DNA of 32,392 nucleotides from a virus: positions 1-32,392 of IMG/VR virus record IMGVR_UViG_3300034524_000188. One strand, given 5' to 3'. Numbering within the stretch: the stretch's first letter is position 1; every line of letters begins with the position of its first letter. The notes under the pieces were generated by a model, which ran no database searches, was not told the origin of the DNA, and saw nothing but the letters and a program-made list of their open reading frames with translations. The translations under genes were made by a program, and so were the position numbers. Shown here piece after piece: positions 1-32,392 of the stretch.

Positions 1-729
1 CTATACGTCCGGTTTGGGATAGGGTTCTATCGGCAATCTGAGTCGTTTTTGCCACGGCTTTTTGATGAAGTAGACGTAACGGAATTGCCTCAGCTTACAT
101 TTCTTGGCGCGATGAAGATTTTCACGCAGAAAGCGCCCGCGTTTACCGCCCTTCTTATGAGCGGTAAGCAACATCTCATGGTACGTATCGCCGTCCAATT
201 CATAGAAGGTTGTGTAATGATGGCCGCAGTAATGGAAGTTGCTGGCCTGATACACCACGCCCAATCCGCCGCATCGCTCGTCTGCAAAGGATTGGACCCA
301 TGCCACGGAAGGAATTGCCTTCTTGATGTACTTGAAAGCGTGGGAAATTGCTTGGCTCTCGCTGTTGCGCGGTGCGGCATCTGATAGCCACATACGGTTC
401 AACTCAAGGTATTCGCCCACGTTGGTATCTGCAACGACCTTACCGGCCCGGTGGGGGTTCAGGGCATAGCCGAACTGGAGGACTCCCTCCATCTTGCCAT
501 TCAGGAAGACTCCCAGATGCACGTAGCTGTTGTTCACTACCCGATGCGAATAGTGGTGTTTTACGATCACCTCGCGGGCCATGGCCACTGGGATGACTGC
601 CACATAGAAAGTGCGGCAGCCAAACCCGGCAACGGCCTTTGATCCGTAGATATACTCTCGATTGTCATTGAGCGGTGCCGCGATTTCGCCCGGATCGGGC
701 GGATGATGCGGCTTGCGTTTGCTGACCAA
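1..729 (-). CDS. mom: Mom-like DNA adenine modification protein
   Basis: 242 residues, close to the length of phage Mu Mom. Mom is a GNAT-fold enzyme that converts adenines of phage DNA to a carbamoylmethyl-type derivative and so protects it from host restriction. Visible hallmarks are KHHYSH at residues 57-62, ELNRMW at 109-114 and SFADERCGGLGVVYQASNF at 147-165, with Asp150 and Tyr160 in the most conserved part, followed by a Lys/Arg-rich C-terminus suited to DNA binding. I place the start at TTG (727-729) because a GGAGG lies six bases upstream and no ATG is available before the conserved region. The gene overlaps com by 65 bases in another frame, as com and mom do in Mu. The stop codon is the first three bases of the window, so the gene is complete. 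Function is inferred from family resemblance and from the com neighbour. Confidence 0.9.
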   Translation of the reverse strand: MVSKRKPHHPPDPGEIAAPLNDNREYIYGSKAVAGFGCRTFYVAVIPVAMAREVIVKHHYSHRVVNNSYVHLGVFLNGKMEGVLQFGYALNPHRAGKVVADTNVGEYLELNRMWLSDAAPRNSESQAISHAFKYIKKAIPSVAWVQSFADERCGGLGVVYQASNFHYCGHHYTTFYELDGDTYHEMLLTAHKKGGKRGRFLRENLHRAKKCKLRQFRYVYFIKKPWQKRLRLPIEPYPKPDV

Positions 730-892
730 ACGATGCCTCCAAAATTGGAAGCTCGGTGGCCTGCGATTTGGGACTCTCGGTCCTCAGGATATTAACGGTC
801 TTGCAGCGTGGGCATTTGATCTCCAGCCTTACAGCCTTGCCCCTTGCCAGTAGTTTGTCACATTTGCCGCAGCGGATATCCTGTTTTTGCAT
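665..892 (-). CDS. com: Com-like zinc-finger translational activator of mom
   Basis: 75 residues. Four cysteines in two CxxC pairs (CGKC at 8-11, CPRC at 27-30) form the small zinc finger of phage Mu Com, an mRNA-binding protein needed for mom translation. The core IRCGKCDKLL then IKCPRCK matches the family pattern of a CPRC knuckle after a short basic hairpin. The C-terminal 35 residues are low-complexity, rich in Ser, Gln and Ala, and probably exist because this DNA also encodes the mom start. The ATG at 890-892 has no recognisable Shine-Dalgarno (ACGTTTAACCG precedes it). Mu Com is slightly shorter. Identity is firm from the motif together with the overlapping mom; the regulatory role is inferred from Mu. 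Confidence 0.88.
   Translation of the reverse strand: MQKQDIRCGKCDKLLARGKAVRLEIKCPRCKTVNILRTESPKSQATELPILEASFGQQTQAASSARSGRNRGTAQ
736..751 (-). promoter_or_regulatory. Hairpin covering the mom Shine-Dalgarno
   Basis: On the minus strand CTTCCAATTTTGGAGG can fold with CTTCCA pairing to TGGAGG (one G-U pair). This buries the GGAGG that serves the TTG start of mom at 729. In Mu a translation-inhibiting stem at the mom start is opened by Com binding nearby. The position and effect here match that arrangement, but Com binding is inferred. Confidence 0.55.
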
Positions 893-915
893 TCGGTTAA
901 ACGTTGTTTTTACGC

Positions 916-952
916 CTAGTAGCTGCTAGTTCCATTTTCACCCTGATCAGGG
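916..952. promoter_or_regulatory. Two palindromes upstream of com, one with GATC
   Basis: CCCTGATCAGGG at 941-952 is a perfect 12-base palindrome centred on GATC. CTAGTAGCTGCTAG at 916-929 is an almost perfect inverted repeat. A further GATC lies at 977-980. The mom promoter of Mu is controlled through GATC sites (Dam methylation and OxyR), so these are candidate operators for the com-mom transcript. No convincing -10/-35 pair was found here, and it is not known from this window whether the host has Dam or OxyR. Confidence 0.35.
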
Positions 953-979
953 ACATGGAGCAGCGGCTTTGGCCGTGAT

Positions 980-1024
980 CCGGTACTCTTCTACCGGGCC
1001 AGTGGGGGTGTTAGTAGCACCCCC
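980..1024. other. Two adjacent hairpins in the spacer before com
   Basis: CCGGTA (980-985) pairs with TACCGG (992-997) around a six-base loop. GGGGGTG (1004-1010) pairs with CACCCCC (1018-1024) around a seven-base loop. Neither is followed by a T-run on either strand, so they are not standard terminators. They lie in the 243-base gene-free stretch 893-1135 between the last tail-operon gene and com, together with the hairpin at 1067-1092. Role unknown. Confidence 0.5.
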
Positions 1025-1066
1025 GCCTGTTCCTCTGGTTCTATGGTTTTGTCAGCTTCATTCCTG

Positions 1067-1092
1067 AGCGGCCCGGCACCAACCGGGCCGCT
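1067..1092 (+). terminator. Strong GC hairpin, terminator-like on the plus strand
   Basis: AGCGGCCCGG (1067-1076) and CCGGGCCGCT (1083-1092) form a perfect 10-base-pair stem with a six-base loop, followed on the plus strand by TTCGTTT. On the minus strand, the direction of the late operon, no T-run follows. It may stop antisense transcription entering the tail operon or act as a roadblock or stabiliser of late mRNA ends. Confidence 0.4.
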
Positions 1093-1135
1093 TTCGTTTG
1101 CATCGCTATCAATTTCCAGAGAACAAATCGTTGAG

Positions 1136-1390
1136 CTAATCCTCGGTGCCCCAGTGGGAACCACCGCAGAGACGCACGGCGCACCAGTACAGCCACGCCC
1201 GGACGGGATAGCCTCTGGCCTGCATGCAGTCCCGCAGGAGAGCGTCAGCCCATGCCCGCCATTCGGGTGGGCCACCCTGCTCATACGCCAGATCATGCTC
1301 GGTGCAGCAGTCTTCCCACGGGGGCAGCTTGCCAAACACCCTTTGCCAGAATTTGCTGATTGTGCCAGCTCCACCGCATCCGTTAGGCAT
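1136..1390 (-). CDS. Small phospholipase-A2-like protein
   Basis: 84 residues, with the start at ATG 1388-1390 overlapping the end of the fibre-assembly gene by eight bases. Two hallmarks of the phospholipase A2 fold are visible: a glycine-rich segment NGCGGAG at 3-9, where the calcium loop would be, and DCCTEHDLAY at 27-36, which carries the CCxxHD catalytic signature (His32, Asp33). AD followed by LLRDC at 48-54 could supply the second Asp (Asp49). Six cysteines could form disulfides. Enzymes of this type hydrolyse phospholipids. No signal peptide is seen. As the last gene of the tail operon it could act in membrane disruption at lysis or entry; that is inference. A longer reading from 1594 is unlikely because it lies over the upstream gene. 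Confidence 0.65.
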   Translation of the reverse strand: MPNGCGGAGTISKFWQRVFGKLPPWEDCCTEHDLAYEQGGPPEWRAWADALLRDCMQARGYPVRAWLYWCAVRLCGGSHWGTED

Positions 1391-1991
1391 TGTCGGCCTC
1401 CGGCAGCGTATACACGGGATTGATGGCCTGAATGGCAATAACGGCCTCGGCATCGTCGGCGATGGCGGTGGTAGCCTCCAGTGTGTCCTGGTATGCGAGG
1501 CGCTGGCCAACCACGTGGCCGGAAATCGCAACCCATGCCGCGCGGTTTGCAATGATCCGTTGGGCCAGCACTTCGGGTGCCATTCCACGGGCATTCGCTA
1601 TCGCCCTGATCAGCGGCGCCGGGGCGGCGGGATCAACTTGAACAGCCACAGCCTCCTGCCACTGCTGGTCCCACGATGCTATTTCAGTGGGGCCATATTC
1701 GCTACGCAGCGGGCTAAGTATAGCCTCGGCCCCATCACGTATGGCGCATTGCTTCATACTATAGGTGGAAGCACGGTCCAGCGCAGGCGGCGGGGTAAAG
1801 GTGATGCTACCATCTGCATGCACCGTCGTATTATGCGGCCCGGAGAGATGCGCATCATCGCCGAAGGTGCTGGCGATTTCTTCAGCGGAAAGCTCACGGG
1901 CCCCACGTTTCAACCAGCGAGTCGTATCCTCGGCATTATCAGCGTTGATCACCCGGCCGTCCAGAATAAACACACGAATCATAGCGCTCAT
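1383..1991 (-). CDS. Tail fibre assembly-type protein
   Basis: 202 residues. ATG at 1989-1991 is preceded by GGAGA. The N-terminal part looks like a small beta domain (MIRVFILDGRVINADN). The C-terminal half contains IIANRAAWVAISGHVVGQRLAY (about 146-167), a helical segment resembling those I associate with small proteins encoded directly after the tail fibre in Mu-like prophages. Such proteins are usually chaperones for fibre folding or attachment to the baseplate. It begins nine bases after the fibre gene ends. The chaperone role is inferred mainly from position; the sequence does not show it directly. Confidence 0.5.
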   Translation of the reverse strand: MSAMIRVFILDGRVINADNAEDTTRWLKRGARELSAEEIASTFGDDAHLSGPHNTTVHADGSITFTPPPALDRASTYSMKQCAIRDGAEAILSPLRSEYGPTEIASWDQQWQEAVAVQVDPAAPAPLIRAIANARGMAPEVLAQRIIANRAAWVAISGHVVGQRLAYQDTLEATTAIADDAEAVIAIQAINPVYTLPEADNA

Positions 1992-2000
1992 GAGGGTCTC

Positions 2001-3416
2001 CTATTGATAGGCGTAGATAGTGCCGCCGGAATAAATTGTGCCAATCTCCAGCACGACCTCAGCTGCGATCGGAATAACTATCGTTGCGTTCGTCGACCCC
2101 TGAGAAGAGCCAGAAAGAAATATGAATTGTTGCACTGAACTACCCGTTGCACCAATAGCGCCGCTTACCACTCTGTATGCTGTAGATGTGTTGCTTACAT
2201 TCATTATCAAATAGAGAGGCTTGCCCGCCAGTAAGCCAGAAACGGTCCATGTACCCGTAGTGCTGCGCGAGCCTTTCAGTTCTACGATGCTGCGATATTC
2301 GGCATCGCCTTTGTCGACTTTGTCCCCGTTGATCTGGGCCACCTGCCCAGCCAGCGCCAGCATATCAACCTGAGAGGCATTCACCGCAACGTCAGCTACC
2401 TTGATGCAAGGCAGCACATAGACGGTTTTGGGACGATTTTCTTCGGCTGTAGGGACAACGCGGTCGGCGGAGAAGTGCGTACCAGTTGTTGCTTGCACGC
2501 TTGCGTTCGTGGTGTAACCACCAATAGTACTGTCTCGGAAAACTGCTCCGGATTCAGTCTGCGCCCAGTTGGCACCCGACCATGCTGCTTCAATATTCCG
2601 GATGGCGTCGTTAACCCAATCCCCCACGCCTTTACCTGCCACACCATTCTGTGCAGCTGCAAAATAGTGCCGGTAGCACGGCAGGATGATGTAGGTATCC
2701 GTCAGAGCAAAGCGACCGCAGCTGCCTTCCTGTGCGGCGGCCTCGGCATCCCATGCCGCTTCGGTTGCGAGATAGCCGCCATCGGCCAGCACGCGGGCCA
2801 CGAGCTGAGGGTACAGTTCCCGTGTGAACTTCTGCTTCACGTTGGCTGCCACGCAGCCGGGTGAAGGTGTGCCCGTGGTGGACCAGCACAGATCGCCCAC
2901 GGCAACGCCGGTTCCGCCGCCTGATCCGATCTCCTTCCAGCTGCTCCAGACCCCTGCGCCGGTGCGGCGGCGGTTCCAGCCCGGATGGTCGGGATCGTCT
3001 GCTGTCCAGCACAGCTGGGTACGGCCCGCGTCAAGGGGCAGGACCATGGTGTGCACATATGCCCACGTGCCTGTAGGCAGGTCCGGTGCATTCTGGACAG
3101 TGGCGCTGTCACAGGCATACAGGCTGTTGTGGACGATGGCGTCGAGGTCGCCTTCATAGGCCGTATGCGTGCCAGCGACTTCAAAGCCCTTGAAGCGTAC
3201 CCCGGCCAGCTTCACAATGGCCTGCGCAAGCTGGTTGAGCTGCTCCCCATCCGGGGTAAGACCTGCGGCTTCAATGGCGGCAACGATTTCGCGCATGGGG
3301 TGTTCTATGGCGGCGGCTGGCGGGATACTGCCTTCAACCCCCTGCGCCGGGTTTCCGTCCACAAACGGCCTGTTCGAGTTTGCTAGATCGCCATTAATTG
3401 GCGCTACATACTTCAC
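2001..3416 (-). CDS. Tail fibre protein
   Basis: 471 residues from GTG 3414-3416, chosen because GGAGG lies six bases upstream, giving MKYVAPINGD at the N-terminus. The N-terminal part (about 40-75) has a helical segment with PMREIVAAIEAAGLTPDG and LNQLAQAIVKLAG, typical of the base of phage fibres and collars. The middle is rich in Gly, Thr and Trp, and the C-terminal 100 residues are Ser/Thr/Gly-rich beta sequence (SGSSQGSTNATIVIP) ending in an aromatic tail, expected for a receptor-binding tip. It recognises the host surface at adsorption. Unlike Mu there is no second fibre set or Gin invertase nearby, so host range looks fixed. Confidence 0.75.
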   Translation of the reverse strand: MKYVAPINGDLANSNRPFVDGNPAQGVEGSIPPAAAIEHPMREIVAAIEAAGLTPDGEQLNQLAQAIVKLAGVRFKGFEVAGTHTAYEGDLDAIVHNSLYACDSATVQNAPDLPTGTWAYVHTMVLPLDAGRTQLCWTADDPDHPGWNRRRTGAGVWSSWKEIGSGGGTGVAVGDLCWSTTGTPSPGCVAANVKQKFTRELYPQLVARVLADGGYLATEAAWDAEAAAQEGSCGRFALTDTYIILPCYRHYFAAAQNGVAGKGVGDWVNDAIRNIEAAWSGANWAQTESGAVFRDSTIGGYTTNASVQATTGTHFSADRVVPTAEENRPKTVYVLPCIKVADVAVNASQVDMLALAGQVAQINGDKVDKGDAEYRSIVELKGSRSTTGTWTVSGLLAGKPLYLIMNVSNTSTAYRVVSGAIGATGSSVQQFIFLSGSSQGSTNATIVIPIAAEVVLEIGTIYSGGTIYAYQ

Positions 3417-3418
3417 GG

Positions 3419-4018
3419 TTAACCTCCATAGCCTACAGTGAGTATAGTGTGTGACGGGGCCAGCCTCTTCAGCCAGCACTCAAGTTCTTCCGCGTAGTCG
3501 ATGCGGGCAAGCGGGTCCGTGCCGCATTGCGATGCACCGCACCGGAACCATGTTACGCGCTGTTCTGTAACCTGCACGTGCCAGCAGCGCCGACAGGATG
3601 CCGAGCCGTTCAGAGCGTCAGCTCCAAGATGGCTCAACCCGCAGATAAACGGTCTGTATTCAGTTATCGTAATGGTGGCCCCAAGGCGTTCCGCCAGAGC
3701 CATAAAGAAGGTGATATCCTGTCCCCATTTGGCGGTAAGCTTGAAGAGCACCGCATTGCGCCGCTGTTGAATGGTATTGCCCTCTTCCGAACAGGTATCA
3801 GGCAGCCCCACAACACGCTCCCAATCGGTAAGCATCTCCAGCGCCGTCCGGGGGTCCGCCTCTTCCACAAGACGGTCAAATCGTGCATGCGCGCGAGCCA
3901 ATTCCGGTGCGCCGCCCTGCATCAAGCCGGAAAGCACTGAGCCTTCCTCCTGCGGCCATGTCTTCCCAACGGGCAGTAGGGCCTTCAACTGATTGTAGTA
4001 TTCCGCGACTAAGCCCAC
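3419..4018 (-). CDS. DUF2313 baseplate/tail protein (Mu gp48-like)
   Basis: 199 residues from GTG 4016-4018, preceded at good spacing by CGGAGG; an ATG at 4039 would add seven residues. The opening VAEYYNQLKALLPVGKTWP and the segment DRLVEEADPRTALEMLTDWERVVGLPD are characteristic of the YmfQ/DUF2313 family, which sits between baseplate J and the tail fibre in Mu-like and P2-like phages and belongs to the baseplate periphery. Several cysteines (CRRCW, CGASQC) cluster in the C-terminal half. It overlaps gp47 by ten bases and ends two bases before the fibre start. Confidence 0.85.
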   Translation of the reverse strand: MGLVAEYYNQLKALLPVGKTWPQEEGSVLSGLMQGGAPELARAHARFDRLVEEADPRTALEMLTDWERVVGLPDTCSEEGNTIQQRRNAVLFKLTAKWGQDITFFMALAERLGATITITEYRPFICGLSHLGADALNGSASCRRCWHVQVTEQRVTWFRCGASQCGTDPLARIDYAEELECWLKRLAPSHTILTVGYGG

Positions 4019-5070
4019 GTTACCCCTCCGAAAACACATATTTCACCTAGTCCGTGAGGCACGTCAGCTACGGGATACACCAACTGATGGTCGTATTCGC
4101 CGACGGCTATGGAAATGGCCTCCCGAATATGGCTGACCAAAATGGTTCCGCCCGGCTCCGCCTCACGCCGGATCAGGTCGGCCAATTCGGCTTCTATGGC
4201 CGCACGTGCGCTAACGGTGTCGGGGTTCAATCCGACAAGTTGTACAGTCAGCGCTACGGCCACAGGAGCCACTACAAAAACATCGGCAGTGACGGGCCGA
4301 ACTGTCTGGAGATGATCGTCCACATCATTCACGGCCTGCGCCGAGGGGATGCCGTTGCCGACTCCGTCGGTCATGAAGCGCACAGTGACCGTCCCCTCGC
4401 CCATCTCGCGCGGATAGCACCATGCGCGAGTCACTTCCACACCATGCTTGTCCCGTTCCATGGCCCACGCGATATAGTCGTGTGTTGCACCACCGCAGGG
4501 CGGCTCCTGAATGCGAAACAGCAGACGTTTAAGCAATGAGGCGTCAGTTTCCGCATCTGCGCCGCCGGTAATACCGCCTGAAGCGACCACGCCGTCGGGC
4601 AGGATACCACCCACGGGAGAGATCAGGCTCACGGGTGAAGCAGCGGAGAAATTGCCTACGGTTCCGGCCTTCAAGGCGACGACAGCGACGGTAACGCTCC
4701 CATTAGCCACGGCTGCGGATGTGGTGGACTGAAATTCCATGTCGTCAATGAGCATCTGCACGCCAGACGGAAAGACGACTGATTCCGCGCCTTGGAAAGT
4801 GACAAAGCCTGATGCCGCAGTTGCCGCCTTTCGGGTGATTTTCCAAATTCCTGCATGCCGGGCCAGAAAGGTGCTGTCCGCCGTATCGGGCAGAATCTGC
4901 TTGGAGATATATTCGCCGTATCCATAAACCCCATGCACGGCACCGGCCCAAACCCTGCCGATCACATCCAGCACATTACGGCGCGCCCGTGCGAGCAGTC
5001 CCAGCGCGGCATCAAAATCCGCCCTGATGCGAGTAGAGATCGTGGTCAACGTTGGGCGCTGGAACGGCAT
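4009..5070 (-). CDS. Baseplate J-like protein (Mu gp47)
   Basis: 353 residues, ATG at 5068-5070. The order of segments fits the baseplate J family: an N-terminal helical region (PTLTTISTRIRADFDAAL), the conserved stretch containing ADSTFLARHAGIWKI (about 64-78), the beta core with FPSGVQM, and the G-rich turn SGGITGGADAETDASLLKRLL before RIQEPPCGGATHDYIAWA (about 192-209). The family forms the wedge of the contractile-tail baseplate. It overlaps gp46 by one base and gp48 by ten, indicating coupled translation in the tail operon. Confidence 0.93.
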   Translation of the reverse strand: MPFQRPTLTTISTRIRADFDAALGLLARARRNVLDVIGRVWAGAVHGVYGYGEYISKQILPDTADSTFLARHAGIWKITRKAATAASGFVTFQGAESVVFPSGVQMLIDDMEFQSTTSAAVANGSVTVAVVALKAGTVGNFSAASPVSLISPVGGILPDGVVASGGITGGADAETDASLLKRLLFRIQEPPCGGATHDYIAWAMERDKHGVEVTRAWCYPREMGEGTVTVRFMTDGVGNGIPSAQAVNDVDDHLQTVRPVTADVFVVAPVAVALTVQLVGLNPDTVSARAAIEAELADLIRREAEPGGTILVSHIREAISIAVGEYDHQLVYPVADVPHGLGEICVFGGVTWA

Positions 5071-5525
5071 CAGGCCACCTCCGTGTAATTTGTGGTATAG
5101 GTTGCTTCGAAACGCTCCCCGTCGGCCTTGCGCATGTCGATCCGCAACGCAAGCAACCCTCTGCGGGGATTGGTGGCCGTGATCCTCAGTGCGGTTGCGT
5201 GACCATCAGTCATCAGCCATTGCAGAGCCTCAACGGCGTATTCTTCCGCTCTAGCCAGCACTTCCGAAAGCTGCTTTTCGCGGGACAGCAGCCATAGGCG
5301 GGAACCTATGCGGTCAACGGGATCATCGGACAACATATCGCCCCACCAGCCCCGGCGGTCCTTCTCGCCGGCGGGCAACTCGTCTTCATCATCAGCCCTA
5401 CGGTCGGTAAACAGGCTCATGACAATGGCGGTCTGCAGGCCGGTGTCCGTTTTCAGATCAAGGCCGTCTTGGGCAAGGTCGCCTGACAGCAAGCTGCCAT
5501 CAAAAGCCAACAGCAGGTCCATCAT
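5070..5525 (-). CDS. Phage gp46-family baseplate protein
   Basis: 151 residues, beginning with two ATG codons (5523-5525 and 5520-5522) behind AAGGAG. The first half contains LKTDTGLQTAIVMSLFTDRRA and the RRGWWGD element (about 55-61) that marks the gp46 family of Mu-like phages and its P2 gpW-type relatives; the second half has ITATNPRRGLLALRIDM. These proteins connect baseplate wedge and tube. Position between gp45 and gp47, with overlaps of four and one bases, is exactly the Mu order. Confidence 0.9.
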   Translation of the reverse strand: MMDLLLAFDGSLLSGDLAQDGLDLKTDTGLQTAIVMSLFTDRRADDEDELPAGEKDRRGWWGDMLSDDPVDRIGSRLWLLSREKQLSEVLARAEEYAVEALQWLMTDGHATALRITATNPRRGLLALRIDMRKADGERFEATYTTNYTEVA

Positions 5526-6097
5526 GCGCTCCTTGTGATGTCTGATCCGGCGTGGATCACTCCGGTCAGGCCGGCGCTTGAGCCGCTGCTGATCATGACC
5601 GGGTCGCCAACGCGGGCCACTGGCCGCAAATCGCCATCGCCCAAGCTGATGGAGCTTGCCTTGACGGTAGCCTGCGTTGCTTCAACACGGACCTTCGGCG
5701 CGCTGATCCGCACGCCGTCCGGACGCGTGGTCCGTAATTCGATGCCGTCACGCATCAGGTGTACCGCCTGCCCCTGATCATCGTGCAAGGCCACCTCACC
5801 GGCTTTCAATCCGGTCAGGCGGTAGCGCCTGTCTTCCACGGCGATGACAATGGCGTGACTGCGCAGGCCTCCCACGGCCACCACAACGCCTTCAGCGCCC
5901 GGCTGGGGGTGGCTGGTAAAACCGTATTCCTGATGACGCTCGACGCGATCCAGCACCTCGCCTTCCAACGCGCGGATTTGCAGTTGCTGCACACCGGGTG
6001 CATCATTGACGGCCAGCAGGACACAGCGCCCCACCATCAGCGCCATACGTCGCCGTAGCGGTGCAACCAGTTTGGCAACGGTACGGGCTAATTCCAT
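5522..6097 (-). CDS. Baseplate assembly protein V / gp45-like spike
   Basis: 191 residues, ATG 6095-6097. N-terminal helical region (about 1-30) is followed by an OB-like domain with QQLQIRALEGEVLDRVER, EYGFTSHPQPGAEGVVVAVGG (58-78) and HAIVIAVED, and by a C-terminal beta-helical part rich in Val and Thr alternation (RISAPKVRVEATQATVKASSI). This is the layout of the Mu gp45 / P2 gpV membrane-piercing spike at the tip of the contractile tail. It overlaps gp44 by ten bases and gp46 by four. Confidence 0.9.
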   Translation of the reverse strand: MELARTVAKLVAPLRRRMALMVGRCVLLAVNDAPGVQQLQIRALEGEVLDRVERHQEYGFTSHPQPGAEGVVVAVGGLRSHAIVIAVEDRRYRLTGLKAGEVALHDDQGQAVHLMRDGIELRTTRPDGVRISAPKVRVEATQATVKASSISLGDGDLRPVARVGDPVMISSGSSAGLTGVIHAGSDITRSA

Positions 6098-7122
6098 TCC
6101 GAGACGTCCTTTTCCTTCTCAGGGCGCATATCAAACGCCTCCTGAGGCATTAACGAAAGCTCCGTAACTGTGCCGGATTCATCCAGCGACAGTGCAACCG
6201 CCGTAATCAACAGGTCCGTATCCACGCCCAGCCAAGGACTGGAGACACGCACCAAACGGTTGGGCATCCATAGAGCGCCTCCGGGCACCTCTCTCCAACC
6301 CTGCACGGTCACGGAAACGGAGTTACCCTTGGCGCGGCGGTACACCTTTTCCCACTCGGCGCGGGTTGCCGCCGCAGAGGCGTCAGTCGCGTCCTCCGCA
6401 ATCAGGGTCAGGGGGCGGTACCGGGTCACGGCACTGTCCAAGGCGGTCCCTTTCACATGTGCTGCCGTAGAAGGTTCTTCCAGCGGCTGCTGGCCCTTGA
6501 CCGTGTAACGGGAAAAGCGGTCCTTCAAACTGAATTGCGCCGAGGCCTTGAGAATATTTTTGCCCTGCACCAGCGCCACGGCGGCGCGTCCGCCCTTGCC
6601 GCTGCGCGTGATCAGCAGATTCCCGTTCACGTCGCTGGTTGCGAGCACGGCCCGCATACGCGCCATGCGTTCTATGGCCTCAAACGCCGTCTCCGACTCT
6701 TCAAGGCGGAAACGCTTGAACGGGTCAGAGGGAACATTGACGGATACGGCGACACCAAAGGGCTTGGATATCGCCGAGGCGATGTATTCCATCGACCTGT
6801 TGTGCCATTCACCCGGAGAGTTGGATGCTGAGCAATCCACCAGATCACCGGTGGCATCCCTGCCGCTCACCGTCACCAAATGCGACGTTGCGTCATAGCT
6901 GGGCGACACATCATCCACGTACCCCGTGATCACCACATCACCATCCAGCCGCAGGGTACAGGACTCGCCGGGACGGACGGGGCGGGCTACATCCTGTCCG
7001 GGCCAGCGGTCCGTCAGGGCAAGGGAAAAAGTGCCGGAAACAGCATCCAGCGAGCGGGCAACCCGAACTCTGGTCCATCCTCCATATTCCATGCCGCCGA
7101 TGGTCAACACAGCATTAGGCAT
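6088..7122 (-). CDS. P: Baseplate hub protein (Mu gp44, P)
   Basis: 344 residues from ATG 7120-7122, chosen because GGAGG precedes it by six bases and the preceding 38 codons overlap gp43. The sequence starts MPNAVLTIGGMEYGGW, continues with beta-rich FSLALTDRWPG and GESCTLRLDGDVVITGYVDDVSPSYD (residues about 52-77), and has the later elements ISKPFGVAV, GKNILKASAQFSLKDRFSRY and VKGQ. This pattern is that of the Mu gp44 / T4 gp27-like hub ring that holds the spike. Eight-base overlap with gp43. Confidence 0.9.
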   Translation of the reverse strand: MPNAVLTIGGMEYGGWTRVRVARSLDAVSGTFSLALTDRWPGQDVARPVRPGESCTLRLDGDVVITGYVDDVSPSYDATSHLVTVSGRDATGDLVDCSASNSPGEWHNRSMEYIASAISKPFGVAVSVNVPSDPFKRFRLEESETAFEAIERMARMRAVLATSDVNGNLLITRSGKGGRAAVALVQGKNILKASAQFSLKDRFSRYTVKGQQPLEEPSTAAHVKGTALDSAVTRYRPLTLIAEDATDASAAATRAEWEKVYRRAKGNSVSVTVQGWREVPGGALWMPNRLVRVSSPWLGVDTDLLITAVALSLDESGTVTELSLMPQEAFDMRPEKEKDVSEWN

Positions 7123-8233
7123 CCAGCACCTCCAAGGAAGAACCGCCCGGCACAAATCCGGGATGGCGGACCGCGTTACGGGCAACCAAGTCATCGGCCC
7201 GCATAGCGCTTCCCGACAGTCGATAGGCCGAAACAAGCGCCGGTTCGGTTCTGTTGTTCACGGTTTCGCGCAGGCCGGGCAAGATGGCGGCTCGCGCCGC
7301 AATATCCCGGACAACCGCCGTGCGCAGGTCCTGCGTTGCGAAGAATACGTCATCGTTCCCTTGATTGCTGGCAACCTGTTGTTCCGTCTCCAGATAGGCG
7401 TTCAGGGCGTTAAAGGCTGCAATGGCCTGATTACGACTCACATAATCCGTTTCAGCAAGGCGGGTTGCCGCCACTGCCAAGGCGCTACGCCGGGCAAGAT
7501 CACGCATGCCATCCGCAAGCCTAGACACCCGACTGCGGACTGGCGTTGTTTCCTGCAGGCCATTGTCACCGGAACAGGTCTGCACAAATGCAAGGGATTG
7601 GCTTTCAGAAAGATCGGAGACGGCATCAACCAACACGTCGGCAACGGCAGACGAAAGCCCCATATCATCCCCCGCTCCAAACGCTACAGGCTTGCCGGCA
7701 GCAGTGACAACAGCTACCGCCACATCACGCAGGCTGTTTGTTGCCCATCCGGGCAGAGCGGACGGGTCATACTCCTCCGTGAAGCTGATCCGCGAGGTGT
7801 CCGTGAGCGAATCGGCAGCGTCAACAACGCCGGCGCGGGTATCTTCATTTCCGCTGGGCAGAGCGTTCTGTCCCGCGTCCATGAACTTCAGGGAGAACAC
7901 GGCCATGCCGCCCTCCCCGGTGGATTCGGAAACTGTGCAGCCGGTGCACATGACATTCAACGTGCCATAGTAGGGATGCACCAAGGTACCCGCTCCGCCC
8001 TTGGCGCACGCATCAATCAAGGCGTCCCGGTCTGCTTGATAATCCGTGCCGATGACATAGGCGGTTAGGGCGAACTCTCGCGCCTTGAGACCCATATCTT
8101 CGACAAAGGGTTCATCTCTTCCGGGGTATTCATGCACGGCCACTCTACGGCCCGCCAGCTCGGCATTGTGCTCCCGGACACGGAATGCCGCCCCCCTGAA
8201 GGACGCGCGGCGTAGAGAGGACTTCCAGCTCAT
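7115..8233 (-). CDS. N: Tail/DNA circularisation-type protein (Mu gp43, N)
   Basis: 372 residues, ATG 8231-8233 with AGGAGG five bases upstream. The N-terminal 100 residues carry the DNA circularisation N-terminal domain signature: SLRRASFRGAAF, the H-E-Y-P-G-R-D element VHEYPGRDEPFVEDMG (33-48) and REFALTAYVIGTDYQADRDAL. Mu N protein is a tail component whose name comes from an early circularisation phenotype; structurally it belongs near the tail tube end. C-terminal part is alpha-helical (about 240-340). It lies 12 bases downstream of the tape measure gene. Confidence 0.9.
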   Translation of the reverse strand: MSWKSSLRRASFRGAAFRVREHNAELAGRRVAVHEYPGRDEPFVEDMGLKAREFALTAYVIGTDYQADRDALIDACAKGGAGTLVHPYYGTLNVMCTGCTVSESTGEGGMAVFSLKFMDAGQNALPSGNEDTRAGVVDAADSLTDTSRISFTEEYDPSALPGWATNSLRDVAVAVVTAAGKPVAFGAGDDMGLSSAVADVLVDAVSDLSESQSLAFVQTCSGDNGLQETTPVRSRVSRLADGMRDLARRSALAVAATRLAETDYVSRNQAIAAFNALNAYLETEQQVASNQGNDDVFFATQDLRTAVVRDIAARAAILPGLRETVNNRTEPALVSAYRLSGSAMRADDLVARNAVRHPGFVPGGSSLEVLDA

Positions 8234-8245
8234 TTGCGCCTCCTA

Positions 8246-9976
8246 TTATGGCATCAGCATGTTGTAGCCGGCGTCCACATCAAGACCGACGCCGCTGTTC
8301 CCTGCGCTGACACTGCCCACCCGCATTCCGGTGGGCGCGTTGTCGAAACTCACACGGATAGAGCCGCCAACCTGCGTACGACCCGTCTCTGGCAACGCAG
8401 AACCACCAAACGCGGCCTTCGCCCCGGCGGCTGATCCTGACGATCCCAAGCCGATACGCTCCTTTACCCAATCCGGCATGAAGTTGATCAAGGCGTCCAC
8501 GGCGGAAGCGAACCATGCCGTAACATCATCCCAGACAGCCCTGAGACCGTCCCACAGGGAGATCATCCAGTCACTGCCGATGGTGCCGAAATCAATGCCC
8601 GTCAGCAGATAGATGATACGATTGACGGTGTTCACCAGCAGCGGAATGGGGTCGAAGAGTTGCAGCAGGTGCAGGATGCCGTTGAAAATTCCCTCTTTAA
8701 ATGCGGCTTTAATACCTGCCCACATACCCGTAAAATAGGCAGCCACATCATCCCAATACTTGATCAGCAGATACGCCCCGGCCACCAGTGCTGCGATAGC
8801 CGCCATCACCCATCCCAACGGCGTGAGTCCTATGGCTACGCCCAACGTAACAAAGGCGGCGGTCAGGCTGGCTATAGCGGCGAGCAACGGCCCTGCAATC
8901 ACAAGGGCCACGGCGGTCAGGACGCCTTCCATTCCCAAAATGTTCCAAACACGGCTTCCCCACGACCAGAGGGCCTGCAATGCGCCCACCAGCTTGGTTC
9001 CCCATGCTTCGGCCAGTTCCTTCAGCTGGCCCGTGCGGTTCAATTCCTCAACATAGGCAAGGACGCCCTTGGCCTTCTCCTTCAAGAAATCGAATGCTCC
9101 GCTTCCCATGACCATCCGGGAGAACTTGGACCACCAGTCCATGAGGTTGCTGATGACGCCCTTCCACGTCTTGGACAGTTCCCCCATGCTGCCGCCGAAC
9201 TTCTCGTTGAAGATGCCGGACAGGGTCTTTTCAATGGCCGCACGGTCGCTCTTGTTGACGGCCACCTTCTTCTGCTTGCCGTCCTGCGTGTATTCGTAAA
9301 CGATCTTGTTCTTGACCACCGAGGCCTTGACGCCAAACTCCTTCAGGCGCTCGTTTTCGCCATTAACGGCATCGGCGATGGCTTCCACGGCATCCATGAC
9401 GTCCTTGTTCATGGCGGCGGAGGTGTCACCCAAGGTACGCAACAGGCCGTTTGTGGGATCAAGCCCGTAGGAACGCAGTTTAACGAAGGCTTCCGTGACC
9501 TGTGCCAGCTCGTAGGGGGTGGACGCGGCGAAATCTTCAATCCACTTCATGGACTTATTCGCCTTGTCCGCTCCCCCTTCAAGCTGTTTCAACACAGCAA
9601 AAAAGCCTTCAAATTCCGAAGTAGAGTCCAGAAACTGCGTCTTGAAGAGATAGCCGATCCCCCCGGCCCCGAGCAGGAACTGGCCTGCCGCCTGCTTGGC
9701 CTGATTGAGGCCATTCGCCACATTGCCGAGCGACTTGCCGAGCTTGTCCAGCCCGGCGGACTTTCCCAGTTGGGACAGAGTCTGGCCGAGCTTGCGGGCC
9801 GGGGCCAAGGTCTCCCCAATACCGGTGGAAACCTTACTCGCCTTGGCTGCGGTCGCATCCAGTGCGGCCTCGGCCTTAACGCCCATGCCGGACACGGCAG
9901 CAGCCATGCCCCGTACGGGTTTGGTCAGTTGGTCCACTGCACGGACAATGAGGGCAAGTTTCAGATTGGCAGCCAT
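8246..9976 (-). CDS. Tail tape measure protein (Mu gp42)
   Basis: 576 residues from ATG 9974-9976; an upstream in-frame start would run back over the gp41 extension. The N-terminus MAANLKLALIVRAVDQLTKPV and the Ala/Lys/Gly-rich helices that follow are typical of tape measures. Residues about 125-200 include FEGFFAVLKQLEGGADKANKS, STPYELAQVTEAFVKLRSYGLDP, a conserved tape-measure segment. Residues about 350-420 are strongly hydrophobic (ALVIAGPLLAAIASLTAAF) and probably insert in the inner membrane during DNA entry. The protein sets tail length. It follows the gp41 extension by four bases, consistent with its chaperones being made just before it. Confidence 0.9.
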   Translation of the reverse strand: MAANLKLALIVRAVDQLTKPVRGMAAAVSGMGVKAEAALDATAAKASKVSTGIGETLAPARKLGQTLSQLGKSAGLDKLGKSLGNVANGLNQAKQAAGQFLLGAGGIGYLFKTQFLDSTSEFEGFFAVLKQLEGGADKANKSMKWIEDFAASTPYELAQVTEAFVKLRSYGLDPTNGLLRTLGDTSAAMNKDVMDAVEAIADAVNGENERLKEFGVKASVVKNKIVYEYTQDGKQKKVAVNKSDRAAIEKTLSGIFNEKFGGSMGELSKTWKGVISNLMDWWSKFSRMVMGSGAFDFLKEKAKGVLAYVEELNRTGQLKELAEAWGTKLVGALQALWSWGSRVWNILGMEGVLTAVALVIAGPLLAAIASLTAAFVTLGVAIGLTPLGWVMAAIAALVAGAYLLIKYWDDVAAYFTGMWAGIKAAFKEGIFNGILHLLQLFDPIPLLVNTVNRIIYLLTGIDFGTIGSDWMISLWDGLRAVWDDVTAWFASAVDALINFMPDWVKERIGLGSSGSAAGAKAAFGGSALPETGRTQVGGSIRVSFDNAPTGMRVGSVSAGNSGVGLDVDAGYNMLMP

Positions 9977-9980
9977 TCGG

Positions 9981-10106
9981 TTATCCGTAGAGGTGTTTAT
10001 TGATGCGTCGCGCGGCGGCATGCCAACGCGTCAGTTCTGACACGGTCAATTTCTTCAATTCGGAAGGAGGCCAGTGGAAGGTCCACGCGACCTCCTCCGT
10101 CATCAT
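9981..10106 (-). CDS. gp41 extension (tail assembly chaperone, -1 frame)
   Basis: A 41-residue frame running from overlapping ATG ATG codons (10104-10106, 10101-10103) to TAA at 9981-9983. It reads MMTEEVAWTFHWPPSELKKL, then TVSELTRWHAAARRINKHLYG. The WxFHWPPSEL and MTxxELxxWHAAA pattern is that of the GpE-type extension in tail-chaperone pairs that precede the tape measure gene in Mu-, P2- and lambda-type phages. It lacks a good Shine-Dalgarno, overlaps the gp41 stop (ATGATGA) and is in the -1 frame relative to gp41, so it is most likely made as a frameshift fusion through the site at 10130-10136, or by reinitiation. Residues between the slip site and the ATG would be FRKLPDWR. Confidence 0.7.
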   Translation of the reverse strand: MMTEEVAWTFHWPPSELKKLTVSELTRWHAAARRINKHLYG

Positions 10107-10378
10107 TCGCCAGTCGGGAAGCTTCCGAAAAAACCCTTCGCCACCTTCATCAAGGCAGGGGCATCGGCGAGGCTTATCTTCTTGGCCGAGGACGGCGGGA
10201 TGCCCGCCATCTCGGAGACGATCCTGTGCAGATCACCCATGTTCAAGCGCAGCTCGCCGCTCCCGGTCACGGTCAGGGTAATGTCTTCAAGCATGCCCAG
10301 CGTCGGCTCACCCATTTCAAGCTCTGTCACTTCCTTGCCATCCACCATGATGGGGCGGGATAACGTGATCTTTTCCAT
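10103..10378 (-). CDS. Tail assembly chaperone (Mu gp41-like, GpE family)
   Basis: 91 residues, ATG 10376-10378. Begins MEKITLSRPIMVDGKEVTEL and has EPTLGMLEDI and DLHRIVSEMAGIPPSSAKKISLADAPALMKV, the core of the phage tail assembly protein E family. It binds the tape measure during tail assembly and is normally made in two forms, short and frameshift-extended. Its stop (TGA 10103-10105) overlaps the start-like ATG of the -1 frame. It follows the tube gene after one base, the usual tube - chaperone - tape measure order. Confidence 0.88.
   Translation of the reverse strand: MEKITLSRPIMVDGKEVTELEMGEPTLGMLEDITLTVTGSGELRLNMGDLHRIVSEMAGIPPSSAKKISLADAPALMKVAKGFFGSFPTGE
10130..10136 (-). promoter_or_regulatory. 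Probable -1 ribosomal frameshift site (GGGTTTT)
   Basis: On the minus strand the gp41 zero frame reads AAG GGT TTT TTC, so GGGTTTT lies as G GGT TTT, a perfect X XXY YYZ slippery heptamer, nine codons before the stop. Slipping back one base leads into an open frame that ends at 9981, giving a gp41 fusion of about 130 residues. Frameshifting in this gene pair is a conserved feature of long-tailed phages; its use here is inferred. Confidence 0.65.
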
Positions 10379-10379
10379 G

Positions 10380-10745
10380 CTACTTCACTTCCTCTGCGCT
10401 CATGCCTTCAAAGCGCACTTCAATGTTGCCTTCGTCCGTCTGGGTCTTGCCTTCACCGGCGTACCACGCATCACGCACGAGGATAGTTTTGCCGTTAGCC
10501 AGTTCCAGCGTCACGGTGACGCCGGTAAGGTTGAGGAATGCCTGCACGTCCAGATCAGCGCTGTCGGTGATTTCGCCTTCCACATAGGGAATCTGCGGGC
10601 TTTCCTTGTAGCCATGTACGCCATCGGCACCAACAACCCCTTCCCGTTTGGGCTGTCCCAGATTGTAGGAAAAACCGCCTTTCGCCTTGTATTGCGCCCC
10701 ATCCACCTTGAAGTAGATGGTGCCGCCTACGCGACCGCCGCTCAT
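10380..10745 (-). CDS. M: Tail tube protein (Mu gp40, M)
   Basis: 121 residues, ATG 10743-10745 with GGAGG four bases upstream. The sequence GGTIYFKVDGAQYKAKGGFSYNLG (6-29), EVTxxDxxGxHGYKE-type centre (GADGVHGYKESPQIPYVEG, 39-57) and the tail WYAGEGKTQTDEGNIEVRFEG are diagnostic of the Mu M / tail tube family. Subunits stack as hexameric rings inside the sheath and conduct the DNA. It lies ten bases downstream of the sheath gene. Confidence 0.93.
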   Translation of the reverse strand: MSGGRVGGTIYFKVDGAQYKAKGGFSYNLGQPKREGVVGADGVHGYKESPQIPYVEGEITDSADLDVQAFLNLTGVTVTLELANGKTILVRDAWYAGEGKTQTDEGNIEVRFEGMSAEEVK

Positions 10746-10754
10746 GTTGCCTCC

Positions 10755-12269
10755 TTACAGCAAGAACCCTATCTGCACGCCGCCTACACGGAACTGGTTG
10801 ACCAGATCGGGCGAGAGCATCCAGTCCAGCCGGTTCGGGTCTGCCGCGTTGCGTTCGCAGATGAGGTCGTTCTTGAATTGATCAATACCTTCCACCAGCC
10901 CCAAATCTTCCCACACCCGGAACCGGGCCACGGCCTCGGCTCTGCCGATTTTGGGCGTGATGACAGCCTGCCCCACGCCGAAGCGGGTGCCGTCCGCCGC
11001 CAGCTTATGCCGGGGGTACTTGCGCAGGATGTAGTTACGGAAGTCGTATCGCAGATATCCAAGGGTGAGCATGGTGTTCACGTCCAGATAGCTGATGTCC
11101 TCGGCACCATTGGGAGACAGCGTATACGTGGTAATCAGCCGCTCGACGCGCACGGCACCGCCGCTGTCCACGGAATAGGTGGCAATGCCGTCGTACAGCA
11201 GCAGGTTTCGCTCCTGCATGGTGAACAGGCCGCCCGTGCCCATGATGCAGAGGTCGGGGCTGTTGCGGCTGTCACCCAAGGTACCCAGTGCGGACAAGGT
11301 GCCGGATGCAGCGGCAAAGCAGACCGCCTCAATCTGGCGCATGGGGCCCCGCCGGTCTTCCAGCTCCAGTTCCAGCCCGGTCAGGTTGGAGGCGTCGGTG
11401 TAGGGACAGGTCATTACGTTGTAATGTGTGTCGCCGAGCACCGCCCATATCGGGGAGATATCCGGGTTTCCGGTACCGCCGGTCAGCGTCATGCCCTTCA
11501 TGTTCTGCCGAGGAGGCAGGATGCCGGGCAGTTCCAGCGTCTGAAACGGGCGGGCGGGGTCGATATTGCCGTAGTACGCGCAGACGCCAGCAGCAGAACC
11601 GGCCCAGCAGTACGGGGCCGTGGGACTGCCCGCCAGCGCGCCGCCGGTGAAGGTCAGTTGCAGGTTCTCCGGCAGCGCCTCCCCATCAAAATGGTTGATG
11701 CACACCGGAATGCCGTTGCCTGCTTCGCCCTTGTTGCGCGCGGTCAGCGTCACCACGGCGTCGGCCACAGTGGCAGTCACCGGCAACAACGGGTCCGCAT
11801 TGATTGCGGCGGCGATGGCGCTGGCGACGGTGTTAATTGTCATGGCTGCGGTAACGCCCACGCGCACACGTCCGCGCAGGATGCTGCCTTCATAGAACGG
11901 CGCGATATACAGGTTGATGGTGCCCGCACCGGTCGCACCGGCCACGGTGATAGTGCCGCTGGCCGCACTGGCCGCCGCGTCATCATCCAAGGCCACGGCC
12001 CACGTTTCGGTCAGGTTGTTGGCTGACAGCTGGGCGGCCAACATATCCGCCAGCATGGAGCCCTTCCCGAAGTATTCTCGGGCCTGCGCCGCACTGGTCA
12101 CCCGGACGGGAGTCAACGCCGCCAAGGTTCCGGCGGCAAGACGCTGCCCGAACACAAGGTTTCGGTAGGGCATGAGCGCAGGACCGGAGACAGCGCGCGA
12201 GTTATCGAACTCAACATAGACAAACGGTACGCGCAGGTTCTTGGGTACCTCGTTGAACGAGATAGACAT
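10755..12269 (-). CDS. L: Tail sheath protein (Mu gp39, L)
   Basis: 504 residues, about the size of Mu L. ATG 12267-12269 follows AAGGAG. Starts MSISFNEVPKNLRVPFVYVEFDNSRA, the invariant opening of Mu-type sheaths, and continues with REYFGKGSMLADMLAAQL (65-82), an inserted Ala/Thr/Gly-rich beta domain (about 100-210), the PDISPIWAVLGDTHYNVM core (269-286) and the C-terminal RFRVWEDLGLVEGIDQFKNDLICERN (446-471), followed by the LDWMLSPDLVNQFRV end. The sheath contracts to drive the tube through the envelope. Confidence 0.95.
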   Translation of the reverse strand: MSISFNEVPKNLRVPFVYVEFDNSRAVSGPALMPYRNLVFGQRLAAGTLAALTPVRVTSAAQAREYFGKGSMLADMLAAQLSANNLTETWAVALDDDAAASAASGTITVAGATGAGTINLYIAPFYEGSILRGRVRVGVTAAMTINTVASAIAAAINADPLLPVTATVADAVVTLTARNKGEAGNGIPVCINHFDGEALPENLQLTFTGGALAGSPTAPYCWAGSAAGVCAYYGNIDPARPFQTLELPGILPPRQNMKGMTLTGGTGNPDISPIWAVLGDTHYNVMTCPYTDASNLTGLELELEDRRGPMRQIEAVCFAAASGTLSALGTLGDSRNSPDLCIMGTGGLFTMQERNLLLYDGIATYSVDSGGAVRVERLITTYTLSPNGAEDISYLDVNTMLTLGYLRYDFRNYILRKYPRHKLAADGTRFGVGQAVITPKIGRAEAVARFRVWEDLGLVEGIDQFKNDLICERNAADPNRLDWMLSPDLVNQFRVGGVQIGFLL

Positions 12270-12272
12270 ACA

Positions 12273-12458
12273 CTACTCCTTGCGCTTGTCGGCTTTGTTA
12301 TCGCCGCCAGTTTTCACTATTTCCACCTCGCCTGCGGCAAGGCGTCTTTTCCAATACGTGGTCAGCTCAACCGGCTGGCCTTCTTCCGGTAACGGCAGGT
12401 TCTGGACGGGGTCCAGTACCCGGCTGCCGTTCACGGGGCGTATGTGCACGATTTTCAT
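12273..12458 (-). CDS. DUF2635 small protein (Mu gp38)
   Basis: 61 residues from ATG 12456-12458, with GAGGGA upstream. Reads MKIVHIRPVNGSRVLDPVQN then LPLPEEGQPVELTTYWKRRL, the characteristic DUF2635 pattern of a short protein with VxPxxGxxVxDPxxxxxLPxxGxxVxxxxYWxRRLxxGDV. It is conserved directly upstream of the sheath in Mu-like phages; its role in tail assembly is not established. It overlaps gp37 by four bases and ends three bases before the sheath start. Confidence 0.85.
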   Translation of the reverse strand: MKIVHIRPVNGSRVLDPVQNLPLPEEGQPVELTTYWKRRLAAGEVEIVKTGGDNKADKRKE

Positions 12459-12997
12459 GCTTCCCTCACGGTAATGGTTTCTTGCATCTCCGGCTGACCG
12501 TCCGCAGGGAATACATCCCATCGGACACCGGCACTCAGAAACTCGTTCAACTCTTGCAGCGCCGTAGTTCCGAGGGTGACATCCTGACTCCAGCTGATGC
12601 CCCAGAGCGCCACGCCGGACTGTTCCGAAGAGGAATAGAGGTTGTCGCCAGTGACCTGCTGCGGAGATTCCAAAGGCCATAGTTGCTCATTGTTAAGCAA
12701 TTCCAGCATACCGCCGGCATAGCGCAGCGCCTCCAGATCGCGGTTGACCCGGCGCTGATCCGAGCCTCGCCCGTCCTTGACCAGCAGATAGGCAGCCATA
12801 CGCAACGCGGCCCGTGTTCCATCCGGAGCGGGGGCCATGCCCGAAACGCCCAGCACGGTCAGCATTACCGCCGGCGCGGACGCGGCCACACGATTGACGC
12901 TGGCCGGGCTGAACCTCCCGGAAAAGAACTCTACGGACTTCAGGTCCGGCATAGCGCTCCGGATCGCTTCCAGCATCTTGTGGACAGCGTTACGCAT
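12455..12997 (-). CDS. Mu gp37-like (DUF1834) tail terminator-type protein
   Basis: 180 residues, ATG 12995-12997. Contains the N-terminal helix AVHKMLEAIRSAMPDLKSVEFF, the SAPAVMLTVLGV beta strand (about 40-51), ALRMAAYLLVKDGRG and the C-terminal NLYSSSEQSGVALWGISWSQDVTL (118-141). The last is the typical W.xxxxDxxLG motif of the gp37/DUF1834 family, which caps the tail or joins it to the neck. It overlaps the G/S-type protein by eight bases and gp38 by four. Confidence 0.85.
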   Translation of the reverse strand: MRNAVHKMLEAIRSAMPDLKSVEFFSGRFSPASVNRVAASAPAVMLTVLGVSGMAPAPDGTRAALRMAAYLLVKDGRGSDQRRVNRDLEALRYAGGMLELLNNEQLWPLESPQQVTGDNLYSSSEQSGVALWGISWSQDVTLGTTALQELNEFLSAGVRWDVFPADGQPEMQETITVREA

Positions 12998-13445
12998 GCA
13001 GCCTCCCGGTTATGAAGTCCGCCAGTACGCGCTCCAGCTCCCGCTCGTTTTCGTCCGAAATGAACAGGTACGGACGGGCGGGGATATGCACCCGGCGTCC
13101 GGTGGACAGGATGGACATGTCCAGACCGTGCTGATGCGCTGCGGCATACACAAGGTTGCTGCCCACCTGCACCTCATCACCTTCGGCGTGGTGCTCAATG
13201 GAGTCCAGCAACCCCCCGCCGCTGATCAACAGGCTCTGGTTGCCATGACGGGTTTGGGCATACTGCGACGACCATTCCGTCCACGGCCCTTCCGGCCCGC
13301 TTTTTTCCACGGCGATACGGCGTCGGGTCTGGGATTCGATAAGCGCGCCAGCTGTATCCAGCATTTCGCCCATGCCCTCGGCAACTGCCTTATTCAGTAT
13401 GCCGGCAATACGCTGCAGTTCACTGCCTTCGACAACGATATGCAT
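12990..13445 (-). CDS. Phage virion morphogenesis protein (Mu G / P2 S family)
   Basis: 151 residues, ATG 13443-13445. The sequence shows the family pattern in order: an N-terminal helix (ILNKAVAEGMGEMLDTAG), RIAVEKSGPEGPWTEWSSQYA (43-63) with the PxGxxWxxLS element, LLISGGGLLDSIEHH (72-86), VYAAAHQHGLD (98-108) with the A.xHQxG motif, and IPARPYLFISDENERELERV (121-140). It functions in tail completion and head-tail joining. In Mu the G gene lies between F and I; here it lies between gp36 and gp37, a rearrangement relative to Mu. Confidence 0.9.
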   Translation of the reverse strand: MHIVVEGSELQRIAGILNKAVAEGMGEMLDTAGALIESQTRRRIAVEKSGPEGPWTEWSSQYAQTRHGNQSLLISGGGLLDSIEHHAEGDEVQVGSNLVYAAAHQHGLDMSILSTGRRVHIPARPYLFISDENERELERVLADFITGRLHA

Positions 13446-13448
13446 CGG

Positions 13449-13835
13449 CTACCACCCCTTGCCGCGCCCGAAGAGCCGGGGCGGCCCGGAGAGCACGACG
13501 GCTCCCGTTCCGCTCCCGGCCTGCGGTTCCTGTCCCGGCAGTTCGATTTCTCCCTTTGCCACGGAGCGCAGATACCGAAGCGCATCCTCATACCGGGCAC
13601 GTATGTCCTCGGTCAGGCCATCATGCGAGCGGGCCAGATTGTAGATGGACACATCCACACACAATCCGCACAGGATTTGCGGCGGCTGTGCAATCGGTAC
13701 CGGGTAGCGTCCGGCCAGATAACCGTCGATGAGCGCGCTGGCGTCATCCAGCGCCATCGTCAGCTTGGCGTCACCCGGATCAGCCGGAGCGGCTTCATAC
13801 CGGGTCAGCACATCTTGTTCCGTGGCATAGGCCAT
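13449..13835 (-). CDS. DUF1320 head-tail adaptor (Mu gp36)
   Basis: 128 residues, ATG 13833-13835 overlapping the gp35 stop by one base (TAATG). Reads MAYATEQDVLTRYE, then LTMALDDASALIDGYLAGRYPVPI (25-48) and LCVDVSIYNLARSHDGLTEDIRARYEDALRYLRSVAKGEIEL (57-98), the DUF1320 signature with the DIxxRYxxAxxyLxxvakG stretch. The family provides a neck ring between portal and tail. The C-terminal 25 residues are Gly-rich and vary. Confidence 0.93.
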   Translation of the reverse strand: MAYATEQDVLTRYEAAPADPGDAKLTMALDDASALIDGYLAGRYPVPIAQPPQILCGLCVDVSIYNLARSHDGLTEDIRARYEDALRYLRSVAKGEIELPGQEPQAGSGTGAVVLSGPPRLFGRGKGW

Positions 13836-14188
13836 TACTTGCCGTCCTTCTTCGGCTTGCCGCTAGTTCCCTTGGGTTCGGCGGACTTGGCATCTTCCTG
13901 TGTCTCTACGGCCTGCGACGCTTCCTGCGACTCGGGAGCAGACGCATCTTCAATACCCCCTACCAATTCCGAAGCGCTATCCGCCTCGGGTTCGGCAGGC
14001 TTGGCATCCTCCTGCGCCTCTGCGACCTGCGGTATCCCAACCACCTGCACAACCAGCATCGGTTCCGCCTGCAACTCTTTCAGTTGCTCCGGGGAAAACG
14101 CACCGTCGGGATGCTCCACCGCCCTTGCAGGATGCGCCATGCCACAGCGGCGAAAACCATTACGCTTGGACGTGATCACGATAGGCAT
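13835..14188 (-). CDS. Mu gp35-like protein (FluMu-type N-terminal domain)
   Basis: 117 residues, ATG 14186-14188 with AGGGGG upstream. Residues 1-50 are a compact conserved domain: ITSKRNGFRRCGMAHPA, FSPEQLKELQAEPMLVVQVV, which matches the FluMu gp35/HI1506-type N-terminal domain found next to the capsid gene in Mu-like phages. Residues 55-117 are an acidic, Ala/Pro/Glu-rich linker with an imperfect duplication (QEDAKPAEP at 59-67 and QEDAKSAEP at 97-105) ending in Lys-rich residues. A minor head protein; exact role unknown. It lies ten bases downstream of T. Confidence 0.8.
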   Translation of the reverse strand: MPIVITSKRNGFRRCGMAHPARAVEHPDGAFSPEQLKELQAEPMLVVQVVGIPQVAEAQEDAKPAEPEADSASELVGGIEDASAPESQEASQAVETQEDAKSAEPKGTSGKPKKDGK

Positions 14189-14198
14189 GTGTCACCCC

Positions 14199-15092
14199 CT
14201 ACATGACCCGCGCCGTTACGAGGACGTCGGCGGTATCGCGGTTGATGTTGGTAGCGCCGTTTGCCAGACGCTCGGCCTTAACCACTTCCAGCGCGGCTTC
14301 ACGCAGGGCCGGAGGCACGACCAACAGGTCGGGAACGATGTTGAGGGCGTTTCCGCCATCCTTGGTGAAGCTGCTCATGGCGGCGAACGCCTTGTTGTAG
14401 TTCGCGGCGTTCAGCGGTTCCTTGCTGCCCACGGCCAACTGCCAAAGACCGAAACCGGCATTGCAGCGGCAGTCCACGCCGTATTCAAGCTCGTTGCGAT
14501 TGAAGACGGGTTCATCGGTTTCCGCATCACGGCGCACGAACTTGTAGTCCCGACGCTTCTGGTAGATGAACGGCTTGACGACACGCTTGGTGCACAGCAG
14601 GAACCATGCGGGGTCGGTACCCGCAAAGTAGTTGCTCACACTCTGGACATTGCCGGATGCATCCAGCACGGGATGATCGGCATCAAAGAAGTTCTGCCCG
14701 TCGTAGCAGGGCGTGGAGAACCCCTGTTTGAACAACCCGAACACCAGCTCGTCGGGGTGTTCGCGGGCATCCTGACCAAGCTGCTCGAAGAGGGGGGAGT
14801 ACAGGCCGAAGGTATCGTCTTCGATGTCGTCCCGCTTCACGCTCACGGTGTTTTCAAACGTCTTGTTCTTGATCACGAAGCCATGAACGGAAAGGTTCTG
14901 GATAACGCGGTCGCCGAGCCATTCACGGAAGCCGCTGAACTTGCCCAGCCATGCGTACTGTTCCTGCGACGTACTGGAGGGGACCGTCATGGCTACCCGC
15001 TCAAATAGCACGGCAGTAACGCCAAACCCCTTGTTAAAAGCCGCTTTAAACCCGGTAAACAGGCTGCCCAGATTGGCCTTGTTGATAATCAT
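14199..15092 (-). CDS. T: Major capsid protein (Mu gp34, T)
   Basis: 297 residues from ATG 15090-15092, with AGGAGG six bases upstream; the family's normal length is about 300. Starts MIINKANLGSLFTGFKAAFNK and contains the T hallmarks: SSTSQEQYAWLGKFSGFREWLGDR (about 38-61), KNKTFENTVSVKRDDIEDD (75-93), DGQNFFDADHPV (129-140) and the C-terminal PDLLVVPPALREAALEVVKAE. It forms the icosahedral shell and is probably processed or assembled around scaffold Z with protease I encoded just upstream. Confidence 0.95.
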   Translation of the reverse strand: MIINKANLGSLFTGFKAAFNKGFGVTAVLFERVAMTVPSSTSQEQYAWLGKFSGFREWLGDRVIQNLSVHGFVIKNKTFENTVSVKRDDIEDDTFGLYSPLFEQLGQDAREHPDELVFGLFKQGFSTPCYDGQNFFDADHPVLDASGNVQSVSNYFAGTDPAWFLLCTKRVVKPFIYQKRRDYKFVRRDAETDEPVFNRNELEYGVDCRCNAGFGLWQLAVGSKEPLNAANYNKAFAAMSSFTKDGGNALNIVPDLLVVPPALREAALEVVKAERLANGATNINRDTADVLVTARVM

Positions 15093-15102
15093 GCGAGCCC
15101 TC

Positions 15103-15498
15103 CTAGAACTCGATCCAGACGCCGTAGCTATCCACGTCGCGGATAACGCCGGCCTTGGAGCGGGTACCGGTGCCGTCGGTCTTGGCCACGCGCTCGTCAT
15201 CCACGATGTAGGCAATAGCGCCCACATCGGCGAGGGTGATCTCATCCGCACCGGTACTGTTGTTGAAGTTGAAGCAGCCGCGTCGGACCTGAGCACTCTT
15301 GTCGCCGGTGGAGTTGTCCACGGTCTCGGAAAAACACCCCACGGCGTTCAGCCCGACTGTCGTACGGCCCGGCACCAGCTTGCCGCTGGCATTGAGACAG
15401 GCAATCCCGCCGGCAAAACACACGGTTGCGGCCTCAACGGGCCATACAAGCACCTGCGCATCGCGGCGCATAGTGTTGCGATCGTTTGTCAGCGCCAT
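15103..15498 (-). CDS. Head decoration / capsid cement-type protein
   Basis: 131 residues, ATG 15496-15498 overlapping the stop of I by one base (TAATG). Contains CFAGGIACLNASGKLVPGRT, GLNAVGCFSETVDNSTGDKSAQVRRGCF (49-76) and GAIAYIVDDERVAKTDGTGTRSKAGVIRDVDS, a beta-rich pattern of capsid-cement proteins of the DUF2190 type, in which a small barrel decorates the capsid and stabilises it. Mu itself has gp33 in this slot. Position between protease/scaffold and capsid supports a head role; family assignment is moderate. Confidence 0.7.
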   Translation of the reverse strand: MALTNDRNTMRRDAQVLVWPVEAATVCFAGGIACLNASGKLVPGRTTVGLNAVGCFSETVDNSTGDKSAQVRRGCFNFNNSTGADEITLADVGAIAYIVDDERVAKTDGTGTRSKAGVIRDVDSYGVWIEF

Positions 15499-16025
15499 TA
15501 CGCACCTGCCTTGTCATCGTTCTTGGCTGCCGCGTATTCCTTGGGATCAAGCCCCATGTTGCGGCACAGAGCCTTCTCATCCGGGGTCAGGGCGTCCGCG
15601 CCAAATTTCGCGGGATCGCCGCCGGGAGCAACAGGGGCCTCCGACACGATGGCCGGGGCGGTCTGCAAGAACGTCCTGAACTGATCAAGTCCGCCTTCGG
15701 TCCGGCACATGGCGACATAGAAATCCTTGCTGGCGGGAGCGACCTTGCCGTCCTTGACGGCCTGATCCACAACGGAGGCGATTTCACCGTCACGCTTTGC
15801 CCCTTCCAGTTCCTTCAGTTTGTTCTCGGCGTTTTCGGCACGCCCCTTCAGCTGGTCATAGTCAGCGCGGGGCACGAACTTATCCAGACCGGGTACGCCG
15901 CCCTCGCTGTTCGCTGCCGCTGCCAGCTTTCCCTTCAGGCCCAGAATGGCGTTCAGCGCATCCTGAGGCGTTGCGCTTTCGGCAATGCCTAGCTCGCGGC
16001 AAATAGCCGCATCCAACTTGTCCAC
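15498..16025 (-). CDS. Z: Nested scaffold protein Z (internal start in I)
   Basis: In frame with I, a GTG at 16023-16025 is preceded by AAGGAGG with a five-base spacer, a far better ribosome site than that of I itself. The product would be 175 residues: MDKLDAAICRELGIAESATP, a long charged coiled-coil-like region (YDQLKGRAENAENKLKELEG, about 96-115 of the C-part order) and a C-terminal tail with TPDEKALCRNMGLDPKEYAA. In Mu, Z is likewise an in-frame internal product of I and acts as the head scaffold, as Nu3 does inside C of lambda. The nested start is seen directly; the scaffold function is inferred. Confidence 0.78.
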   Translation of the reverse strand: MDKLDAAICRELGIAESATPQDALNAILGLKGKLAAAANSEGGVPGLDKFVPRADYDQLKGRAENAENKLKELEGAKRDGEIASVVDQAVKDGKVAPASKDFYVAMCRTEGGLDQFRTFLQTAPAIVSEAPVAPGGDPAKFGADALTPDEKALCRNMGLDPKEYAAAKNDDKAGA

Positions 16026-16508
16026 GGTGTCCTCCTTGCCATCAGGCTGCTGATGGCCGTTACGGTTCAGCGCCGTGAGGCGCAGATTCGGCTGGTTGGT
16101 AAGCCCAACAGAGCAAAGCCGGCGAATGCGCAATGTCTCCCGCTCGTACTCGAACACCGGGGAAACATAACGATACTTGCGCCCGCTCACGGCCTCCCGG
16201 CCTTCCTCGTTCCATTCCACCCGGCCCCAGACAGCGCCCTCGCGCAGCTCCAGTTCCTCTACCCATGCCACGGCAAATGCAGGCTCTCCTACAGCCCCCT
16301 TTTTTTCCGTGGCGTGCTCATAGTCGATGGGCAGGGGGCGGGCATCCGCGATAAACGCGGTAACAACCGCCTCCGGGCGATCATTGACCCACGTCCGCCC
16401 GTCGCGTCCCTGCACAACGGAGCCGGCGGGAAGCAGCTCTATCCATTCGGGAGCCTTGCCAGCCTCTGCCTGCAGGGCGCGGGAGATAAGTGCACATTGC
16501 ATGTTCAT
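15498..16508 (-). CDS. I: Prohead protease I (Mu gp32)
   Basis: 336 residues, start ATG 16506-16508 (a second ATG at 16500-16502). The N-terminal 150 residues are the gpI protease domain: EWIELLPAGSVVQGRDGRTW (21-40), ARPLPIDYEHATEKKG (56-71), VEWNEEGREAVSGRKYRYVSPVF (97-119) and LTNQPNLRLTALNR. The C-terminal 175 residues are the scaffold. The protease matures the prohead and degrades the scaffold. No Shine-Dalgarno precedes the start; TATTCT lies six bases upstream of the ATG, so the mRNA may be leaderless. This gene opens the second late unit after two terminators, matching the PI promoter position in Mu. Confidence 0.92.
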   Translation of the reverse strand: MNMQCALISRALQAEAGKAPEWIELLPAGSVVQGRDGRTWVNDRPEAVVTAFIADARPLPIDYEHATEKKGAVGEPAFAVAWVEELELREGAVWGRVEWNEEGREAVSGRKYRYVSPVFEYERETLRIRRLCSVGLTNQPNLRLTALNRNGHQQPDGKEDTVDKLDAAICRELGIAESATPQDALNAILGLKGKLAAAANSEGGVPGLDKFVPRADYDQLKGRAENAENKLKELEGAKRDGEIASVVDQAVKDGKVAPASKDFYVAMCRTEGGLDQFRTFLQTAPAIVSEAPVAPGGDPAKFGADALTPDEKALCRNMGLDPKEYAAAKNDDKAGA

Positions 16509-16514
16509 GAGTGC

Positions 16515-16520
16515 AGAATA
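16515..16520 (-). promoter_or_regulatory. Candidate late -10 upstream of I
   Basis: TATTCT on the minus strand ends exactly six bases before the ATG of I. The same spacing is seen at 23947-23952 before the first late gene. No -35 is evident, as expected for activator-dependent late promoters. Transcription from here would give an mRNA starting at or next to the ATG. Confidence 0.3.
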
Positions 16521-16538
16521 GGGGGAAGAGGAAACGAA

Positions 16539-16566
16539 AACACCCCGGATGATTGTCCGGGGCGTT
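16539..16566 (-). terminator. Intrinsic terminator before gene I
   Basis: AACACCCCGGA and TCCGGGGCGTT pair (one mismatch) around a six-base loop. On the minus strand the stem is followed by a T-rich run ending TTTTCGTTT. The stem is nearly the same sequence as the terminator at 23970-23999. It ends transcripts coming through F and the antisense of the moron before the I unit starts. Confidence 0.75.
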
Positions 16567-16582
16567 ATTTGGGCAGTTCACT

Positions 16583-16609
16583 GTAAAAACGCCCTTGGGG
16601 CGTTTTTAC
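16583..16609. terminator. Bidirectional terminator
   Basis: GTAAAAACGCCC and GGGCGTTTTTAC form a perfect 12-base-pair stem with loop TTG. GC-rich centre and A/T arms give a T-run on either strand, so it can stop transcription both ways. It lies in the 348-base gene-free stretch 16509-16856. Confidence 0.8.
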
Positions 16610-16619
16610 TGGACGCTGC

Positions 16620-16656
16620 GGCCCATCGCTCACAAAAGAGTGGGTTCGGCCTTTTT
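16620..16656 (+). terminator. Possible plus-strand terminator
   Basis: GGCC (16620-16623) and GGCC (16648-16651) close an imperfect stem with inner CTC/GAG pairing around ACAAAA, followed by TTTTT on the plus strand. It is weaker than the neighbouring hairpins and would insulate the moron promoter from upstream plus-strand transcription. Confidence 0.35.
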
Positions 16657-16673
16657 AAACGGGTTTTAAACGG
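16654..16673. repeat. Tandem TTTAAACGGG-type repeat, intergenic copy
   Basis: The block TTTAAACGGGTTTTAAACGG contains TTTTAAACGG twice with an 11-base period, about one helical turn. An 18/20 match occurs inside the transposase gene at 29726-29745. It could be a protein-binding site; chance in AT-containing codons cannot be excluded for the coding copy. Confidence 0.4.
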
Positions 16674-16709
16674 ATTTACGCGGGTAGCCTGTCCCAAGCC
16701 CCAAGGCTA

Positions 16710-16738
16710 TTGACGCACCCCTCCGTCAGGGTTATTCT
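16710..16738 (+). promoter_or_regulatory. Sigma70-type promoter of the plus-strand moron
   Basis: TTGACG (16710-16715), a 17-base spacer and TATTCT (16733-16738) make a good vegetative promoter on the plus strand, pointing at the AT-rich gene at 16857. Expected start of RNA is near 16745. This would allow expression in the lysogen independent of the phage late activator. Confidence 0.65.
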
Positions 16739-16750
16739 TTTTGTAGATAT

Positions 16751-16834
16751 AAACGCGCCTGAGTCAGAATCGGAAAACCACACCCGCATAGCGGGGCGTG
16801 ATGAGGGTTTTCTTCCGGCCCTCCAGGCGCGTTT
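16751..16834 (+). ncRNA. Folded leader RNA of the moron
   Basis: Nested inverted repeats are seen just downstream of the promoter. AAACGCGCCTG (16751-16761) pairs perfectly with CAGGCGCGTTT (16824-16834). Inside, GAAAACC (16772-16778) pairs with GGTTTTC (16806-16812), and within that CACACCCGC pairs with GCGGGGCGTG. A T-rich run (CTCTTTT) follows the outer stem, so it could act as an attenuator or as the 3' end of a short RNA of about 95 bases. The mRNA start codon lies 22 bases beyond the stem. I do not recognise an RNA family. Confidence 0.5.
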
Positions 16835-16856
16835 CTCTTTTGCATTTGGAGAACAC

Positions 16857-17279
16857 ATGACCAAACGCCTTATAGAGTTCCTAACCTACTTATCAGCAAC
16901 TATTACAATACTGGCAATCGTTGCGAGCCTTGTTTCATTTCACATTTCATCACGAGCTAGCAACTTTGAGAAGATGTTAAAAGAAGCAGAATATTCGCTT
17001 TATAAGGAAGTAGAGTTAGAAAGACGTCTCAATGCTGCCATTCTTCAAAAGCCTCCCAAAACAACTAGCAAGGCAAACGAAAACTACGACCAACGATTGC
17101 ACAACCTAGAGCAATCGGTTCCTCGTGTTGAAGAGCGAATTGACAAACTTTTCATTACCCTAGCATCTTACAATAATAATAATACGATTGTGGTACTTGT
17201 TGGTATTCTTTCCGGTTTTTTTTCCGGCGTCGGCTCTGCGGTAACAGCCTTCTTATTCGCAAAGCGGAAAACAACCTAA
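16857..17279 (+). CDS. AT-rich two-TM moron protein, unknown function
   Basis: 140 residues from ATG 16857-16859 with GGAG six bases upstream. It is the only convincing plus-strand gene of the window. Predicted membrane segments are about 8-28 (FLTYLSATITILAIVASLVS) and 111-132 (VVLVGILSGFFSGVGSAVTAF), separated by a charged, coiled-coil-prone stretch (EVELERRLNAAI; LHNLEQSVPRVEERIDKL). Base composition is visibly more AT-rich than its neighbours, a sign of separate acquisition. It has its own promoter and folded leader, and its stop overlaps the stop of F on the other strand (17276-17279). Such insertions (morons) often encode lysogenic conversion or superinfection exclusion functions; here function is unknown. 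Confidence 0.8.
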   Translation: MTKRLIEFLTYLSATITILAIVASLVSFHISSRASNFEKMLKEAEYSLYKEVELERRLNAAILQKPPKTTSKANENYDQRLHNLEQSVPRVEERIDKLFITLASYNNNNTIVVLVGILSGFFSGVGSAVTAFLFAKRKTT

Positions 17280-18457
17280 TCCCGTGTCAGCACGTCGCCC
17301 TGCCCCGCATACCCCTCAAACCGCCTCACCTGCGTTCTATGCAGCGTACTTAAATACAGTTCCTTGCCATCCCGCGTCCGCTTGACCACACAGCGCCACG
17401 CCTTGCCCTTCACCATACCGAAGAACGCCATGTTATAGGCGTCTTCCTGCACCCGTGTTCCGGTATCCAACAATTCTTGCACGATGGCGTAATCTTCCTG
17501 CCGCATGTCGGCATGCCGGCGCTTGCCCTTAACCGCCGTGTAGGCGGAAAACCGCACCACGCGCGTATCACTGCCCAAACGAGTCGCCAGCGCCTGCGGC
17601 AGCATGCCCACCGGCACGGAATCCTGCAGCTCACGGCGGTAGATGCCGCCGAACTTCCAGCTGGAAACCATGTCGACCACAGCCACACGGGCATAGGCAT
17701 CCGGCAGTGCCTGCAGGCGACCATCCAGAAAGCGTTCTAGATTCGCTTGCCGGGTTCGGCCCGGATTGGAGGCCCAACCGGGGTCAATATCCGCCGGCAC
17801 CTGCATGACTTCCCCGGTGCGTTTATTGGTGTAGGTTTTCCACGAAATCGCCGGCGCTTCACCCGGTCCATTCAAAGAACCGGCCTCGGCGGCGGTAATC
17901 TGGCGCACACGGCACTTGCAGCCCCATCCATTAGGGGGGAAGTGGGTATCCCAGAATGGGTCATCTATTGGCAGGATCAGCCCGGCAAGGCTCGCGTGAT
18001 CCGCGCGATGCTCCCGGCTCGGCCCCAACTCATAGCGGAAGTATGGCAGCGCCGTCTTGGTGCGCTGCGCACGATCCCACTGCCCGGCGGCGCGGGCTGT
18101 GCGCAGGTTGGCATTGTAGATAGTTCGCAGTCGGCGGGGGCTGCCCAACTGCGCGGAAGCCAGCTGACCGGTCAGGGGATCGACAACATTCTTTCGCCCC
18201 CACCAGCCGTGTTGCTGCAACACCGGTGTCAGTTCCTTGCGGAACCGATCCAGCGTCCACCCTTCATCTATGGCCCGTTGCACCGCCGTGCGGATATCCG
18301 TCAGCACGTCCATCTGCATGGCCTTGGCAACGGTAAAGGCCATGGCATGCTCTGCCTGCCATACTTCACGCCAATCAAAGGACGGGGCTATGCCCTTGTT
18401 CTTGAAGTAGCGCGAGGCATCCGGCGGAGGCGTATGCGAAAACGACTGGTTAGTCAT
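17276..18457 (-). CDS. F: Minor head protein F (Mu gp30-like)
   Basis: 393 residues from ATG 18455-18457, which overlaps the portal stop by eight bases; longer readings run into the portal gene. N-terminal part has PPDASRYFKNKGIAPSFDWREVW (10-32). The Mu F-like domain follows: RTIYNANLRTARAAGQWDRA, YELGPSREHRADHASLAG, then DPFWDTHFPPNGWGCKCRVR with the conserved H, PPNGxGCxCR elements. The C-terminal third (RTRDGKELYLSTLHR) resembles a barnase-like or phage-head fusion end. The family initiates head assembly with the portal. Stop codon converges on the moron stop. Confidence 0.9.
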   Translation of the reverse strand: MTNQSFSHTPPPDASRYFKNKGIAPSFDWREVWQAEHAMAFTVAKAMQMDVLTDIRTAVQRAIDEGWTLDRFRKELTPVLQQHGWWGRKNVVDPLTGQLASAQLGSPRRLRTIYNANLRTARAAGQWDRAQRTKTALPYFRYELGPSREHRADHASLAGLILPIDDPFWDTHFPPNGWGCKCRVRQITAAEAGSLNGPGEAPAISWKTYTNKRTGEVMQVPADIDPGWASNPGRTRQANLERFLDGRLQALPDAYARVAVVDMVSSWKFGGIYRRELQDSVPVGMLPQALATRLGSDTRVVRFSAYTAVKGKRRHADMRQEDYAIVQELLDTGTRVQEDAYNMAFFGMVKGKAWRCVVKRTRDGKELYLSTLHRTQVRRFEGYAGQGDVLTRD

Positions 18458-19985
18458 GGTTCGTGTCGCCAAGCCCTCTGGCCTTGAACGTGCCAAGCGC
18501 CAATTGCTGCTGCAGGGCCTCCGTGTCCATACGCCCGGCCAATTCGGGCAGGCGCTCTGCCAGTTCGGGCAGGCTGCCCACGGTATTCACCAACTCGCGG
18601 AAGGGAGCGAACACGGGATCAAGCACCTCCTCCCATTCATCGGCCATATCCGCCGCCAAGGCGTCCACACCATCAGGGGAGGATTGTGCCGTACGGTTCA
18701 AGGCACGATAGAGCCGGTTCAGCGCCTGTGCTGATTGCTGCGAACCGCCCAACACCTCCTCGCCTTTCTCCGGCTCCTTCAGGCCAAACTTGCCCCGCAA
18801 CTCAGCAGCGGACACGCGCAGGCCAAAGGGCAGCAGACGGGCAAGGGACTGGGTGAGCAGATCAAGGTCTTCTTCCTCATGCACAGGCAGGCGCACCACG
18901 GGGTAATGCTCCTGCGGGCCATAGTTGAGGTCCACATAGGGCCGGACCACATCCCGGTTAAACGTCTCCGCAAGCTGCCGGCCATCCGCCTTCAACAGGT
19001 CAACACGCACATCATCATGCACAACGGCCTGCGCCTTGCTGGAGCCGTCGTCCGTGGTCATGGTCTGCCCCAGAACGCCCTTGCTGATCTGCCTGTCCAA
19101 CCAGTTGCACAGCTTTTCAAACAATTCCGCCCCGGACTTGCTGCTGGCGACTTCCACAAATTCAATACGCATGCCCTCGGGCAGGACGGCGGCGGCATCG
19201 GTGCCGAGGTTGGCGACGGCGCGGATCAGCGCCCGCTTGTCTTCTTCCGAGGCGCTGGGAGAATAGCGCCCGATACGCAGCGGGAGGCCGAACACTTCCG
19301 CAAAGGCCAACCAATCCTTCAGCCCGTAATACTTGAAAACAAAGAACCATGCCGCCATGCGCGCCAGCCCGCCTCGGATCGGAATGCCGGTCTTCAGATT
19401 GGGATAGTGCACGATGAACTTATAGGGCGGTAACGGAATGCCGTCTGGGGACTCCTCGCTCCGCAAGCGCAGATGGCTGCGGGTTGCCTGATCGAACTGG
19501 AACCACCGTGCATCGCGCCATGTATACGAAGCAGGCTTCCAGTGTGTTGCAGTTGCCTGCCAGTTAATTTCAACCACACTGTACCCCTTAGACAACGCAT
19601 CGGCCATGGACGCGACAAGGCTGCGGAAATTCGGCCCCTGTACAAGGTCACGCACGGCTGCGGCTATCTCCTGCGCCTTGGCATCATCACCTGCAGGCTC
19701 GACAACGGGATCAAGTCCGACAATAGCCAGCTTTCGGGTACGGATGACGCTGCCGTAATGCGGACAGCGCTCCTCCATCTCCTCGGCCAGCGTCAGATAG
19801 GCATGTGCATCCCCCTCATCCGCATCACGGATCAACGATGCAAGCTTCTGAGGAGTAAGCCCGGCTACAATACTATCCGTGAACACTTGACGAATGCCGG
19901 TAAGCGACGGTGTTGCCACTTCCTCGGTCAACTCCTTCCTGCGGATGGGCTGCCCATCCGAGCCGTACAGCGTAGGGGTAGGCAT
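18450..19985 (-). CDS. Portal protein (DUF935, Mu gp29)
   Basis: 511 residues, the usual size of Mu gp29. ATG 19983-19985 overlaps the terminase stop by one base (TGATG), with AAGGA upstream. Contains LIRDADEGDAHAYLTLAEEMEERCPHYGSVIRTRKLAI (51-88), the block KGYSVVEINW, GIPIRGGLARMAAWFFVFKYYGLKDWLAFAEVFGLPLRIGRY and LGQTMTTDDGSSKAQAVVHDDV, all typical of the DUF935 portal family. The portal dodecamer forms the DNA gate of the head and docks terminase. Confidence 0.95.
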   Translation of the reverse strand: MPTPTLYGSDGQPIRRKELTEEVATPSLTGIRQVFTDSIVAGLTPQKLASLIRDADEGDAHAYLTLAEEMEERCPHYGSVIRTRKLAIVGLDPVVEPAGDDAKAQEIAAAVRDLVQGPNFRSLVASMADALSKGYSVVEINWQATATHWKPASYTWRDARWFQFDQATRSHLRLRSEESPDGIPLPPYKFIVHYPNLKTGIPIRGGLARMAAWFFVFKYYGLKDWLAFAEVFGLPLRIGRYSPSASEEDKRALIRAVANLGTDAAAVLPEGMRIEFVEVASSKSGAELFEKLCNWLDRQISKGVLGQTMTTDDGSSKAQAVVHDDVRVDLLKADGRQLAETFNRDVVRPYVDLNYGPQEHYPVVRLPVHEEEDLDLLTQSLARLLPFGLRVSAAELRGKFGLKEPEKGEEVLGGSQQSAQALNRLYRALNRTAQSSPDGVDALAADMADEWEEVLDPVFAPFRELVNTVGSLPELAERLPELAGRMDTEALQQQLALGTFKARGLGDTNHD

Positions 19986-21586
19986 CAGAACAATCCTTTC
20001 CCGGCGCGAATGCCGGAGGTAATACGCACAGCACGGTTCTCGCTGTGCTGTGCGGTAATGGGGATATACACAAGGGGTTGGTAGACTTCGGAATAGGTAG
20101 CGGCATACGCCAAGGCATGGGCAATTGCGGTGTCACCGTGCCGCTTATCCTTCCCCTTGCCGGTGCGCTCCGGTACGCACGGAACGCCTCGCACTTTCTT
20201 GATGGCGCGGTGATCTTCCACGATCAGCGTATCCTTGGGCAGGGAAAGCATCCTGTCTTCAAAGCCGGATTTAAACCGCGTCATATTGTCCAGATACCAC
20301 GCCTGACTCAGCGTTACCTGCTCAATCCGTTCAAAACCGAACTTGGTTGCAGCCCATTCGGCCATATCGGCCCCCATACCCGTGGCGTCGATTTTTCCGG
20401 CCATAAACTTGGGGAACCGGGAGACAATGTAATAGAAAATCTGCTTTTGCTGATCAAAGGGCGCGTTTCTCAACTCAACAACAAACGGGCATTTCCGAAA
20501 CAGCTTTGCGTCCAGTTCAATAGGCCAGAAGGAAGTGAGGTCGGAACGCCGGGCCACGTCGGCCCCGACATACTGCCGGGCATCCGGGGAGAGTGTACGC
20601 AAAAGCGGCCCCAATTCCTCTTCACACCACCCAAGGCAATCAGCCGCCCTTACCTCTTCAGGGCGGAAGATATACATATCGTCAAACGTGCGACGGATGA
20701 CGGGAACATCCGTACACAGCGATTCGACAAGCGCACGTGGAAGAAAGACGCCGCTCCCTTTGGAAGGAATGACGTCCAACTCCTCGTCCGCATCGTCGCC
20801 ATAGAAGGCATAGATTTCCTCACGCCATGCTGCCTCAGCTTCGACGCTGTATGTTTCCCCCGTGACAAGACATATGCGCTCGTAAAGCCCGTCCTTAAGG
20901 GCATCATCAAAGCTAATCCGCAGAACCTTGCCTTTCCGTTTGCCGCTTCTGATCTCGTTTAAAAGCTCGTTAAACGGGTTCTCCTCGCCATCATGAGTTG
21001 AAATGATCAAGACCTGCCCACCCCACATAAGGAGCGCCATGGCAGCCTTGATCACTTCCTTCAAGTCATCATGGAATGCAGCCTCATCAAGAATGACCAA
21101 GCCCTGCATACCACGCAGAGAACGGGGCGAACTGGGCAATGCCTGTATGTAAAAACCGGAGGCAAATGTGATTCGGAAGGTCCTGATGTACTTGTCACCT
21201 TCCTGATCGTAGAACATGACTTCTTCGACGTCGGAAGCTGCCTCACTAAACGCCTTCGCCCACATGCCGCATACGGCGATGAACTCTCGGGCCATCTCTT
21301 GGTTATAGCCCATATAAAAAACATTCATGCCGCCATCGGAACGAGTGGTGGCCGCCCTGAGTACGGCTGCTGCACCAATCCCCCATGTCATGCCTATTCG
21401 GCGGGACTTTTCAACGGCAATGACGCGGTGTACATCCAGCTCTTCAACTGCGTTAGCCTGATACGGCAACAACACAGACGGCAAGTCTCGTGCTTGAAGC
21501 GCTTCTGGGCTAAAAACCTCGCGGGCTTGCTCCCGGAATGCCGCCCAATCTTTTTTCGAAACGATTCTACCCGTGGGGCTGGTCAT
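19985..21586 (-). CDS. Large terminase subunit (Mu gp28)
   Basis: 533 residues from ATG 21584-21586; the next start upstream is a TTG at 21607 without a ribosome site. Packaging motor and nuclease. The ATPase part has KSRRIGMTWGIGAA (60-73), the variant Walker A of Mu gp28, and LVILDEAAF (163-171) as Walker B. The RNase-H-like nuclease region shows QYVGADVARRSDLTSFWPIE with its catalytic-type Asp, IDATGMGADMAEW and the C-terminal KRHGDTAIAHALAYAA. It fills proheads from integrated Mu-type DNA by headful packaging. It overlaps gp27 by 20 bases. Confidence 0.95.
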   Translation of the reverse strand: MTSPTGRIVSKKDWAAFREQAREVFSPEALQARDLPSVLLPYQANAVEELDVHRVIAVEKSRRIGMTWGIGAAAVLRAATTRSDGGMNVFYMGYNQEMAREFIAVCGMWAKAFSEAASDVEEVMFYDQEGDKYIRTFRITFASGFYIQALPSSPRSLRGMQGLVILDEAAFHDDLKEVIKAAMALLMWGGQVLIISTHDGEENPFNELLNEIRSGKRKGKVLRISFDDALKDGLYERICLVTGETYSVEAEAAWREEIYAFYGDDADEELDVIPSKGSGVFLPRALVESLCTDVPVIRRTFDDMYIFRPEEVRAADCLGWCEEELGPLLRTLSPDARQYVGADVARRSDLTSFWPIELDAKLFRKCPFVVELRNAPFDQQKQIFYYIVSRFPKFMAGKIDATGMGADMAEWAATKFGFERIEQVTLSQAWYLDNMTRFKSGFEDRMLSLPKDTLIVEDHRAIKKVRGVPCVPERTGKGKDKRHGDTAIAHALAYAATYSEVYQPLVYIPITAQHSENRAVRITSGIRAGKGLF

Positions 21587-22172
21587 TGGAATGCTCTCTG
21601 ACGCCAAGAATCTTGGATTTGATAGCCCTGACCGTATTGCCGCTCAATCCAGCCTCGGCTGCTGCATCTTCCACAGCCTTGGCGGCATCTTCCAGCGCCT
21701 GCTTACGGGCCTCGTCACGGATAAGCTGCTCACGCTGAATGCCGCGTGTGCTGGCAAGCTCTATGCGCTGGGTAAGCAGCGCCACTTTGTTCAGCACGTC
21801 CACGTCAACTTGACCGTCCTGCATGGACAGCAGATGGTCAAAGGCCAGCGTGCGCACCATCTCGGAGACGGCCTGCGTCAGATCACCGTTGCCGCGTGCA
21901 TCCAATCCGCTGCACAACGCATCGGCAGCGGCCCGCGCTTCACGCATCTGAGCTCCCTTGCTTTCAATCTGCATGGAATAACGGTTCAGAGCACTTCGGG
22001 AAACTTCCGGCGCTCCGCGATCCACCAGCAGCATGTTGATTTGATCCAGTATTTGCTGCTGAGTAAGACGGCGCTCCCGAAGCGCTTGGTTCAGGCGCAC
22101 GCGCACGTCTTCCGGGATCAGGTCGAGAGATGACGGACGCCCACGCCCTTTGCGATGTTTGCCCTGCGCCAC
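21567..22172 (-). CDS. Small terminase subunit (DUF3486, Mu gp27)
   Basis: 201 residues from GTG 22170-22172 with GGAGG upstream. Begins AQGKHRKGRGRPSSLDLIPEDVRVRLNQALRER, then a DNA-binding helix-turn-helix region with LTQQQILDQINMLL and SRSALNRYSMQIESKG (57-72). This is the DUF3486 / Mu gp27 pattern. The C-terminal half is a long helix (EQLIRDEARKQALEDAAKAVEDAA) suited for oligomer ring formation. It recognises pac DNA and recruits gp28. Follows gp26 after three bases. Confidence 0.92.
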   Translation of the reverse strand: MAQGKHRKGRGRPSSLDLIPEDVRVRLNQALRERRLTQQQILDQINMLLVDRGAPEVSRSALNRYSMQIESKGAQMREARAAADALCSGLDARGNGDLTQAVSEMVRTLAFDHLLSMQDGQVDVDVLNKVALLTQRIELASTRGIQREQLIRDEARKQALEDAAKAVEDAAAEAGLSGNTVRAIKSKILGVREHSNDQPHG

Positions 22173-22175
22173 GGC

Positions 22176-22487
22176 TTAATCCCTCCGTTCCGGCGGCTGG
22201 ACGCCGGGCACAACCTGTCCCCCTTCCGCCACACGCTGGCCGGTGGCCGTAATGGTAGCCACAATGCAGTTTTCATTCTGCTGATCCAGACTCACCAGCG
22301 CCTGCCCTTCAAGCCAACGCAAAGCCTGACGCATACGGCGACGATCCTTGTCATACCCGTAGACCTCATGCGCGATCCGATCGAGCATGCTCTCATTCGT
22401 CGTACCCGAAGGGATTTCTGCCAGAATGCGCAGCACGGTAAGCCGCAACCCCTCCATAAACCATTTGTCATATGCCATAGCGACCAT
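22176..22487 (-). CDS. Mu gp26-like winged-helix protein
   Basis: 103 residues, ATG 22485-22487 (a second ATG at 22476-22478). AGGGG lies upstream. Reads YDKWFMEGLRLTVLRILAEIPSGTTNESMLDRIAHEVYGYDKDRRRMRQALRWLEGQALVSL in pieces: helices followed by a two-stranded wing, the fold of a small winged helix. This matches the protein encoded between gp25 and gp27 in Mu-like phages, which likely takes part in packaging or head assembly; its biochemical role is not established. Confidence 0.8.
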   Translation of the reverse strand: MVAMAYDKWFMEGLRLTVLRILAEIPSGTTNESMLDRIAHEVYGYDKDRRRMRQALRWLEGQALVSLDQQNENCIVATITATGQRVAEGGQVVPGVQPPERRD

Positions 22488-22489
22488 AG

Positions 22490-22864
22490 CTATATCCCCT
22501 TATTGTGCAGCAAGAAGTTCTCATGGCGTCCCACAACTTTTTCAACGCGCTCCATAATCTGGCCGTAGCCCTCAACACGCTCTCCAAGAGTGCGAACATC
22601 CCCTGATAGCCGTTCAATGAGAATCGCTAGATCGTGCAACGCCCGTGCGTCCGGCATAGCGGCAAGCAGGTCTTCCGTGCGCGTAATCCGATGCCCCTGT
22701 TTGGCACCTTCCTTTTCCAATGCGGAACGGCAGGTCTCACAGTCCTTTTTGAGGACAAACTCCTTGCGCAGGCTCCAGATGGCCCACAATACGAGTGGCT
22801 GCACAACCAAACCGAGAAGAGGCAGATAAAGACGCAGCCATTCCAGCTGAGTGTTTGACTCCAT
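22490..22864 (-). CDS. DUF2730 membrane-anchored protein (Mu gp25)
   Basis: 124 residues, ATG 22862-22864 with GAGG upstream. One membrane segment at about 10-32 (RLYLPLLGLVVQPLVLWAIW), then the FVLKKDCETCRSAL element (36-49) and a long coiled coil (DLAILIERLSGDVRTLGERVEG; MERVEKVVGRHENFLL). This is the DUF2730 layout of Mu gp25, encoded between the lysis genes and the packaging genes. It may be part of the lysis system because of its single N-terminal membrane helix and its position; that is inference. Confidence 0.85.
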   Translation of the reverse strand: MESNTQLEWLRLYLPLLGLVVQPLVLWAIWSLRKEFVLKKDCETCRSALEKEGAKQGHRITRTEDLLAAMPDARALHDLAILIERLSGDVRTLGERVEGYGQIMERVEKVVGRHENFLLHNKGI

Positions 22865-22867
22865 GCG

Positions 22868-23503
22868 CTACCTCTTCCTTCCTTTGCCGGGGAGCAACTG
22901 TTCCATTCCCTTGGCAGCCATCCTGTCGCCGAACCACCACGTTACGGCGGTAACCGTGAGGTACAGCACAGTGCCGATGACATTGGACAGAATGGTCGTG
23001 GCCTGAAGGGACGTGAGAACCATGTCCTTGGCCTCCAGAATGTCCCATGCCTGCGTCGTGATCCACGTACTCACGCCCAGCAGATACATGGTGATGGAGG
23101 GACGGGCGATGCTCTTCACGAAATCCGCCAGCCCGAAAAGCACGCACACAAGCACGCCAAAGGGAACAGCAATAAACCGCACCCAGCCTTCCACAGCGAA
23201 CAGGCGTTCCATGAACGACTCACGGAACATGTCTTTGTTGCCTTCCAGCTGGCTGGTCTGGAACGCCCGTGCGTTCTCCAGCTCAACGGCCCCGGCTACC
23301 TGTGCCTCAGTGACGCGGATGTTCGCCTCTGCCTCGGCCTGCATGGCGCGGGTCTGGACCTCCACCATATCCCGTTCATGCGCCCGCTGGTTATCCCGAT
23401 CCTTCAGTTCAAGCTCGCGCTCCTTGCGTTTGTTGTAGCTGGACCAGATGGTGCCTATCAGCCCCGTCACCCCGCCAAAAATCAAATCCCATGGCATTAC
23501 CAT
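22868..23503 (-). CDS. 3-TM holin-like membrane protein
   Basis: 211 residues, ATG 23501-23503 with GGAGG six bases upstream. A short hydrophobic N-terminus (6-20) is followed by a highly charged coiled coil (22-100; RKERELELKDRDNQRAHERD), then three membrane helices (about 105-127, 135-152, 165-190) and a basic tail. The last helix ends WWFGDRMAAKG, and IARPSITM lies between helices 1 and 2. These are features I associate with the GTA-type 3-TM holins. It would release the lysis enzyme or depolarise the membrane at the end of the cycle. It starts inside the stop of the DUF5675 gene (TGATG). Confidence 0.65.
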   Translation of the reverse strand: MVMPWDLIFGGVTGLIGTIWSSYNKRKERELELKDRDNQRAHERDMVEVQTRAMQAEAEANIRVTEAQVAGAVELENARAFQTSQLEGNKDMFRESFMERLFAVEGWVRFIAVPFGVLVCVLFGLADFVKSIARPSITMYLLGVSTWITTQAWDILEAKDMVLTSLQATTILSNVIGTVLYLTVTAVTWWFGDRMAAKGMEQLLPGKGRKR

Positions 23504-23940
23504 CAGCAGCCTCCCTCAAGTGTCATAGTCAGCTCCCGGCCACCACAGGCAGCCATGAACTGCATTACCGCTATCTTTGAACACAGCACGGCGCGCTGGC
23601 CTTGCATAGAACCACGTTTCGTTCCGAGCAGGATGCATCCCTCCACATGAGACTTAAACCCACGAGCCACATCCCCAGCATAGTTTCCGGAATGGATGAG
23701 CACGAACGAACGCCCCGGCACGTCCCGGACGTGATAGGTCTGCCCAAATCGCGGCGAGGCACGCAGGCGACATTCGTACTGGCCGGGTGGTATGCAGGAT
23801 ATGGACGGCTGGTTGTCACGCCATGGCAGTTCCAGCGTGAAACAGGAAAAGCCAAGAGACGGAATAAGGAGAGTCCCTTCCGTGCCTTGGTCTGACGTCC
23901 GTTGCCGAATCAGGTGTATGTGCAATGGGTTAGTGTCCAT
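23503..23940 (-). CDS. DUF5675 protein, candidate endolysin
   Basis: 145 residues, ATG 23938-23940. The DUF5675 signature is clear: FTLELPWRDNQPSISCIPPGQY (34-55), FVLIHSGNYAGD (79-90) and SHVEGCILLG (97-106). His83 and Cys102 fall in an order (H then GC) resembling L,D-transpeptidase active sites, so a cysteine-based cell-wall activity is possible. In this phage the gene occupies the place of the Mu lysozyme, directly before a holin-like gene, and no other endolysin is present. There is no Shine-Dalgarno; CACTAT ends six bases before the ATG, so it may be translated from a leaderless late mRNA. Family assignment is firm; function is inference. Confidence 0.8.
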   Translation of the reverse strand: MDTNPLHIHLIRQRTSDQGTEGTLLIPSLGFSCFTLELPWRDNQPSISCIPPGQYECRLRASPRFGQTYHVRDVPGRSFVLIHSGNYAGDVARGFKSHVEGCILLGTKRGSMQGQRAVLCSKIAVMQFMAACGGRELTMTLEGGC

Positions 23941-23946
23941 GTAGGC

Positions 23947-23952
23947 ATAGTG
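23947..23952 (-). promoter_or_regulatory. Candidate late -10 upstream of the lysis unit
   Basis: CACTAT on the minus strand ends six bases before the ATG at 23940, the same spacing as TATTCT before gene I. It lies just downstream of a terminator, which is where an activator-dependent late promoter is expected. The hexamer is a poor match and no -35 is seen. Confidence 0.25.
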
Positions 23953-23969
23953 CCGCCATGGTAAATAAA

Positions 23970-23999
23970 AAACGCCCCGGACGGCTGTCCGGGGCGTTT
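23970..23999 (-). terminator. Terminator closing the early/middle block
   Basis: AAACGCCCCGGAC (23970-23982) and GTCCGGGGCGTTT (23987-23999) form a perfect 13-base-pair stem with a four-base loop. On the minus strand the stem runs into TTTTTTATTT. It lies 45 bases after the last middle gene and 30 bases before the first late gene. Confidence 0.9.
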
Positions 24000-24014
24000 C
24001 ATCACTCTTTTATC

Positions 24015-24027
24015 TTGGTATATACAA
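24015..24027. promoter_or_regulatory. Near-palindrome TTGGTATATACAA
   Basis: TTGGTATATACAA is symmetric except at one pair. It lies between the stop of the middle membrane-protein gene and the terminator, with TTGACC nearby on the minus strand at about 24037-24042. It could be an activator site of the Mor/C type, but the terminator that follows makes a promoter role for the late genes doubtful. Confidence 0.2.
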
Positions 24028-24044
24028 TGGTCTGCTGGGTCAAG

Positions 24045-24452
24045 TTATTCAGGGCACCATGCACTTCCCAATTTTTTCCATTCGTGCCGTGACATGGAAT
24101 CATAATCCATAATATGAACACGCCCCCCCATGACCCCCTTCTCAGCAATCATGGTACAAAAGTAGTCAGCGAGTCCATCTCTTATCGAGCCATCGTCTTT
24201 TGTCGCAACCAGCAATACAGGAAGATTTTCGTCTTGCCATATAGCATCAAGTGAGGATGCATCCCCCTTCACAATCTCCAGTATAGATTCAAGTTGCTCT
24301 TTACTGTATTTTTTTATGCCATCACTCGGTGCAGCCTCATTCACGACAGGCTGAACCGTTTGCTGCGGGGCCTTTTTATCAACGAGCGCTCCCAAAGTAA
24401 CCATTGCAACAAAAAACACTGCAAGCCCGATACCAGCCTTTTTAATCCACAT
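24045..24452 (-). CDS. Membrane-anchored protein of unknown function
   Basis: 135 residues from ATG 24450-24452, chosen for the AAGGAGG seven bases upstream; a reading from 24473 adds MFQGGCV. The N-terminus (KKAGIGLAVFFVAMVTLGALV, residues about 4-24) is a signal anchor, leaving a soluble domain of about 105 residues outside the cytoplasm, with two cysteines (YFCTM, AWCPE) and an acidic/basic mixed surface. I do not recognise the family. It follows the Mor-type gene after 22 bases and is the last gene before the terminator, so it is probably expressed with the middle genes. It is more AT-rich than neighbours, as expected of an accessory cargo gene. Confidence 0.65.
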   Translation of the reverse strand: MWIKKAGIGLAVFFVAMVTLGALVDKKAPQQTVQPVVNEAAPSDGIKKYSKEQLESILEIVKGDASSLDAIWQDENLPVLLVATKDDGSIRDGLADYFCTMIAEKGVMGGRVHIMDYDSMSRHEWKKLGSAWCPE

Positions 24453-24474
24453 TACACACCCTCCTTGGAACAAC

Positions 24475-24870
24475 TTACATTCCCGGCAACTTATGCTGCT
24501 TTTGCTCTTCCCGCAACGCCTGCTTTAACCGTCGAACAGTGCGCTCATGGCAGTTTGCCGCACGAGCTGCCTCGTTAATGGACGCTCCTTGCTGGATCAT
24601 CTGTCGCACCAGCGCACGTTGCCCGCCCGCGCCACGAAAGTCTCCCTGCGGAATCAGCAAACGCCCCCAGCCCAGCTGATCAGCGATGGCCTTGGCTGCA
24701 TCAATGCCAACGATGCGAGCAAGCGGGCTATCCGGCTTGGGATTACGGGGAACGGAGATTTCCGTACCGCCGACTTCCCGCGCCAAAAGAGCAGCCACCT
24801 CATAGGATGTCGCCTCGGCTATCTGCTGTAATACTCCGGGGAGTGTTTCCATATACGATGCCCCAAACAT
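24475..24870 (-). CDS. mor: Mor/C-family late transcription activator
   Basis: 131 residues from ATG 24868-24870; the ATG at 24850-24852 is an alternative with a G-rich stretch upstream (125 residues). The middle contains VAALLAREVGGTEISVPRNP and IVGIDAAKAIADQLGWGRLLIPQGDF, the dimerisation and beta-strand region of Mor. The C-terminal third is a helix-turn-helix (LVRQMIQQGASINEAARAANCHERTVRRLKQAL, about 88-120). In Mu, Mor activates the middle promoter and C the late promoters; only one such protein is found here, so it may do both. It lies directly upstream of the late region, as expected. Confidence 0.9.
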   Translation of the reverse strand: MFGASYMETLPGVLQQIAEATSYEVAALLAREVGGTEISVPRNPKPDSPLARIVGIDAAKAIADQLGWGRLLIPQGDFRGAGGQRALVRQMIQQGASINEAARAANCHERTVRRLKQALREEQKQHKLPGM

Positions 24871-24873
24871 TCG

Positions 24874-25365
24874 TTATGCGTTAGTGTCGCAAATATCTTC
24901 CATTTCTTGCTGGATTCGCTCAAGGCGCTCTAAACTCCGCTCAGCCTCTTCCCGATCCAGCCGCTCAATCCAACCTTTCAAACTATTGATGGCCTTATCC
25001 AGATGACGATCATTCATCCAATCGAAGGTTTCGATGCCCGTCATACGCCTACACCACTTGCGGAGCGCTTCGCGGGAGACGTCCTGCACGGCCCCGCGCT
25101 GGTGCAGCTCGGTCCAAAGGGCGAACAACATACGAACACGTGCATCAGGGCTACGTTTGAAGTTGTACTTGCCGGGTTTTTCCTGCCAGCCTCGGGAACG
25201 GAAGCCCTCAACAATCTGTAGAAGCTCCCGTGCCGCCATCTTTTTCAAACTATCCTTGCCTGTAATGGACTTGAGAAAGGCGCGGTAGGTATATTCTTCT
25301 TCCATGCCGGGCATTTGCCTCTTTGCAACCATGATCTTACGAATCAGTGCGTTACGGTCGAGCAT
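24874..25365 (-). CDS. gemA: GemA / Mu gp16-like protein
   Basis: 163 residues, ATG 25363-25365 with GGAGG upstream. The start LDRNALIRKIMVAKRQM and the segment TYRAFLKSITGKDSLKKMAARELLQIVEGFRSRGW (about 26-60), then LWTELHQRGAV and WCRRMTGIETFDWMNDRHLDKAINSLKGWIERLDR are typical of the gp16/GemA family, found next to Mor in Mu-like phages. In Mu, GemA modulates host gene expression and gyrase-related supercoiling. It overlaps the preceding gene by 14 bases. Its natural partner here is the Mor-type gene three bases downstream. Confidence 0.9.
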   Translation of the reverse strand: MLDRNALIRKIMVAKRQMPGMEEEYTYRAFLKSITGKDSLKKMAARELLQIVEGFRSRGWQEKPGKYNFKRSPDARVRMLFALWTELHQRGAVQDVSREALRKWCRRMTGIETFDWMNDRHLDKAINSLKGWIERLDREEAERSLERLERIQQEMEDICDTNA

Positions 25366-25552
25366 GGCGTCTTTCCTCCAGTATTTGCATCATGCCGCAG
25401 GCATCATATTGCAGCTCGTACACATGCGGACGCGTGCCCGATGTGCAGGGCCTCCAGCGCCCTTCGTGGTACATTTCAATCACGTAAATGGGACGCCGTG
25501 TCACAGTGTCCAACCACGCCCCCACGCGGAAATGACCATACAGGGTACTCAT
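25352..25552 (-). CDS. Small hypothetical protein
   Basis: 66 residues, ATG 25550-25552 with GGAGG seven bases upstream, a clear ribosome site. Sequence is rich in aromatic and polar residues (YGHFRVGAWLDTVTRRPIYVIEMYHEGRWRPC) and looks like a short beta-sheet domain followed by a helix. The stop lies inside gemA (14-base overlap). I recognise no family. It belongs to the block of three unassigned early genes between HU and gemA, where phages often carry variable anti-host or anti-defence functions. Confidence 0.6.
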   Translation of the reverse strand: MSTLYGHFRVGAWLDTVTRRPIYVIEMYHEGRWRPCTSGTRPHVYELQYDACGMMQILEERRHARP

Positions 25553-25554
25553 AA

Positions 25555-25953
25555 CTAGGCCTCCACAAGGGTAATGCTCTGGTTAGCCTTGATTAAATGG
25601 CGTTTAAACGGCTGGAACGAGGGCCATATGTTTGAGAAAGATTGGTACTTGGCCTCGGGGTCGAGGCCGTGCTCTTTTGCGAACCGTTTTTGCCCCCGGA
25701 TCAACTTCTTCAGCTCATCACGATGCTTCTTTGAATAGAGATACCGAGATACAGGCCGGGCAAAACGCCTTCGCTCCTCGCAGTCCGAGTTGAACCAACG
25801 CCCTTCAAAGACGCCATTGCTGTACCAGCCCAGCACTATTCTGTTTCGATAGCGGCCTTCCTCAATGGTCAACTGATACCCATCGCAGTTCAGGACAACC
25901 CGCCCAATAGTTCTCAGGATGTGCTCAGCACGCTTCCAATCTTCAGAAGTCAT
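25555..25953 (-). CDS. Hypothetical early protein
   Basis: 132 residues, ATG 25951-25953 with GGAGG five bases upstream. Contains an N-terminal helix (EDWKRAEHILRTIGRVV), a beta-rich middle (GYQLTIEEGRYRNRIVLGWYSNGVFEGRWFN) and a basic helical C-terminus (RYLYSKKHRDELKKLIRGQKRFAKEH) which could bind nucleic acid. No family is recognised. It is followed after two bases by the 66-residue gene and preceded after two bases by another unassigned gene, so the three are transcribed together with HU. Confidence 0.65.
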   Translation of the reverse strand: MTSEDWKRAEHILRTIGRVVLNCDGYQLTIEEGRYRNRIVLGWYSNGVFEGRWFNSDCEERRRFARPVSRYLYSKKHRDELKKLIRGQKRFAKEHGLDPEAKYQSFSNIWPSFQPFKRHLIKANQSITLVEA

Positions 25954-25955
25954 AG

Positions 25956-26459
25956 TTACCTCCGCTTCAACTCATCTACGGGAATCAGCGCAGTCCCACG
26001 GCCCCACAGCAACACACCTACATACCACCGCCCGTCATAGGCCAAAATGGGAGGCGTCGTTGTCCGCGTGACATCGCGTTGCGCCACATCTCCCAACTTC
26101 CGTCCGTTTGCTACGCTCACGGACGTCCCCACAGGCAGATCAGGTTCAGGTGCAATGACGGGCGACTCCCCCACGGCGATAGTGGACGCGATGGCGGATA
26201 TCTGCTGCACATCTATGTACGAACCATCATGCCATTTACGATCTATCCGCAGACGATAGAGGCCCGGCTTCCCGTCATCCCATTGCTCGGACGGGAACAG
26301 CTCCATTCTGACCGTGGGTCTTGCGCTGGTTTTGACGCAAATCGCCGTGCAATAACTCCGCTTTTCTGCCACAGTTCTTCCTTTTGGCTGCTCTTCAGGT
26401 CCGACGCGCCACCGCCGGACGACCGCCTCCGCTCCCGCACGGAGGACGGTTTCGCACAT
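25956..26459 (-). CDS. Hypothetical early protein
   Basis: 167 residues if started at ATG 26457-26459, which abuts the HU stop (TAAATG) but lacks a close ribosome site. A GTG at 26370-26372 has AAGGAAG at good spacing and would give 138 residues starting AEKRSYCTAICVKTS; I consider this start about equally likely. The rest is beta-rich (RMELFPSEQWDDGKPGLYRLRI; LPVGTSVSVANGRKLGDV; WYVGVLLWGRGTALIPVDEL) and could be an SH3- or OB-like small domain protein. Family not recognised. Confidence 0.6.
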   Translation of the reverse strand: MCETVLRAGAEAVVRRWRVGPEEQPKGRTVAEKRSYCTAICVKTSARPTVRMELFPSEQWDDGKPGLYRLRIDRKWHDGSYIDVQQISAIASTIAVGESPVIAPEPDLPVGTSVSVANGRKLGDVAQRDVTRTTTPPILAYDGRWYVGVLLWGRGTALIPVDELKRR

Positions 26460-26747
26460 TTAGTTCAACGCTTCCTTCAACGTTTTGCCGGGCGTGAACT
26501 TCACCGATTGGGAAGCGGGAATTTCGACCGCCTCGCCGGTTCTGGGGTTGCGGCCCATGCGGGGTGCCCGCTTGGACACCTTAAACGTTCCGAAGCCGGT
26601 GAACTGAACGGCGTTGCCCTCGGAGAGTTCCTCAGTGATCACATCCAGAGTGGTATTGATCACGTCGCCCACAGCCCGGCGCTCTGCCGTAATCCCCCGC
26701 GCCGCAAGGGCCTCTACCACTGCCGTTTCAAAGTCTGCTCTAGTCAT
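26460..26747 (-). CDS. HU-family DNA-binding protein
   Basis: 95 residues, ATG 26745-26747 with GAGGA upstream. The HU/IHF pattern is complete: helices 1-2 (AVVEALAARGITAERRAVGDVINTTLDVIT), then AVQFTGFGTFKVSKRAPRMGRNPRTGEAVEIPASQSVKFTPGKTLKEAL, with the GFGTF element at about 51-55 and the GRNPRTGE arm with its DNA-intercalating Pro. It bends DNA. Mu uses host HU and IHF for the transposition complex, so a phage copy in the early operon probably serves the transpososome or phage gene control. Confidence 0.95.
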   Translation of the reverse strand: MTRADFETAVVEALAARGITAERRAVGDVINTTLDVITEELSEGNAVQFTGFGTFKVSKRAPRMGRNPRTGEAVEIPASQSVKFTPGKTLKEALN

Positions 26748-26779
26748 GTTAGATTTCCTCCTAGTTGTTTTAATTCACG

Positions 26780-27391
26780 CTATAGTGCCGCAATATCCAA
26801 CGATATGGCCTGCATCTTGCCGCCACCATCGCGTTCATACAGCCGGAAATAGGCTTTGGTGCCGGTAACGGTGAGACTGTCAGAAATGGCCTCCATGGCC
26901 CGGTGCCAACGATCATCATCAATGGCAACTTTACGCAGGCCGAGGATGTTGCCCACATTGATGCGCCCTTCCTTATCCACATCAAAGGCTTTGGTGACTA
27001 AGGTACGCAGAGCTCCGGGACTGCCTTCGCTCCACTCCTTCAGACATTCATCAATAAGGTTTTTGGCAGCATGCAGGCGTTCATCAAACGTGAGGTTTTC
27101 GCTGATCTGCCTCTTCAACTGGTAGCGCCCGTCGAAACTAGCCAGCGTGATGTTGCCCTTACGGCCTCCCACATCCGCACCGTATTTCTCTGCTGAAAGG
27201 GAGATGAACGCCTCCACGTCCCCCATGATCTCGCCTTTCAGGCGACGCAGATCATCCTGCATCTGCCGGGCCTTGGCGACCTTCTCCATCACCAGCTCGT
27301 GACGGGCCATGTCGATGGGTTTGATCTGGTCAACGGGCACAAGATGGCCCTGCGCGTTTTCCATGTAGCCTTCAGGTATTGCCTGACTCAT
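26780..27391 (-). CDS. DUF3164 protein
   Basis: 203 residues, ATG 27389-27391 overlapping the previous gene by four bases. Starts IPEGYMENAQGHLVPVDQIKP (about 5-25), followed by helical DMARHELVMEKVAKARQMQDDLRRLK and by GNITLASFDGRYQLKRQISENLTFDERLHAAKNLIDECLKEWSEG, then AFDVDKEGRINVGNILGLRKV and the ending FRLYERDGGGKMQAISLDIA. This is the DUF3164 family, common in the early region of Mu-like phages. Function is unknown; the lysine-rich helical core suggests DNA or protein binding in replication. Confidence 0.9.
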   Translation of the reverse strand: MSQAIPEGYMENAQGHLVPVDQIKPIDMARHELVMEKVAKARQMQDDLRRLKGEIMGDVEAFISLSAEKYGADVGGRKGNITLASFDGRYQLKRQISENLTFDERLHAAKNLIDECLKEWSEGSPGALRTLVTKAFDVDKEGRINVGNILGLRKVAIDDDRWHRAMEAISDSLTVTGTKAYFRLYERDGGGKMQAISLDIAAL

Positions 27392-27612
27392 CTCTGTTCG
27401 CTCCTCTCGTTATGGGTTTCGGGCAAGCCCGGCACATGCATGTACGGCTCGGCATCTGCCAGCCGATCGATTTCGGCAAACAGCCCGTGCATTGCTATTC
27501 GCGCCACGGAAAATTCCGCATTGGGCAGCTTCTGCATCTGCGCGGCCAGCTCAATGGCGTAGCTGCGTAAGGGGCCGCTGAAGGGGCCATTTGCATTGGT
27601 GGTGGTAGCCAT
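27388..27612 (-). CDS. Small hypothetical early protein
   Basis: 74 residues, ATG 27610-27612 with AGGAGG upstream. Mainly helical: SYAIELAAQMQKLPNAEFSVARIAMHGLFAEIDRLADAEPY. No family recognised. It overlaps the DUF3164 gene by four bases and follows the HTH gene by nine bases, so it is part of the early operon. Short helical proteins like this commonly lie between B and the DUF3164 gene in Mu-like phages. Confidence 0.6.
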   Translation of the reverse strand: MATTTNANGPFSGPLRSYAIELAAQMQKLPNAEFSVARIAMHGLFAEIDRLADAEPYMHVPGLPETHNERSEQR

Positions 27613-27621
27613 GATGCCCTC

Positions 27622-27990
27622 CTACTGGTTGGCATTGTTGGCGCAGGTGCGGCAGGCCTGATACAGGCGTACGCTCTGCGCAGATGCGGCGCTGAATGGC
27701 CGACGCTGAGTTTCAACACACACGGTTCTGAACATCTCGCCGATAACGGGGCATCGCACGGTTTCATGCATGAGCGCCGCCCGCACGGCCCGCTCCACCT
27801 TTTCCATATTGCCCCGGTACTTGTTCTTGAGCACCTGATTCACGCAGGCCGCGCTGTAGCCTATGGCTTCGCCCACGGCCTTCTGGCTGCCGCGTACGTC
27901 CACGTCTTTTGCCAGCGCCATAACCCATTCAGGGGCGGCCCCTGCCCACGCTTCCCTCACAGTATCCACAGCCAACTGTTTCTCAGTCAT
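27622..27990 (-). CDS. HTH regulator with C-terminal cysteine cluster
   Basis: 122 residues from ATG 27988-27990, overlapping the previous gene by eight bases; a longer reading from 28038 lies inside that gene. A helix-turn-helix of lambda-repressor type is seen at about residues 33-62 (GSQKAVGEAIGYSAACVNQVLKNKYRG). The C-terminal half has CPVIGEM, TVCVE and ACRTC, four to five cysteines that may bind zinc. Likely a phage DNA-binding regulator or replication helper. Target unknown. Confidence 0.7.
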   Translation of the reverse strand: MTEKQLAVDTVREAWAGAAPEWVMALAKDVDVRGSQKAVGEAIGYSAACVNQVLKNKYRGNMEKVERAVRAALMHETVRCPVIGEMFRTVCVETQRRPFSAASAQSVRLYQACRTCANNANQ

Positions 27991-28579
27991 TACCCGCCCC
28001 CTTAGATTGCCAGACAACCTGCTTGAGGTTGGGGTCATAGACCTGCTTCACTCGCTGGATCATGGGTGGCTTGGGTCCGGTATCCCTGATTAGCTGGTAA
28101 CGGTGAGGGGACTTGGGAGTAGCCTTTGTGATAACCTTCAGATATCCGGCCTTGAGCAGGTGTTTGCAGTAATCGGCGGCATCCCGCTCCTTGATGGGCG
28201 TATCCTCGGTACTGGCCGAAACGCCCAACTCACGGTAGTCAAAGCGCTTGATCATGCGCATGGTACGCCACATTGATTCGCGCTTTGTGGGCGGGCATTC
28301 CTTTCCATCTTTGCGCAGCCGGGGATAATCGCGGGAACGGCGCACCAGCCGGTAAAAGGCCTCCTGTCTCGACTGATCAGGCGGCAGACTCTCCAGATAA
28401 CCGCCCTTTACAAGCCGGGTGACGTATTCGCGCACGGTATCGCGGCTGGCGTTAGTTTCACCATGGATGTCGTTCAAGGTCATGTTTCCCTGATCACCAA
28501 GCGCCATGATGACGCCCCAGATATGGGCCTGCCCACGCAGAGCTTGGGCTCTCACCTGATCAACCGGTTTACGCGCCAT
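27983..28579 (-). CDS. Winged-helix protein downstream of B
   Basis: 198 residues, ATG 28577-28579 with GGAGG four bases upstream. Two winged-helix-like halves are visible: QAHIWGVIMALGDQGNMTLNDIHGETNASRDTVREYVTRLVKGGYLESL (about 17-65) and ERDAADYCKHLLKAGYLKVITKATPKSPHRYQLI (about 131-164), joined by a basic linker. This double-wing pattern is common right after B in Mu-like phages of this kind; it is probably DNA-binding, but its task is not known. It overlaps B by 11 bases and the next gene by eight. Confidence 0.7.
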   Translation of the reverse strand: MARKPVDQVRAQALRGQAHIWGVIMALGDQGNMTLNDIHGETNASRDTVREYVTRLVKGGYLESLPPDQSRQEAFYRLVRRSRDYPRLRKDGKECPPTKRESMWRTMRMIKRFDYRELGVSASTEDTPIKERDAADYCKHLLKAGYLKVITKATPKSPHRYQLIRDTGPKPPMIQRVKQVYDPNLKQVVWQSKGAGND

Positions 28580-29318
28580 GCTGCCTCCTCACCGCCGGGC
28601 GACTCTGCCAATACGGCTGGTTGCCCCAATCGGCCATAGAGACCTCAGACAATCCATTTACGGCAGCAAACTCCCGTACCGTTTCAATACCGTGGCAGAT
28701 GCGACGCACAACGCCCCCTGCCTGCTCGGCCATGTCTGCCAGCAGAGTCGGGGCAATGGTCACGTCTCGGCTGTACAACCGGGCCAGATGCACGGCATCG
28801 TTGCCATCTGCGGGCTGTGCTGCCACCCAAGAACGGACTCGGTTATCAAAACGCTCCCAGCGTTTGAGCCGGGTAGGCAGCATCTCTTCACCGATCAACA
28901 CGATAGGAGCGCCACTTTTATCAAGTATCTCGCGCACCACGTTGACACTCTTCTCCCCCCAGCCACACACATGGTCGAACTCATCTATGATCATTGGCCG
29001 AGTCTCTGTTGCCATGGTTTCAATGATCTGCTCCACCATGGCCGGGATTGTGCCGGAGGCCTTCACACCAAGCTCACGGAGCGCGGCTTGGCAGAACGAC
29101 TTCAGCGTCCAGCTTGCCCCAACTTCGAGATAGAGCGCCCGGTACTTGTTCGCTCCATAGGTGGCCGACTTGGTTTTCCCGTAACCGCTCCACCCGTAGA
29201 ACACCCCCAGCGGAGTCAGGTGATCCGGCGTATTGACCAAGCGGGCCATCATCTCCGCAAAGAGGCTGATATTCCGCAGTGGCGCTATGGTGCCGTTGAC
29301 ACAAGCAGCATCCGTCAT
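28569..29318 (-). CDS. muB: MuB-like AAA+ ATPase, target DNA selector
   Basis: 249 residues, ATG 29316-29318 with GGAG seven bases upstream. ATP-dependent DNA-binding protein that chooses transposition targets and activates the transposase. Walker A is GWSGYGKT (42-49) and Walker B is MIIDEFDH (109-116); a sensor-like stretch PIVLIGEEMLPTRLKRWERFDNRV follows at about 138-161. The C-terminal part (LADMAEQAGGVVRRICHGIETV) is the AAA lid. It is shorter than Mu B because the N-terminal HTH region is reduced. Located directly downstream of A, with a 40-base gap. Confidence 0.92.
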   Translation of the reverse strand: MTDAACVNGTIAPLRNISLFAEMMARLVNTPDHLTPLGVFYGWSGYGKTKSATYGANKYRALYLEVGASWTLKSFCQAALRELGVKASGTIPAMVEQIIETMATETRPMIIDEFDHVCGWGEKSVNVVREILDKSGAPIVLIGEEMLPTRLKRWERFDNRVRSWVAAQPADGNDAVHLARLYSRDVTIAPTLLADMAEQAGGVVRRICHGIETVREFAAVNGLSEVSMADWGNQPYWQSRPAVRRQHGA

Positions 29319-29358
29319 TTAGCTTCTCCTATCCGTTTGCTTCGGCTCCGAAAGCGCG

Positions 29359-31428
29359 TCAGGCTCGCATTCCAACCGCTTCGGGGCCGAAGTCGTTTAC
29401 CAATTCCATCAGGCTGTGATATTCAGGCGTGGTCTTGTATCCGCCAAGCCACATTGCTTCCTTCACCGCCACATCTCTTCCAGCCTCAATCTGGCGCTCC
29501 AGTTCCATGGCCCTGATGAAACGCGCTTCCCGCGTTTCCGGTTCGGGCTGCTTCGGAGCGGGCTTATGCAGCCGGATCACGTTAGCCTGTGGCGCGGCTT
29601 CCAGCTCGGCCACCACCTGCTCATGCAAGGTCCGTTGCGCGTCCGTCATGGGGGCGGGAGCGTCAACCGTAGGCTGCACACCGTGAAACTCTTCAATGAC
29701 CTCCTGCCGTTTCGCATCAACACGCTTTAAACGGGCTTTAAACCGCTTTTCGCGGGCCTGTTCGATGACCGGCACAGGGAAGTAATCCGTCCTGTTGCCA
29801 TTCAACTCCGCCGTGCATATCGCGCGGCCATCAAGATCACGCACCCACACTCGGCTCACATCATGAATATCGAAGCCAACCCGAACCTCCTGCCCGTGCA
29901 GGTGTTCAAGAGCCCGACTGAAATAACGGTTATTGAAGACGTCCAGCTCACAACGTCGGACAACGCGCTGAACGTAAGGCCGGAACATGTCGTCAACCTC
30001 AGCCGGCTCAGGTTTAAGCAGCTCGGTGAAGCGAGCCAGCTCGGCCCAACGCTGGGCCGGAGTCTTACGTCCAGACAGGGATGAATGCGGGCGGTTGTTG
30101 TAGGCTTCCACCTGTTGCTTCGCCCATTCCATGAACTGCTGCCATGTGAGCATGAGCTTAGTTGTCCCAGTGTTACGTATGTCTTGTTTCACGCGTTTAA
30201 AAACCATCTTGAGCGCTTCCGGGTCCATGTCGCCCTTGGCACAGGCCGGAAACTGTGACACCCCACGCACCCAACAACTGCGCTGGAAGCGTTCAATGAC
30301 ACCTCGGGCCTGTGAGTTGTAGGGAATGCTATGTTCCTTGCTGGTGCCAAGGCGGGCCAGAATGCCCATACCCGGAGAATCCAACAGCTTGTTTTTGAAT
30401 CCTGAACCGTTGTCCACGTAGAAGATAGCCGGAATACCGTATTCTACGGCGCTCATACGCAGGGCGTCCGCAACATCCCACCCACGTTCGGCGAGGCCTA
30501 TGGACCACCCCACGCATAGCCGGGTAGCCACGTCCAAGACCGATGTAACTTCCGGGCGAAACGGCTTACCGTGCACAGGGTGCAGCACATACATATCCAC
30601 CGTATGCCCATCTGCTGTGAACACATCCGTGGGGAGCAGCTTTGAGAAATCTCGGCGATGAAACGCCTTGAGGTTCTTCAGTTCACGCGGCAGCATCCTG
30701 CCCCGGTTGGCCTCCACCTCACCCAAGGATTTAAGAATACGCTCTACGGTCCGCAGGGAAGGCAACCGGACGCCATCGGGCAATAGATGCGGCTTTGCTA
30801 TTAGCTTCTCGTGGATTTCACGCACAGAAGGCTTCGTGGGTATGTTGTAATGCTCGCGGAAGTACGGCAGCCAATCCGGGACAAGTGACTTGGTAGGCAA
30901 TGGATTGCGCGGGGCAAGGCTGTCCGGCCCTTCCTGCTTCAGAGAGCGTCGCCAGTTGCGAAGAGTCGCGGGAGAGAGTGCCTTTCGACTTCCCTTACGG
31001 GCGTTGGCCGTCTCCACGAACTGCATCAAGGTTTCATTAAGCTCGGCACGTTTACCCATGCGAGCAAAACGCTTCTCTGCCTCCAGAATCCCCATGCTCA
31101 CGGCCATACCCGCTACGGTATCCAGAATGACTAACCGGGCGTCTCGTATCTCCCTCTGGCGATCCGTCATGGATGCCGGAGCGGGCCGCGAGACAGCCTG
31201 TTGCGGGCATACCTGCTTTTCACACAACGAGGCTGCTACCACCTCGGCAAGCTGCGCCCGCGTTGCATCGGGCATGGACACAACAAGCCACTCATTGCCA
31301 CCTCCACGTCCTGAACGCGGACGAGCCTGCCAGCCTTCTCGCTTGGCCCGCATCTGACAGGCCCTGTCCGTAACCGACAGTAACCCGGCAAGCTCTTTCG
31401 TGGTGTACGCGTCCTTATTGAACGTCAT
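29359..31428 (-). CDS. muA: MuA-like DDE transposase
   Basis: 689 residues, ATG 31426-31428. N-terminal Mu-type winged HTH (KDAYTTKELAGLLSVTDRACQMRAKREGW, 5-33; WLVVSMP 47-53), end-binding domains to about 260, and the RNase-H-like catalytic core with Asp273 (FTADGHTVDM), Asp339 (FYVDNGSGFK) and Glu379 (ARGVIERFQ) in the order and spacing of Mu A. A C-terminal beta-barrel and helical tail follow (YFPVPVIEQAREKRFKARLKR; EAMWLGGY), the latter for contacts with B. It integrates and replicates the phage by strand transfer. A 20-base sequence within the gene recurs at 16654. Confidence 0.97.
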   Translation of the reverse strand: MTFNKDAYTTKELAGLLSVTDRACQMRAKREGWQARPRSGRGGGNEWLVVSMPDATRAQLAEVVAASLCEKQVCPQQAVSRPAPASMTDRQREIRDARLVILDTVAGMAVSMGILEAEKRFARMGKRAELNETLMQFVETANARKGSRKALSPATLRNWRRSLKQEGPDSLAPRNPLPTKSLVPDWLPYFREHYNIPTKPSVREIHEKLIAKPHLLPDGVRLPSLRTVERILKSLGEVEANRGRMLPRELKNLKAFHRRDFSKLLPTDVFTADGHTVDMYVLHPVHGKPFRPEVTSVLDVATRLCVGWSIGLAERGWDVADALRMSAVEYGIPAIFYVDNGSGFKNKLLDSPGMGILARLGTSKEHSIPYNSQARGVIERFQRSCWVRGVSQFPACAKGDMDPEALKMVFKRVKQDIRNTGTTKLMLTWQQFMEWAKQQVEAYNNRPHSSLSGRKTPAQRWAELARFTELLKPEPAEVDDMFRPYVQRVVRRCELDVFNNRYFSRALEHLHGQEVRVGFDIHDVSRVWVRDLDGRAICTAELNGNRTDYFPVPVIEQAREKRFKARLKRVDAKRQEVIEEFHGVQPTVDAPAPMTDAQRTLHEQVVAELEAAPQANVIRLHKPAPKQPEPETREARFIRAMELERQIEAGRDVAVKEAMWLGGYKTTPEYHSLMELVNDFGPEAVGMRA
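29726..29745. repeat. TTTAAACGGGC-type repeat, copy inside transposase gene
   Basis: TTTAAACGGGCTTTAAACCG differs at two positions from the intergenic copy at 16654-16673 and has the same 11-base period. It encodes part of the Lys/Arg-rich stretch of MuA (FKARLKR), so codon usage may explain it. Confidence 0.35.
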
Positions 31429-31437
31429 ATTCGCACC

Positions 31438-31716
31438 CTATGCTTCTGCCGTTGCAACCGCCTCGCGGGCCAGTTCCTCTATCATCCTGCGGGACACCTC
31501 TCTAACCATATCCAGCGCTCTATCGTCATCAGTCTCAAGAGCTAACCCAGCCAGCTTGTAACTTTTGCCGTCGTAACAAAGATTGCAGTGACGCTCGACG
31601 GCGTCGGTTACATTGCTCAGTTTTCCGAAACAAAGAGGCAGCGCCCCTTCTGGGCACGAAAAGTCAATGCGAACCATGCCATCACGAAACACGCTTGCAA
31701 TAGCCTTCTGCATCAT
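31438..31716 (-). CDS. Small hypothetical protein between the regulator and transposase
   Basis: 92 residues with tandem ATG codons (31714-31716, 31711-31713) behind GGAGG. Contains GMVRIDFSCPEGALPLCFGK, a beta hairpin with a Cys-Pro-Glu-Gly turn, then VERHCNLCYDGKSYKLAGLALETDDDRALDMVREVSRRMIEEL. No family is recognised. It overlaps the HTH gene upstream by four bases and ends nine bases before MuA, so it belongs to the transposition operon. Confidence 0.65.
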   Translation of the reverse strand: MMQKAIASVFRDGMVRIDFSCPEGALPLCFGKLSNVTDAVERHCNLCYDGKSYKLAGLALETDDDRALDMVREVSRRMIEELAREAVATAEA

Positions 31717-31958
31717 GCCGCCTCCTTCATGTTTTTCGGCAGTGCCAGAATATCTTCAGGACATCCAATAGACCTAAGAGCTTGAAGCACTTTACGGTTA
31801 TTCTTGATCCCTCTGACCGTCGCGGAAACGAGGTTGTCGGAAACCCCCAACTGTCGTGCCAGCTCGGCCATTGAGAGCCCCCTGTCGCTTAGAAACTCAC
31901 GGATTCGGTATGGCTGTCTAAGTCGCCCCGCCCCTACTGCCGCGTGGACATTCCTCAT
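31713..31958 (-). CDS. Ner-like HTH regulator
   Basis: 81 residues, ATG 31956-31958. A helix-turn-helix is seen at about 29-53 (SMAELARQLGVSDNLVSATVRGIKN), preceded by the arm RLRQPYRIREFLSDRG and followed by RKVLQALRSIGCPEDILALP. Size, fold and position just upstream of A suggest a Ner-type negative regulator of early transcription, or an HTH of the phage repressor family. It overlaps its neighbours by four bases on both sides, so it is made in the early operon. Confidence 0.75.
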   Translation of the reverse strand: MRNVHAAVGAGRLRQPYRIREFLSDRGLSMAELARQLGVSDNLVSATVRGIKNNRKVLQALRSIGCPEDILALPKNMKEAA

Positions 31959-32392
31959 CGGGTTGCCTCCAGTAACTTTTTACGTCGCTTAAGAGCTGCT
32001 ATCTGATCCTCCACCTCCGCCTGCTCAAGACGCAGGCGTTGAGACTCAGTAATCACTGCGCCACCATGCACCGCTGCCTGCACTGACAGGGGCGACAGAT
32101 CGCCAACCACGTCGCAAAAGACCGCCAATGCACGATGACTTGGCATGTGATCTTGTGCGCTCAGACTTAGCCATTTGGTGAAGATGTGATCAGTGAGGCG
32201 GTTGGAGTTTCCGCCGGTGAGACGGATATTGGCCTGTTGGGCCAGCACATTCATGCGCTCCACAACTTCTTCCCGAGACACCCGGTTGCGATCGCAAAAC
32301 CGCTTGCAGGCATTATTCATGGCGGTTTTGATTTCCCGATCCAACAAGTTGACCCGGTTCGCCACGTTATCGAAGAGAGAGAGCTGTTTCAT
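31955..32392 (-). CDS. Phage regulatory-type protein at the window edge
   Basis: 145 residues if the ATG at the very edge (32390-32392) is the start; an upstream start outside the window cannot be excluded. Begins KQLSLFDNVANRVNLLDREIK, then RNRVSREEVVERMNVLAQQANI and DHIFTKWLSLSAQDHMPSHRALAVFCDVVGDLSPLS, a pattern of HTH-bearing early regulators found upstream of the transposase in Mu-like phages, with a C-terminal coiled coil (RLRLEQAEVEDQIAALKRRKKLLE). DNA binding is inferred. It overlaps the Ner-like gene by four bases. Confidence 0.65.
   Translation of the reverse strand: MKQLSLFDNVANRVNLLDREIKTAMNNACKRFCDRNRVSREEVVERMNVLAQQANIRLTGGNSNRLTDHIFTKWLSLSAQDHMPSHRALAVFCDVVGDLSPLSVQAAVHGGAVITESQRLRLEQAEVEDQIAALKRRKKLLEATR

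Follow-up and report, generated by a model that had tools for sequence, protein, structure and literature searches.

A two-hairpin Com-type RNA element overlapping the predicted translational lock of mom in a Mu-like phage, and its occurrence ahead of other DNA-modifying genes

The mom gene of the phage described here is very likely governed by a Com-controlled translational switch of the phage Mu type, in a fuller form which is common to most Mu-like phages. Two Com-type hairpins lie upstream of the mom start, and the second of them overlaps a predicted inhibitory hairpin (TIS) that hides the mom Shine–Dalgarno sequence and start region. Well over a hundred further phages have this layout ahead of mom or of DNA-methylating genes unrelated to it. 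Com itself is probably a trans regulator of a portable RNA element, i.e., a pair of Com hairpins with a start-codon lock that cannot coexist with the second of them, rather than a mom-specific factor; the element would be placed before unrelated DNA-modifying enzymes, sometimes twice in one phage, and Mu would carry a reduced form with the second hairpin only. The com–mom switch of Mu is a single-phage textbook case, and how its small zinc protein opens the inhibitory hairpin is contested. What is new here is the two-hairpin, mutually exclusive layout, which suggests how TIS opening could work, and the spread of this layout to other DNA-modifying genes; none of the papers available to the literature search describes a shared or conserved Com RNA element preceding methyltransferase genes in the mom slot.

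The window, i.e., the whole stretch of DNA that was analysed, is a 32,392-base IMG/VR record of a Mu-like transposable phage, as judged from the family matches of its genes. Profile matches to Mu hallmark genes (PF09299, PF02316, PF06074, PF10124, PF10123, PF04233, PF04865 and Mu_Gp48) were obtained, and the gene products behind this assignment (transposase, portal, gpF, gpI-like, gpT capsid, sheath and baseplate) are all encoded on the minus strand. As in Mu, com and mom sit at the end opposite to the transposase. The features discussed below are as follows.

1-729, minus strand: mom, DNA adenine modification protein (by family), TTG start; PF25680, PHROG 1384
665-892, minus strand: com, 75-aa CxxC...CxxC zinc-ribbon protein; PF10122, PHROG 6417, PHROG 13819
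708-802, minus strand: whole element as matched by covariance model R1
721-764, minus strand: predicted TIS, the inhibitory hairpin in which the mom Shine–Dalgarno and start region pair with H2 bases (MFE, centroid and comparative pairing)
727-729, minus strand: mom TTG start codon, from reading-frame inspection
736-740, minus strand: mom Shine–Dalgarno GGAGG, paired inside the predicted TIS
749-762, minus strand: H2, second Com-type hairpin, AGGC-CACCGA-GCUU, of the form CC(N)3GAG, overlapping the 5′ arm of the TIS
771-783, minus strand: H1, first Com-type hairpin, GGAC-CGAGA-GUCC, of the form CC(N)2GAG, C-G closed
29359-31428, minus strand: Mu transposase, from a profile match

The four-cysteine zinc ribbon of Com (CGKC...CPRC) matches PF10122 (Zn_ribbon_Com) at 9.8e-16 with 57.4 bits against a cut-off of 22.9, PHROG 6417 (translational regulator) at 6e-19 and PHROG 13819 (gpCom) at 1.7e-07. 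Mom matches PF25680 over its full length (6.7e-83, 277.8 bits against a cut-off of 27.1, profile positions 2-202 of 202) and PHROG 1384 at 1.2e-64, contains the conserved Mom blocks HYS, NNSY.HLGV and QSFADERCG, and is 54% identical to Mu Mom in the aligned core. Judged from these comparisons, Com and Mom of the window are homologues of those of Mu. The first-pass annotation had placed both genes correctly, including their overlap of 65 nt (665-729 is common to both). It had also proposed that this phage evolved the same switch around another stem, as a second example beside Mu, a view which does not hold. The homology of both proteins to those of Mu (PF10122, PF25680) rules out an independent re-invention of the switch; dozens of com–mom loci keep the element with compensatory changes, and other com loci have it ahead of methyltransferase genes. 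These comparisons suggest instead that the window carries a homologue of a portable element that is found widely, and that the version in Mu is a reduced one.

The mom TTG (729-727) has GGAGG (740-736) six bases upstream, separated from it by CATCGT, as had been reported from the first inspection, and it is the sole ATG, GTG or TTG start in the mom frame past the last upstream stop. Relatives start mom at ATG or GTG one codon downstream, where the window has GTC. A hairpin had been drawn earlier at 736-751; its pairing of GGAGG with CUUCC/CUUCCA was recovered, but this stem is only the tip of a larger hairpin running from about 764 to 721 in both the MFE and the centroid fold, the helix being extended through CGA/UCG and GGCCA/UGGUC. 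The UUG start is partly paired in the MFE and centroid folds of the mom start region, and the 5′ arm of the TIS falls within com.

Compared with plain dinucleotide shuffles, the fold energy is unremarkable to weak (z of −1.36 for 241 nt and −1.70 for 101 nt) and, being only weakly significant, was not relied upon. When the Com-hairpin part of the window was held fixed and the linker and start region were shuffled, z was −5.4, and the start region pairs with the H2 bases with P 0.77 vs. 0.31 in the null. Column-wise covariation of the TIS was abandoned because the register of the TIS shifts among loci, and it was replaced by ensemble pairing with a fixed-H2 null. Stem conservation in relatives, which the first-pass annotation had suggested looking for, was found, i.e., the structure is kept across related loci; together with the z of −5.4, this shows the TIS to be more than chance. 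A Com–Mom cassette that, like that of Mu, conceals the mom start and Shine–Dalgarno sequence within an inhibitory hairpin is thus upheld by the predicted fold and by comparative support.

RNA binding has been demonstrated for Mu Com, whose target, defined by SELEX and probing, is 5′-CC(N)2-3GAG-3′ in a hairpin loop that is invariably C-G closed and lies next to the TIS, the native Mu Com site being the 19-mer GAAUGCCUGCGAGCAUCCC (PMC6483171). H1 and H2 of the window both match this form exactly; both lie upstream of the mom start, and neither had been noticed in the earlier annotation. The stem of H2 comprises four pairs only, one of which is G-U. Since the H2 bases also make the 5′ arm of the TIS, H2 and the TIS are mutually exclusive. 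The window thus resembles phage Mu in its overlapping com and mom, its non-AUG start, the Shine–Dalgarno sequence and start in a hairpin, and a C-G-closed CC(N)2-3GAG hairpin just upstream (PMC6483171). However, Mu has one hairpin beside a separate, shorter TIS, whereas the window and most relatives have two, the second overlapping the TIS, and mom starts with GUG in Mu and with UUG in the window.

Without Com, the mom Shine–Dalgarno sequence and start region would be locked in the TIS. In these particular RNAs, Com would presumably bind the short hairpins NNNC-C(N)2-3GA-GNNN, H1 probably being its loading or anchoring site, and Com held on H2 would block TIS formation and leave the mom start open. 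Across the 23 Mom loci that carry H2, pairing of the start region with the H2 bases has P 0.74 vs. 0.24 in the null (p 6e-7), with a mean energy z of −4.2 when the linker and start are shuffled, and forcing H2 in Mom loci lowers the mean start pairing from 0.73 to 0.46 (p 1.5e-4); methyltransferase loci follow the same pairing trends more weakly. For a short fragment of the window, forcing H2 lowers Shine–Dalgarno pairing from 0.76 to 0.37, while start codon pairing rises from 0.65 to 0.98. A three-way test, in which a downstream copy competes for the 3′ strand of H2, gave a modest effect (p 0.01 for Mom, 0.02 for all loci). Forcing H2 in Mom loci costs about 11 kcal/mol (about 12.6 kcal/mol for the window), which exceeds what one Com would easily pay, and capture during folding is proposed for this reason: Com would most likely capture H2 during RNA synthesis or refolding, rather than melt a finished TIS. 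The layout favours this order, as both H1 and H2 are positioned 5′ to the remaining TIS arm and translation of com takes ribosomes through the TIS. Such a switch would keep the modifying enzyme off until Com builds up late in infection, which may be its purpose, and the spread of the element points to a general phage need to delay DNA modification.

A different arrangement, in which Com binds H1 only and opens a separate TIS from the outside, in the way depicted for Mu, with H2 a by-product of the sequence shared with the TIS, is possible but unlikely. It would suit Mu, whose one hairpin lies beside the TIS with little overlap between them, and the position of H1 is the better conserved. However, H2 stems covary independently and retain the Com loop: with the motif not used for selection, full four-pair H2 stems occur in 63 loci vs. 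13 with permuted 3′ halves (maximum 23), and full four-pair H1 stems in 97 vs. 44 (maximum 54). A MAFFT alignment of 27 com–mom sequences has 96.3% of cells paired and 39 cells changed on both sides vs. 12 expected (0 of 500 shuffles), and the pairing is lost when the partners are slid; on the Mom tree, five variable pairs require at least 19 pair-state changes, which are therefore not a single inherited change. Moreover, the single hairpin of Mu aligns with H2 rather than H1. Mu and its sister L041 group on the Mom tree with a support of 100, and L041 carries both hairpins with an H2 stem (AUGC/GCAU) identical to the stem of Mu; it is therefore most likely that Mu retained H2 and lost H1.

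The occurrence of the hairpins was analysed in 159 distinct com loci pooled from four scans and named phages, using a strict motif (NNNC-C(N)2-3GA-GNNN with at least 4 pairs, within 110 nt past the last Cys codon). At least one Com-type hairpin is found in 135 loci, compared with 2.7 in dinucleotide shuffles (largest 8 in 200 rounds) and with 2 loci when the 110 nt preceding this region are used as control; at least two are found in 72 loci vs. 0.09 in the shuffles. Synonymous recoding of com gives 10.4 loci (largest 17) vs. 134 observed, and 0.24 vs. 72 for two or more hairpins. The strict motif is missing from 24 of the 159 loci in the same 110 nt. Hairpin positions are fixed relative to the last Cys codon, at +19 nt in 71 loci (H1) and at +41 in 76. 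At distinct Mom loci, a Com-type hairpin occurs in 35 of 37 with com vs. 0 of 38 without com (Fisher p 2e-19, relatedness ignored), a contrast partly confounded by GC content (61% vs. 40%); nine of the com-less loci exceed 50% GC, and the motif is in none of them.

The covariance model R1, built from com–mom loci alone (27 sequences, the window among them), has its sole match in the window at 55.6 bits and matches most of 99 other com loci. When run on complete bacterial genomes (2.3 to 6.8 Mb), it usually gives one match, in keeping with good specificity. No Rfam family matches the element, and an Rfam scan of eight other com loci gave one tRNA and nothing else. The loci also supply a large natural set of Com–hairpin pairs, which is useful since the pair from Mu already serves for RNA tethering.

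The gene after com varies. Based on a scan of one representative per cluster, the clusters comprise 49 D12-class N6-adenine methyltransferases (PF02086), 32 N6/N4 methyltransferases (PF01555), 28 Mom, 16 C5-cytosine methyltransferases (PF00145) and 7 ABC-ATPase/GNAT proteins with weak Pfam/NCBIfam matches only. The com loci with methyltransferases also bear Com-type hairpins, so the element is portable, occurring with Mom, with three methyltransferase families and possibly with the ABC-ATPase/GNAT protein. In the work of Drozdz et al. 2012, adenine methyltransferases reportedly replace mom in FluMu (hin1523), Pnme1 (nma1821) and an H. aegyptius prophage (Hia5). Prophages of this type thus have a DNA-modifying gene in the same slot after com, from enzyme families unrelated to Mom. 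The fused ABC-ATPase/GNAT protein (after com in L098, L176, L223, L225, L227, L249 and L289) is a candidate for a new DNA-modifying or otherwise toxic cargo.

Several individual loci depart from these patterns. A ParB-like/methyltransferase fusion follows com in L173 and L180, which are without Com-type hairpins. In L232, L234, L241, L245 and L326, com-like genes are followed by tail or unrelated genes, with Com-type hairpins in most of them, and these com genes may be orphans. A close relative of the window, L002:2715-3732, has com and mom in a single open frame of 339 aa; it was not accepted as a natural fusion, as a one-base shift or error would also explain the shared frame. In L016:2600-3050 the zinc ribbon of com is broken, and mom and H1 are retained.

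Copies of the element also lie ahead of a second methyltransferase gene that has no com zinc ribbon. R1 matches such copies at L229:2986-3088, L262:1054-1132 and L197:2899-2990, and the motif scan adds Com-type hairpins at a D12 gene in L118, L119 and L142, giving four lineages. The frames upstream of these stand-alone copies contain at most a Com-tail-like stretch and no zinc ribbon; the RNA element therefore seems to have outlasted the coding sequence. This arrangement suggests that Com acts in trans on stand-alone elements, and the copies could also be recent relics of a duplicated cassette. They are rare, and nearly all phage records searched have a single element.

These copies also bear on plain translational coupling, in which ribosomes finishing com would unfold the hairpin and mom would be read, the Com protein itself having no role. 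The geometry permits it, as the com frame crosses the hairpin from end to end and stops 65 nt into mom, so that translation of com must open the hairpin. However, coupling leaves unexplained the Com-type loops, the C-G closing pair and the compensating stems, the absence of hairpins at com-less Mom loci and the copies ahead of second methyltransferase genes, and Mu Com has been shown to bind RNA (PMC6483171); coupling as the whole explanation is quite improbable. That coding constraint on com, or a GC-rich composition, produced the hairpins incidentally is extremely improbable. The com frame does contain them and com loci are rich in GC, but recoding and shuffling remove nearly all of them and copies exist at sites that encode no com zinc ribbon.

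In the Mu mom operon, a GATC cluster upstream of com is under Dam/OxyR control. The window has two GATC sites there, 32 bp apart (945 and 977), and GATC in the window as a whole is at background level (135 vs. 124 expected). The Mu operon also has a late promoter that is activated by C; in the window, no sigma-70-like site was found just upstream of com. A perfect 12-base palindrome, CCCTGATCAGGG (941-952), contains one of the two GATC sites and is a possible regulator site; near matches to it in the rest of the window are no more frequent than chance predicts. In the early region, a Type II hammerhead ribozyme (26382-26457, minus strand; Rfam RF02276, 56.9 bits against a gathering threshold of 37) begins just past the stop of an HU-like gene (26460-26747) and is the sole Rfam match in the window.
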